Source: Xanthostigma xanthostigma
Lineage: Eukaryota > Arthropoda > Insecta > Raphidioptera > Raphidiidae
NCBI GenBank assembly: GCA_963575645.1
Contig: OY754466.1
Span: 2,148,001 to 2,212,000 of the forward strand
Direction of reading: 5' to 3'
DNA: 64,000 nucleotides
Shown here: piece by piece, positions 1 through 64,000 of the stretch
Layout of the letters: each line of letters starts with the position of its first letter
Numbering within the stretch: the stretch's first letter is position 1
Notes under the pieces: model-generated
What the model saw: the letters and a program-made list of their open reading frames with translations, nothing else
Told to the model about the DNA's origin: nothing
Databases searched by the model: none
Program-made: the position numbers and the translations under genes

Positions 1-876
<876 letters not shown>

Positions 877-894
877 TTTTACATATTTACAAAA

Positions 895-1350
895 AAAAAC
901 GAGTGTGCATTAGACCACACGACTGAAGTAAAACTTCTTCCCGCCATAATTTGTTATTATTCACCCGAAAATTCACAAAATATGAACTTTAAAATGAATT
1001 TACAATTTTATTCACTTTAAACGTAGTAAAGTATTGAACAAAATATTAATTTATAAAATTGTTCAAAAATATAAGAAGAAAGAAATATAAACATAAAGAT
1101 AATGAAAACAAAAGTAATACATTGCAATTACTTAGCTCTCGTTGGATTTTAAGCGTAAATCTTTATGAAAAAATATTACTTAAAGTAGGTTTACAAAACT
1201 TTTTTCTGTCACCCGATAGCGCCACTGGCAAGTAAAGTATGTGTCATTCTATTGTTAGTACTGCTTATATTTTCGGCCACCTAATGGCGCCACTATAGCC
1301 AGTGAAGTATTTGTTTCGGCCACTTGATGGTGCCACTAGCCAGTGAAGTG
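895..1350 (+). repeat. dispersed repeat (also at 21057-21260, inverted)
   Basis: The stretch holds the motif TGTCACCCGATAGCGCCACT followed by two similar GGCGCCACTAG...AGTGAAGTA modules. The same order of sequence recurs in reverse orientation at 21057-21260, including the flank with TTTAAAATGAATTTACAATTT. A shorter part (ACACGACTGAAGTAAAACTT) recurs inverted near 47490-47525. Class unknown. Confidence 0.6.
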
Positions 1351-1462
1351 CGAAAGGCAGTTTAGGAAAAAGTTCCCAGTCATATTTGCTCCCACAGGGA
1401 TTCGAACCCAGTTACCTCCCGAATGCGAGTCTAGTGCTCTCACCACTACGCTACACCACTAT
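1351..1462 (-). mobile_element. tRNA-derived SINE fragment (family S)
   Basis: Read on the minus strand this has a promoter-like head: GCGAGTCTAG-type A-region partners and a B box GGTTCGAATCC. The remainder matches the head of the fuller SINEs at 34088-34481 and 61283-61682. Only the head is kept. It abuts the previous repeat without a visible poly-A or simple-repeat tail. Confidence 0.65.
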
Positions 1463-2237
1463 ATATGAGTCATAGGGGGGCTTTGTTCAAACTAAAATAA
1501 AATCGTGGAGGTCATTTTTAGTTGCATTACGGTCGAAGAAGACAGTCGAAAGCTAACATTACCACTGCATAAATTAGCCACCGTACAAAAACATTTTATA
1601 TATGTTTCCCTTAAGCTTTACAATAAAATACCTCTTGCAAACTGTTTTTATAACATTGATGAATTTTTGAACTATCAATTTTAAAAAAGCAATATTCTAT
1701 AATTTACTTGGAACTTTTATATTTTTTTATGTTTTTGACGTCACATGTACAATCTGAACTATTATGTGTAAATAAAATCTATCTATCTATCTAAATATGA
1801 TTTCCAATCTCAAACAAATGAAAATTTTCTACTAAATGTTCCCAACGATTTTATTTTAGTTTAATCAAAGCCTCCTATGGTGACTAATATTTATTTTCCA
1901 GTTTTTAGTACATTATCGTTTGTACAATAAAAACGTTTAATTTTTTTACCCATTTTTTTACAAAGTGAACTCGCATTTCGATGCGTCTTTTTATTAAAAT
2001 ATTTACGAGTAGTGTTCAGTAAAATAAATACGATAAAATATTTTTTTATTACTCATGCGGGAAAAGTGGTATCTTTACGCATGCTGTTACGGTTGAAAGT
2101 AGCTATTTTCATTTACGTGCGGAAACTTTATTTGTTGCACTGAAATTATTGTTTGCCGCACGCAAATTCAGAGAAAAAAACAAAATAATAACTGTGTTAA
2201 TGTCAACGAAACAAACTGTCATTTGAAGCGGATTTGA
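1463..2237. other. AT-rich DNA, no gene; (TCTA)n at 1775-1793
   Basis: No coding signal is visible. The TATG...AATAAAATCTATCTATC end near 1765-1795 resembles the short-repeat 3' tail of a LINE, similar to tails near 28275-28300 and 58174-58191. The body upstream is not recognisable. Confidence 0.4.
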
Positions 2238-2400
2238 GGTTAAAATTTTCGATTATGGACTTTTATTTTTAACAATTTTATCTGAATTTTCAACTTTTTA
2301 CTGATTTAATTTTAATTTCTATTACTTCTTTTTTTAATTCGTAATAAAATTTTAATTTCTAATTTAGTTTAATTCGTAATAAAAAATAGTATGTGCCACT
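2238..2400 (-). mobile_element. fragment of TTAA-flanked MITE (family L)
   Basis: The TTCGATTATGGACTTTTATT segment and the AT-rich sequence after it match the middle of the elements at 11911-12636 and 37188-37889, in reverse orientation. Both termini are missing. Confidence 0.5.
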
Positions 2401-2501
2401 CGTGCGGCATTGTCGCACTAGTTGCACAATATACTATTCTTTTGTTTTAAATACGGTTCCACGAAGTTCGCAACATGAGCATTCAATATTATTATACTGT
2501 A

Positions 2502-2680
2502 ACTAATAAACAATGAGAAAGATTTAATAAATACTTGCAATATTATATACGAAATCAATCTGAAGAAATCCAATTGCAGTATAATTATTTCACTGAAATA
2601 GTGAAAGCATAATAATATTAAACGAATATTATCGTCATAATATTTTTTTTTTTAGAAGGCTTATATATAAGAAAAATTTA
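2502..2680 (-). repeat. inverted arm capping the 384-bp array
   Basis: This is the reverse complement of the segment running from AAATTTTTCTTATATATAAG through GATTTCGTATATAATATTGC to the TTTATTAGTT motif in each array unit. With the first direct unit it forms an arm of about 180 bp. The head-to-head then tandem arrangement is reminiscent of Penelope-like element insertions, but no reverse transcriptase or hammerhead core was found. Confidence 0.7.
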
Positions 2681-2841
2681 ATTTATTAAATCTTTCTCAT
2701 TGTTTATTAGTTACATCAGCATGTCCGGCTAATTAGAGAAAGTCAACACTCTTGTAGTGTTGTTATTAAAATTATTAGCTCTCGCAGGTAGTGGATTCTG
2801 CGGTGCATTGTGTTATATATAAGAGAAATCATGAATTAACT

Positions 2842-2917
2842 GTCGTGGGCACTGTAGAGTAATGCAACTCAGCCAACGCGAAATTGGTTGTTTCGGGTTC
2901 AAGTCCCGACAGTGACA
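2842..2917 (+). other. tRNA-like sequence, first of six in the array
   Basis: The 76-nt segment has a strong B box (GGTTCAAGTCC, 2896-2906) and a T arm TCGGG/CCCGA. The acceptor stem GTCGTGG/CAGTGAC pairs at 6 of 7 positions counting G-U. An anticodon arm GCCAA/TTGGT encloses a CGCGAAA loop, which would read CGA (serine type) but lacks U33. The A box is weak. Copies lie at 3226-3301, 3610-3685, 3994-4069, 4378-4453 and 4762-4837. It is probably a tRNA-derived pol III promoter region rather than a working tRNA. Confidence 0.55.
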
Positions 2918-4985
2918 TTTAAATTTTTCTTATATATAAGCCTTCTAAAAAAAATATTATGACGATAATATTCGTTTAATATTATTATGCTTTCACTATT
3001 TCAGTGAAATAATTATACTGCAATTGGATTTCTTCAGATTGATTTCGTATATAATATTGCAAGTATTTATTAAATCTTTCTCATTGTTTATTAGTTACAT
3101 CAGCATGTCCGGCTAATTAGAGAAAGTCAACACTCTTGTAGTGTTGTTATTAAAATTATTAGCTCTCGCAGGTAGTGGATTCTGCGGTGCATTGTGTTAT
3201 ATATAAGAGAAATCATGAATTAACTGTCGTGGGCACTGTAGAGTAATGCAACTCAGCCAACGCGAAATTGGTTGTTTCGGGTTCAAGTCCCGACAGTGAC
3301 ATTTAAATTTTTCTTATATATAAGCCTTCTAAAAAAAATATTATGACGATAATATTCGTTTAATATTATTATGCTTTCACTATTTCAGTGAAATAATTAT
3401 ACTGCAATTGGATTTCTTCAGATTGATTTCGTATATAATATTGCAAGTATTTATTAAATCTTTCTCATTGTTTATTAGTTACATCAGCATGTCCGGCTAA
3501 TTAGAGAAAGTCAACACTCTTGTAGTGTTGTTATTAAAATTATTAGCTCTCGCAGGTAGTGGATTCTGCGGTGCATTGTGTTATATATAAGAGAAATCAT
3601 GAATTAACTGTCGTGGGCACTGTAGAGTAATGCAACTCAGCCAACGCGAAATTGGTTGTTTCGGGTTCAAGTCCCGACAGTGACATTTAAATTTTTCTTA
3701 TATATAAGCCTTCTAAAAAAAATATTATGACGATAATATTCGTTTAATATTATTATGCTTTCACTATTTCAGTGAAATAATTATACTGCAATTGGATTTC
3801 TTCAGATTGATTTCGTATATAATATTGCAAGTATTTATTAAATCTTTCTCATTGTTTATTAGTTACATCAGCATGTCCGGCTAATTAGAGAAAGTCAACA
3901 CTCTTGTAGTGTTGTTATTAAAATTATTAGCTCTCGCAGGTAGTGGATTCTGCGGTGCATTGTGTTATATATAAGAGAAATCATGAATTAACTGTCGTGG
4001 GCACTGTAGAGTAATGCAACTCAGCCAACGCGAAATTGGTTGTTTCGGGTTCAAGTCCCGACAGTGACATTTAAATTTTTCTTATATATAAGCCTTCTAA
4101 AAAAAATATTATGACGATAATATTCGTTTAATATTATTATGCTTTCACTATTTCAGTGAAATAATTATACTGCAATTGGATTTCTTCAGATTGATTTCGT
4201 ATATAATATTGCAAGTATTTATTAAATCTTTCTCATTGTTTATTAGTTACATCAGCATGTCCGGCTAATTAGAGAAAGTCAACACTCTTGTAGTGTTGTT
4301 ATTAAAATTATTAGCTCTCGCAGGTAGTGGATTCTGCGGTGCATTGTGTTATATATAAGAGAAATCATGAATTAACTGTCGTGGGCACTGTAGAGTAATG
4401 CAACTCAGCCAACGCGAAATTGGTTGTTTCGGGTTCAAGTCCCGACAGTGACATTTAAATTTTTCTTATATATAAGCCTTCTAAAAAAAATATTATGACG
4501 ATAATATTCGTTTAATATTATTATGCTTTCACTATTTCAGTGAAATAATTATACTGCAATTGGATTTCTTCAGATTGATTTCGTATATAATATTGCAAGT
4601 ATTTATTAAATCTTTCTCATTGTTTATTAGTTACATCAGCATGTCCGGCTAATTAGAGAAAGTCAACACTCTTGTAGTGTTGTTATTAAAATTATTAGCT
4701 CTCGCAGGTAGTGGATTCTGCGGTGCATTGTGTTATATATAAGAGAAATCATGAATTAACTGTCGTGGGCACTGTAGAGTAATGCAACTCAGCCAACGCG
4801 AAATTGGTTGTTTCGGGTTCAAGTCCCGACAGTGACATTTAAATTTTTCTTATATATAAGCCTTCTAAAAAAAATATTATGACGATAATATTCGTTTAAT
4901 ATTATTATGCTTTCACTATTTCAGTGAAATAATTATACTGCAATTGGATTTCTTCAGATTGATTTCGTATTTATTATACTGTATT

Positions 4986-5295
4986 TAAATTTACCAGCAC
5001 GCTTTGATAAATTGATACACCGAAGTCCTAACTTATACACGTTATCGTGAGCATCGTATAACATGCATGACAAAACACTATCAGTTATCAGTCACTTTCA
5101 GCCTCTACGTATGTCATTTGTTCGCTAAGCGAGGGCGTTTAGCGTTATATATATTATCCAGTTATACTCATATTTAATGAAGCTCCTTTTTTTATCTTTT
5201 TAGTCAACCATCCGATTAAAAGTAAAATAACACGGCCGGGTTCATTAAAAGCGAGGTTCTCAATCGAAGGAATGCCGGAATGTAGAAAATATGAT
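4986..5295. other. unassigned intergenic/intronic DNA
   Basis: I see no gene, repeat family or regulatory motif that I can support. A near-direct ACACG...TATCGTGAGC stretch and a short GAGGGCG GC-rich island are unremarkable. Confidence 0.3.
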
Positions 5296-5299
5296 CGAA

Positions 5300-5850
5300 A
5301 ATATATAAAAAAAACTAAAAAACACGCTTTATATCGAACTAAAAAGTAAAAAATATTTTTTTTAAAATAACCTTAAAAAGCGTGGGGCGCTTTGTTCCAC
5401 ATTTTCGTACATCAAGCGCCCCACGCTTTTAAAGCTTATTTAAAAAAAAATATTTTTCACTTTTTAGTTCGATATAAAGCGTGTTTTTTAATTTTTTTTA
5501 AACTATATTTATTTTTCACTTTTTAGTTCGATATAAAGCGTGTTTTTTAGTTTTTTGAAACTATATTTATTTTCCACTTTTTAGTTCGATTTATTGTCAA
5601 AAATTTGCCGAAAAAAAAACAATTTTTTTTCGGCGTGGACGGGATTAGAACCCACGGCCCGTGATTCCGAGAGTTGACGTCAGCGAAGACCCGTGCCTTA
5701 GACCGCACGGCTAGCCAGTGTACTTACAGAGCTGGCATATTATACCACTATATAAACCACTTGCCGTAGTCCAAACGAGTTTACAAACATACATACTTAC
5801 ATACAAACTTACAAGTGAAACTAATATAAAGCGTGTAAAAACATGGTTCG
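5300..5850 (-). mobile_element. foldback element of family E with tRNA-like segment
   Basis: Arms built on AACACGCTTTATATCGAACT and its complement face each other around a short loop (GCGTGGGGCGC...GCGCCCCACGC, about 5380-5425). The distal end at 5805-5850 carries ACTAATATAAAGCGTGT, the same terminus found in related copies at 11232-11536 and 13880-14636. A tRNA-like block lies inside at 5631-5720. No transposase is encoded. Confidence 0.6.
5631..5720 (-). other. tRNA-like segment with long variable region (Leu/Ser type)
   Basis: On the minus strand it reads TGGCTAGCCGTGCGGTCTAA (A-box region), a long middle, then B box GGTTCTAATCC. The CGGTCTAAGGC wording is typical of leucine or serine tRNAs with long variable arms. 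The acceptor stem is not properly paired, so this is a SINE-type promoter or tRNA pseudogene, not a functional tRNA. Confidence 0.55.
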
Positions 5851-6011
5851 GCAGAACTGTTAGTTTAAACTGAACAGTCTGCCTGAAGGTCGAATCCTCC
5901 AGCCATTTGGGTGAATCTAAAAGATTCTTCAGGGCTCTTCTTATAACGACCGTTTCAGTCAACGGGCAACGTGCCGACGCGAAACGGTTACCGCGTGAGC
6001 GCGTCCGGTGT

Positions 6012-6222
6012 TATCGATATCAGTTCTATACTTGAAGGGCGAAGAAGTGCAAGTACGTTATGTCTTGCTTGTTTATTTCTGTTGTCCCAACACTGGCCTA
6101 TTATGAACAAGGCTAATTAATAAATCCATATCAATATCAATTTTAAACTCCATATTCACAAAGAGCAGCACAAGGTAGGTCGGTAGGTATAGGTAAAAAC
6201 GTGCGCGCACATCTGTCGTCGC
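6012..6222 (+). repeat. dispersed repeat R, copy 1
   Basis: Starts TATCGATATCAGTTCTATAC and runs to the GTGCGCGCACATC motif. A colinear second copy lies at 9714-9920 in the same orientation, differing by small indels. Its class is unknown. It contains a (GTAGGT)n-like stretch and no coding. Confidence 0.65.
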
Positions 6223-6226
6223 ATAG

Positions 6227-6409
6227 TATGAAACAAGAAAATATTCTCACCTGAGGATAGCCGTGGTCGTATGCTGTCTCATATATATGAGGCCCCTCTA
6301 GATGTATAGCGTGATGCACTTTGCCCAAGAGCTTATGATCGCTTACTACTGTTAAAATGTAATATTTTGTTAGGCTATCCTCAGATGAGAATATTTTATT
6401 GTTTCATAC
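6227..6409. mobile_element. small foldback (MITE-like) with ~38-bp arms
   Basis: The left arm AGTATGAAACAAGAAAATAT...GATAGCC (6227-6264) pairs with GGCTATCCTCAGATGAGAAT...CATACT (6372-6409). It has few mismatches and a spacer of about 107 bp. Confidence 0.6.
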
Positions 6410-6441
6410 TTTTCAGTAGTCGGGTTTTAGTTTTTGAACTT

Positions 6442-7025
6442 ATTTTTGACGTGATAACGTCTTATAAATTGATGAATCACCAATCTTATAAATTGATAAA
6501 ACACCGGCTGCATGCACGAAAAAGTGTAACGTTCCTAACGTTCGTAACGTTCCGCCTGACCCTGTGCGTGCTTTTCTCGAAAACGGCCCTAACGATTTGG
6601 ATGAAATTTACTGAAAAGGGATTTTAGGGGGCAAAAAATCGTTTTAGCTAGGTCTCATCTCTTGAAAAAATCGTTTTCTTACAAATTTTATCATTATAAA
6701 AATCAATTTTTTGACGTATGAAAATACTTAAATATTGTAAGTAGGTTTTGGAATTTTATATAAACAGTGACACAATTGTTTTATAAATATTATGACAGCT
6801 AATCTTTGAGACTTAAAATAAATACGAAAGAAAGAAAGTTAAAAAAAACAATTATATGGTGAGTAATTTAAATAAATAAAATTAACCTAAATTTGAAGCG
6901 AAAGATGCAATATCATAGATTCAAATTATTATAATTATTATATAAATTTAGGTTATGTATTACGGAATACGTTATCACGTAGAACTATCGTCCGTAAACC
7001 GACTTTACAGACAACCAATTTTTTG
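6442..7025 (+). mobile_element. MITE family J, copy 1 (near full length)
   Basis: Runs from TTGACGTGATAACGTC to CGGACGATAG-type end sequence and AGACAACCAATTTTT. The subterminal motif ACGTGATAACGT appears in inverted orientation at both ends. A nearly complete inverted copy lies at 60671-61258, with internally changed copies at 44209-44633 and 49070-49745. No transposase. Confidence 0.65.
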
Positions 7026-8551
7026 TTAGTTATTTTGTTTCTATTATCATTGAAAGTTTTAAAAACGGCACGCTAAAGAAATTAGAGCGTGTTCTATTGA
7101 TACGAACTTTTGAATCTAATTTGGCTCCATTAATTACGGGCTTTCATTTCGTTATGAGATGTTTACAATAACAAGTAAAAGAGCTTGAAAGCCCTGTATC
7201 ATTTGTTTAAAGCTCCGTTAATTCATTAGCTAATAAGCGGAGACCCGGTAAGGCCTCATTAGCTTCGCGATGAAACTTTACTTCACACGGCCAATGATGA
7301 ATGCGTTGCCGTAGCGCCATCATCGTGCACAAATCAAAAGCGCCTATTCCGAATTTTAATAAAGAATTGCTCATGTGTAAATACAGGAATCAAATATATG
7401 TTCTTTGTTACTTCCCAAAATTATTTAAAGCAAAAATTCACTGGATTAAAAACGATCCCAAACGCTAGTTTATTGATGTAGAAAAATAAAAAAATTACTC
7501 TTAGATCAAATCAAATTTTTATATTCCCGTCGTATACGAGAAGAGTTACATCTATTCTATAATTTAAAATGTGTTAATTATTAATTTAATACTGTAACAC
7601 CACGTCTTAAAAAAGCCACGCCACCACTGTTGTACTCTGGTGGTAATGTAGAAAAAACAGAGGCAAGATGGCAGCGGAGCGTATGAACTAGGAAGTAGTG
7701 TTCATGTTAAAAAACTTAAATTAATAAATGTATTGAATTAAATAATATTCATGTTACAAACTTACGTTAATAAATATGTTGAATTAAATAATATTAATGT
7801 TACAACATTACGTTAACAAATATGTTGAAAATAATAATTGTTACAATACCAATTTTCACTTAAATTCCGGTGTCTATTTTTATTGTCCTAGTAGCGCTCC
7901 GGGAGCTCTTCAAAACGACGCCCGGATCAACGTCCTAGCTAAACGCATTTCCATTTTCCACGCTACATTAATTCTAAACTCTACACAAAGCTGTTTCGTG
8001 CCTATCACGCAAAACAAATCCTACGCGACAAACACGTACCGACATGCTCGCCCGTTGTTAACGCATTATTAGCCTCATAGTTATTGGCGATTCAAATTTG
8101 GCGGTATTTTTTTAACACAAGAAAGTGTGACCGGATATCGCAGTACTTAACTAGCGAATAGACGTGTTCAAAAGCTGACATAAGCCGTTTTGCTTTTTGA
8201 CCACAGATATATTACACGTATTTATTGTGCAACTGTACGTATTATGTAGTATACTGTATGTCATCATTAGGGTACCCAGCGGAGGATTTCCGAAAGAATA
8301 AAGGGGTACAGTATTTACAAACATGCGGAGTAACTCGCTTCTAATGGGAAAATAAGTATAGAGAAAATATTAATGTATAAAAGTTTAACACATAAATCAT
8401 GCATTTCTAGTTATTTTGATCGTCGTGTTCGCGCTGTTACAAATCACTGCATATAGAAAGCAAAGTTCCAGGTTCTGTCTGTCTGTCTGTGTGTTCGCCA
8501 AAAACACAAGAATTATTGTTTTATTTTATTCACATTTTAAATTGTCAGATC
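7026..8551. other. no gene seen; small ~46-bp tandem repeat at 7703-7835
   Basis: Three imperfect units of about 46 bp (TGTTACAAACTTACGTTAAT type) occur at 7703-7835. Open frames such as 7797-8072 start inside this repeat and resemble nothing I know. A (TCTG)n stretch lies near 8476. The rest holds no recognisable feature. Confidence 0.4.
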
Positions 8552-8559
8552 TTCTAAAC

Positions 8560-8980
8560 CAGCGGTTCTCAAACTTTTTTGGTGACGGAACCCTTTTGGA
8601 AAGCAAAATACTTGACGGAACCCTCCAATAAAACAAAAATGTCTTTATGTGCATTCTTTATTAAGGGAGGTATTGTTTTTTTTTTTAATGAAAATAATTA
8701 ATGTTAACACATTCAAACATTAAATAATAATAATTTTATTAACTATTCCAGTATACGAAATCAAAATGCCCTTTAAAATTTTCTTTTAAATAGGCATGAA
8801 CGTTGTTTTCTTGTTGGCTGATCAGCTCGCACTGCCTCTTTTGTCGGCGTGCGTATAGCATAATATTAAAAAATATTATACGCAATATTCTTTTTTAATA
8901 TTTTTCTAAATTCTTACGGAGCCCCCACAGGGGTTTCGCGGAACCCTAGGGTTCCGCGGAGCACACTTTGAGAATGGCTG
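8560..8980. mobile_element. hAT-type MITE with perfect 8-bp target duplication
   Basis: Begins CAGCGGTTCTCAAAC and ends TTTGAGAATGGCTG, its imperfect inverse. It is flanked on both sides by TTCTAAAC (8552-8559 and 8981-8988), the 8-bp duplication expected of hAT transposition. At 421 bp with no transposase, it is non-autonomous. Confidence 0.85.
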
Positions 8981-8989
8981 TTCTAAACT

Positions 8990-9713
8990 AATCGAGATAC
9001 GACTTTGTGTTTAGGCCTAATCGATTCAGCGTACTTTTTTCTATAAGACACGTTAATATTAAACATATCGGGAAAATTTATATATTTTTCCAAATATTAT
9101 AAATCGTTTTCATGCGTTTTGAAAATATGCAACTTTTCAAGACACTAAACGATTTTTGCTCGGTTTTATATTAACCTAACTTGTAGGAAAAGTCAAGCTA
9201 AATCGATTCCGACAACCCGCAACCCTGTATCAGTTTTAGTTTCGGAGATATGAGCGTTTATTCATATTATTAGAGAAAAACTTAAAAACGCTGTAACTTC
9301 TAAGCGACTAAAGATACCGAGGCGGGAGTGGTCGGAATCGATTCAGCGCAATTTTTTCTATGAGAATAACCTCAGTTGTGAGTCGTATATTAACAATATG
9401 TCACAGATTTTTGAGTTTGTTAAAAAGTAAGAAGGGGGCCCTTCAAGACAGTGAAAAATGATCGCGTCTTATTTGTTTCTATCTATTTCCCTATTCTTTA
9501 TTTATTTTTCATCGTACGAAAATATTTACGAGAAAATACAAATCGACTTATTAAAAATATATCCATCTCTGTCACGGTCGTGGATTACTGACCCTGCTTT
9601 TTTGATACAGATAAATAAAAAAACGACTATTCCTTTTGAAATTTTTTTCTTAATCTCGTTTCAAAACAAACTGCTTCATTATTTTTATTTTAGGTACAGA
9701 ATACAAATATTAT
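8990..9713. other. no gene seen; diverged AATCGATTCAGCG inverted motifs
   Basis: AATCGATTCAGCG appears near 9018 and 9336, and AAATCGATTCCGAC near 9200. They probably belong to a decayed repeat. The open frame at 9458-9736 is low-complexity and not convincing as a protein. Confidence 0.3.
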
Positions 9714-9920
9714 CGATATCAGTTCTATACTTATAGGGCGAAGAAGTGCAAGTACATTATGTCTTGCCTGTTTATTTTTGTAATTTTCTAGTCTTGTCCC
9801 AACACTGGCCTATTATGAACAATCCATATCAATATCAATTTAAAACTCCATATTCACAATGAGTAACACAAAGTAGGCAGGTAGGTATAGGTAAAAACGT
9901 GCGCGAACATCGGTCGTCGT
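9714..9920 (+). repeat. dispersed repeat R, copy 2
   Basis: Colinear with 6012-6222, starting TATCGATATCAGTTCTATAC and ending just after the AACGTGCGCGAACATCGGTC motif. It carries a short insertion (AATTTTCTAGTCT) relative to copy 1. Confidence 0.65.
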
Positions 9921-10179
9921 CAACAGACTTCTATGAAATGACGTGGTACACTGCATCGGACCGACCGCCGTCGCGCCGAGTGGCGACGTGCGGGTATCCG
10001 TTGAGTTTCGTTGCAACGGTTACATGCCCGTCGCGTTAACAAACACCCGCACTAACCTAGTGAACACTGCGCGTCGGCCCGTCGCCCGTCATAAAAATCG
10101 GGCCGTTATCCGTTGTCTTTAACAAGAGGCCTTAGGGTTTTTAACTCTTCGACTTCAAAAACATCGAATATGTGCAGCA
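9921..10179. other. GC-richer spacer
   Basis: It is locally GC-rich (CGACCGCCGTCGCGCCGAGT) in an otherwise AT-rich window. There is no open frame or motif I can assign. Confidence 0.3.
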
Positions 10180-10776
10180 TCATATATATAATACGCAAAG
10201 GTTAAAGATGTTTGCCTGCCTTTTTAGAAAAAACCTCACAATTTCTCCACATAAATTATATATCATTTTACAGATAATTGCTTGCTCTACTGACATCGAC
10301 AACTAAAAAATTTATTATTGCTTTTGTTTTCGTAAATTAATTAAAATACAGCAACGCTAAACAACGTCTGCCATCTGACGGCTTTAATTTTGAAACAACG
10401 TCAACACTTCGATCTGTCATCTGACCTTCATAATATTGTAATACAACAGACACAATACTGCATACTGCAATTTGACGACTTTAATTTTGAAACAGCGAGC
10501 AATGCTGAACAACGTCACAGCAATGCTGCACGATGTCATCTGACGGCTTAGCTCAACGCTTTTGCCACTTGCGCCTCTATATGACAATTTTAGTAAAATA
10601 TTTCTTCGATCTGTCATCTGAGCTTCATATTGTAATACAACAAAAAGAAGAACGTTATAAGCAGTGTGCAAAATCAGAAACGCATTGAATACCTGCAATC
10701 ATATTTAAAAAATAATTTTGTAAAGTGATAATTATTATACTTATTTAGTGCGAATAATTCGCACAGGTCACACTAG
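10180..10776 (+). mobile_element. non-autonomous Helitron HelA, copy 2
   Basis: A|TC start at 10180, hairpin GTGCGAATAATTCGCAC, and CTAG|T end at 10773-10776. It is full-length (597 bp). It contains the duplicated TCGATCTGTCATCTGA modules typical of the family. The opposite strand holds a 92-codon open frame (10417-10698) shared with other copies. Confidence 0.9.
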
Positions 10777-11087
10777 TTGTATATAATATCACGCTACATG
10801 TAACACTGAGTTACAGTTGAATTATCCGGATGGCGCTGTGTTTTGCCAGTTGACACAGATGTGTCCCGAGGGTATCGACTCTACCACGCCAACAGTCTAG
10901 AGAGCCTGCTTACAGACCCCACAAGGTGTTCCATCACCAGCTGGGAACATGTATCCGCGCCGCGACAACAGACCCAGTGACGCCGGCAATATCATAATTG
11001 GCTCTGTTGCTCTACAGGTACTTGTTTCCTGTTACAATCTGTATTTAACGCTTCACCGACAACGAACACAATATACAGAGTGTTTCA
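10777..11087. other. unassigned, moderately GC-rich DNA
   Basis: Contains CAGTTGACACAGATGTG and CCGCGCCGCGACAACAG. No long open frame is present and no repeat partner is seen in the window. Confidence 0.3.
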
Positions 11088-11615
11088 GATAAAACAATAC
11101 TAAAAATAATAATAATAAAACATAATAATGCGTTTGACGTCTGTTTCTCGATTTTATGTCATAACAGACGCCATTCGCACCATTACTATTTTCCACCTAT
11201 CACACTTCCCGTTATTTTCTACATTTTTACACACTTTATATTAGCTTCACCTTTATGTATGTAAACACTCCTTTGGGCTCGATTTTGACCCACTTTAAAC
11301 AGACAGATTTAATTTAAACTTTGTACACTTATCACGAACCGGTGACAATACAATAATTTGATAAGTTTATCTCATTATCCTGATCAGGATAGCTAGAATT
11401 AAATAATTATGTTTGTTGTAAACACGCTTATGTTGTAACCGATACTAATATTTTTTGATCATTATTATTTTCTGCTTATATTAAGAATTATTTTTCACTT
11501 TTTAGTTCGATGTGTTTTTTTTTAAACTATATTTTTAAACTTCAACTTAATTAATAGCAATGGGGGCCAATGAAGGAATTTTAGGACATTGGGATAAGTT
11601 AGGCAAATTGAACAA
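11088..11615 (-). mobile_element. SINE (family S) split by a family E insertion
   Basis: The 3' part with the (ATT)n-like tail and GCGTTTGACGTCTGTTTCTC lies at 11088-11231. It resumes at 11537-11615 with TTAATTAATAGCAATGGG. Between them is about 300 bp of unrelated family E sequence. The tRNA-like head is missing. Confidence 0.6.
11232..11536 (-). mobile_element. family E element inserted in the SINE
   Basis: Starts CACTTTATATTAGCTTCACC and ends TTTTTTTTTAAACTATATTT. The interior CGGTGACAATACAATAATTT matches the E copy at 13880-14636. The SINE body is continuous on either side, so E inserted after the SINE. Confidence 0.65.
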
Positions 11616-11910
11616 ACCTCACTTATAATTAATAGGAGATAGGTTAAAAAAAAACAAATACTGATTTACTAACGGAAATATCGTATATCGCGACAAGTTT
11701 TGTTTTACTTTACAACACTAGTGATGTAATTTTATAGCGGGTAGTGCAAAAAATGATTGACTGATTGAAATGATATTTTTTTTAAACTGCGTATAACATG
11801 ATTTTTTGTACAATTCAATTACATCGAAACAACGTTTTTCTACGCACTTAATAAAATAGAAAATTAATAAGCCAGATCATTTAGTCGGGTCTAAATGTTT
11901 GCCAGACGGT
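11616..11910. other. AT-rich spacer
   Basis: No feature supported. Confidence 0.3.
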
Positions 11911-12636
11911 TTAAGGAGGTTGATGCGTTACAGTCCCAATCAAAAGTAAGTCGAATTCTAAATGGGAACTTTTCCATAATAAATTTTTACAAAAAGTTAT
12001 AAGTCGATGATACCAATAAATTATTGTCATAAAGGCATAAATAAATATATTTTTTTAATATTAATTAATTATATCAGTATTTTACTTAATGGACTAACTT
12101 TAGAATTTTTTGTACAAAGTTAGGTTAGAAAAACCAAATTTATGAAAATATCTGTATTTTACATATTTTTTGCAGTAAATATTTAAAAAAGAAATTAGAA
12201 GTAATAAAAATTAAAATTAAATGATAAATCATTAAAAAGTTGAAAATTCAGTTAAAATTGTTAAAATTGTCAAGAATAAAAGTCCAAAATCGAAAAGTGC
12301 TAAGGTTTAATAATTTTTTTTATTGATTAAAAGTCTCCTAATTAAATTGGAAAAAATATTAAAATATGTGTAAGACATCGATGCTTTACATAGTTAGTTT
12401 TCGGAACTGCTGACATTATTTGTTTATTTGCAAAAAATTGAAATGAACCGTTTGCATGCTAGGGTGACATATTTTCCATAAGACTACATATAAAAGTTTT
12501 TTTTAATTTTTAACTTTATAAATCTCCTAATGATTTTGGATTTTTTACAGAAAATTTTGCCATAAAAAAATCTTTTAAAAAAACTTTATTTCAGATTTTT
12601 TGTCATTATATTCGTAAAACGGCTCAACCTCCTTAA
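11911..12636 (+). mobile_element. MITE family L, copy 1 (TTAA-bounded)
   Basis: Terminal inverted motif TTAAGGAGGTTGA at the left and CTCAACCTCCTTAA at the right. About 726 bp, very AT-rich, no coding. TTAA is present at every intact end in the window, which fits a TTAA or TA target preference. A second full copy lies at 37188-37889 and a reverse partial copy at 43351-43735. Confidence 0.75.
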
Positions 12637-13590
12637 TGCATTTTACTTACAATTTAAATGCAATTTAACTTTTTCAGTGTATATTAGCCATTTGTTTTGT
12701 GAGTACACTCTAATTTTTTACATACAAGGACATAGATTGATAAAACAGAATATTTATATTCATAGATATTGAGTAAGCAGGCCAAAATACATTGATAAGA
12801 ATTTTTTTTAATATACCTACCAACAGGATTAAATACACGTTAAAGCTTAAAATGTTTCATTAAAATATGAGGAATTAGGCTTTTGAAAAAAAAATATTTA
12901 TCGATTTTTTTATTGTATTTTAAAACTTTATTATAAATAATATTGATAATCGATGCGAAAAACTTTCAAAAAACTTTTTTAAATTAATTATAAGCAATTT
13001 AAAATTGAAAAAATATTTAAAAAAATCACGTGACTGCAAACGCACTAAAATTGTTTTTGACAATTGTGACGTCATATTGTTAAAATGTGTATTGACTAAA
13101 ACTATCCTAAATTTAGTATAAAAAAATATTGTTGACAAGCACGATAACATTTAAGATTCGACATTTTTGATAAATTTCTTAATATATTGACTGTATTCAA
13201 TCAATGAGAGGTTAAAAGTGTTAAAATCTTTGATTAACACTGTGTCAATTGCATGTGATGATAATAGAAATTAATATTATGACGTCACATTATGTTCGGG
13301 AAATGTCGGCGCGTACTCGGAACTGAGTACAAAAATGTATTTTTAATTTGATATAACTTTTGAATTATAACGAAAATAAAAAAAAGAAAAATAGTTTTGT
13401 TATAAAACTCATATTCCATTTATGACAAAAAAAAATTTCATTCAAAAGCCCAATTGTTAAAAAAGTTCTTACCTCTAAAATATGTTCGGCCTGGATTTCA
13501 CGATCCAATTTTCTGGCAGTCGTTGTTATTAAACCTGAAACAAAAATAAATATTAGACTTGATTTCAAAAACATGAAAGAGATATTTTTT
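12637..13590. other. AT-rich DNA without recognisable genes
   Basis: Several short minus-strand open frames (12920-13150, 13365-13574) are low-complexity, rich in F, L, I and K. They show no family resemblance and are best treated as chance. Confidence 0.35.
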
Positions 13591-13603
13591 ATTCAGTTAT
13601 AGA

Positions 13604-13775
13604 CCAGCCTCGTGTGGAGCGATCTTTAGAGGAGACTTTGCCTCACATAGCGGTGCAAGTGTAGGTCGCAATGTTGGAGCTTTAGGTGGCGGTATGCAAA
13701 TCGGAAATGAACAAAAGGAAAACTGTACCGTTAAGAGTGATTCATTTGGGGCGCGGCTTCGGCGGATGTTGCCTT
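13604..13775 (+). pseudogene. possible RNase H-like LINE fragment (weak)
   Basis: One frame reads SYRPASCGAIFRGDF followed by GRNVGALGGG. The ASCGxIFRG wording recalls the start of retroelement RNase H domains of the plant-type LINE group (ASCGGIFRD). No catalytic acidic residues follow in order, and the frame soon loses similarity. It could be chance. Confidence 0.25.
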
Positions 13776-13879
13776 ATAGCGTAAAATACAATCCGACATT
13801 TTGCTTAACTCATGCAAGTTCTATCCTAAAGACGCCATATAGCCCAAGATCCCAGAGCCGCCAGACACAACCTATTTTT

Positions 13880-14636
13880 AAACGCTTTATATTAGTTTGG
13901 GTTGTAAATATGTATGTTGTATGTATGTTGTATGTATCTAACTATGTATGTAACTATGTGTAACGGAATCTTTGAGCATAATTTTCACCAATTTCCCGAA
14001 GTCTGATTAATTTGAAACTTTGCATACGTATCAAGGACCGATGACAATGCAATAATTTGATAACAGTTTCCCATTATCCTTATTAGGACCCCCAGGATTA
14101 ATAAATTCTTTTATAGATCCTCTGTAGTAAACGCTTTATTTTCACCAATTTCCCGAAGTCTGATTAATTTGAAACTTTGCATACGTATCAAGGACCGATG
14201 ACAATGCAATAATTTGATAACAGTTTCCCATTATCCTTATTAGGACCCCCAGGATTAATAAATTCTTTTCCCGAAGTCTGATTAATTTGAAACTTTGCAT
14301 ACGTATCAAGGACCGATGACAATGCAATAATTTGATAACAGTTTCCCATTATCCTTATTAGGACCCCCAGGATTAATAAATTCTTTTATAGATCCTCAAA
14401 CTAAAAAGTGAAAAATAAAATATAGTTTAAAAAAAACTAAAAAACACGCTTTATATCGGACTAAAAAGTAAAAAATAATTGTTTTAAAATAAGCTTAAAA
14501 AGCGTTGGGCGCTTTGTTCCACATTTTCGTACATCGAGCGCCCAACGCTTTTTAAGCTTATTTTAAAACAATTATTTTTTACTTTTTAGTCCGATATAAA
14601 GCGTGTTTTTTAGTTTTTTTTAAACTATATTTTATT
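13880..14636 (+). mobile_element. family E element nested in the foldback's left arm
   Basis: Begins CGCTTTATATTAGTTTGGG and contains a 118-157-bp segment (CCCGAAGTCTGATTAATTTG) three times, at 13995, 14152 and 14270. It ends in a hairpin of about 110-bp arms (14402-14640) whose stem carries AACACGCTTTATATCGGACT. Comparison with the intact right arm gives a probable 5-bp duplication, TTAAA. Confidence 0.7.
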
Positions 14637-15450
14637 AAATAAATGAAACCTTACGTTTTGAGTAGTGTTTTATGTACTTAGAACGCTTGGCGTACCTCCA
14701 TCATTGAGTCTGTGACAAATGTACAGGTACCAGGTGAGAAAGGTGAGTAAAAATAAGAGTCACTTAATTTAAATTTAAATGGCTGATATTTATATATGTT
14801 TTGTAAAATATCACTATAAATTAGTATCCAGTATCGCCAGTCACTTTCCGCTGACCACAACTTCTGACAGACGCTTTAAAGCTCAGAGAAAAATTAATGA
14901 ACTTCACTTATTTTTAAATGCTTGATTTTTATATACAATATATATGTTATTCAGACAACTATTACAAAATTATATTTCAAAAGCCTATTGTAATGACCAA
15001 ACATCCCCCCAGACGTAAAAAATAGTCATAAAGCTCTCGCGCTCATACTTATAGCTGACTATTTTTTACGTCTGGGGGATGTTTGGTCATTACAATTTGT
15101 CTGGCTGTTGAAATATAATTTTGTAATAGTTGTATGAATGACATATATATAGAAAAATCAAGCATTTAAAAATAAGTGAAGTTCATTAATTTTTCTCTGA
15201 GCTTTAAAGCGTCTGTCAGAAGTTGTGGCCAGCGGAAAGTGACTGGCGATACTGGATAGGTACTAATTTTTAGTGATATTTTACAAAACATATATAAATA
15301 TCAGCCATTTAAATTTAAATTAAGTGACTCTTATTTTTACTCACCTTTCTCACTTGGTACCTGTACATTTGTCACAGACTCAATGATGGAGGTATGCCTA
15401 GCGTTCTAAGTACATAAAACACTACTCAAAACGTAAGGTTTCATTTATTT
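14637..15450. repeat. long near-perfect inverted repeat, arms ~394 bp
   Basis: The left arm (14637-15030) and right arm (15056-15450) are complementary with few mismatches around a 25-nt loop. Inner ends are CAGACGTAAAAAATAGTCA and its complement. If transcribed it would form a very long hairpin RNA. No gene is encoded. Confidence 0.85.
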
Positions 15451-15865
15451 AAAAATAGGTTGTGTCTGGCGGCTCTGGGATCTTACTCTAATAGCTGGAC
15501 CTAGCCAGCATAGAGGTGCGTCTGTTAGTCTGTGAACACGATACAGGTCAAACGGATGAGCGGATTGAAACCAAATTTTGGGAGGATGTTTGGTATGCAA
15601 ATATGAAGAGCCCTATTGTTTTTGAGGAAAATCGACGCATGCGCAGAAGAGATATATGCTATAACGGTGTTTTTTATATAATAATGGTATACTTTTCATA
15701 ACGGCTTATTATTCTATTTATTTTTTAAAGAAAGTTTCGTTAAAAACATTTTTTTCTAAACTTTATAGTTTCGGTAATATTTTGAAAATAAAAAAAAATC
15801 AGCCGCTCTTTTGTTTTATGGATCTGTCAGAAATAAACTAGTTCGGCATGTTTTGATTAATTTTT

Positions 15866-17357
15866 AGGGTTCCGTACCCGAAGGGTGCTCAAACGGGACC
15901 CTATTACTAAGCCTCCGCTGTCCGTCTGTCCGTCTGTCTGTCTGTCTGTCAGCGGGCTGTATCTCAAGAACCGTAATTGGTAGAGAGTTGAAATTTTCAC
16001 AGAGTGTGTATTTCTATTGCCGCTAGAACAACAAATAATTAAAAACCCCCCAAAACTCCCAAAAGAGGAGCAAACTAAGTTTTTTGCTTATAATTCGCTC
16101 AATTTAAATCAGATCGTTTCGAGACCTGTCTTAAACGAAAGAGGAGAAAATTTTACATAGATTTTGTATAACAGAATTCGTCGAAACACTTTTTTTGTAC
16201 AGCTTTATATAGAAATATAATGTATAAATTCAATTTTGTCTAATCCATAGCATACACGGAGATCGTCTGTCTTCGTTTGTTGCATAGTGTACTATGGGAA
16301 TTTAAATATTGCGTATGTTTTGTCTTAAAAAAAAAGATTGCATTTGTTCAAAAACGAATGTCATTTCAAATATTAGTCAGTCTTTTGACATTAGTATTTT
16401 TTTGCAACGCCTTCTGAGTTAACAATTTGAATAACTAATTTTAATTATTAGAACATATTGCTTTGACAGATGCAAACGTCATTTTTTACATTTTTTACCA
16501 TTCCAACACCATGGATGAGCGGAATGAAACCAAATTTTGGGAGGATGTTTGATATGCAAATATGAAGAGGCCTATTGTTTTTCAGAGACGTCGGCGCAAG
16601 CGCAAAAGAAATATATATTATAATGTTGTTTTTATAAGATAATAGTATACTTTTTATAAAGGCGTATTATTTTGTTTTACAGGAGTTTTGTAAAATAAAT
16701 TTTTGAAAAAAATCGGCGCATGCGTAGAAGAAATATATACTATAAGGCTGTTTTTTTATATAATAACGGTATACTTTTCATTACGGTTTATTATTCTATC
16801 TATGTTTACAAAAGCTTTGTAATTTTTTTGGGAAAAATTGGCGCATGCGCAAAAGAAATATATGCAATAACGTTGTTTTATATAATAATAGTATATATTT
16901 CATAATGGTTTATTATTCTATTTTAAAAGAAAGTTTTGTAAAAAGTTTTAGGGGGAAAGGCGGCGCATGCGCAGAAGAGATATGTGCTATAACATTGTTT
17001 TTATATAATAATGGTATACGTTTCATAATGGTTTAATATTCTAAAGTTTTGTATTTTTTTTTTTTTTGGGGAAATCGGCGCATGCGCAACAGAGATATTT
17101 GCCATAACGTTGTTATTTGATATAATGGTATATTTATCAAAACCTTATATTATTTTATTCTACAAGAAATTTTTGTAAAAAAACGCCGGGGTGAATTATG
17201 TAAAATTTCACGCCTTGAAATTCTTGAACTACTTGCATACTCCCACTGGTTACATATTGTTATAGCGCCTCTCTTGTTTCTTTTACAAAAGTATTTAAAA
17301 AGTACATAGTGTACGGAACCCTTCGTGTGCGAGTCCGACTCGCACTTGACCGGTTTT
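15866..17357 (+). mobile_element. inserted element bounded by GGGTTCCGTACC / GGTACGGAACCC-type ends
   Basis: Left end AGGGTTCCGTACCCGAAGGG, then (CCGTCTGT)n; right end TGTACGGAACCCTTCGTGTG with GTGCGAGTCCGACTCGCACT. I associate this pair of end sequences with a repeat common in moth and butterfly genomes. It contains a minisatellite. The segment at 16080-16545 recurs at 49222-49665. No transposase or reverse transcriptase is readable. Confidence 0.6.
16585..17185 (+). repeat. minisatellite, ~5 units of 115-127 bp
   Basis: Each unit contains a variant of GGCGCATGCGCAGAAGAGAT followed by an AT-rich stretch with ATAATAATGGTATAC. Units start near 16585, 16712, 16836, 16960 and 17075. A further single unit lies outside the inserted element near 15634. 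The short open frames here only reflect the repeat. Confidence 0.75.
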
Positions 17358-17570
17358 ATTACATGACGTGGAACATATTATATATAAGTAACCATGGCAA
17401 CGAATAGCAAATATCGTATTGAATACTAGCCATTACTCGCGTCACCTCACACGATATCAGAAATTTTATTTTCTTTATTATAATTAAATGTTAACATTTT
17501 TGAAGTTGGAATGGTCCCGTCGCCCGATTGACTAGAATTTTTTTAAGGTTCTGGTTAAATATAAATGACG

Positions 17571-18072
17571 TTTTTGATATTGTCATAACGTAAATTTGTT
17601 TTTGTTAAGCAAATTGCTGTATGGATGAATCGCAACCTAGCATCTTTCAATTTTAATATAATACCGACTGCAACCCTAAAAGTCGTTTCCAAAAGAGTTG
17701 GCTTGTAAGTTGGCTTCTCGAGTCGCAAATGCTGTTAGACAATAAGAGCACATACATTATAACACAGCTTTTTAATTCCTTTGACTAGCGAACCGTGCGG
17801 AAGTGCGTAGCTACCTACGTATCTGTCAGAATGCCGCACCGTGTTATCTACCATCCACGGCTCTCTACTTCCTAAAGAAGATGGACGCATTCACTACAGA
17901 AACAAACAAGCTGCAAAACAACGCTTGTATAGTACATGGCGCGTTAAGTAGCTTTGCTTGTAGATTCCTTGTAGTTAGTCGGTGTTCAAGACAATCGTTT
18001 TTGAGCACCAATAATTGTTAAGGCTATACTAACACCAATCATGTCATATGATCTCAATTCTCAGGTTAGTTA
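17571..18072. other. unassigned DNA
   Basis: The open frame at 17803-18021 (72 codons) shows no motif or family resemblance. Nothing else supported. Confidence 0.3.
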
Positions 18073-18979
18073 ATAGTACAATCAATCTGGCGAAAAAAAA
18101 ATCATTTCGTATCAAAACCACCCAAAAAGGTGAAACTTGGTGAGTCGTTATAGAATGATGAAAAAAAGGTTACCTGGCAATGGCCACCTGGTACCTGTTC
18201 AAATAGTCAAAAAAAACTCAAAAATATTTTGAAATGCATTTTTCTCAAAAACTATGCATTTTACAGAAAAATTTATTGAACAAAAAATGTAGAGGGCATC
18301 GTTATCTACAATTAATGTCATTGGTGCTATGTTGTACAACAAAAAATGTGCGCAGTAGGTGGCGCTTAAGTGCTAAAAAAAGTGTTTTTCCACTTTTTTG
18401 CCCTGAAATTTTCATTTTTCAGTTACGATTCAAATCGAAAAATTGTTCCTTTTTATTTTATAAACAACTTTTATTTCAACATTTTTTTCATACAACTTAC
18501 TTTTCATACAACTTATTTTCACTTCAACAAGCTGCAGCTCTGAAACGGTAAGTTGTATGAAAAAAATGTTGAAATAAAAGTTGTTTATAAAATAAAAAGG
18601 AACAATTTTTCCATTTGAATCGTAACTGAAAAATGAAAATTTCAGGGCAAAAAAGTGGAAAAACACTTTTTTTAGCACTTAAGCGCCACCTACTGCGCAC
18701 ATTTTTTGTTGTACAACATAGCACCAATGACATTAATTGTAGGTAACGATGCCCTCTACATTTTTTGTTCAATAATTTTTTCTGTAAAATGGATAGTTTT
18801 CGAGAAAAATGCATTTCAAAATATTTTTGAGTTTTTTTTTGACTATTTAAACAGGTATTTGAACAAGTACCAGGTGGCCATTGCCAGGTAACCTTTTTTT
18901 TCATCATTCTCTAACGACTCACCAAGTTTCACCTTTTTGGGTGGTTTTGTTGAGGTTTTTGCCAGATTGACTGTACTAT
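18073..18979. repeat. long inverted repeat, arms ~430 bp
   Basis: Left arm 18073-18505 and right arm 18547-18979 are close reverse complements around a spacer of about 41 nt containing a small TTCATACAACTTA duplication. Outer ends read TAGTACA/TGTACTA. Because of the symmetry, opposite strands encode nearly the same open frame (18234-18551 plus, 18524-18907 minus). Those frames are a by-product of the palindrome, not genes. Confidence 0.85.
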
Positions 18980-18986
18980 AATTACA

Positions 18987-19229
18987 ATGACATTTTTTAT
19001 AAAAAAATCACCCACCGAATTGCAGGAAAACAAAACAGAAGCCTATAAAACTATTAAGCATTTCCTTACATTACACGACATAGCGTGTGAATCTGAAGTC
19101 CGAGCCGGCGGAAGTCCAATGTCCAAATCGGACATAGGACTTTCAGCGGTTCCCAGGCTTCAGCCATGCCTGATAAAAGGAGAAAGATCGATCGCTCGGG
19201 ATGGTTGGCAGGCAGTTCATTTTATCTAA
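18987..19229 (+). other. 80-codon open frame, unrecognised
   Basis: The frame begins MTFFIKKSPTELQENKTEAY and has ordinary composition, unlike the repeat-derived frames nearby. It starts 8 bp after the giant hairpin. I recognise no domain. It could be a decayed exon or chance; there is no splice or promoter evidence. Confidence 0.2.
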
Positions 19230-20690
19230 ATTATAATTTTCGATTTGCCGCGTACCAATAATAAAGGTTCGTAGTGGAAATTAATTACCTACGCGAAATT
19301 CCTGGAGTTTTCTTTTTTATTTAGGTATACAACATTCTTTAACCGAATATTTATTAATGTTTTATGAATTAAAAATATTGTATAAGTACAGAATTTTTCA
19401 ATAAATTCAAATAATAAGTGCATATTAGTACTTCAGGAGCTATTCTAGCGTTCACAGAAAAATAATATATACCTTGCGAAGGAAAAAAATGAAAGAATAT
19501 TGAAAAATTATAAAAGAGAACTTAACTCAATTTTTAAAGAATTCAAATAACATAAAACATATATGTGGTCATAAGGCAAATTCGTTTATGTCAAATTTTT
19601 ACTTTTTCTTTCTTCGTGGAGATTTCTGAAGTGGAATTACGCAGGGTAGAGTGAATTTGATTCGTAATCTGCAGAGGTGTAGCCGCAGCAATGCGTTCAT
19701 ATAGTCGCGCCCACTTAGAAACGCATTCCAGATTGCTAAATCATTGTCTGCACGACTCTGGAGTTAGGCGGAGCATTGCCAGACGAGAGTGGCGTATACA
19801 AATTTAAGAGTCAGAATAAAGTGTGGCATTGAAAGAACTGCACATGAAAAATTTGTATTTCCCAAAATACGCATTTTTTTTAAAAGTTTCAAATTTTTTA
19901 ACGAATCGATGAACTATTATTAACGAGCTAGGCTACTATAGTTTTTAGGTTATATTTCGTGCGTAATACTACGACTCGTGTGACATTAAAACTCACTAGC
20001 TCTCGTTTTAAACAGATATCATTATATTTCAGTCCTTCTTCACCGAAAATTATGATCATGATGTCATTCTATTCAGAATGACATCTAGGTAGAAACTTTT
20101 TGAAAAAAATTGAAGAGGGGGAAAATTGCAAAAGTTATACACTTTAGTAAAAGAAAAAAAAGGGGTTATTGCAGATATCTGAAATCTTAAATAAGATTTT
20201 GAAAGAGCAGGAAACTTCCTACAAAAAAAGTCCCATCTTCCGGAACTCTGCCGCACCAATATCATTATGCAACTAGATATAGGTACAATTAGAAAATATT
20301 GTAAAAAAGTTACATAAACGTTTTTGCCGTTTGGTCACAGATATGGTATGGCAGTATATGTATATAGGTATATTGTGTGAATGCAAAAGCGAAGAAATAA
20401 AATTAATTTAAACTTTAAAGAACAGAAAATACGTTTTGATAATATAATAAAGTTGTCAGAGAGAAATATTATTATTAAAATTTTATTCTTCGATGAACAA
20501 AATTCGACTCTGTAGTTCTTTAAATACAGGATATAAAGAAGACGTGGAGGATAATTCAAAACTTTCATAAATTACAGCCCCCCCCCACCATCCTACTAAC
20601 GGAAACATGTATTGCATTATATAAACTCAATATAATATATAGGGTGACCTTCTACAGTAGGTCGCCAGCTTATTTCTGCGAGAATAGCAG
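19230..20690. other. unassigned DNA
   Basis: Holds a moderately GC-rich stretch near 19630-19810 that has no long frame, and AT-rich flanks. No repeat partner was seen within the window. Confidence 0.3.
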
Positions 20691-20696
20691 ATTATA

Positions 20697-21000
20697 TAGT
20701 GATGTGTCGCTCCTGAGTGAGTCGTTCATAATGAATGACTCCCTTCTCAGAGCGGAGCGAGTCGATCTTTTTTTTGTGAATGACTCGCTCCGAGCGCCAT
20801 TGCTCTGTGCTGAGCTGTTCTGTACTGTTGCATTCGCACATTTACAGAGCGCACACAGCACAGGCCACAGAGGCACTAGTGAATTTTGCACGTACGGAGT
20901 TATCTTTGTTGAGTCATTTAATGTTGAATGACACACTGTAAATGTAATAGTACTAAGCTTACAGTGACTTAAACCATTCATGCTGTGATCGGGCGAGGCG
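20697..21000 (+). mobile_element. hAT-like element family O, copy 1
   Basis: Begins TAGTGATGTGTCGCTCC, the mirror image of the ACACATCACTA end at 42348. The interior CATTCGCACATTTACAGAGC and TTTTGCACGTACGGAGTTAT is shared with 24975-25310 and 41792-42348. No 3' terminus is visible here. Confidence 0.6.
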
Positions 21001-21056
21001 AACGGAAGTTGAGAGGGAGATATAAGATAGTGAATATAGAAAGAGGATGACAAATA

Positions 21057-21310
21057 CTTCACTGGCTAGTGGCGCCATCAGGTGGCCGAAAATATAAGCA
21101 GTACTAACAATACAATAACACATACTTTACTTGCCAGTGGCGCTATCGGGTGACAGAAAAAAGTAATATTTTGTTCAATACATTAATTAATATTCTATGT
21201 TTAAAGTGATTAAAATTGTAAATTCATTTTAAAGTTCATATTTTCTGTGTAATTTTACTAAATGCTCATCGTGTTTACTTTTAATGATTTTGTTAATCAT
21301 TTTTAAGCTC
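21057..21310 (-). repeat. inverted copy of the 895-1350 repeat
   Basis: ACTTCACTGGCTAGTGGCGC, GGTGGCCGAAAATATAAGCA and AGTGGCGCTATCGGGTGACA match the left-end repeat in the opposite orientation. Confidence 0.65.
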
Positions 21311-21584
21311 TAAGTAACAATGTTAATGAGAAACACACGTCTTCTGGATAACAAGACGGCCAAAGGGTTATATTTATACCTAAATTAAATTTCATTTAGT
21401 AAATGAGTTAAACTCAGAACACTACGTCAAGGATTTCAAACAAATAAAACAACTGCACATGTAATTATTCAAGTTAGTTACGGCTTTTCCATGTTCCAAA
21501 TATAAATTTAAAATTACTTACAAAATTTCTACTTTGAAATTAGCGTCTAAATAATAAGAGATACATTAAAAAAAAAGATAATAG
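21311..21584. other. AT-rich spacer
   Basis: Nothing supported. Confidence 0.3.
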
Positions 21585-22031
21585 CAGTGTGAACTCTATA
21601 TAGCAACACTCAAGGGACTGTGCACTTTGTGGCGTTATTTAGAGTTGTCGTTAAACGGAGAGAAGAAATAATCCATTTTTCTCGTCGATACACAAAGATT
21701 TTCTTTCACTCGCCATGTTCACAGTTTGCAAGTTTGTGGGCAACTAAGAATATGATAACTTATCGATAAGCAGCTGAGCTAAACATATGACAGATATTCT
21801 CAACAAACAAAAGAACGTATTTCTTAGAATCTTCGGTACGCATGATGCCGACAACAAAGCAATAAAATAACAAACAAGTACTCTTTATTGCTTTAATGAT
21901 GACGTATTGTTGTCGTTATTTAGAGTGTATCATCGTATGAGCGACAAGGTAAACCAACTAGAGTTAAGTAAATTCGACATTTTAAAGGAGTTTGTCGTTA
22001 TATCGAGTGACGTTAAATGGAGTTTACACTG
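21585..22031. mobile_element. pogo-like MITE family H, copy 1
   Basis: Ends are CAGTGTGAACTC and GAGTTTACACTG, the latter followed by TA. This fits a Tc1/mariner-pogo type TIR. The interior is shared with 60093-60546 and, truncated, with 50639 and 53018. About 120 bp downstream (to 22150) is also shared with the sequence after 60546. Either the true element is longer or both sit in the same older repeat. Confidence 0.6.
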
Positions 22032-22207
22032 TATGTTGCAAAATTTTGAAATGTCAATTTTCACTAAAATTTGTACCATTCCCCGTTTATGTTTTTGAAT
22101 TGCTCTGTAAAAGATAGTAATGACTAAGGTCAAAAAACAGCCAGGAATATAAAAAAATTACCAAAAAACTCCTGTTTGCACATATTCTGTTAAAATAATA
22201 ATATTAA

Positions 22208-22884
22208 CTAGTGTGACCTGTGCGAGTTATTCGCACTAAATAAGTATAATAATTATCCTTCAATAAATAAAATTATTATTTATTGAAGAGTTCTAATCAG
22301 ACGTTAATCAAAGATTTGTATAATAATTATCACTTTACAAAATTATATTTTAAATATGATTGCAGGTATTCAATTCGTTTCTAATTTTTCACACTGCTTA
22401 TAACGTTCTTCTTTTTGTTGTATTACAATATGAAGCTCAGATGACAGATCGAAGAAATATTTTACTAAAATTGTCATATAGAGGCGCAAGTAGCAAAAGC
22501 GTTGAGCTAAGCCGTCAGATGGCATCATGCAGCATTGCTGTGACGTTGTTCAGCGTTGCTCGCTGTTTCAAAATTCCAGCCGTCAGATGGCAGTATGCAG
22601 TATTGTGTCTGTTGTATTACAATATGAAGGTTAGATGACAGATCGAAGATGTTAACGTTGTTTTAAAATTAAAGCCGTTAGATGGCAGACGTTGTTAAGC
22701 GTTGCTGTATTTTAATTAATTTACAAAAACAAAAGCAATAATAAATTTTTTAGTTGTCGATGTCAGTAGAGCAAGCAATTATCTGTAAAATGATATACCT
22801 ACCATAATTTATGTGGAGAAATTGTGAGTTTTTTTCTAAAAAGGGAGGCAAACATCTTTAACCTTAGCGTATTAATATATATGA
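22208..22884 (-). mobile_element. non-autonomous Helitron HelA, copy 3
   Basis: On the minus strand it starts A|TC at 22884 and ends CTAG|T at 22208. The hairpin has one change (TGCGAGTTATTCGCAC). It is longer than its relatives (677 bp) because a 60-bp fragment is inserted at 22258-22317. Confidence 0.9.
22258..22317. mobile_element. 60-bp fragment nested in Helitron copy 3
   Basis: The sequence CTTCAATAAATAAAATT...TTCTAATCAGACGTTAATC joins the two ends of foldback family B with the middle missing. It is flanked by GTATAATAATTATC on both sides (22244-22257 and 22318-22331), a 14-bp duplication of Helitron sequence. Confidence 0.75.
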
Positions 22885-22940
22885 TATTAATAATAATAAT
22901 GCGTTTAACGTCTGTTTCTCGACATAATGTGATAACAGAG
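22885..22940 (-). mobile_element. SINE (family S) 3' tail fragment
   Basis: (TAA)n followed by GCGTTTAACGTCTGTTTCTC and GACATAATGTGATAACAG, the 3' end of the SINE family in reverse. It starts exactly at the Helitron boundary, so the Helitron probably inserted into the SINE tail. Confidence 0.6.
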
Positions 22941-23652
22941 TGGAGTTTACAATGTATTTACAAAACTCAGAAAAACCCAGAAAAATCCACTCGAAATCGA
23001 AATTACAAAATTAGGGGTTGAATTTTGTGTACTTAATAGTATTGATAAGATGAAATAAAATAAAAAAGCCATAAAATTAAAACAAACGAGCACTAAAGGA
23101 AGACGATGAATAATATTTGAAAATTGACAGCTCTTCTTTACATTATGTAACATTTATCAAAGCACGAAAGCTATATAACGTGAAAACATATTTTATAGTG
23201 CAACATTTGCGCGAATCAAATTTGCAATATAAAACGTAATGATGCAGCTAGCCGACCGCTAGTTAGGAATAATTCAACCTCAGTCTGTGCTAAAATATAC
23301 CTTTAAAGTCGTAAAATTTACAAGTCATCAAAGGCAATGTAATCCTGTTTTACGTTTTAAGACGATATTTCCAAAACGAACCGACATTTCCATTCGTTTA
23401 GCGAATAAGATGGGGCTCACATTAAATCATAAAATGCGCAAAGCTGCCATGCATGTGTTGGTACGCCTGTTTTATGTATAAGCAAAAGAGGTAGAGAGAT
23501 GTGCGCCGCGTACTACCATAGATATAATATCTCGTTTTATAAATACATGTCTTTGCATACAGTCCAAACCTGAGTGAGTGAGAACAAAATACTAGTAAGT
23601 AGATTTCGCCCTGTTATCTAGATGTCGCCTTCAACTAAAGCCATGTTAAAAC
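22941..23652. other. unassigned DNA
   Basis: Short open frames (22947-23153 minus, 23287-23481 plus) show no recognisable motif. Confidence 0.3.
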
Positions 23653-24618
23653 TAGTGATGTGCCGGATCGTTAAAAATGTATATCCGCGGATACGGATTT
23701 TTGGTTTCAAGATCCGCGAACACGGATACGGATCTTAACTTTCTTAGAGTACGCGGCGGTAAATAATGCACATCGACCTTTGAAAAGAGACTATCTGTTA
23801 TGGGAAAAAGTTATTGACCTCTTTACGAGTTAACTCTCATAACAGATTGTCTCTTTCCAAAGATCGACGTGCAATATCTCATTATAAAGATAGTTGATTT
23901 AGTACCTTTGAGTTATTTACTCACTACGATAAATTTTTGCAATACAAAGCTGGTGCCAAATACGATTTAAAAAAATAAAAAATAATCTGAATGGAATTTA
24001 ACAGGTTTTCATTATTACCTAATCACCTATATACAGGATGAGTTTTAAGTTGTTGCTTTTTTTTTATAGCGTGTAAAAATCAAATAGACGAGCAAATATT
24101 TCAAATAGTTTTTTTTATCAAAACTCAAAAATAAGTGAGAAACAGACTTTCGAAGTTTAAAATAAATTTTATTAAATTTTCATTAATTTTGAGGTCGGTC
24201 CTGGGGTTATATTATGTCACTATGGAAATAAGTTGTTATTATCAAGTATGTGTATTGTTCTCTTTTTGAACAATTTCTGTGAATACTTGATAATAATAAC
24301 ATATTTCCGTAGTGACATAATATAACTCCAGGACCGACCTCAAAATTAAAGAAAATTTAATAAAATTTATTTAAACTTCGAAAGGCTGTTTCTCTCTTAT
24401 TTTTGAGTTTTGATAAAAAAACTATTTGAAATATTTGCTCGTCTATTTGATTTTTACACGCTGTAAAAAAAAAGCATCAACTTAAAACTCACCCTGTATA
24501 TATAAAATTTCATCTATATGAATTGAAAATTAATAAGGTAAAAGATCCGCCAAAAACTAACGGATACGGATCTTTCTTCTCCCTCGGATATCCGCGGATA
24601 CGGATATCCGGCACATCA
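23653..24618. mobile_element. hAT-like element family I, copy 1, carrying a nested MITE
   Basis: Left end TAGTGATGTGCCGGATCG and right end ATATCCGGCACATCA. Subterminal ATCCGCGGATACGGAT runs are repeated. The same element without the nested insertion is at 50096-50614. Confidence 0.7.
24034..24495. mobile_element. foldback MITE with TATA flanks, nested in family I
   Basis: CAGGATGAGTTTTAAGTTG at the left end pairs with its complement ending CACCCTG. Arms are about 215 bp. TATA is present on each side. The matching empty site at about 50480-50500 has only one set, so a 4-bp TATA target duplication is indicated. A relative with the same features is at 56584-57344. Confidence 0.8.
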
Positions 24619-24974
24619 AAAGTGCCGCGCCAATTGCACGGTTTTACTCCCAACCAAACGCGCTATTTAGGTGTTTCACATAAAAAAATCCGGTACGGCA
24701 CTGGCGCGATGTAGTAGACATGGGTTGACGACGATTCAAACGATAAACGCATGGAATGAAAGTCACGGATAATAACGCTCTCCCGTAACCCCATAAAACG
24801 AAAGTACGGGTCTATTCTACAGTCTGCCCGACTATGGCACTAAACAGTAACCTACGTAAGGCTACGTAGTATGTCCTCTGTAGAAAAAAAAACACTTCAT
24901 ATACAGTCGATCATTTAAATTTCATAAAATCATGCTCGGCTACACCCTCGAAAAATTATTATTCATTAGTAGAT
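24619..24974. other. unassigned DNA
   Basis: No gene or repeat partner seen. Confidence 0.3.
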
Positions 24975-25310
24975 TAGTGATGCGTCGCTCGTGAGCGAGT
25001 CGATCTTTTTTTTTGTGAATGACTCCGAGCGCCATTGCTCTGTACTGTTGCATTCGCACATTTGCAGAGCGCACACAGAACAGAGCACAGAGACACTAGT
25101 GAACTTTGCACGTACGGAGTTATCTTTGCTGAGTCGTTTAATGTTGAATGGCATACTGTTTACAGTGACTTAAACCATTCACATTGACGTCGTTGACAAA
25201 GATATATTGTAACAATAAACATTATTATTGTTAAGCTTTTATTATACTTTATAGTTTATCCGTAATGCGAATAAAATATTAAGATCAGAATCATATGAAA
25301 AATAGTAGAA
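24975..25310 (+). mobile_element. hAT-like element family O, copy 2
   Basis: Starts TAGTGATGCGTCGCTCGTG and continues through the shared CATTCGCACATTTGCAGAGC and GTAACAATAAACATTATTAT. It is internally shorter than copy 1. The 3' terminus is missing. Confidence 0.6.
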
Positions 25311-25322
25311 ATGCACAACGTA

Positions 25323-25905
25323 TCATATTTATTAATATGCTAAGGTTAAGATATTTCCGTCCCTTTTTAGAAAAAACCTCACAATTTCTCCACATAAATT
25401 GTATATCATTTTACAGATAATTGCTTGTTCTACTGACATTGACAACTAAAAAAAATTTATTATTGCTTTTGTTTTTGTAAATGAATTAATTAACAGCAAC
25501 GCTGAACAACGTCTGCCATCTGACGACTTTAATTTTGAAACAACGTCAACACTTCGATCTGTCATCTGACCTTCATATTGTAAATACTGCATACTGCCAT
25601 CTGACGCCTTTAATTTTGAAACAGCGAGCAACGCTGAACAACGTCACAGCAATGCTGCATGATGCCATCTGACGGCTTAGCTCAACGCTTTTGCTACTTG
25701 CGCTTCTATATGACAATTTTAGTAAAATATTTCTTTGATCTGTCATCTGAGCTTCATATTGTAATACAACAAAAAGAAGAACGTTATAAGCAGTGTACAA
25801 AATTAGAAACGAATTGAATACCTGCAATCATATTTAAAAAATAATTTTGTAAAGTGATAATTATTATACTTATTTAGTGCGAATAATTCGCACAGGTCAC
25901 TCTAG
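25323..25905 (+). mobile_element. non-autonomous Helitron HelA, copy 4
   Basis: A|TC at 25323, hairpin GTGCGAATAATTCGCAC, end CTAG|T at 25905. 583 bp. One internal TTACAAT... module is shortened relative to copies 5 and 6. Confidence 0.9.
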
Positions 25906-26338
25906 TATTTACTATTACGCTATACTTTTGTCTACGAGTGTCGCGAGTGAACTATACCTTAAGCGGCCTATGTCACGCCTTCTGATAGACACATGTGTGC
26001 AACGCAGTATGTAGAGTAGGGTTACTTTCTATAGGATGCATACATAATATTATCCATCCAATTGGATCTGGCACATGAATGGTGTGCAAAGCAGAGCTGT
26101 ATTGAAGAACGTGACTAGTGGGGAAATCCCCGCGCAACACAAACCCTGATCGAGCCATCAAGGCTTTACGAACAAATTGAAACAGGTCCCGAATTTATAA
26201 ATCTCCTTGCGTCCTACCGGCTTACATTATTGCGTCATTCTCTCGATTTTATTCGAAAATAAAAAATGAGGAAAGCGTTTGTATATATCATGAAATCACA
26301 TATACCTACGCAAGATTCAAAATAATTTATTCAAACTA
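25906..26338. other. unassigned DNA
   Basis: Includes GC-balanced sequence around 25970-26160 with no supported frame or motif. Confidence 0.3.
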
Positions 26339-26936
26339 CTAGTGTGACCTGTGCGAATTATTCGCACTAAATAAGTATAATAATTATCACTTTACAAAAT
26401 TATTTTTTAAATATGATTGCAGGTATTCAATTCGTTTCTAATTTTGCACACTGCTTATAACGTTCTTCTTTTTGTTGTATTACAATATGAAGCTCTGATG
26501 ACAGATCGAAGAAATATTTTACTAAAATTGTCATATAGAGGCGCAAGTAGCAAAAGCGTTGAGCTAAGACGTCAGATGGCATCATGCAGCATTGCTGTGA
26601 CGTTGTTCAGCGTTGCTCGCTGTTTCAAAATTAAAGCCGTTAGATGTCAGTATGCAGTATTGTGTCTGTTGTATTACAATATGAAGGTCAGATGTCAGAT
26701 CGAAGTGTTGACGTTGTTTTAAAATAAAAGCCGTCAGATGGCAGACGTTGTTCAGCGTTGCTGTATTTTAATTAATTTACAAAAACAAAAACAATAATAA
26801 ATTTCTTAGTTGTCGATGTCAGTAGAGCAAGCAATTATCTGTAAAATGATATATAATTTATGTGGAGAAATTGTGAGGTTTTTTCTAAAATGGGAGGCAA
26901 ACATCTTTAACCTTAGCGTATTAATATAATATATGA
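26339..26936 (-). mobile_element. non-autonomous Helitron HelA, copy 5
   Basis: Minus-strand TC start at 26936, CTAG end at 26339, intact hairpin. 598 bp, full length. The strand opposite to the Helitron holds an open frame at 26417-26722. Confidence 0.9.
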
Positions 26937-27248
26937 TACCCAGACTACTTTTTATTTAGAAGTTGTAGTAAACCAAAGAAAACAACTTATTATAATAGAA
27001 ACTATCTTTTTTTTATTTTGGATTATTTGTCTCCCCTCGGGCATCGTGGCCAGTGTGGTGTATACTATTTTTCTTCATACCTCGGTCGTAAGTACGCTTA
27101 TTAAATACATTTATTAATAACATAAAAATACAGATAAATTCCAAGCAAGCAGCTTTGAGGTTATATACGTAAAATCAAGGATGACAGCTGGTCGCGACTA
27201 TTAGCCAAAATGTATTAGGATTGCTATGGAAACGATATCTAAACAATA
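26937..27248. other. unassigned spacer
   Basis: No feature supported. Confidence 0.3.
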
Positions 27249-27256
27249 GTTGATAG

Positions 27257-27583
27257 TAGAGCTGTAACAAACCGTATGTATTCGTTACTGAGTAATGGGT
27301 ACATCAAAGTAACGAATCGTTACTTACAAATTCATTTCGTTACTCGCATTTGTCGTATCCATGTCAGTTCGACTCGTTTGATGCGGTTATACGTTATGCG
27401 AACGAAGTCATACCGTATCACGTATGCAACGCGCCTCGATGCGATGGTACATGCTTGATGCTGTTAGTATACGATTGTATGTCGTATGAAAAGTAACGAG
27501 TAACGTAACGGTACGAAAGTAACGGGTACTGGTTCTTTAAGTAACATAAGGGTACACAATTTCTCGTTACTTTTACAGCTCTA
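27257..27583. mobile_element. hAT-type MITE family M, copy 1
   Basis: Ends TAGAGCTGTAA and TTACAGCTCTA are perfect inverses. Both flanks read GTTGATAG (27249-27256, 27584-27591), a perfect 8-bp target duplication. The interior is rich in CGTTACT/AGTAACG dyads. The sister copy is at 36455-36796 in the opposite orientation. Confidence 0.9.
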
Positions 27584-27591
27584 GTTGATAG

Positions 27592-28140
27592 GTGATTTTT
27601 TCTTTAATGCCGCCGGAACGTACGCACTTCCCGCATCAGTGCGTAAATGTTTGACTTTCTGCCTTACAGTTGATGCCGAAAGTATGTTCTTTCGATCGAG
27701 GTTTGAAGAAAAACAACTTGTAAAAATGCTTTTGAAATTGGACTTCTTCTATAACAGACTCTGATATTGTTTTTTCCAAAATTCGTATTCATTGAAGATA
27801 TTCCTAACTTTAACTTGAGAGTCTTTTTTAATCTATGTACTAGCGATGCAGCATGCAGCACAGGTGCTGCATAAGAGCTGCATTATGCGATTATAATGTA
27901 TGCATGCGGTCGGAGTGCAACAGACGGGGATAGCGAACACACACACACATAAACACACAGACGTAACGTACTTTAACGTAAGCGCACCGTCCGTAAACAT
28001 AGAGTGTGCGTTGTAACCAAAGGTCAACAACGACTCTACTCAACACGACTGCAGGGAATGAAGAACATTATGTCATACGTATCCGCGGCCACAAGACCAA
28101 GTGGCTTAGGTAGAATTTTTAACCGTTTTTAAACGCTTGA
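27592..28140. other. unassigned DNA; (CA)n near 27930-27960
   Basis: A short ACACACACACACATAAACAC stretch is the only simple repeat. No gene recognised. Confidence 0.3.
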
Positions 28141-28152
28141 CTCCGTACCTAT

Positions 28153-28560
28153 ATTTCTTTACTTCTTTATATTGTGCGTGTCCCTGTTGGGACGACTATG
28201 GGCTCCATAGAATGTTCCAGACCACGACAACAATGGAAAGCAGGTAAAAACCCGACCTTCTTACCTAAATAAATGAATATCTATCTATCTATCTATCTAT
28301 TTCTATACTTCTTTATATTGTCGCGTGCCCCTGTTGGGACGACTATGGGCTCCATAGAATGTTCCAGACCACGACAACAATGGAAAGCAGGTAAAAACCC
28401 GACCTTCTTACCTAAATAAATGAATATCTATCTATCTATCTATTTATTTCTATACTTCTTTATATTGTCGCGTGCCACTGTTGGGACGACTATGGGCTCC
28501 ATAGAATGTTCCAGACCACGACAACAATGGAAAACAGGTAAAAACCCGACCTTCTTAGAA
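28153..28560 (+). repeat. 147-bp tandem repeat, ~2.8 units, with (TATC)n
   Basis: The landmark GTTGGGACGACTATGGGCTC recurs at 28186, 28333 and 28480, giving a period of 147 bp. The first two units end AATAAATGAATATCTATC and a (TCTA)n run. The third unit leaves the pattern after GACCTTCTTA and runs into the promoter-like block. Confidence 0.8.
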
Positions 28561-29065
28561 TTGCCTGGAGAATGCAATGCATGTCAAGAAAGGTGGAGAT
28601 GCTTCTAGAAGATTCGATAGGCGGGGGACGAAGCTATAAAATGCGAGCGGAGTGGTTGGCAAGTCAGTCAGTCAGTTGTTCGTGAGACGCTCATGTGTTG
28701 ATACAGTGCCAGTGCGTTGCGACATAAATCATTAAGTGCAGTTATATAAATCTGGTTTAACATAAATAACTTTTTGTAAATAATCGTGTGTATATAGTTA
28801 ATGGACAAGTGTGCTAATAAACTTTGGTATATGTGTTCCTGTATTTTAAATATTTTGTGTACATAATTAGTGACTCTATATTCTTCGGTTACTTAGTTTT
28901 CTATTTTATTATTTAGAACTATTAGTTTTTTTCCGTTAACGTTACTATTATTGTCTGTTAAAGAAGTACGCTTTCGCTGTGTGTTTAACTGTTTTGTTAA
29001 ACGCTCATTACTGTAAATAAATAATTTCCACCACGAACTAAGACAGTTCTGTTATAATATGTTTG
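28478..29065 (+). mobile_element. possible solo LTR or retroelement promoter region
   Basis: Starts TGTTGGGACGACTATGGG, a wording similar to insect LTR starts. It contains a TATA box (28635), an initiator (28664) and AATAAA-type signals near 28818 and 28858. No partner LTR, primer-binding site or coding region is seen, and the right end is not defined. The alternative is a host heat-shock-type promoter, or decayed sequence. Confidence 0.35.
28603..28680 (+). promoter_or_regulatory. promoter-like module: heat-shock element, TATA box, initiator
   Basis: TTCTAGAAGATTC (28603-28615) is a perfect three-unit TTCnnGAAnnTTC heat-shock element. TATAAAA lies at 28635-28641, and TCAGTCAGTCAGTT at 28664-28677 puts an initiator A 31 bp after the TATA start. 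This spacing is ideal for pol II. No convincing open frame follows within several hundred bases, so any product would be non-coding or retroelement RNA. Confidence 0.6.
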
Positions 29066-29379
29066 TTTCAAATCTTGGGACAGCTTTTTCAAATACTTCC
29101 CGTTATCCGATTGAACAAAGAAAGTTATAAAGCTAAATAAAAGCGTTTAAAAATACGACATAGCCGATTTTGAATTGTGACCTCAGATGAAACATCTACT
29201 GTGAATAGCGGCAGTGTTTAAAGCCTCATTTCAGGATAATAAACTGCAAAAGCATGTTTCTAGCGTTTCGCTAGACTGCCACCACAGACAAACATCGCAC
29301 AAACAATTCCGTTCAATGCAGCAAAACATTGCAGACTGTTGTTTAGGATGCTTCAGCGCCGTCACAAATCTGCTTTGTA
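29066..29379. other. unassigned spacer
   Basis: An open frame at 29214-29396 runs into the Helitron and is not credible as a gene. Confidence 0.3.
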
Positions 29380-30111
29380 TCTGTAATAATATATAAAACT
29401 GAAGAGTTTGTTTGTTTGTTTGGTTGAACGCGCTAATCTCAGAAACTACTGGTTCGAATTGAAAAAAAAATTTTTTGTTGGATAGCCCATTTATCGAGGA
29501 AGGCTATAGGCTATATAATATTTCGCTATGACCAATTGGAGCGGAACATCAATGAAAAATGTTGCAAGATGTATCTCAAAATTAGTCCGTCCGAAAAAAA
29601 TATTATCAGGTGAAATGCCTTAACTAAATATTGCAATATTAGCGCGTCATGTCCACAAGCCCGGATAGCTCAGTCGGTAGAGCGTAAGACTCTTAATGCC
29701 AGGGTCCAGGGTTCAAGCCCCACGTCAGCGAATATATTTTTATTTATTTTTTTTATTTTCAACATTGCTTTCTTCTAAGGCTTACATTTCAATTTTTTAA
29801 AATTTTATTACGACTAATTAAAATTAAATACATCTAATTAATAGCTCATTTGAAAACTGTTACAATTATAGGTACCTATATAAAAATAATTTTCCTACAG
29901 TGTTTTCAATCAAATATTCATTATATTAAAAAAAAATTATTAGTTAAAAAACTGTTTTTTATCGACAAAAACTTTTGAACGGTAACTCCGATCATCATGA
30001 AATTTGGACACAACATTCATTTCGGCAAACTAAGATGAATATGCGTACTCATGTCCCTCCCTTCTCCATTCGTTCTTTTGCACCCGGGTGAAACCGGGAC
30101 GGGACCGCTAG
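29380..30111 (+). mobile_element. non-autonomous Helitron HelB, copy 1, carrying a tRNA-like segment
   Basis: Start A|TCTGTAATAATATATAAAA. The 3' end has hairpin CCCGG-GTGAAA-CCGGG, then ACGGGACCG and CTAG|T at 30108-30111. The ends and AT insertion match Helitron rules. The tRNA-like block lies at 29659-29730. Sister copies: 35217-35822 (complete, minus) and 63755-64000 (cut by the window edge). No helicase. Confidence 0.85.
29659..29730 (+). tRNA. tRNA-Lys-like pseudogene inside Helitron HelB copy 1
   Basis: Starts GCCCGGATAGCTCAGTCGGT, which is tRNA-Lys wording. The loop CTCTTAA would give anticodon CTT, and the B box is GGTTCAAGCCC. The anticodon stem and the acceptor stem (GCCCGGA against GTCAGCG) are broken, so it should not fold as a functional tRNA. 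It is probably carried cargo, perhaps from a SINE. Confidence 0.7.
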
Positions 30112-30289
30112 TTATATATATTCGCTTTTCCACGGCAACACCGATTGTTTACAAAAGGTTCAAATTATATTTATCGATAACAGCGAATCCACTTTTCAAC
30201 GGCAATTACTCGGAATTATATATAAAAGGTGTAATTTATAAAGCCGACCTATTTTGATTAATTACTGTACACCAACATGAAATCCCGAA

Positions 30290-30735
30290 CAATTTCCACA
30301 CAATACGTGGCTATATAGAGCCATCTATTGATGTAGTTTATTACATTTTTTACTTTACACTGCGTGTAACATATAAATACCCGCCATTGTATAGCACAAA
30401 AAAATTCCAGCCAATTGGGCGACGGGACCATTCCCAAAATGGTGACATAATAAAGAAAATCAAATTTCTGATTACGCGTGAGGTGACGCAGGTAATGGCT
30501 AGTTTTCGATATGATATTCGCTATCCGTTGAAATCTACATAATATGTTCCACGTCATGTATCAAAGCATGCTAAACTAGTTTATTTCTGACAGATCTACA
30601 AAACAACAGAACAGCTGATTTTTTTTTATTTAGGTACAAAATATTTCCGAAACTATAAAGTTTAAAAAAAAATTTAAAGAAACATTCTTGAAAAAAAAAA
30701 TAAATGGAATAATAAGACGTTATTTATTCGGAAGA
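30290..30735 (-). mobile_element. repeat family C, uninterrupted reverse copy
   Basis: Contains the complements of GAATGGTCCCGTCGCCC, ACATGACGTGGAACATATTA and GATCTGTCAGAAATAAACTA in the order seen at 15500-17570, without the 1.5-kb insertion. It is the empty-site reference. Confidence 0.65.
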
Positions 30736-31330
30736 TAAATGAAGCGAATAAATAGCTACTTAGGCTACTATGGCCATAAGTATTCAACATTATCTATACG
30801 CAATCTACAAATCCGGGCGAAGCCGGACCGAACCGGTTGGTTATTTATAATCCAGAAATGATTATTTCCATATACTTTTATTCTATACTGAGCATAGGAA
30901 TAAAATCGCAATCGAACCATTAGGGTGCAAACATATACTTCTGTCTTTTTTTACGCCGTAAGCACTGGCGTATCCATGAGGACAAAACAATCACGGGGGA
31001 CCCGGCTTAAGAAATTTCTAATTTGCTCCCTCTTGGGCTAAAAGCTGGGTACGCCCATGTTAAAGTCATAGAAAAAGACAAAGTTTTTGAAACAGAGATA
31101 CTTTATTCAGATTGAATGCAAGTACATCAACCAATCCTATCATCGGAGAAATCAGGGAATTACATCGAAGAAAGAGACGCAGATATATTTTCGATACGCT
31201 TTGTTGCCTTCGCTCACCGCACATTGAGTAGATAGACAGTGATTCATATAGTAAATTATTAAATATATGTTATTTCCAGTCGAGATGAAAACGTGACGGC
31301 AGAACTATGTGTATACAGTATGTAAACACG
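30736..31330. other. unassigned DNA
   Basis: A GGGCGAAGCCGGACCGAACCGG stretch near 30816 resembles a decayed Helitron 3' hairpin. The rest is without assignment. Confidence 0.3.
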
Positions 31331-31874
31331 TAAGGTGCACATAGGGAAATTAACATTGGGAAAAAATGACTGGATCAGAGTGAGCCTTGAAATCTTGTTT
31401 TTCAATTTTACAGATAATATTCTTTTGCAAAATGAATGTGTATACTACCGAAGAAAATATTCAAATGATTACAACATAATCGGACTTTTTTTATTAATGG
31501 GACATTAAATTACCAAAAATACTTAAATATGGTGCGAGATAAAATATCTCCGCCTATTCGTGTTGAACCTAAAGACAATAGAGTCACTGATTTACCAACG
31601 CGCATACGTTATACCAGTCAGACAATTTTTGAATGAAATGTTTCCAAACAGATGGAGTTGTTTTTTTGTTTTGTTTTTGTACAAAAAAATTAAAATAATG
31701 ATTTATAAGAGTTTTTTATTATTAAAAAAGCCAAGTAAAATAAAAATAAATCAAAATAAAATAGAAGTCCTCAAGATTACCACGATAATTCAATAGAAAT
31801 AACAATTAATGCAGTCATGGCTAACTCTGATCCAAGTATAATTTCCCGATGCTAATTTCCCTATGTGCACCTTA
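31331..31874. mobile_element. mariner-like TIR element with transposase remnant
   Basis: Perfect inverted ends of 20 or more bp start TAAGGTGCACATAGGGAAAT and mirror at 31853-31874. TA at both edges fits a mariner target site. Inside, the plus-strand frame (31560-31796) contains PVRQFLNEMFPNRW. This resembles the conserved FPxRWIG region of Tc1/mariner-type DDE transposases, just before the WPPRSPDL motif, which is lost here. A related fragment lies at 56158-56335. Confidence 0.6.
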
Positions 31875-32089
31875 CGCGTTTAGACACTGTATATAGGTAG
31901 TTCAGCAATGAGACGATGTGTTCACGGCGCGAGTGACTGGGATCAGGTTATGCAGTTACGTGTACAACAGATCTGTGCGGTTAATCATGCACAAATTCCT
32001 TTGCCTGACGACAATTACAAACCCATTCACCGCATTGTAAGGATCGTTAGTCTATTAGTGACAACCAGTTAGTTAACCCTCAAGTGAAC
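31875..32089. other. unassigned spacer
   Basis: Nothing supported. Confidence 0.3.
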
Positions 32090-32251
32090 GCGTCAATTAA
32101 TCAATCGTGCACAACGGATAGTTAATATCATATTGAATACTAGCCATTACCCGCGTCACCTCACGCGATTTCAGAAAATTTATTATCTTTATTATAATCA
32201 AATGACAACATTTCTGAAGTTGGAATGATCCCGTCGCCCAATTGGCTGGAA
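32090..32251 (+). mobile_element. repeat family C fragment
   Basis: TATTGAATACTAGCCATTAC through CCCGTCGCCCAATTGGCTGG matches 17410-17545. It is cut at its right end exactly by Helitron copy 6. Confidence 0.65.
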
Positions 32252-32833
32252 TCATATATATTAATACGCTAAGGTTAAAGATGTTTGCCTCCCTTTTTAG
32301 AAAACATCTCACAATTTCTCCACATAAATTATATATCATTTTACAGATAATTGCTTGCTCTACTGACATCGACAACTAAAAAATTTATTATTGCTTTCGT
32401 TTTTGTAAATTAATTAATTAACAGCAACGCTGAACAACGTCTGCCATCTGACGGCTTTAATTTTGAAACAACGTCAACACTTCGATCTGTCATCTGACCT
32501 TCATATTGTAATACAACAGACACAATACTGCATACTGCCATCTGACGGATTTAATTTTGAAACAGCGAGCAACGCTGAACAACGTCACAGCAATGCTGCA
32601 TGATCCCATCTGACGGCTTAGCTCAACGCTTTTGCTACTTGCGCCTCTATATGACAATTTTAGTAAAATATTTCTTCGATCTGTCATCTGAGCTTCATAT
32701 TGTAATACAACAAAAAGAAGAACGTTATAAGCAGTGTGCAAAATTAGAAACGAATTGAATACCTGCAATCATATTTAAATAATAATAATTATTATACTTA
32801 TTTAGTGCGAATAATTCGCACAGGTCACACTAG
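32252..32833 (+). mobile_element. non-autonomous Helitron HelA, copy 6
   Basis: A|TC at 32252, intact hairpin, end CTAG|T at 32833. 582 bp. It is inserted into family C at GGCTGGAA|TT; the reverse copy of C at 30290-30735 shows the unoccupied sequence. Confidence 0.9.
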
Positions 32834-33425
32834 TTTTTTTTATAATGAGAAAGAAAATAAATAACAAAACTCCCGATACGGAGTAACGGAACGGACATCA
32901 CTGAGACGACACGGTTACGATACTGATGCTTAACTGACCAGCTTAATAAAATATTAGATTGTAATTTTAATACTGTTTTTTAATGACATACGAAGAAGGA
33001 AATAAACAGAAATATATATTTGATTGTTGGTAAACATTTTTGTTTTTGCGTGTACATTATTGACATTCATTGTTGGCGTCGATCGATAAGTGGTCGTTGG
33101 TTGCACACATCGACCGCAGAATTTGTGCGAGCGCCGCAAGCTACCGCACCGTTTGTTGCGAAAGCATATTGAGTCAGACGTCGTTAAATACGGGTATCTG
33201 TACTCGATGGATGTGGGAGTTGACTCGCATATTCAACAATCGCACTCAATTCTAACCACTGATCTCTAAGAATACAATGTAAATGGCGCCCGTTCGGCAC
33301 CGTCATATTTAGTAGGAGCCACGAGACGTATCGGTGAGGAGGAGCTAATTTAATCGCACCCGATCGAGATGAAGACAAGAATTACAGTAGCTTTTCCCGC
33401 GGCAAGTTAGTTTTGCTAATATAAT
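32834..33425. other. unassigned DNA
   Basis: Open frames at 33070-33255 (plus) and 33184-33378 (minus) are short and unrecognised. Confidence 0.3.
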
Positions 33426-34028
33426 ATAATTTTTATATAAATAAAATTATCGACCAATTTTTCAGACAATATATTAACAAAAAAATATATAATTAATACA
33501 TTAACGTTTCAATCCGGATTTGGACCTTCTTCAGAACTGATCTAAAAAATATAAGAAAAAATAATAACCTATTATTTTTTCATTATTTTGATAATAACAA
33601 AAATATTAAGAGCACTGTGGTTTGAATCTAATAAAAAATAGAGAATAGTTACTTCTTACCACAACAAGTTTATTAGTGGATGTACATTTCGAGAGCTATG
33701 CTCTCATCTTCAGCAATACACTAAACTGATGAGAGCATAGCTCTCGAAATGTACATCCACTAATAAACTTGTTGTGGTAAGAAGTAACTATTCTCTATTT
33801 TTTATTTTGATAATCATTAATAATTTTGAAAGATTTTATAAAAAGCTAATTAGATTTTAAATATTAATTATTTTTATATTTTTTAGATCAGTTCTGAAGA
33901 AGGTCCAAATCCGGATCGAAACGTTAATGTATTAATTATATATTTTTTCGTTAATATATTGTCTGAAAAATTGGTCGATAATTTTATTTATTGAAGAGTT
34001 CTAATCAGATGTTAATCAAAGATTAATA
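33426..34028. mobile_element. foldback family B, copy 1, with a nested perfect hairpin
   Basis: Outer arms run 33440-33553 and 33875-33991, with inner motif CTTCTTCAGAACTGATCTAA and outer motif TTTTTCAGACAATATATTAA. The right end GAAGAGTTCTAATCAGATG matches the fragment nested in Helitron copy 3. Other copies are at 52575, 54954 and 58455. A separate hairpin is inserted in the loop. Confidence 0.75.
33631..33805. repeat. perfect hairpin, 78-bp arms, 19-nt loop
   Basis: The arms 33631-33708 and 33728-33805 are exact reverse complements as read base by base. The stem includes TTTCGAGAGCTATGCTCTCA. It lies in the loop of the foldback element and is unrelated to it. No open frame. Confidence 0.9.
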
Positions 34029-34087
34029 AGAATAATTTTTTAATAATTAATAAGAATAACTTTTATATCTTATATATTATTCTAAAA

Positions 34088-34481
34088 CTTGGTAGTGGGA
34101 GCACTAGACTCGCATTCATGAGGTACCGGGTTCGGATCCCGGCGGGGGCAGATGTGGCTGGGACTTTTTCCTGTTGCCACTCGCCGAGAAAAGGTAATTC
34201 CTGCACCGGCCGTCTTGTTGAGGCTTTCCATGGTTTCTCTCAGTAATTCCAGATAAATATCGCGATGATTTCTTATTTCAGGCCATGGCCTTCTCGACTC
34301 CTAGGCTCAAAATTTGCCTACCTTATCCTAATGTCCTAAAATTCCTTCATTCGCCCATTGCTATTAAGTTTAAAAATGTAGAAAATAACGGGAAGTGTGA
34401 TAGATGGAAAATTGTAATGGTGCGAATGGCGTCTGTCATGACAGTCGAGAAACGGACGTTAAACGCATTATTATTATTATT
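34088..34481 (+). mobile_element. tRNA-derived SINE (family S), most complete copy
   Basis: The tRNA-related head GGTAGTGGGAGCACTAGACT with B box GGTTCGGATCC is followed by a body of about 300 bp and an (ATT)n tail at 34468-34481. The body motif GGCCATGGCC and the end TCGAGAAACGGACGTTAAAC are shared with the other copies. Transcription would be by pol III and mobilisation by a partner LINE. No clear flanking duplication was found. Confidence 0.8.
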
Positions 34482-35216
34482 TAAAATCGACGTTATATCA
34501 GTCATAATATTATTTTCCATTTAAAGTCCGTAATATTTATTTTAAATAATTATGAATAACGGGAATGCGGACACATAGGTATAATTCTTTTCTTTTTATT
34601 GCTTACGTTTCATCAAAAATATTGACTTTGTCAAAGCTCTGTAAAAATGGATATTACAAAATTATTAATTACAAAACAAATTTAAATAAAAAGAAAAAAA
34701 TTATACCTATTCATAATTATTTAAAATCAGTCATAATGTTAACTGTGAAGTGTATTTAATTTCGGTACAGCTTGTATACAACTTCACGGAAGAGGGCAGC
34801 CAAATAGCTAGCAGCTAGTATAGTCTGTGTGGATAAGAAGATTCTAAGGGGCCATAAAAATAACGCCGTATCGGCCATTTAAACTCCCATCATACGTATC
34901 TATGTGTGTGTATTGTAATGAAAGCGCGGAGTTTGATGTGCTTTATTTTCATACTTCATTTCATGGCTTTATAAAAGCTGTTCCCAAGTACTACCTACCA
35001 ACGTTCTGCATCTTTAAACACGATTTAGATATAAATATTAACACGTCTATTGTACGATGCATGTCAACTTTCCTGTAAATTTTTCAGTACTTCTTGCATC
35101 AACTTTGGAGCGCTTTTATGAAATTAAAATTGAACAAATTATTACAAACCGATAGTTCCCTCATTGGGATCTGAAATTGGCTTAATAATGAACTGGGTTT
35201 TCAATTTATTAATGAA
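34482..35216. other. unassigned AT-rich DNA
   Basis: The open frame 34565-34759 is lysine-rich and low-complexity. A short inverted TATTCATAATTATTTAAAA repeat around the 34540-34730 segment hints at a small decayed foldback. Confidence 0.3.
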
Positions 35217-35822
35217 CTAGCGGTCCCGTCCGGTTTCGCCCGGGTGTAAAAGAACGAATGGGGAAGGGAGAAACATGAGTACACACATTCATCTTAGTTT
35301 ACCGAGATGAATGTTGTGTCCAAATTTCATGATGATCGGAGTTACCGTTAAAAAGTTTTTGTCGATAAAAAGCAGTATTTTTAAACTTTTTTTAACTAAT
35401 AATTTTTTTAAAGTAATTAAATAAAATTAAAATAAATTTCAATTTAAGAAATCAATATAGAAAATAAAAAAATAAAATAAAAATATTTTCGTCCAGCGTG
35501 GGGCTCGAACCTACGACCCTGATATTGACAGTCGCATGCTCTACTGATTGAGCCACCTGAGGTTGTGTTCTCACAACGCTAATATGAGTATATCTAGTTA
35601 GTGCATTTCACATGAATAGCTTATTTTTGAGATACATTTTGCAACATTTTTCATTAAAGCTCCGCTCTTAATGGTTGTAGCGTAATATTATATAGCCTAT
35701 AGCCTTCCTCGATAAATGGGCTATCCAACAAAATTTTTTTTTTTCAATTTGAACCAGTAGTTCCTGAGATTAGCGCGTTCAAACAAACAAACAAACTCTT
35801 CAGCTTTATATAGTAGTATAGA
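35217..35822 (-). mobile_element. non-autonomous Helitron HelB, copy 2, carrying a tRNA-like segment
   Basis: On the minus strand it starts A|TCTATACTACTATATAAAG at 35822. It ends with hairpin CCCGG...CCGG, then ACGGGACCG and CTAG at 35217. 606 bp. The tRNA-like block sits at the same relative place as in copy 1, about 257-329 nt from the start. Confidence 0.85.
35493..35565 (-). tRNA. tRNA-like pseudogene inside Helitron HelB copy 2
   Basis: A-box region TGGCTCAATCAGTAGAGCAT; loop CTGTCAA (would read GTC); B box GGTTCGAGCCC. The acceptor stem is poor. The anticodon triplet differs from the other Helitron copy (CTT). They are diverged copies of one ancestral segment rather than selected tRNAs. 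Confidence 0.65.
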
Positions 35823-36446
35823 TTAAAAATCCGATTTATTTATAGACATGGTTAAAGTCGTTACTATATGATCACAGTAACTGTTATTCCAGTTACACAA
35901 AAATCACAGTGAAAAATCATCGTGACTTTGTCACGCCGATCCAAACCGAGCAAACACTCGGTTATGGAGCGACCGTCGTGATTGCAGTGACAAGGAATAA
36001 CATACGTTACTTTGGAACGTGGTTCCCTCTTGTCAGATCACAGTGACCATTTTAGACAGCTTGCCACAGTGATTTTTTCATCGTGACGTTATTTATTCAC
36101 CAGCTCTTACCTACGCTCAAACTTGATAGCTGCGTAAATTATTTTATAAGGCAGTATGTCACTGTGTTAAAACGAGCCAACAGCGAGTTCCAACAGTCAC
36201 ACGAGTAGTAATATAATCACGCACGAGATATATATAGTTTTTTTTTGCATTCGTCACCTATGAAATAACTGATTTTTAACTTTAATTTGAAATTTTTTGA
36301 CAGCTGAATTTTAATCAATTTAAGTTATAATTGTAGGCTGCGTTCAATTCTCATGCGGTCAGACTATGATTTATTATGGAAATGGTAGTGCGATTGCGCT
36401 TATTTTACTTTACAGAACTAGTGTTAATTGTGTCATTTCACTATCG
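35823..36446. other. unassigned DNA with repeated ATCACAGTGA-type motifs
   Basis: GATCACAGT, AAATCACAGTGA, GATCACAGTGACC and CCACAGTGATT occur between 35870 and 36080 in both orientations. It is probably a decayed TIR element, but its ends are not identifiable. Confidence 0.35.
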
Positions 36447-36454
36447 GTGTACAG

Positions 36455-36796
36455 TAGAGCTGTAAAAGTAACGAGAAATTGTGTACCCGTATGTATTCGT
36501 TACTTAAAGAATCAGTACGCGTTACTTTCGTATCGTGACGTTACTCGTTACTTTTCATACGACATACAATCGTGTACTACCAGCATCAAGCATGTACCAT
36601 CGCATCGAGGCGCGTCACATACGTGATACGGTATGACTTCGTTCGTGTAACGTATAACCGCATCAAACGAGTCGAACTGACATGGATACGACAAATGCGA
36701 GTAACGAAATGAATTTGTAAGTAACGATTCGTTACTTCGAGTCAGACGATGTACCCGTTACTCAGTAACGAATACATACGGTTTGTTACAGCTCTA
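36455..36796. mobile_element. hAT-type MITE family M, copy 2
   Basis: Ends TAGAGCTGTAA and TTACAGCTCTA. The flanks GTGTACAG (36447-36454, 36797-36804) are a perfect 8-bp duplication. It is inverted relative to 27257-27583. Confidence 0.9.
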
Positions 36797-36804
36797 GTGT
36801 ACAG

Positions 36805-37187
36805 AAATGATAAACAGCAAAAAAATATTTATTGATATTTTAGCTCCATTCACATTTTCTTACTATATTGAAATGGAGCTATTTTTACTATTTTACTTTA
36901 TATAGTAAATGTTCCTACAATATAAAAAGCACGTTATTATAATAATATACAACTTTGAGGACGACTTTCAATAGAAACCATTCTGAATATCTCTAATGGC
37001 CTTTTTTGTAACATAAATAATCAATAATATTGAAGTAGCTACGTCCTCTTTACGCCGTATTGGTAAAAAATCGGAAATAGCATATATGATAAATTTACAC
37101 AGGTTCGATACTCAACGAACTGAAGAAATATCTACAGGGTGACACACGAATGTTCAGACAGGGTTTTAGAATATTAATTAATTTTAC
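36805..37187. other. unassigned DNA
   Basis: No gene or repeat partner recognised. Confidence 0.3.
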
Positions 37188-37889
37188 TTAAGGAGGTTGA
37201 TGCGTTACAGTCCCAATCAAAAGTAAGTCAAATTCTAAATGGGGACTTTTTCATAATAAATTTTTACAAAAGGTTATAAGTCGATGATACCAATAAATTA
37301 TTGTCATAAAGGCATAAATAAATATTTTTTTTAATATTAATTAATTGAGTATTTTACTTAATGGACTAACTTTTGAATTTTTTGTACAAAGTTAGGTTAG
37401 AAAAAATAATTTTATGTAAATATCTGTATTTTAGATATTTTTTGCAGTAAATAATTAAAAAAAGTAATTAGAAGTAATAAAAATTAAAATAAAATTAAAA
37501 AGTTGAAAATGCAGTTAAAATTGTCAAGAATAAAAGTCCATAATCGAAAAGTGCTAAGGTTTAATATATTTTTTTTTATTGATTAAAAGTCTCCTAATTA
37601 AATTGGAAAAAATATTAAAATATGCCTAATACATCGATGCTTTACATAGTTAGTTTTCGAAACTGCTGACATTATTTGGTTATTTGCAAAAAATTAAAAT
37701 GTACCGTTTGCATGCTAGGTTGACATATTTTTCATAAGACTACATATAAAAGTTTTTTTTAATTTTTAACTTTATAAATCTCCTAATGATTTTGGATTTT
37801 TTACAGAAAATTTTGTCATAAAAAATATATTAAAAAAACTTTATTTCAGATTTTGTCATTATCTTCGTAAAACGGCTCAACCTCCTTAA
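37188..37889 (+). mobile_element. MITE family L, copy 2
   Basis: TTAAGGAGGTTGATGCG start and GGCTCAACCTCCTTAA end. It is colinear with 11911-12636, with small deletions. Confidence 0.75.
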
Positions 37890-38340
37890 CAATAACCGCG
37901 TCATCATTTTTTGGGAGATATTAATCACGTCATTGTAAATAAAAAAATAATTAAAAATATAAATTTTAGCTAATTAAACGACATGTTTTTTGTAAAATTT
38001 AAAGGAAACGATCAAGTGCAATCAGAGAATTGGCGTATATTCGAATTTAAAAATAAATCTAAAATGGTGGATGTACGGGTCTGGATGGTGGAGGTGCAGA
38101 TATTTATATTAAAGCAGATAAAAGATTATGGATCAGTTGCCATTTATCCACTTTAAGAGAAACAGAAATAGCTCAGATAATCAAGCGCTGTTTTCGAAAA
38201 CAACTCTAATACAGAAATCACTATGGCCGAACGCAACTGTCAAATCAAATTTCAAATTTGAGTGAAACGCAGCTATTTTATTTGAAGTACGTGCAAAAAC
38301 TGTAATGCGAGAATTGTAATGTAAGTGAAAAGCTAAATAG
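37890..38340. other. unassigned DNA
   Basis: Nothing supported. Confidence 0.3.
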
Positions 38341-38560
38341 CTTTGAGCAAATTCTATCAGATGTCGTTACGGGTTATAAAACAAGTTTTTGAGAAAATAC
38401 CGTTTTTGTACAAAAAATAAATAATAATAAAAACTATCCTATACCGTAAGTTGCACCAAGCAAGACACATTTACAAAATTTCATTAAAATCTGTTTAGTG
38501 GCCAAAGTTTTGACACGGAAATTTTATATATATAGACAGACACTTCAATTTTATTTATTG
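38341..38560 (-). mobile_element. decayed Helitron-like fragment
   Basis: AACTATCCTATACCGTAAG and TTGCACCAAGCAAGACACAT resemble the 3' body of butterfly Helitrons. A related stretch lies at 42590-42840, next to a Helitron-type end. No terminus is present here. Confidence 0.4.
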
Positions 38561-38567
38561 TATAGAT

Positions 38568-38745
38568 CAGGGGTCGGCAACCTTTTGAGACGGAAGAGCC
38601 AAAAGTTACAATTTACAAAATTTCCCAGTTTTTAAAGAGCCAATAAACATTTTCGTTTCAGTATTTGCTTATATAGGTATAGTATATTATATATCCGAGG
38701 ACGACACGTCACGACGGAGGCGGTGCGGGTGAGACGCGAGTGGAA
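38568..38745 (+). mobile_element. hAT-like MITE (CAGGGGTCGGCAACC end), 5' part
   Basis: Starts CAGGGGTCGGCAACCTTTTG and continues AGAGCCAAAAGTTACAATTT. The tandem units at 51832-52175 and 54211-54554 hold the rest, with the mirror end GGTTGCCGACCCCTG. Here the sequence departs after GCGAGTGGAAATTTAAAATG into a palindrome, and the 3' end is absent. Confidence 0.65.
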
Positions 38746-39067
38746 ATTTAAAATGTCTGACACCTCGAATATGTCGAACATATTCGAGGTGTCAGACATT
38801 TTAAATGGTTCATTTTATTTGTCAGAGAACATTTTTTTCGCTTTTTGGTTGAAGTTTTTAAGCTATCCAATTAAAAAAACAAACAGTACCAAAAATGTTT
38901 ACATGTCGTCAAAACGATATCTTTCGGAAAATTTAGAGGGAAAACGCCCCAAAATCAAAAAAAGTCATAGAGGAAATAGGTGTCAGACTATTCCTAATGA
39001 AGCCATACACAAAGTTTGGGGAGAGTATGTGTCAATAAAATATTTGCCGACGGGCACTCTGGACTAG
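38723..39067 (+). other. 114-codon open frame across a perfect palindrome, unrecognised
   Basis: The frame starts in hAT sequence, crosses a perfect 29-bp inverted repeat (38746-38774 and 38778-38806, 3-nt spacer), then reads MSSKRYLSENLEGKRPKIKK with a basic patch. I recognise no domain. The part after the palindrome could be a decayed transposase exon, but this is a guess. Confidence 0.25.
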
Positions 39068-39524
39068 AACTATTAAAAATTGTATAAAAAGCAATAGATT
39101 TCTCGATCAACGCGGTAATATTTAGGATTATTGTGTGGGCTATAATAGAGCACAAGTGTGTGTGCCTTAACCATTAAAGAGAACACTAAAACATAAAAGA
39201 TACTAGTAACAACACCGCACAATATTACCGTATAGTATATATGCGTGTATATATGTGTGTTTATTGGTGCCAACTGTCGTTGGTGGCGCAATTAAAATGT
39301 CACTGTTCGTTACAGTGTGACCGCTCTCCGTTGTTTCCGCGCCCTTGACAAGTGAAGATCAGCGGTCCGACGCCTATAAACAATAACAGGATAATAATAT
39401 CGTACAGGCTGCCCGTTTATAAAATTAACAGGATTGAATTGCCGACAAACGTATTTGCAATTGGGATCCGTTAAATGGGCGGAGCTTTAAAAACATGGGG
39501 ATGATGCGGTATAATTTCCCATAG
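39068..39524. other. unassigned DNA
   Basis: TATATGCGTGTATATATGTG low-complexity sequence near 39237 only. Confidence 0.3.
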
Positions 39525-40081
39525 TCCCTTTTTAGAAAAAACCACACAATTTCTCCATATAAATTATATTTAATTTTACAGATAATTGCTTGCTCTACTG
39601 ACATCGACAACTAAAAAATTTATTATTGCTTTTGTTTTTGTAAATTAATTAAAATACAGCAACGCTGAACAACGTCTGCCATCTGACGGCTTTAATTTTG
39701 AAACAACGTCAACACTTCGATCTGTCATCTGACCTTCATATTGTAATACAACAGACACAATACTGCATACTGCCATCTGACGGCTTTAATTTTGAAACAG
39801 CGAGCAACGCTGAACAACGTCACAGCAATGCTGCATGATGCCATCTGACGGCTTAGCTCAACGCTTTTGCTACTTGCGCCTCTATATGACAATTTTAGTA
39901 AAATATTTCTTTGGTCTGTCATCTGAGCTTCATATTGTAATACAACAAAAAGAAGAACGTTATAAGCAGTGTGCAAAATTAGAAACGAATTGAATACCTG
40001 CAATCATATTTAAAAAATAATTTTGTAAAGTGATAATTATTATACTTATTTAGTGCGAATAATTCGCACAGGTCACACTAG
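39525..40081 (+). mobile_element. non-autonomous Helitron HelA, copy 7 (5' truncated)
   Basis: Family sequence begins at TCCCTTTTTAGAAAAAACC, missing the first ~30 bp including the TC terminus. It ends with the intact hairpin and CTAG|T at 40081. Confidence 0.85.
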
Positions 40082-40330
40082 TTTCTTGAAATGCAATAAA
40101 ATGGTAAGTATCAGCACAATATGTATAGGATCATAAATAAATTAATTAATGTTATGTTTTTTTGACGCGAATTCTCTGATTTTTTATTTTGTATTCAATT
40201 TTTAATCGACTTATAAAAGTTAATTAAATTATATTAAAGTTAATTATACTAATGAAAGTGGCGAATGAATAAAGAATTCAAAAAATCTTTAGTCAAAAAA
40301 ATGTCAGATGATATATTTTAGATAATGGTC
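40082..40330. other. AT-rich spacer
   Basis: No feature supported. Confidence 0.3.
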
Positions 40331-41360
40331 ATTTATATAATTAGTGAATTTTTATATTCACTCATATAATTAGTGAATTTTTATATTCACTAATAATGCG
40401 AATATTCACTAAATTTGCATGGTACGATTCTAGCATTGACAGATGATATATTTTAATGGTCACTTATATAATTAGTGAACTTTTATATTCACTAATATTG
40501 CAAGTATTCATTAATTCTGCGTGGTACGATTCTAGCATTGACAGATGATATTTTTTAATGGTCACTTATATAATTAGTGAACTTTTATATTCACTAATAT
40601 TGCAAGTATTCACTAATTCTGCGTGGTACGATTCTAGCATTGACAGATGATATATTTTAATGGTCACTTATATAATTAGTGAATTTTTATATTCACTACT
40701 ATTGCAAGTATTCACTAATTTTGCATGGTACGATTCTAGCATTGACAGATGATATATTTTAATGGTCACTTATATAATTAGTGAATTTTTATATTCACTA
40801 CTATTGCAAGTATTCACTAATTTTGCATGGTACGATTCTAGCATTGACAGATGATATATTTTAATAGTCAGTTATATAATTTGTGAACTTTTATATTCAC
40901 TACTATTGCAAGTATTCACTAATTTTTCATGGTACGATTCTAGCATTGACAGATGATATATTTTAATAGTCAGTTATATAATTTGTGAACTTTTATATTC
41001 ACTACTATTGCAAGTATTCACTAATTTTGCATGGTACGATTCTAGCATTGACAGATGATATATTTTAATGGTCAGTTATACAATTAGTGAATTTTTATAT
41101 TCACTACTATTGCAAGTATTCACTAATTTTGCATGGTACGATTCTAGCATTGACAGATGATATATTTAAATGGTCAGTTATATAATTAGTGAATTTTTAT
41201 ATTCACTACTATTGCAAGTATTCACTAATTTTGCATGGTACGATTCTAGCATTGACAGATGATATATTTTAATGGTCAGTTATATAATTTGTGAACTTTT
41301 ATAGTCACTAATATTGCGAGTATTCATTAATTTTGCATGGTACGATTCTAGCATTGATAA
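40331..41360 (+). repeat. minisatellite, ten 102-bp units
   Basis: GCATTGACAG-type landmarks at 40433, 40535, 40637, 40739, 40841, 40943, 41045, 41147, 41249 and 41351 give a constant 102-bp period. Each unit holds a dyad TAGTGAA...TTCACTA around an AT-rich core and the constant TGGTACGATTCTAGCATTGA. Units differ by scattered substitutions but not by length. The unit length is divisible by three, yet stops occur in all frames. Confidence 0.9.
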
Positions 41361-41783
41361 ATTGATAAATATGCACTTGTATAATTAGCGAAAAATCACT
41401 GTTTCATGTTTAGAGAGTAGCCTACACGAATTGTTCACTGTTACCACAATATGTGGACACACTGTATAATAAAATGCGTATTTGTGTTTGTGCGTGCGAA
41501 GGTAAATACCGTCGTATGGACCGGAGGATCAAGTCGTTATGATGAATTACATTTTCTGGTCTGGTCTCACGGCCGTGTCCAGCCGTTCGTACAGACCGAA
41601 AATGGAGATCAATCTCCACCAATTGGCGCGCTATGACTATCTCCACATTGAAAATATCGTCCACATTTTTATGAAAGCGGCGCAAATAAATCACTCTAAA
41701 ATATCGTATTAAAACTGTCTCACATTTTATGTATGTCGCGCGTGAAGACCGCTTTTACACACGTACTGTCAGGGCCCCGGAAA
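41361..41783. other. unassigned DNA
   Basis: Open frames 41451-41636 (plus) and 41422-41694 (minus) overlap on opposite strands and match nothing I know. CAGGGCCCCGGAAAT near 41770 resembles a TIR motif also seen near 43303. Confidence 0.3.
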
Positions 41784-41791
41784 TGATATAT

Positions 41792-42348
41792 AGTAGCGAG
41801 TCCTTCATAATGAACGACTCCTTTCTCGGAGCGGAGCGAGTCGCTCTTTTTTTTTGTGAATGACTCACTCCGAGCGCCATTGCTCTGTGCTGAGCTCTAC
41901 TGTACTGTTGCATTCGCACATTTACAGAGCGCACACAGCACAGGCCACAGAGGCACTAGTGCAATTTTGCACGTACGGAGTCATTTAATGTTGAATGACA
42001 CACTGTAACTGTAATAGTACTAAGCTTAACAGTGACTTAAACCATCCACATTGACGTCGTTGTAACAATAAACATTATTATTGTTAAGCTTTTATTATAC
42101 TTTATAGTTTATCTGAAATGCGAATAATATAAGATCAGTATCATATTAAAATGAGCTCAGAGCTGAGTGTGTATTGTGCTGTGCAATGCATGTATGATAA
42201 CAGTTCACACCTCTGCAGTCTGCACTCTTGTGTAGTGCGTACTGTCTAGTGTCGCTCCTTTGAACGACTCCCTCTGAGCGACTCTTTTTAGTGAGCGGAG
42301 CGCACGGAGCCAGCTCCCAATAAAAAGAGTCATGTGGACACATCACTA
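41792..42348 (+). mobile_element. hAT-like element family O, copy 3 (with 8-bp flanks)
   Basis: Right end ACACATCACTA; the left end is eroded (AGTAGCGAGTCC). TGATATAT flanks both sides (41784-41791, 42349-42356), the 8-bp duplication expected of hAT. It is the most complete copy of the family that also occurs at 20697 and 24975. No transposase. Confidence 0.75.
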
Positions 42349-42501
42349 TGATATATGGCTCTTTATCATTGCCGCGGTTCAAGTCAGTTGAGATTTTAAA
42401 TGGCAAATAAAAACACACAAGTAAATACAACTCGTCACGGTGCTCTTCTAATTTATTATTGGCGTGTCGCTTACAGTCTTGTTCAATAAATTATAAGTAG
42501 A

Positions 42502-42840
42502 CTAGCGGTTCGTCCCGGTTTCACCCGAGTGCGATAGATATAATTCTGAAAAATGTATTTCGCTTGCGACCCGGCGTCTGAACTAATAGCTTTGAGTAAA
42601 TTCTACCTGCAGATTTCTGAACTATAAAAGCTTTGAGCGAATCCAACATGGTACTAAAACATTTTTTTTTTGTTTCCGAACTAATAGTTTTGAGTAAATT
42701 CTATCAGATGTCGTTACATGTTACTAAAACAGTTTTTTTTTTGTTGAGAAAACACCGTAATTTTGTACAATATATTTAATAAAAACTATCCTATATAAGT
42801 TGCACCAAGCAACACACATTTACAAAATGTATTTATTTAT
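42502..42840 (-). mobile_element. Helitron-type 3' end with decayed body
   Basis: A|CTAGCGGTTCGTCCCGG with TTTCACCCGAGT gives, on the minus strand, a hairpin-like CGGGTGAAACCGGG and a CTAG end as in HelB. The body differs from HelB and resembles 38341-38560. The 5' end is not defined. Confidence 0.5.
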
Positions 42841-42883
42841 TTTTTCCAATTTAATTAGGAGACTTTTAATCAATAATAGTATA

Positions 42884-43350
42884 TTGTGCGACTATTGAGA
42901 GAAGGAGAAGATTCCATGAGCGTAAAACGGACGCGAGTGGAATATTCTCCTTCGATCAATGGTCGCACATAATACTTTATTCAACTAGCAGGAGTAATAT
43001 GTAATCGGGGCCCTGATAAAAGAGGGAAAAATAATAAATCACTTCATTGATTGACGTACCCACCGTCAGTGTATGCACACAAGATTGCCATGACTTTCGC
43101 TGTATTGCGATGCTGTTTTCATATATACAATACCGCCTACCACGTTCCTATTGGTCCAGAAGCTGCGTGCAGTTTTTTTTCATTATTTCACGCTTGGGCT
43201 TGCTACTGAGTTTCTATTGGTCCAGAAAATTCACACTGTACGGCTTATTATTAGCACTCTACGCTTCAACATGAAGTAATTTATTATTTCTCCCGAGTTT
43301 AGCAGGGCCCCGAAATTACATATTACTTACGCGTGTTGAATAAAAAATAT
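42884..43350. mobile_element. foldback with GGGGCCCTG-bearing arms
   Basis: TTTATTCAACTAGCAGGAGT...GGGGCCCTG (about 42972-43018) is mirrored at 43303-43346 with moderate mismatch. Inside, TTCCTATTGGTCCAGAA occurs twice (about 43146 and 43212). Confidence 0.5.
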
Positions 43351-43735
43351 TATTAAACCTTAGCACATTTCGATTATGGACTTTTATTCTCGACAATTTT
43401 AACAATCTTAACTGAATTTTAAACTTTTTAATGATTTAATTTTAATTTTTATTACTTCTAATTTCTTTTTTTAATTATTTACTGCAAAAAATATGTAAAA
43501 TACTGATATTTACATAAATTTATTTTTCTAACCTAATTTTGTACAAAAAATTCAAAAGTTAGTCCATTAAGTAAAATACTGAAATAATTAATTAATATTA
43601 AAAAAAAATGTTTATTTATGCCTTTATGACAATAATTTGTTGGTATCATCGACTTATAACCTTTTGTAAAATTTGTTATGGAAAAGTTCTCATTTAGAAT
43701 TCGACTTACTTTTGATTGGGACTGTACCTCCTTAA
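43351..43735 (-). mobile_element. MITE family L, copy 3 (partial, reverse)
   Basis: Ends GGGACTGTACCTCCTTAA at the right and is colinear with the right half of the family in reverse. The other terminus is missing. Confidence 0.65.
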
Positions 43736-43737
43736 TG

Positions 43738-43803
43738 ATGCGAATTGTGTTTGTGATGACATGTCGAAAAACAAACGCTAAACCTAATATTATTACTATT
43801 ATT
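43738..43803 (+). mobile_element. SINE (family S) 3' end fragment
   Basis: ATGTCGAAAAACAAACGCTA followed by (TATTA)n resembles the SINE end at 34430-34481. Confidence 0.4.
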
Positions 43804-44208
43804 AATTACGTATTAGTAATTGTATTGTTCGCGAACATCAAAATTCAATTGATTTAGTAAACAACCTATCAGGTGTTAAACACTAACCCTAAAATCATTC
43901 AAAACCGCGACTAAAACACGAATAGGGTAAAAACGGAATAAACGGTCTACAATGGGGCGCAGTGCATGAAGGGGCTCCGATAACAGTCATCTGTGAAATC
44001 AGTTGGTTAATGTTTCTACTCTAGTTACATTTGGTTCGGAAACTACTAAAACAAAGGGTCTCCAAAATTTTCAATACAGTTTAATTTAAAACTAGATTAC
44101 AGACATTACGATAAAATCATAAATACTAATCATTATTTGTCAAATAGTCCAGTCACTTTAGGATTTCACATCGGAATGAAAAGGAATAAGCTTAATGTTT
44201 GTATAAAC
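43804..44208. other. unassigned DNA
   Basis: Nothing supported. Confidence 0.3.
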
Positions 44209-44633
44209 CTTTTGACGTGATAACGTCTTATAAATTGATAAAACACCGGCTGCACGCACGAAAAAGAGTAACGTTCCGCAAGTGAGAGCGCAATATAAGC
44301 GATAGTCTCTCTCTTCTCGCGTTACGTCAGAGAGTAGTGTGCGTTCAACATTTTTTTCGGCTGTTCCAGCAAAAGCTACATCTGACAGATGGCCAGATAA
44401 ATTATACGGTTTGTTAACAAATATATAATATATATACATTCTTTTAAATGTCTTTTATAATTGCTTAAAAATATGTATTTTGCTTTAGTTGATCAAATTA
44501 TTAGTCGGTAAAAATATAGTTTGACAGCTACTAAAATTTAGGTTATGTATTATTAAATATGATATTCGAGCGGAATACGTTATCACGTAAAACTATCGTC
44601 CGTAAACCGACTTTACAGACAACCAATTTTTTT
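44209..44633 (+). mobile_element. MITE family J, copy 3 (different interior)
   Basis: Both ends match family J (TTTGACGTGATAACGTC; CGTAAAACTATCGTCCGTAA to CAACCAATTTTT). The interior 44280-44530 is unrelated to copies 1 and 2. Confidence 0.65.
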
Positions 44634-44647
44634 TTTTACTTTCTTAT

Positions 44648-45186
44648 AATGTTGTCTCAAAAAGTCACGTGTGATATTTAAGGAGAATCAGTTTTTTGGA
44701 AATATCTCGCTTGCTTTGCCTCAAATCGTATTTGCATTTACTATAAAAGTTATAGAGTATAAGATTCTCTACAAATTTTGACTTAACCAATTTTTTATAC
44801 GTTTAACCATTTTTTAGATAGAGCGCAAATAGTGCGGAGCGCTCAGCCATACATGCCACAGCGCAATGTGAATCTAAAAATAAATTATATAATTATGTAT
44901 TAAAAAGTTAATTACCTAATATTTAACGAGTAATTAAGTTACTATGGACTGGTATTCGCGATTGGCATGTATGGCTGGGCGCTCCACCCTGTTCGCCGTC
45001 TATCTCAAAAAAATTGTTTGAGATGAAATTTGTAGAGAATTTTATACTCTACAACATTTATAATAAATGCAAATACGATTTGAAGCAAAGGAAGCGAAAT
45101 ATTTCCAAAAAAACGATTTTCGCGTCCTTTGACCTTGAATATCTAAGGACGCTCACACGTGACCTTTTGAGACAACATTTAGAATA
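44648..45186. mobile_element. diverged foldback, arms ~225 bp
   Basis: GTTGTCTCAAAAAGTCACGTG at the left mirrors CACGTGACCTTTTGAGACAA at the right. CAAATCGTATTTGCATTTAC and GCGCTCAGCCATACATGCCA are also mirrored. The arms have diverged, so this is an older element than the near-perfect hairpins. Confidence 0.65.
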
Positions 45187-45307
45187 CCAAAATAAAGGCT
45201 TATACAAATATTCGGCTTATTCCGACGTTGTCCTCTTTTTAAGCTAATTTGACTGCACTAAAAGTATAATATAGCCGTGAGTTTCAAAAAAATTAAAAAT
45301 AAGACTA

Positions 45308-45378
45308 GGCTCAACCGGGATTTGAACCCGGAACCTTTCGCATCCAAATCGAGAATCACACCTCTAGACCATTTACCC
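45308..45378 (-). tRNA. tRNA-Pro-like pseudogene (anticodon TGG)
   Basis: On the minus strand it holds ATGGTCTAGAGGTGTGATTC, an anticodon loop TTTGGAT (TGG, proline) and B box GGTTCAAATCC, then TTGAGCC. This is the wording of a proline tRNA. Two of seven acceptor pairs and two of five anticodon-stem pairs are broken. It is probably a pseudogene or SINE head; no CCA-independent intactness can be shown. Confidence 0.6.
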
Positions 45379-45967
45379 ACGCTTCTGTAAGCCAATAACT
45401 TAACATACACGCTTGTTACTACACATTAATTTATAACAACAAACAGTATCGTGACGGTCGAAATTTTACACCTTTTTCGTCCCATAAGAGTTTTGTTCCA
45501 ATAAACATGCCTGTCAGTATCGAACTTAAAAGTGGGGCTTTATCAGATGCATTAAAATATTGCAATTTGCTCGACGGACCGCAAAAATAATGAAAATAAT
45601 GTTGTTTAAAGCTGATTTAATATTGATTGAATATAAAATTATAAACCGAACTGTATATCCCTGGGGGGCAAACTACACATCGGATCCCATTAATAAACCA
45701 TAAATTAACTGTTTATAAAAGGGATAGTTATAAAAAGAGGACGTTGCATATTTCCCTAGCGGAGCGAGGTTTAAAAGTATACATTTCTATTTATTATGAT
45801 AACGAATTTCCCCCATATGATTGCCATAAATATACTGTAACAAAACTATTTCTCGTTTATTTACAATAGTGAAACGTTAACAAAACAATTAAACACACAA
45901 ACGAAAAAGTACTTCTCCACAACGTAACACAAACAAAACAACAGTTCTAACTAATAAAATAATAAGT
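45379..45967. other. unassigned DNA
   Basis: Nothing supported. Confidence 0.3.
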
Positions 45968-46416
45968 AATGAAAAATACAAAGTCACTATTCAACTATAT
46001 TCACAAGATTATTTACAACACAGGAGCACACCAAAATTTATCTAGCACACTTATTTATTTATTATATACAGTTCTTATTATATCGTACACTATCATTTAT
46101 ACAATTCATTTATTCATTTGTCTCAGGAGATTATTTATGTTAAATTGTTTATTTCAGCAGTTACCTCAGCACTATTCACTGACTGTTGCATAATGAAGAA
46201 TACAAAGTCACTATACAACTATATAGGTACACAAGATTATTTACAACACAGGAGCACACCAAAATTTATCTAGCACACTTATTTATTTATTATATACAGT
46301 TCTATTTATATCGTTTACTATTATTTATACAATTCATTTATTCATTTGTCTCAGGAGATTATTTATGTTAAATTATTTATTTCAGCAGTTACCTCAGCAC
46401 TATTCACTGACTGTTA
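45968..46416 (+). repeat. two-unit tandem duplication, 224-bp period
   Basis: AATACAAAGTCACTAT at 45975 recurs at 46199. The units share GATTATTTACAACACAGGAG and TTCAGCAGTTACCTCAGCAC with few differences. Confidence 0.85.
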
Positions 46417-46990
46417 ATTTATGTCGATTGTTCACTCGATGAAGAACACTGTGTTTCCAGCCTCGTGTCCGAACTGTCAAATAAAAGTGATATAATAGTA
46501 TATTACACAAAAAGGGCCGAAAGTTTGACATTCTTGCCCTTTCGCCTCAGTCAACTTGGTAATCGTCTTTGATGCACAGGGACACAAATAGAAACATTGA
46601 TACACACACGACAAAAAGATTTGCGTGTTTGTAATATACAAAGCGATGTATCCGATATGGTTTCTGTTTATACAAACAGGAGGTACGGTTATATAACGGA
46701 CGGGGGGCCTCCCTCACTTATTCACAGAATAAAATCATTTTCATGTTTTCGGTAGGCAATCAACGGCATTGCAACAAATGACAGTGCACACAATTCACAC
46801 TCGCGTAAACTGCTGTCTATTCCCGCCGTAATGTGTTGGTAGGCAAATGGATACACATTTCAAAGAGTAGGTCAGTTCTATAAGAGGCGCCCCTCTGATT
46901 TTTAGCACATAATCACTGCGACCGTAATAGGTTTTTTTTCATAAGTGACACTTCTTTAGGCACGCTTGACTTGGGGAGTAAGCTGGTAAA
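46417..46990. other. unassigned DNA
   Basis: No gene or repeat family recognised. Confidence 0.3.
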
Positions 46991-46991
46991 T

Positions 46992-47105
46992 GCCTGACGA
47001 AATCATTTACGGAAGTGCATCATCGCGATGCCTGACGAAATCGTCTACGGAAGTGCATCATCGCGATGCCTGACGAAATCGTTTACGGAAGTGCATCATC
47101 GGAGT
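46992..47105 (+). repeat. three 38-bp tandem units
   Basis: GCCTGACGAAATC...GGAAGTGCATCATCG starts at 46992, 47030 and 47068 with one or two substitutions. Confidence 0.9.
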
Positions 47106-47540
47106 TTAGAGGAAGATATAAGTTAGTGAGTGCGACAAAGACGGAGCATTAATACAACTATTTCATGTTTAAAATGAAAAAACTGTTTTTTTTTTTGTAT
47201 CAAAAATACATTTTATCGAAAGCTGCATTTTGTAACGGGAAATAATGTAGGTTTTAAATGTATTATAAATTATGTATTATAAATTATGCTAATAAATATG
47301 TATATACATATTTTGCCTATTAATTAATCAAAAATTATATTTTGTAGATATGTGCTACAGAGTGAGGTTATATTGTGTTCGATAAACTTTGAGACGAACC
47401 GACTGCATATTATTGTTCGTTTATGAGCAAATTTGGGGTATTTACGCATTATTCTTAATAAATATATTTAAAATAATTATGGCAGGAAGAATTTTTACTT
47501 CAGACGTGTGGTCTAAAGCACACTAGCTTTTTTTTTAATG
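47106..47540. other. unassigned AT-rich DNA
   Basis: Its right edge (47485-47525) matches part of the 895-960 repeat in reverse. Confidence 0.35.
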
Positions 47541-47905
47541 AACAGGAGTCGGCTTGTCACCGGAAACACTGCAGCCTCTTGGGCTTATCTCCCAATCTCT
47601 TATATCACTCGGTCCAGTATCCTCGTTCCTTGCACTAGCTTGTGCAGTCTGTGGACTGGGCGATTGATATAATCTTCTGGCCTCATTCTACATTGTTCAT
47701 AAATTATTATCTGTCTTCTACGATCCAAAGTCTCGAATTCACACAGAATTGGTAAGCAGTTTCCGTCTTCTCGTTGCACTGTCTGCACTTTAAGTCCCCG
47801 TTAAACAGTCCGATTCTTTGGAGGTGTCCTTTCAGGGCACTATGTCCTGCCACGAGACGAAGATTGTCCCTACTGAGTTGTAGTAGTTCTTGTTCGGATT
47901 TTAAA
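47541..47905 (-). pseudogene. 3' end of an old LINE: post-RNase H zinc-finger-like tail
   Basis: The minus-strand frames read LLQLSRDNLRLVAGHSALKG, then HLQRIGLFNGDLKCRQCNEK and TETAYQFC. The pattern LxxLxGHxxLxxHLxRIGL...CxxCxxExETxxH is the C-terminal region after RNase H in R1/jockey-group LINEs. A frameshift follows CNEKTETAYQ, and the tail (RRQIIIYEQCRMRPEDYINR) continues in another frame. The upstream part of the same domain resumes at 48926-49066 beyond the RTE insertion. Confidence 0.75.
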
Positions 47906-48848
47906 ATCAATATATACTAATAGTACAGCAAATATAAAACTGGATAGATGTGGTGAAATATTTCCTATAAAAAGGGGTATAAAGCAAGGTGATCCGTTAT
48001 CGCCAAACCTATTTAACTGTGTGCTAGAACAAATATTTCGAAATATAAATTGGGTAAATAAAGGAATAAAAATAAACGGTGTGTATCTGTCAAACTTAAG
48101 ATTTACAGATGATATTGTAATTTTTTCTAAAAATTATAGTGAATTAAAACATATGTTAAAAGATTTAAATAGAGAAAGTGAAAAATCGGGTTTAAAAATA
48201 AACAGTGAAAAAACTAAAATAATGTCAAATGAAGAAGATTGTAACAGTGAAATTAAAATAGGAAACACAATAATAGAGAAAGTTAGTGAGTACACTTATT
48301 TAGGACAGGTAATTTCATTTAAAGATAGGCAACTTAAAGAAATAAATAGAAGGATTAGTAGTGCGTGGAAACAATTTTGGTCATTAAAATATATCTTTAA
48401 GGACGATATTCCTTTAAATCTAAAAACTAAAGTATATAACTCTTGTGTTCTTCCATCTCTAACGTACGGTGCCCAAACCTGGTCCTTAACTGAAAACCAG
48501 TATAATAAACTTCAAACTTGTCAAAGATCAATGGAAAGGAAAATGCTCAACATAAAACTAATAGATAAAATTAATTCTAATATCATAAGAAAGAAAACAA
48601 AAATAATAGACGTAAAGAAAAAAATAAAATACATGAAATGGACTTGGGCAGGACATATAGCAAGAATGAGTAACGATAAGTGGACAAAGATCATAACGGA
48701 ATGGTATCCTAGAGATGGTAAAAGGAAGCAAGGAAGACAGAAGAAAAGGTGGAAAGATGATATAGAAAAGTTAGCTGGAAAGTATTGGCATCGTACTGCT
48801 AAAGACAGGAAGACATGGACAGACCTGGGGGAGGCCTTTGCCCAATAG
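47898..48848 (+). pseudogene. RTE-clade LINE reverse transcriptase, 5'-truncated
   Basis: The open frame, about 313 codons from the junction to the stop at 48846-48848, includes FPIKRGIKQGDPLSPNLF (RT motif GxxQGDPLSP). It then has NLRFTDDIVIFS, the catalytic (F/Y)xDD box with both aspartates, and KTKIM and YLGQVIS motifs. The tail holds WTWAGHIARM and GRQKKRWKDDIEK, usual in RTE C-termini. The endonuclease and the N-terminal half of RT are missing, as in most dead-on-arrival LINE copies. No frameshift is seen within it, suggesting recent insertion. Function in a full element: target-primed reverse transcription of its own RNA. Confidence 0.9.
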
Positions 48849-48867
48849 TGGGATGGAAAAGGCTATA

Positions 48868-48925
<58 letters not shown>
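48868..48925 (+). repeat. (ATT)n 3' tail of the RTE element
   Basis: About 18 uninterrupted ATT units directly follow the short 3' UTR. Short simple-repeat tails are typical of RTE-clade elements. Confidence 0.85.
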
Positions 48926-49066
48926 GATTCATCTTTCGGGATGGTCCTTTAATAAAAGTCTTGCCATGTTCCTGCCCGGAAATTTTATTCCAGTATGTCT
49001 TGTGCTGATTTTTGATCCATTCCCTTAGTTGACCTCCGTGCTGTTCCCCAAATTATTAATCGCTGT
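48926..49066 (-). pseudogene. upstream part of the interrupted LINE RNase H region
   Basis: Minus-strand frame: GQLREWIKNQHKTYWNKISG then GKTFIKGPSRKMN. It joins across the RTE insertion to ILKSEQELLQLSRDN at 47895-47905. No catalytic RNase H residues are left in the visible part. Confidence 0.6.
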
Positions 49067-49069
49067 CAA

Positions 49070-49745
49070 GTTATTTTTGACGTGATAACGTCTTATAAAT
49101 TGATGAATCACCAATCTTATAAATTGATAAAACACCGGCTGCATGCACGAAAAAGTGTAACGTTCCTAAAATCCTAACGTTCCTAACGTTCGTAACGCGT
49201 AACGTTCCGCCTGACCCTGTGCGTGTTTTTTGCTAATTTCTCGCTCAATTTAAATCAGATCGGTTTGAAACCAGTCTTAAACGAAAGAGGAGAACATTTT
49301 ACATAGATTTCGTATAACAGAATTTGCCTAAACAGTTTTTTTATACAAATTTATATAGAAAAATAGCTGTATAAATGCAATGTTGTCTAATGCATGGCGC
49401 GACGCGGTCGGTCGTCTTTGTTTGCCGTACATGGAAATTAGAAGATAACGTATGTCTTGTCTTAACATGAAAACGGCTGCATTTCTAATGTTTAATTCAA
49501 TTTTTTGACATTAGTATTTTGTGAAATGCAACGCCTTCTAAGTTAAGTATTGGAATAACTAATTATTATTAGAACATAATACTTTGACAGTTGCAAACGT
49601 CACTTTTGACATTTCTTATCATTCCGACACCAAGGATAAGCGGATTGAAACCAAATTTTGGGAGGTTTAGGTTATGTATTACGGAATACGTTATCACGTA
49701 AAACTATCGTCCGTAAACCGACTTTACAGACAACCAATTTTTTAG
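49070..49745 (+). mobile_element. MITE family J, copy 4, chimeric interior
   Basis: The left end TTTTTGACGTGATAACGTC to about 49221 and the right end 49668-49745 are family J. The interior 49222-49665 matches 16080-16545 of the element at 15866-17357 (TCAATTTAAATCAGATCG; ACCAAATTTTGGGAGG). Confidence 0.6.
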
Positions 49746-50087
49746 TTGCAAATAGTTAGTCGAGCTTCAAGTTGTTAGTCACCTGGAAAATTATTTCCCG
49801 TTTTTTTTTAATTGACGGAATTGTCTAGCTCTGTCACAAATCACCGTTCCTTTGTTCGACTGTCGCCTCTCAGGAAAAATGGCTCCGGGCTTTGTACATG
49901 GCGTAGTTACGTATAGTAGATAGACAAGTGGTTGCGCATGTTACAACAGTAGGTACTCAATCACGGTGTAGTTAGATTACAGACAACGTTCGCAACTTAA
50001 CGTTAACTTTCTCCAATCCAAACTGTCAGAATCAATTACCGAGAACAACATCTCCACGTACGCTCTGGCACACATGCATATATATAT
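49746..50087. other. unassigned spacer
   Basis: Nothing supported. Confidence 0.3.
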
Positions 50088-50095
50088 ATATGTAT

Positions 50096-50614
50096 TAGTG
50101 ATGTGCCGGATCGTTAAAAATGTATATCCGCGGATACGGATCTGAATACGGGTTTTTGGTTTCAAGATCCGCGGATACGGATCTTAACTTTCTCAGAGTA
50201 CGCGGCGGTAAATATTGCACATCGACCTTTGGAATGAGACTATCTGTTATGGGAAAAAGTTATTGACTTCTTTAAGAGTTAACTCTCATAACAGATTGTC
50301 TCTTTCCAAAGATCGATGTGCAATATCTCATTATAAAGATAGTTGATTTAATACCTTTGAGTTATGTACTTATTGGTATGGTACTCACTACGATAAATGT
50401 TTGCAATATAAAGGTGCCAAATACGATTTAAAAAAAAATAATCTGAATGGAATTTAACAGGTTTTCATTATTACCTAATCACCTATATATATAAAATTTC
50501 ATCTATGAATTGAAAATTAATAAGATAAAAGATACGCCAAAAACTAACGGATACGGATCTTTCTTCTCCCTCGGATATCCGCGGATACGGATACGGATAT
50601 CCGGCACATCACTA
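50096..50614. mobile_element. hAT-like element family I, copy 2 (empty-site copy)
   Basis: Ends TAGTGATGTGCCGG and CCGGCACATCACTA. The flanks ATATGTAT (50088-50095) and ATATGTAC (50615-50622) agree at 7 of 8 positions. It lacks the nested MITE found in copy 1. The left border of the 2379-bp duplication (50540) falls inside it. Confidence 0.8.
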
Positions 50615-50638
50615 ATATGTACTAATACACTATATATA

Positions 50639-51130
50639 CAGTGTAAACTCTATATAGCGACACTCAAGAGACTGTGCAGTTTGTGGCGTTATTGAGAGTT
50701 GTCGTTAAACGGAGAGAAGAAATAATCCATTAATATTTTTAGCGACTGAATCCAAAGCGTCTCCAACATCACTTATCTTTTCTCTCGCCTCTATTGCGCG
50801 TATTAATAAAACTTTTTCGTCATTACACAAAGATTTTCTTTTACTCGCAGCTTGCAAGTTTGTGGGAAACTAAGAATATGATAGCTTATCGATAAGAAGC
50901 TGAGCTAAACATATGAAAGATAATTCCAACAAACAAAAGAACGAATTTCTTAGAATCTTCGGTACGCATGGTGCCGACAACAAACCAACAAAATAGCAAA
51001 CAAGTACTGCTGTTGATGATGTATTGTTGTCATTATTTAGAGTGGGTGTGTCGTTGTTTTGAGTGTATCATTGTATGAGCAACAAGGCAAACCAACTAGA
51101 GTTAAGTAATTTCAACGTTTTAAGGAGTCG
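50639..51130. mobile_element. pogo-like MITE family H, copy 2 (3' truncated); repeated at 53018-53509
   Basis: Starts TA|CAGTGTAAACTC and follows the family up to TAAGTAATTTCAACGTTTTA. It then breaks off, so the GAGTTTACACTG end is lost. It has an internal block (TTTTTAGCGACTGAATCCAA) not present in copies 1 and 4. Confidence 0.6.
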
Positions 51131-51254
51131 GCGGTGTTGCCGTCACGCACCCAGCGTATACAGGCTGGCTACTTGTTAATGTGTAAATAGGAATTTCACA
51201 TGTATAATAATAAATATACCTAATAAGACAAAAGCTGTTTAATATCTATATATT

Positions 51255-51334
51255 AAAATGAACGTATAGACAAGGGATGTCCCATTATAATTCTATAATT
51301 ATAATGGGACATCCCTTGTCTATACGTTCATTTT
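51255..51334. repeat. perfect 38-bp palindrome, 4-nt loop; repeated at 53634-53713
   Basis: AAAATGAACGTATAGACAAG...TTATAATT is followed by CTAT and the exact reverse complement. No mismatch in either unit. Confidence 0.9.
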
Positions 51335-51831
51335 TTAACGAGAACCCTGCCCATATTTTAAATTTGGTTACCAATTATTGTGTAACCGAATTTCATCAAA
51401 ATCTAAACAACTCGATATAAAGTAGCACAATGATAATGGTTATTCTACGGTGCTAGAAGTAACATTTTGTTTCAGACTGTACCGAGTGCACATAGTACAG
51501 TCCGTGACGACTTAGCAGGGATGACGACGAGTACCTGTGTACCCGATTAATATACTCGAATAATTAATTTTCAGGCAGGAAGACCTTTTAACAGATAATA
51601 ATCCTTTATATTTGTCCTCTTGACACCGTATTACAAATCTTGCCTAGCGGGGCTGCGCACCGTTCGGCAGCCACATCAGTAATGGAGCCCGCGGCTCCAC
51701 CGTATTACAGTATTATTTGTTGATTATTTATCGGACGTTTGCAATTTTTACTTAGAGGATGATTTTTCAAAATTTTTTTCTTGGTACTCACCTCTGTTAT
51801 ATTATAAAGAACAAAATTTCATACTTGTAGA

Positions 51832-52175
51832 CCTTTTGAGACGGAAGAGCCAAAAGTTACAATTTTCAATATTTTCCAGTTTTTAAAGAGCCACTAAACA
51901 TTTTCGTTTCAGTATTATAGTATTTGTTTAATATATAGGTATAACACTATAATATATATATCCTAGGACGACACGTCGCGACGGGGGCGGTGCGGGTGAG
52001 ACGCGAGTGGAAATGGCTGAGAGATAGACATGGTACTTAATCATGGATCGATTGGACGATATTTAAGAGTTTATATAATAAGATAATTATTTTTTTGCGT
52101 ATGGAAACTGGAGAGCTGCAACTTTACATCAAAAGAGCCGCATTTGGCTCGCGAGCCACAGGTTGCCGACCCCTG
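51832..52175. mobile_element. hAT-like MITE, 5' truncated; repeated at 54211-54554
   Basis: Begins inside the element (CCTTTTGAGACGGAAGAGCC), lacking the CAGGGGTCGGCAA end. It ends AGGTTGCCGACCCCTG. Related to 38568-38745. Confidence 0.7.
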
Positions 52176-52574
52176 TTTTAGACCCACCGGTTTAGGCTGT
52201 GCGTTATGTGTCACTCAGTCAGTGTTGGGGTTAAAAATTAAGTGACCTATTCAGGTCTTCGATTCCGCAAATGAACGGGTCTAGTAGTCGGTCCTAGTTT
52301 GTTGCGATAGGATGTGCGCGTTCTTGAATTAAATTTGTTACACACGTCAGACAACTGGGGATTATTAATTTGATTGATTTAGCGACATTCACCAGAAAGC
52401 TGCTTACGTGTACAGGAATCTGTCTAGAAGACACCGGAGGCATTTTCCTGTAGTGAACGTTGTTTAGACGTGACGCAGGGGTCAGATCACTGCGGATAAC
52501 TATGTTATAGATCTGTGTTTCAAATCCGTCAATTTTTTCATTCCAACCAACAAGTGAGGAATGGTACTATAATC
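52176..52574. other. unassigned DNA inside the duplicated unit
   Basis: Moderately GC-rich with no supported open frame. The same sequence is at 54555-54953. Confidence 0.3.
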
Positions 52575-52918
52575 AATAAATAAAATTGTCGACCGATTTT
52601 TCAGACAAATATATTTACAAAAATTCAATACAGTAATGTTTCGGTCCGGATTTGCATCTTCTTCAGAACTGAACTAACTAATTAGTTTTTAATAAAATTC
52701 GCTTAAAGTTTTTTAAATAATAATGGGTTATTATTTTTTCAATATATTGATATTAAAAAACTAAACGAATTTTATTAAAGACTAATTAGAAACTAATTGT
52801 TAATTAATTTTTATATTTTTTAGATCAGTTCTGAAGAAGGTTCTGAAATTGAATTGAATTTATATATTTTTTGTTAATATATTTGTCTGAAAAAATTGAT
52901 CGATAATTTTATTTATTG
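52575..52918. mobile_element. foldback family B, copy 2; repeated at 54954-55297
   Basis: The arms carry CGACCGATTTTTCAGACAAA and CTTCTTCAGAACTGAAC and their mirrors. Unit 1 stops at TTTATTGAA. Unit 2 continues into the normal family end (AGAGTTTTAATCAGACG) to about 55330, showing where the duplicated segment was cut. Confidence 0.75.
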
Positions 52919-55297
52919 AAAACTAACGGATACGGATCTTTCTTCTCCCTCGGATATCCGCGGATACGGATACGGATATCCGGCACATCACTAATATGTA
53001 CTAATACACTATATATACAGTGTAAACTCTATATAGCGACACTCAAGAGACTGTGCAGTTTGTGGCGTTATTGAGAGTTGTCGTTAAACGGAGAGAAGAA
53101 ATAATCCATTAATATTTTTAGCGACTGAATCCAAAGCGTCTCCAACATCACTTATCTTTTCTCTCGCCTCTATTGCGCGTATTAATAAAACTTTTTCGTC
53201 ATTACACAAAGATTTTCTTTTACTCGCAGCTTGCAAGTTTGTGGGAAACTAAGAATATGATAGCTTATCGATAAGAAGCTGAGCTAAACATATGAAAGAT
53301 AATTCCAACAAACAAAAGAACGAATTTCTTAGAATCTTCGGTACGCATGGTGCCGACAACAAACCAACAAAATAGCAAACAAGTACTGCTGTTGATGATG
53401 TATTGTTGTCATTATTTAGAGTGGGTGTGTCGTTGTTTTGAGTGTATCATTGTATGAGCAACAAGGCAAACCAACTAGAGTTAAGTAATTTCAACGTTTT
53501 AAGGAGTCGGCGGTGTTGCCGTCACGCACCCAGCGTATACAGGCTGGCTACTTGTTAATGTGTAAATAGGAATTTCACATGTATAATAATAAATATACCT
53601 AATAAGACAAAAGCTGTTTAATATCTATATATTAAAATGAACGTATAGACAAGGGATGTCCCATTATAATTCTATAATTATAATGGGACATCCCTTGTCT
53701 ATACGTTCATTTTTTAACGAGAACCCTGCCCATATTTTAAATTTGGTTACCAATTATTGTGTAACCGAATTTCATCAAAATCTAAACAACTCGATATAAA
53801 GTAGCACAATGATAATGGTTATTCTACGGTGCTAGAAGTAACATTTTGTTTCAGACTGTACCGAGTGCACATAGTACAGTCCGTGACGACTTAGCAGGGA
53901 TGACGACGAGTACCTGTGTACCCGATTAATATACTCGAATAATTAATTTTCAGGCAGGAAGACCTTTTAACAGATAATAATCCTTTATATTTGTCCTCTT
54001 GACACCGTATTACAAATCTTGCCTAGCGGGGCTGCGCACCGTTCGGCAGCCACATCAGTAATGGAGCCCGCGGCTCCACCGTATTACAGTATTATTTGTT
54101 GATTATTTATCGGACGTTTGCAATTTTTACTTAGAGGATGATTTTTCAAAATTTTTTTCTTGGTACTCACCTCTGTTATATTATAAAGAACAAAATTTCA
54201 TACTTGTAGACCTTTTGAGACGGAAGAGCCAAAAGTTACAATTTTCAATATTTTCCAGTTTTTAAAGAGCCACTAAACATTTTCGTTTCAGTATTATAGT
54301 ATTTGTTTAATATATAGGTATAACAATATAATATATATATCCTAGGACGACACGTCGCGACGGGGGCGGTGCGGGTGAGACGCGAGTGGAAATGGCTGAG
54401 AGATAGACATGGTACTTAATCATGGATCGATTGGACGATATTTAAGAGTTTATATAATAAGATAATTATTTTTTTGCGTATGGAAACTGGAGAGCTGCAA
54501 CTTTACATCAAAAGAGCCGCATTTGGCTCGCGAGCCACAGGTTGCCGACCCCTGTTTTAGACCCACCGGTTTAGGCTGTGCGTTATGTGTCACTCAGTCA
54601 GTGTTGGGGTTAAAAATTAAGTGACCTATTCAGGTCTTCGATTCCGCAAATGAACGGGTCTAGTAGTCGGTCCTAGTTTGTTGCGATAGGATGTGCGCGT
54701 TCTTGAATTAAATTTGTTACACACGTCAGACAACTGGGGATTATTAATTTGATTGATTTAGCGACATTCACCAGAAAGCTGCTTACGTGTACAGGAATCT
54801 GTCTAGAAGACACCGGAGGCATTTTCCTGTAGTGAACGTTGTTTAGACGTGACGCAGGGGTCAGATCACTGCGGATAACTATGTTATAGATCTGTGTTTC
54901 AAATCCGTCAATTTTTTCATTCCAACCAACAAGTGAGGAATGGTACTATAATCAATAAATAAAATTGTCGACCGATTTTTCAGACAAATATATTTACAAA
55001 AATTCAATACAGTAATGTTTCGGTCCGGATTTGCATCTTCTTCAGAACTGAACTAACTAATTAGTTTTTAATAAAATTCGCTTAAAGTTTTTTAAATAAT
55101 AATGGGTTATTATTTTTTCAATATATTGATATTAAAAAACTAAACGAATTTTATTAAAGACTAATTAGAAACTAATTGTTAATTAATTTTTATATTTTTT
55201 AGATCAGTTCTGAAGAAGGTTCTGAAATTGAATTGAATTTATATATTTTTTGTTAATATATTTGTCTGAAAAAATTGATCGATAATTTTATTTATTG
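52919..55297 (+). repeat. 2379-bp tandem duplication, unit 2
   Basis: Copy of 50540-52918. It carries only the last 75 bp of hAT family I and the complete right end of foldback B, so the ancestral locus ran from the left of unit 1 to the right of unit 2. Confidence 0.95.
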
Positions 55298-55437
55298 AAG
55301 AGTTTTAATCAGACGTTAATCAAAGATTTGGAAAGGTATTAATTTAGGTCAAAAATCACTTTTCAAAATTTTACAATATCTTTTCGTTTTGCCGTCCCCC
55401 GAATCAAAAAAAAAAAAAAAAAAAAAGTTTTGGCATT
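55298..55437. other. end of foldback B, then poly-A run
   Basis: AGAGTTTTAATCAGACGTTA belongs to the foldback. A run of about 22 A lies near 55406-55427. Confidence 0.4.
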
Positions 55438-56157
55438 AATGAGCCTTTTTCCTGAAGTACGAAAAATCACTCACTAGTAGCGCTAGTAGTTCGGTAGGGA
55501 CAAACACTGTCAAATCCCCATATAAACACACATTAAAGTGTACTTGAAAAAAAAATGTTTTTAACAAAAGATGATGTTCCTGGAGCAAAACTAAAATTTG
55601 CAACTGTAAAAGATAACAATGTAGTAACATTAAAACGTTGGCTTGCGTGTCGTAATTTAAAAGTATCTGGAAAAAAAAAATGAATTAATAGACAGGTTAG
55701 TATGCAGACTCTAGTAAAATATTAGCATTAAATTCAAACTGTAATAAGAGAAATTGAAAATAATTATGAATTTCAGATTTATTTCCAAATGAAATATGAA
55801 TCAAAAATATATGGTAATAAAATAAATTTAATTAAATATAATAAATGAATATAATTTAATAAAAGATTGAGGTTATATCTCATTCTAATCAATGGTAATA
55901 AACTGTCAAAAATTTACTATTCATTTTTTATTCATTTAATTAATTTTAAAAATAATTTCGATAACATATGTAAATGATGACTCTCAGTGATAAGTTTATC
56001 AGTTCAAAATTTTTTTTATTTCAGATTTATATTTTTAAATAAAATAATATCACGTAAATAACATTGGTTGGCATGTAAATATTTTATGTTTGTCCCTACT
56101 ACTAGTGCTGCCTCTCGTGACACTTTCGCTGCACTATTCTCAGGAAAAAGGCTCATT
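55438..56157 (+). mobile_element. TIR DNA transposon remnant with a SAP-like first exon
   Basis: Inverted ends AATGAGCCTTTTTCCTGA and TCAGGAAAAAGGCTCATT match perfectly (18 bp). Subterminal GTAGGGACAAAC is mirrored as GTTTGTCCCTAC. 720 bp. Only one short exon remains. The flanks TTGGCATT and TTGGTCATT are similar but not a clean duplication. It lies beside a mariner fragment. Confidence 0.65.
55555..55683 (+). pseudogene. SAP-like N-terminal exon of a transposon protein
   Basis: ATG at 55555 opens a 42-codon frame: TKDDVPGAKL near residues 4-13, then VVTLKRWLACRNLKVSGKKK and a stop. LKxWLxCRxLKxSGKKxELIxR is a SAP-like helix pair, a DNA-binding fold. The frame ends in a run of ten A. One base fewer would continue into NELIDR and a donor-like CAG|GTTAGT at about 55695. 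It resembles the start of YqaJ/SWIM-type transposon-associated proteins in insects; that link is from memory and weak. Confidence 0.45.
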
Positions 56158-56335
56158 GGTCATTGCATATTTTTATTGCGTTACCATGATAATCTTGAGG
56201 ATTTTTATTTTACTTGGCTTTTTTAACAATAAAATGCTCTTAGAAATCATTATTTTTTATTTTGTTACAAAAATAGAACAAAAAAAGTAACTCCATCTGT
56301 TTGGAAACATTTCATTCAAAAATTGTCTGAAATTA
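56158..56335 (-). pseudogene. mariner-like transposase fragment (copy of 31638-31795)
   Basis: On the minus strand it reads the same QFLNEMFPNRWS stretch and the AT-rich 3' region as the element at 31331-31874. It lacks TIRs and is bounded left by the TIR element and right by a SINE. Confidence 0.55.
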
Positions 56336-56575
56336 GGATAAGGTAGGCAAATTTTGAGCATAGGAGTTCGACGTGTAATCGGCCATGGCCTTGAATAAGG
56401 AACCATCTCGATATTTATCTGGAATTGTTGAGGGAAACCATGGTACAGGAATTACCGTTTCTCGGCGAGAGGCAGTAGGAAAAAGTCCCCAGCCACATCT
56501 GTCCCCGCCGGGATTCGAGCCCAGTACCTCCCGAATGCGAGTCAAGTACTCTCACCGCTACGCCACCCCGCTAGT
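56331..56575 (-). mobile_element. SINE (family S), 3' truncated
   Basis: Minus-strand head with B box GGTTCGAATCC-like (CTGGGCTCGAATCCCGG) and body to AAAATTTGCCTACCTTATCC. The 3' third is missing. Confidence 0.7.
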
Positions 56576-56583
56576 ACTGTATA

Positions 56584-57344
56584 CAGGGTGTCCCATTAAG
56601 AATGGGACATAGAACAACCGCAGATTCTCCAATTCAAAATGAAACGATTAAGCGAAATATGCTTAGATAAACTGTTACTCGCTCTACCAGTGGCGTACGG
56701 CAGGAGTAAGTAATGCTTGTACCCCTTCTAAATGTTACGCCGCTGTCTAAATTTTAATTTTGACTAAGATTTTAATTTTTTTGATATTTTCTAAGTCAAT
56801 AATGTACACTTGTTAGTTTGTTGTAAAGTCATTGGTTTTCGAGATATTCGCAGTTAAAGATAGACATGTACTTTTTATTTGTATTATTATTAATAATATT
56901 CATTTTTACAATTTTGTCTTAAAAAAACTGTGAATATCTCGAAAACCAATGACTTCACAACAAACTAACAAGTGTACATTATTGACTTAGAAAATATCAA
57001 AAAAATTAAAATTATAGTCAAAATTAAAATTCAGACAGCGGCGTAACATTTAGAAGGGGTACAAGCATTACTTACTCCTGCCGTACGCCACTGGTAGAGC
57101 GTACTGAACTAATTTTTTTATTGTTAGGTGCATTTTATGATATTTAACAAGTGTGCCGATTTGAGTAAAATTATACGGTGTATTAAAAAAATTATGCACA
57201 TTAATAATTTTTCAGTTTTCAACTTCAACACCCCGTATTTCGGAAACGAGTAACATTTTATCTAAGCATATTTCGCTTAATCGTTTTATTTTGAATTGGA
57301 GAATCTGCGGTAGTTCTATGTCCCATTCTTAATGGGATTCCCTG
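56584..57344. mobile_element. foldback MITE with CAGGGTG ends and TATA flanks
   Basis: CAGGGTGTCCCATTAAGAAT at the left mirrors CATTCTTAATGGGATTCCCTG at the right. TATA lies on both sides (56580-56583, 57345-57348). Inner arms such as AGTGGCGTACGGCAGGAGTA and AAAACCAATGACTTCACAAC are also mirrored. An asymmetric right part (about 57110-57260) has no partner. Same end logic as 24034-24495. Confidence 0.8.
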
Positions 57345-57348
57345 TATA

Positions 57349-58200
57349 AAGATATTATATCATCTTATAGGTAGATATTTTTCTGTTAAGTCAGCGTTGA
57401 ACGCGAATCGCGTGGAAGCCAACACACAAATGAAACGGAAAACCGTGCTAGCAATTATTATAAAGTTCACAAAGCGTTTTTGTACGCACGCATTAACTTT
57501 TAAACAGTTTGTATTCCATATTGCATTCCAACGGAGATGGTGAAATTGGAAAGCCTACATCAAAGGAAAGACACCTACATACACCGATCGCATTAACAAG
57601 AAACACTACAGATGAACTGTCTTGAGCGAGTCATACAACGATCTGAGTGGCTCAACAGTGGTTTTAGTAATTCTTACCAAAATAAAATTTATTTTTTTTT
57701 AAGATAATATTACATTTTTAAATGATTATCAATTTTTTTCCGTATTATAGTTGAATAAATAATCTATTAAAAATATAAAAAAAATGCTTATTATGATCTA
57801 TTACCCTTTATTCATCAACGACTTTAATAGCTTCAAGCGTATTTAAAAAAAAAATTAACTGAGCAATGTTTTTATTCACTAGATGATTTTTATACCTCAT
57901 ATGATACGAAAAATCGGTGATATGAAAGTCACGTGGTCACAGAACTATAAAACTTGGAAACTGGTCTCATATACACGGCGTTATATGGAAGACAGACAAA
58001 ATCAATGTATAAGAATACGTTAGAGATTCGTCGGCATTTAGCACAGAAAAGAATCTCTAACGAGATTCTTCGATATATTGGCACTTTCTTACAATTTTTT
58101 TTCTATGTTCTAATTCTTGCATTTTGTATATTGTGACTTATATTCAAACTATGTTTTGACGCTATGATGAATAAACTATCTATCTATCTATTTGAGCAAA
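57349..58200. other. unassigned; LINE-like (TCTA)n tail at 58174-58191
   Basis: The frame 57954-58136 ends FLQFFFYVLILAFCIL and is followed by GATGAATAAACTATCTATC. The arrangement resembles a decayed LINE 3' end, but no catalytic motif is readable. Confidence 0.35.
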
Positions 58201-58454
58201 CAGTAACTACTGGTAACAATTTTCATTATTATTGTTCGAATCATGTACAATAATAATATTATATGCTATAGAAAAAGAGGCGTTATGCAAACACGTACCC
58301 GGTACGTCCACCATAATAGACACAGCCCCTCCACCACATTCGCAGGAGAGATATTTTTTTATTTTCTTTCGGTCGTAATTAGTCTGCTTTTTCCATCGCA
58401 TCAATCAATAAATAGCATTGAAGGACCAATAAAATAAATTGTGAAACAAATCGT
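58201..58454. other. unassigned spacer
   Basis: Overlapping frames on both strands, none recognisable. Confidence 0.3.
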
Positions 58455-58725
58455 CTGAATAGAACTCTTCAAATAAATAAAATTGTCGACCAATTTTTTT
58501 CAGACTATATATTGACAAAAATAAAATTATAAATCAATAATACAAAAAATGACGTTTCGACCTGGGTTTAGATCTTCTTCAGAAATTACTAAAAATATAA
58601 AAAATTAATTAGTAAAATCTACTTATTTTATAATAGAATGCATAAGTTAATTATCGAAAATTATGAAAAATTTTTTGTCAATATATAGTCTCAAAAAAAT
58701 TGGTCGACAATTTTATTTATTTGTA
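58455..58725. mobile_element. foldback family B, copy 3
   Basis: AATTGTCGACCAATTTTTTTC and AGATCTTCTTCAGAAATTAC with their mirror near 58680-58720. The right inner half is largely deleted. Confidence 0.65.
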
Positions 58726-59074
58726 AAATATTTGAAAAGTCAGTTAAAATTTTTTTTCTTAAAAAAATGGCAATCGTTTGTAATTCTGCATTTCAAGTTT
58801 GCAACCATTTTAAGTTGCAAATGAAATAATCGAATATTCCGCTTTTTTACGTTCAAAAAGGTTGACAGTGACATATTGGTTACGGACATATAATTAATGG
58901 AACGAGTAGGCATCTATAGCTATCAATATTAAAGAATGCGTCGACGGTCCTGACGAAAAATATTGCAACTCAAAATAAGATTTTTTTTTATTTTTTAACA
59001 TCTCATACCACATTTCAGCTAGAAAGACTTGGTGAAATTACAAGATTTGTCAATTCAAGTTTAAATAAAAAAAA
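58726..59074. other. unassigned spacer
   Basis: Nothing supported. Confidence 0.3.
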
Positions 59075-59656
59075 CTAGTGTGACCTGTGCGAATTATTCG
59101 CACTAAATAAGTATAATAATTATCACTTTACAAAATTATTTTTTAAATATGATTGCAGGTATTCAATTCGTTTCTAATTTTGCACACTGCTTATAACGTT
59201 CTTCTTTTTGTTGTATTACAATATGAAGCTCAGATGACAGATCGAAGAAATATTTTACTAAAATTGTCATACAGAGGCGCAAGTAGCAAAAGCGTTGAGC
59301 TAAGCCGTCAGATGGGATCATGCAGCATTGCTGTGACGTTGTTCAGCGTTGCTCGCTGTTTCAAAATTAAAACCGTCAGATGGCGTTATGCAGTATTTAC
59401 AATATGAAGGTCAGATGACAGATCGAAGTGTTGACGTTGTTTCAAAATTAAAGCCGTCAGATGACAGACGTTGTTCAGCGTTGCTGTATTTTAATTAATT
59501 TACAAAAACAAAAGCAATAATAATTTTTTTAGTTGTCGATGTCAGTAGAGCAAGCAATTATCTGTAAAATGATATATAATTCATGTGGAGAAATTGTGAG
59601 GTTTTTTCTAAAAAAGGAGGCAAACAAATTTAACCTTAGCGTATTAATATATATGA
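59075..59656 (-). mobile_element. non-autonomous Helitron HelA, copy 8
   Basis: Minus-strand TC start at 59656, intact hairpin, CTAG end at 59075. 582 bp. It carries the same shortened internal module as copy 4. Confidence 0.9.
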
Positions 59657-60092
59657 TTACAACACATTTACGTTCGTGCAGTTACAACATTTTTTTTACC
59701 GAAATATAAAAAAAGAAGGAAACAGTACGCAGGCAGGTATGCAGGTAATACACATTATATAAATCAGCCACTGTCTATTCCACAAGTTGGAGTGTTCCAG
59801 GAAGCGGTGGTGAGTGGTAAGTGGCGAGAACGGACACCGTGGTATGTCATCGTTGGTACACAAATCACAGGAGCACCTGCGCATCCCACGGGACGCTAGT
59901 AAGGAACGTGCCAGCAATAATTGAAATGTGTGAACCTTCTACTTGGGCTGCTTATATCTATTGTGTTGTAGAGTACAATGTTATTATATACACCTGGTTT
60001 GTTATTCAGGCACCGCCAACTTTTTATCTTACATACACTCCCGGTTTCTTGTCGAGTAATGTTTGGGATCCAAGGACCTCGAAACAAAAACA
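59657..60092. other. unassigned DNA
   Basis: Overlapping frames on both strands (59696-59917, 59821-60111) have no family resemblance. Confidence 0.3.
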
Positions 60093-60546
60093 CAGTGTAA
60101 ACTCTATATAGCGACACTCACGGGACTATTGAGAGTTGTCGTTAAACGGAGAGAAGAAATAATCCATTAATATTTTTCGTCGATACACAAAGATTTTCTT
60201 TTACTCGCCATGTCCACAGTCTGCAAGTTTGTGGGCAACTAACAATATGATAACTTATCGATAAACAGCTGAGCTAAACATATAAAAGATAATTCCAACA
60301 AACAAAAGAACGAATTTCTTAGAAACTTCGGTACGCATGATGCCGACAACAAAGCAACAAAATAACAAACAAGTATTGTTTATTGCTTAATGATGACGTA
60401 TTGTTGTCGTTATTTAGAGTGGGTGTGTCGTTATTTAGAGTGTATCATTGTATGAGCGACAAGGTAAACCGACTAGAGTTGAGTAATTTTGACATTTTAA
60501 AGGAGTTTGTCGTTATATCGAGTGACGTTAAATGGAGTTTACACTG
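60093..60546. mobile_element. pogo-like MITE family H, copy 4
   Basis: CAGTGTAAACTC and GAGTTTACACTG ends; the interior is colinear with 21585-22031. The downstream 120 bp, to CAGCCAGGAAT, is also shared with copy 1. Confidence 0.65.
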
Positions 60547-60670
60547 TATGTTGCAAAATTTTGAAATGTGAATTTTCACTTAAATTTGTACCATTCCCCA
60601 TTTATGTTTTTGAATTGCTCTGTAAAAGATAATAGTGTCTAAGGTCAAAAAAACAGCCAGGAATTTAAAA

Positions 60671-61258
60671 AAAAAATTGGTTGTCTGTAAAGTCGGTTTA
60701 CGGACGATAGTTTTACGTGATAACGTATTCCGTAATACATAACCTAAATTTATATAATAATTATAATAATTCGAATCTATGATATTGCATCTTTCGCTTC
60801 AAATTTAGGTAAATTTTATTTATTAAATTACTCACCACCTATAAAAATATTTTTTTTTATTAACTTTCTTTCTTTCGTATTTATTTTAGTCTCAAAGATT
60901 AACTGTCATACTATTTATAAAACAATTGTTTCACTGTTTATATAAAATTCCAAAACCTACTTACAATATTTAAGTATTTTCATACGTCAAAAAATTGATT
61001 TTTATAATGATAAAATTTGTAAGAAAACGATTTTTTCGAGAGATGAGACCTAGCTAAAACGATTTTTTGCCCCCCAAAATCCCTTTTCAGTAAATTTTAT
61101 CCAAATCGTTAGGGCCGTTTTCGAGAAAAGCACGCACAGGGTCAGGCGGAACGTTACGAACGTTACACTTTTTCGTGCATGCAGCCGGTGTTTTATCAAT
61201 TTATAAGATTGGTGATTCATCAATTTATAATTATAAGACGTTATCACGTCAAAAATTG
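60671..61258 (-). mobile_element. MITE family J, copy 2 (near full length, inverted)
   Basis: AAATTGGTTGTCTGTAAAGT at the left and ACGTTATCACGTCAAAAATT at the right. It is nearly base-for-base the reverse of 6442-7025. Confidence 0.75.
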
Positions 61259-61282
61259 CAAAAAGCTCATGTTTGCACATAA

Positions 61283-61682
61283 TATAATAATAATAATGCG
61301 TTTAACGTCCGTTTCTCGACATTACGTCATAACAGACGCCATTCGCACCATTACTATTTTTTTTCTAGCACACTTTCTACAATTTTTAAACTTCAACTTA
61401 ATTAATAGCAACGGGCGAACGAAGGAATTTTTAGGAAATTAGGATAAGGTAGGCAAATTTTGACAGGTAATCGGCCATGGCCTTGAATAAGGAACCATAT
61501 CGACATTTATCTGGAATTGTTGAGGGAAACCATGGGAAACCTCAACAAGATGGCCGGTACAGGAATTACCGTTTCCTGGCGAGAGGCAGTAGGAAAAAGT
61601 TCCATCTGCCCCCGCCGGGATTCGAGCCCGGTAGCTCCCGAATGCGAGTCTAGTGCTCTCACCGCTACGCCATCCCGCTCGG
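61283..61682 (-). mobile_element. tRNA-derived SINE (family S), near full length
   Basis: (ATT)n-type tail at the left (61283-61295). The minus-strand head at the right has B box GGGCTCGAATCCCGG and A-region GGTGAGAGCACTAGACTC. It contains the body motif GGCCATGGCC. Confidence 0.75.
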
Positions 61683-62451
61683 TATATTCTGTCAAAATGA
61701 GACACACTGAGTTACGGGCGATTTAATCTTATTTCGTTTAAATTGTAAATAAAGTTTCAGGGACCGAGTGGTAACGGAACAGACCATCTTTCCTGGCTTC
61801 TGACGTCTGTAAATTATAAACTGTACATCCCTATGTGCGTTTCGTAGATTTTATAGTTTCTGGTTCCTAAGACTAAAAATGTACATAAATTGCCTTCATC
61901 AAAATTTTAACATTGCGTTTCTTGCGTTCTGGAACGTATTGTCAACACTAGACGGGGCACTGCTGTATTCAAACGTGTCACGCTCCGTATACAATGCGTG
62001 ACGACTAAAGTAATAAAATACCTTAACTTAATGGTCATACGTCATGTCTGTGTGAATGCCATAAAAACATACACCCAGGTAAGTACTACATTCATATAAC
62101 ACACGGCTCCCCCTCCCCTTCCTCCCACGTCTCCTGTTGGCGTAATTAACGACCTTTATCAATTGCTTCTTTTAAGTTTATAATCGGCGCAATAACACAG
62201 CTATTTATTATTTTCATCCTCGTTTTTATGTGGTTCTTTTTTTTTATTATTTTACTTTCATTTTCGCACACCACAAAGCTTTTACGACTCGAGACATATT
62301 TCATTTTATAATAAAATTTCTTTAAATTAGAGTTTAAAAAAACTAAAACAACATCCTTTTATTGCCATAAAAAGTGCAGAATAATTTGATGTCAAAATTA
62401 GCTTTAATAGTAAAAAAAGCGTGGGGTGTCTGATATCAGTGTAGTCATACA
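61683..62451. other. unassigned DNA
   Basis: Nothing supported. Confidence 0.3.
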
Positions 62452-62922
62452 TCTGATATATTAATACGCTAAGGTTTAAGATGTTTGCCTCCCTTTTAAG
62501 AAAAAAACACACAATTTCTCCACATAAATTATATATCATTTTACAGATAATTGCTTGCTCTACTGACATCGACAACTAAAAAATGTATTATTGCTATTGT
62601 TTTCGTAAATTAATTAAACTCTGAACAACGTCTGCCATCTGACGGCGTAACGTTAACACTTCGATCTGTCATCTGAGCTTCATATTGTAAATACTGCATA
62701 CTGCCATCTGACGAGCAACGCTAAACAACGCTTTTGCTACTTGCGCCTCTATATTTTTCAATTTTAGTAAAATATTTCTTTTACAACAAAAAGAAGAACG
62801 TTACAAGCAGTGTGCAAAATTAGAAACGAATTGAATACCTGCAATCATATTTAAAAAATAATTTTGTAAAGTGATGATTATTATACTTATTTAGTGCGAA
62901 TAATTCGCACAGGTCACGCTAG
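62452..62922 (+). mobile_element. non-autonomous Helitron HelA, copy 9
   Basis: A|TC at 62452, intact hairpin, end CTAG|T at 62922. Same deletion subfamily as copy 1 (409-876). Confidence 0.9.
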
Positions 62923-62938
62923 TTTATCATTATTACAG

Positions 62939-63245
62939 TACGCGCCAGGAATCTAAAAGGCTCGGAAGTTAGATGCGAATGCGGGCTTGCGCTTGTACAG
63001 TCTGTTGAAAAACTACAAACTCGCAACTCAACAAAACTAAAATAGCAATAACTTGACAATAGCGTACTCGACTGTACTTTAAAGCAGGAAAGCAACAAAG
63101 GCAACGAGCAATCACGGCCAATCACCGACTAGCGCACGTTCCGTTCAGGTAGCTGGGAGGTGGTGGGAGTATCAACGGCTCTAAAATGTGCCTTTGCAAC
63201 GCTGTTTGTGACTAACTTCCGAACCTTTTAGATCCGTGGCGCGTA
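62939..63245. mobile_element. MITE with 34-bp TIRs and TA flanks
   Basis: TACGCGCCAGGAATCTAAAA...GGAAGTTAG at the left is mirrored by CTAACTTCC...TTTTAGATCCGTGGCGCGTA at the right with few mismatches. 307 bp, no coding. TA at both ends suggests a mariner-type mobiliser. Confidence 0.75.
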
Positions 63246-63754
63246 TTATACCTAAGGCCTGTACCACTTTTCAGCTCTATGCGAATTATTGTAAACCTAC
63301 CACTATTTTTTGAAGTGAAAACTTCTTTAGCGGCGTTGTACACTTTTTTTGTAATGGGTAAAAAATGTTAAACTCGCGTAAGACGAAAACTTTTATTTAT
63401 ACAACGTTAGACATCTAGCGTTTAAATATCGTACATAAAAATGCAATCTATGATACAAACCATTTTGATCGAAAATTCGTAAGACGTTAATATTCAAATT
63501 TTCACGTCTACCGGCACTCCCGGAGTACAACCCGTCTTTTTTTTGTCTATTTTAATAACCTAAGATTTCAATCGGTAATAACTACGAGACTAATAATGCG
63601 TTGCCAACGAGTAGAGCTTGTCTTTATGAGTTTGTCGCGTATGATTCGTTTTGCCAGTGACGTCATCGCACGATTGTATAATAAAACGTGCTCCAGATCT
63701 TATTTTATCAGGTATTTACAATTTGCAAGCACACGTTCATTTATATATTGTAGA
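63246..63754. other. unassigned DNA
   Basis: Nothing supported; the frame at 63596-63787 runs into the Helitron. Confidence 0.3.
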
Positions 63755-64000
63755 CTAGCGGTCCCTCCCGGTTTCACCCGGGTGTAAAAGAACGAATGGG
63801 GAAGGTAGGAACATGAGTACACACATTCATCTTAGTTTACCGAGATGAATGTTGTGTCCAAATTTCATGATGATCGGAGTTACCGTTCAATGGTTTTTGT
63901 CGATAAAAAGCAGTATTTATACTTTTTTAACTATTTTTTTTTTTTAATTAATTAAATTAAATTTAAATGTAAGCCTTAGAAGAAAGCAATGTAGAAAATT
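63755..64000 (-). mobile_element. non-autonomous Helitron HelB, copy 3 (cut by window edge)
   Basis: CTAG at 63755, then on the minus strand the hairpin CCCGG-GTGAAA-CCGGG. The sequence follows 35217-35460 closely. The tRNA-like region, if present, lies beyond the edge. Confidence 0.8.

What the first reader, a model, noticed from the sequence alone, without database searches (positions are those of the whole stretch)
2489..4980. Tandem array of 384-bp tRNA-like units with an inverted cap and a 13-bp flanking duplication
Six units repeat with an exact 384-bp period and no visible base change. Each unit holds a tRNA-like block with a strong B box. The left side is an inverted partial unit and the right side stops mid-unit. 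TTATTATACTGTA flanks the whole, as if a pre-formed multimer integrated. This looks like neither an ordinary SINE nor an ordinary satellite. A model worth testing is a small RNA amplified as a circle or concatemer and inserted by a Penelope-like or LINE machinery, similar to animal retrozymes but with a pol III tRNA-like promoter instead of a ribozyme. I searched both strands for a hammerhead core and did not find one.
Basis: partly seen in the sequence, partly recalled or inferred. Interest (0 to 1): 0.78.

Follow-up and report, generated by a model that had tools for sequence, protein, structure and literature searches.

The report
Penelope-mobilised RNA-circle arrays without ribozyme
In this insect genome a 384-base RNA with a tRNA-like part seems to have been copied round and round, probably as a circle, and pasted into chromosomes by a Penelope-type retrotransposon's enzyme, and no self-cutting ribozyme of the kind such RNA circles normally use was found in it.

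Summary
In detail: a 2.5-kb insert (window 2489-4983) with a 13-bp target duplication, a short inverted arm, and six exact 384-bp units, each with a tRNA-like block.

It belongs to a dispersed family. In the 40 best loci all 65 outward ends are sense 3' ends at one of two unit sites about 42 nt apart, A (u207-217) or B (u252-259). All 25 two-armed arrays pair one A with one B. Duplications of 9 bp or more occur in 33 of 40, against 2.9% of mismatched flanks.

Penelope-like elements (PLEs) in the same genome show this anatomy. The offset matches the published PLE "tail", the two internal start sites of PLE reverse transcription (PMC11167929).

Private variants and A-tract lengths are shared across both arms of an array but differ between arrays. 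Each array was copied from one monomer, most simply a circle.

No hammerhead was found in the unit. Best reading: a retrozyme-like, ribozyme-less element mobilised by a PLE. Not shown: whether the circle is RNA, how it forms, or any Pol III role.

The parts
2489..2501 (.). left copy of the 13-bp target-site duplication TTATTATACTGTA
2498..2681 (-). inverted arm, partial unit u258 to u78; outer end is site B (u252-259); first bases TGTA are microhomology with the duplication; A-tract A11
2681..4970 (+). direct arm of about six 384-bp units, u224 to site A; outer end is site A (zone u207-217), running into the right duplication by microhomology
4971..4983 (.). right copy of the 13-bp target-site duplication
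2848..2917 (+). tRNA-like block, unit 1
   Evidence: ARAGORN
3232..3301 (+). tRNA-like block (u7-u76), Rfam tRNA 42.5 bits; no U33, shortened D loop, perfect GWTCRANNC B box (motif recalled)
3616..3685 (+). tRNA-like block, Rfam tRNA 42.5 bits
4000..4069 (+). tRNA-like block
4384..4453 (+). tRNA-like block
4768..4837 (+). tRNA-like block
3308..3312 (+). T5 run (u83-87), the only run of four or more T in the unit; would act as a Pol III terminator if Pol III initiates at the tRNA-like block
3432..3442 (+). site A (u207-217) inside an internal unit: reverse-transcription start zone inferred from 38 array ends
3477..3484 (+). site B (u252-259) inside an internal unit: second start zone inferred from 27 array ends

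Best explanation
The array is one insertion of a non-autonomous, retrozyme-like retroelement mobilised in trans by a Penelope-like element. SHOWN by sequence: a dispersed family; target duplications of mostly 9-16 bp; arms that always have sense 3' ends outward; ends confined to two unit sites A and B about 42 nt apart; two-armed copies always pairing A with B; variants private to an array shared by all its units on both arms; PLEs with RT and GIY-YIG domains in the same genome with the same two-armed anatomy. INFERRED: a 384-nt sense RNA circle is bound by PLE protein, probably a dimer. Each protein copy cuts one strand of an AT-rich target with a stagger of about 12 bp and starts cDNA inside the circle, one strand from A and the other from B. 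Each reverse transcriptase rolls round the same circle for a fraction of a turn up to about 9 turns. The two cDNAs join, often at short overlaps some of which are palindromic, giving head-to-head arms between duplications. How the circle is made without a hammerhead is unknown; processing at the tRNA-like block by host tRNA enzymes and ligation is the guess I rank first.
For: 65 of 65 outward ends at A (38) or B (27), 25 of 25 two-armed arrays A+B, none with both 5' ends outward. Seven further loci seen only in a capped listing agree, 3 of 3 two-armed (a match reaching the query end at u252 may be B or may continue). Duplications of 9 bp or more in 33 of 40 against 2.9% of 1560 mismatched flank pairs; empty sites in satellite. 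Monomer template: L018 u379T>A in 12 of 12 covering units of both arms, L022 three marks in 14 of 14, L036 u378A>C in both arms; outside the A-tract, variants in the 22 of 40 arrays examined were either in all covering units or in one. A-tract identical in 69.4% of within-array pairs against 13.6% permuted, maximum 26.4% of 10,000 (29 arrays, 133 units); modal tract equal between arms in 12 of 16 arrays against 2.6 permuted, never reached in 20,000. PLE partner: L056 is a 782-aa ORF with RVT_1 and GIY-YIG above cut-off in a two-armed array with a 15-bp duplication and a 37-nt A/B offset. F2 PLEs: 13 of 14 two-armed copies pair an A-zone end with a match reaching B. A purified PLE cuts and extends both strands of AT-rich DNA and starts at two adjacent internal RNA sites that match the 30-40 bp genomic tail (PMC11167929). 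The sense circle folds to -93.7 kcal/mol against -69.1 (sd 5.2, minimum -83.0) for 100 shuffles; the antisense to -73.3.
Against: No RNA data; a small DNA circle transcribed round and round would leave the same homogeneous units. Homogenisation after insertion cannot be excluded for single arms. In 4 of 16 arrays the modal A-tract differs between arms, and the first unfiltered version of that test was not significant because of spurious matches. The F2 exception at C13:16975843/16979283 reads A+A in the listing. Similarity of the unit's A/B module to the F2 PLE module is only suggestive: best in register, tied with one antisense rotation, of 768 rotations, but 59 of 2000 shuffles and 9 of 428 window pieces reach the score; the F1 module ranks 77 of 768. 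The 40 loci are the best-scoring of 972 candidates, so young copies are over-represented. 7 of 40 loci lack a duplication of 9 bp or more.
Confidence: 0.8

Rival explanations
1. DNA-circle version: recombination inside an array frees a 384-bp DNA circle, which is transcribed repeatedly into a homogeneous concatemer; the PLE then reverse-transcribes this linear RNA from A and B.
For: Gives the same array-wide private variants; needs no RNA-circularising step and no ribozyme; the unit carries a promoter-like tRNA block.
Against: The T5 run after the tRNA-like block would stop Pol III; needs a fresh DNA circle for each private variant; the sense RNA's strong circular fold is not explained.
Confidence: 0.17
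2. LINE (APE or RLE) target-primed insertion with ordinary twin priming of a multimeric tRNA-derived SINE transcript.
For: Twin priming also gives inverted arms with both 3' ends outward, and duplications of 10-16 bp are LINE-like (recalled).
Against: No oligo-A or other 3' tail at the ends; both strands start at two fixed internal sites, 65 of 65; the offset and pairing are those of PLEs in the same genome.
Confidence: 0.04
3. Ordinary satellite spread or amplified by unequal crossing-over.
For: Exact head-to-tail units; post-insertion expansion would homogenise one arm.
Against: Target duplications in 33 of 40 with fixed ends, dispersed short arrays, variants shared between inverted arms, empty sites.
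Confidence: 0.02
4. A conventional animal retrozyme whose ribozyme I failed to recognise, of a divergent hammerhead or another class.
For: Same size range, tandem state, low GC and stable circular fold as animal retrozymes (PMC7229834). Rfam scans are insensitive here: cmscan did not report the PLE hammerheads of L056 at E up to 0.5.
Against: cmscan with E up to 10 shows no ribozyme. A motif scan that recovers the PLE hammerheads of L056 (3), L057, L058 and L060 finds none in the unit; relaxed to one core mismatch it still finds none on either strand.
Confidence: 0.15

Closest known systems
Animal (non-LTR) retrozymes, Cervera and de la Pena 2020 (PMC7229834; parts 1-3 of 6 and passages seen)
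   Same: Non-coding tandem units of 170-400 nt, AT-rich, dispersed, highly self-paired circular fold, co-existing with PLEs; the authors name PLEs a strong candidate for their mobilisation.
   Different: Retrozymes are defined by a type I hammerhead; none found here. A tRNA-like block is present. The passages seen do not describe the paired A/B ends, two arms or one-monomer arrays.
Penelope/Poseidon PLEs and their 'tail' (PMC11167929, parts 1-2 of 4 and passages; PMC3846280, passages)
   Same: Two-armed head-to-head copies, target duplications, an optional 30-40 bp tail on one of the inverted repeats, AT-rich targets, start at two adjacent internal RNA sites on both strands.
   Different: The 384-nt unit is too short and has no annotated RT or GIY-YIG; no hammerhead found. 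Only the insertion anatomy is PLE.
tRNA-derived SINEs (recalled)
   Same: tRNA-like head with B box, non-autonomous retrotransposition.
   Different: Multimeric with inverted arms, no 3' tail repeat, start at internal sites, units joined seamlessly, Pol III stop inside the unit.

Membership tests
Animal retrozyme | type I hammerhead in the unit | tested here: not met
   weak negative for other ribozyme classes because cmscan also missed PLE hammerheads
Animal retrozyme | short dispersed tandem units, 170-400 nt, low GC, self-paired circle | tested here: met
Animal retrozyme | circular RNA of unit length in tissue | not testable with these tools
   no RNA data; indirect support from array-wide private variants
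PLE-type insertion | target duplication of about 8-16 bp | tested here: met
   33 of 40 at 9 bp or more; empty sites
PLE-type insertion | 30-40 bp tail present at one end: two start sites | tested here: met
   A/B offset about 42 nt, 25 of 25 pairs A+B; host PLEs 37 nt in F1 and 13 of 14 in F2
PLE-type insertion | matching cis sequence to a resident PLE | tested here: inconclusive
   F2 module best in register of 768 rotations, tied once, but shuffles reach the score in 59 of 2000
PLE (autonomous) | ORF with RT and GIY-YIG | tested here: not met
   the unit is 384 bp, too short for the 782-aa protein of resident PLE L056
tRNA-derived SINE | tRNA-related head | tested here: met
   Rfam tRNA 42.5 bits
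tRNA-derived SINE | Pol III transcription of the whole element | tested here: inconclusive
   T5 at u83-87, inside the unit, argues against; transcription itself not testable
Satellite DNA | unflanked tandem blocks without insertion signature | tested here: not met

The most novel reading that the evidence does not exclude
A circular-RNA retroelement that has dispensed with a ribozyme: array transcripts are cut once per unit at the tRNA-like block by host tRNA-processing enzymes and closed by a host ligase, and a PLE dimer then copies the same circle from both strands of the target, one from A and one from B. This would be a host-enzyme-made RNA circle with its own life cycle, and the two-site rule would be the in-vivo footprint of a PLE dimer.
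Probability: 0.3. Interest if true: 0.88.

Novelty: new variant of a known kind. Interest (0 to 1): 0.74.

Why it matters
Which machinery mobilises animal retrozymes has been left open, with PLEs named only as a strong candidate (PMC7229834, passages), and the two internal start sites of PLE reverse transcription are known from one protein in vitro (PMC11167929). This family gives many natural insertions in which both can be read: every sampled end falls on one of two sites, both strands use different sites, and each array derives from one monomer. It shows that a small RNA without a detectable hammerhead can go through what looks like the same route, so a ribozyme may not be the only way to make a mobile RNA circle. 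It also predicts exact start positions that an in-vitro assay can test.

Tried and rejected
Rejected: satellite, LINE twin priming and SINE readings (reasons under rivals). A Rfam search for ribozymes in the unit (E up to 10), a hammerhead motif scan and a genome search with RF00163 (2 sub-threshold matches) gave no ribozyme for the unit; the Rfam results are weak because L056's PLE hammerheads were not reported either. Compensatory changes in the tRNA-like block: too little divergence and none convincing. Direct homology of the unit to the F1 PLE: none in register. To the F2 PLE: suggestive only. Other tandem arrays of the window were checked for flanking duplications: five by computation, no convincing one. 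A first A-tract permutation on unfiltered matches was not significant (4185 of 20,000) and was replaced by a filtered one. In one search I supplied array bounds by hand; for L032, L033, L037 and L039 I used the bounds because one search had chained in weak extra matches. Novelty searches: (one search found no paper). Among the titles and abstract starts listed I saw no ribozyme-less retrozyme; that is only a statement about those listings.

Full report
OBSERVATION. The insert spans 2489-4983. Its parts are a 13-bp duplication (TTATTATACTGTA), an inverted arm (u258 to u78), a direct arm of six 384-bp units with no internal difference, and the second duplication. Unit coordinates: u1 is window 3226. 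The tRNA-like block is u7-76 (Rfam tRNA 42.5 bits), and the only T run of four or more is u83-87.

FAMILY. The genome (623 Mb, 28 contigs) holds many relatives: 255 forward and 250 reverse matches of a 40-base module with at most 3 mismatches, none for the reversed control. The DNA search scored the best 40 of 972 candidates; I studied these 40 loci (39 fetched, plus the window). By eye the cytochrome oxidase ORFs of the mitochondrial contig look insect.

ENDS. In one search all 65 outward ends that are sense 3' ends fall at A (u207-217, 38) or B (u252-259, 27). 25 of 40 arrays are two-armed, head to head, and 25 of 25 have one A and one B. 15 are one-armed, with a variable 5' end. None has 5' ends outward on both sides. 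The class limits (18 and 15 of 384 positions) were set after seeing the ends. Seven more loci from a capped listing agree, with the limit that a match reaching the query end at u252 may continue.

TARGETS. Duplications of 9 bp or more (including microhomology with the insert) occur in 33 of 40 loci against 2.9% of 1560 mismatched flank pairs. The seven below that are L010, L020, L032, L035, L040, L042 and L047; L010 has a 12-bp duplication displaced by 22 bp. L012, L019 and L022 lie in the 165-bp satellite seen in L055; flanks joined with one duplication copy match satellite without a gap for L012 and L019, and with a best match of 2 gap positions for L022, while two copies leave gaps of 10-14.

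ONE MONOMER PER ARRAY. Over 22 of the 40 arrays, L018 has u379T>A in 12 of 12 covering units on both arms, L022 has three marks in 14 of 14, and L036 has u378A>C in both arms. u379T>A and u378A>C are in no other array examined; L022's marks are shared with L023 and L028, so they mark a subfamily. Other non-A-tract variants sit in single units. The A-tract is identical in 69.4% of within-array pairs (425 pairs, 29 arrays, 133 units) against 13.6% after permutation, maximum 26.4%. Between opposite arms it is identical in 129 of 200 pairs against 895 of 8353 between arrays, and the mode agrees in 12 of 16 arrays. The exceptions are W, L017, L018 and L024. A linear multi-unit template would carry the differences between its units along; end-to-end jumping between molecules would mix them. 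A monomer circle explains the data best. Homogenisation after insertion would have to act across inverted arms.

ARM JOINS. Inner 5' ends crowd into u39-116 (29 of 65, 20% expected; limits chosen after seeing the data), the tRNA-like block and the sequence just 3' of it, where a reverse transcriptase moving into a folded block would stall. 17 of 25 arm joins have overlaps of 1 bp or more and 7 have the same unit position on both arms. Of 11 longer overlaps checked, 3 (L013, L024, L036) are perfect palindromes and L037 is one in 14 of 15; others, such as L044 and L027, are not.

PENELOPE PARTNERS. GIY-YIG gives 37 matches in the genome. L056 holds a 782-aa ORF with RVT_1 and GIY-YIG above cut-off. 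It lies in a two-armed array with period 2719, a 100% identical palindrome of 3142 bp, a duplication TATAATCCTGTACTA, and one end 37 nt longer than the other. A small F1 copy inside the window has the same form. For the F2 family, 14 two-armed copies can be read from the 48 listed matches: 13 have one end in the A zone and one reaching B, and C13:16975843/16979283 reads A+A (the query ends at B). L057, L058 and L060 show the F2 ends directly. In PMC11167929 (parts 1-2 of 4) a purified PLE cuts and extends both strands of AT-rich DNA and starts at two adjacent internal RNA sites that match the genomic tail; the authors saw no difference of start site between strands in vitro. PMC3846280 (passages) describes the tail as optional on one of the inverted repeats. 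The paired use of A and B here therefore agrees with known PLE copies and adds a strict rule over many insertions of one small element.

CIS SEQUENCE. The F2 module aligns best to the unit exactly in register (tied with one antisense rotation, of 768), sharing TGGATTTCT before A, a TATATA-rich A zone and GCAAGT in the tail. Shuffles reach the score in 59 of 2000 and window pieces in 9 of 428, so this is a lead only. F1, F3 and F6 fit worse in register.

NO RIBOZYME FOUND. The hammerhead scan recovers the PLE hammerheads in L056 (3), L057, L058 and L060 and finds none in the unit, strict or relaxed, on either strand. cmscan to E 10 names no ribozyme, but cmscan did not report L056's hammerheads, so other classes are less well excluded. 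In PMC11167929 hammerhead mutants did not affect insertion in vitro, so PLE mobilisation without a ribozyme is plausible.

MECHANISM. Shown: ends, pairing, duplications, one monomer per array. Inferred: RNA circle, PLE protein in trans, one start per strand, rolling for up to about nine turns (longest arm 3590 bp, L011). Guess: the circle is closed by host tRNA enzymes acting at the tRNA-like block. Against a simple version, if both RNase P and tRNase Z cut, the block would be lost from the circle, yet the units keep it. The sense circle is far more stable than shuffles (-93.7 against -69.1, sd 5.2, n 100), the antisense less so (-73.3).

VERDICT. A new variant of a known kind: retrozyme-like and PLE-mobilised, without a detectable ribozyme.

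Noticed in passing
window 33583-33814: A 206-bp two-armed insertion of the F1 PLE tip (hammerhead included) with a 13-bp duplication TTATTTTGATAAT, one end B-like and the other A-like.
   Followed up: partly
window 33534 (-) and 33894 (+): Outward-facing hammerhead-like motifs of another PLE type (F3) on either side of the F1 insert, as if F1 had landed in a two-armed F3 copy.
   Followed up: partly
window 58582 (-): A further hammerhead-like motif (CTGAAGAAGATC...GGTCGAAACG) whose downstream module resembles F3 (alignment score 37).
   Followed up: partly
L044 1906-1996: An F1 PLE tip lies about 20 bp from the left end of a unit array; an F2 PLE copy lies about 600 bp from a unit array at C6:11086-11088 kb. 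Shared target preference is possible.
   Followed up: no
L055 1-9999 (contig C25): A 165-bp satellite, about 60 copies in the stretch, into which three unit arrays (L012, L019, L022) are inserted; an F2 PLE (L057/L058) is flanked by similar sequence by eye.
   Followed up: partly
G000:C13:16975843-16979381: An F2 PLE whose two outer ends both read as A in the listing: the one apparent exception to the A+B rule, or a B piece not listed.
   Followed up: no
L032 2842 (-) and L042 1604 (-): Two loci share a hammerhead-like motif (GATGAAAATATATTTTTCGAAACGTTGGCC), perhaps a further PLE family.
   Followed up: no
L048 and L050 (starts of contigs C1 and C5): Contig starts made of CCC/T6-rich short repeats rather than TTAGG.
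   Followed up: no
window 40358-41357: A 102-bp tandem repeat of 9.8 copies with no convincing flanking duplication.
   Followed up: partly
L056 and the genome search with RF00163: Rfam's hammerhead model misses the PLE hammerheads here, which carry an extra base after CUGANGA.
   Followed up: partly
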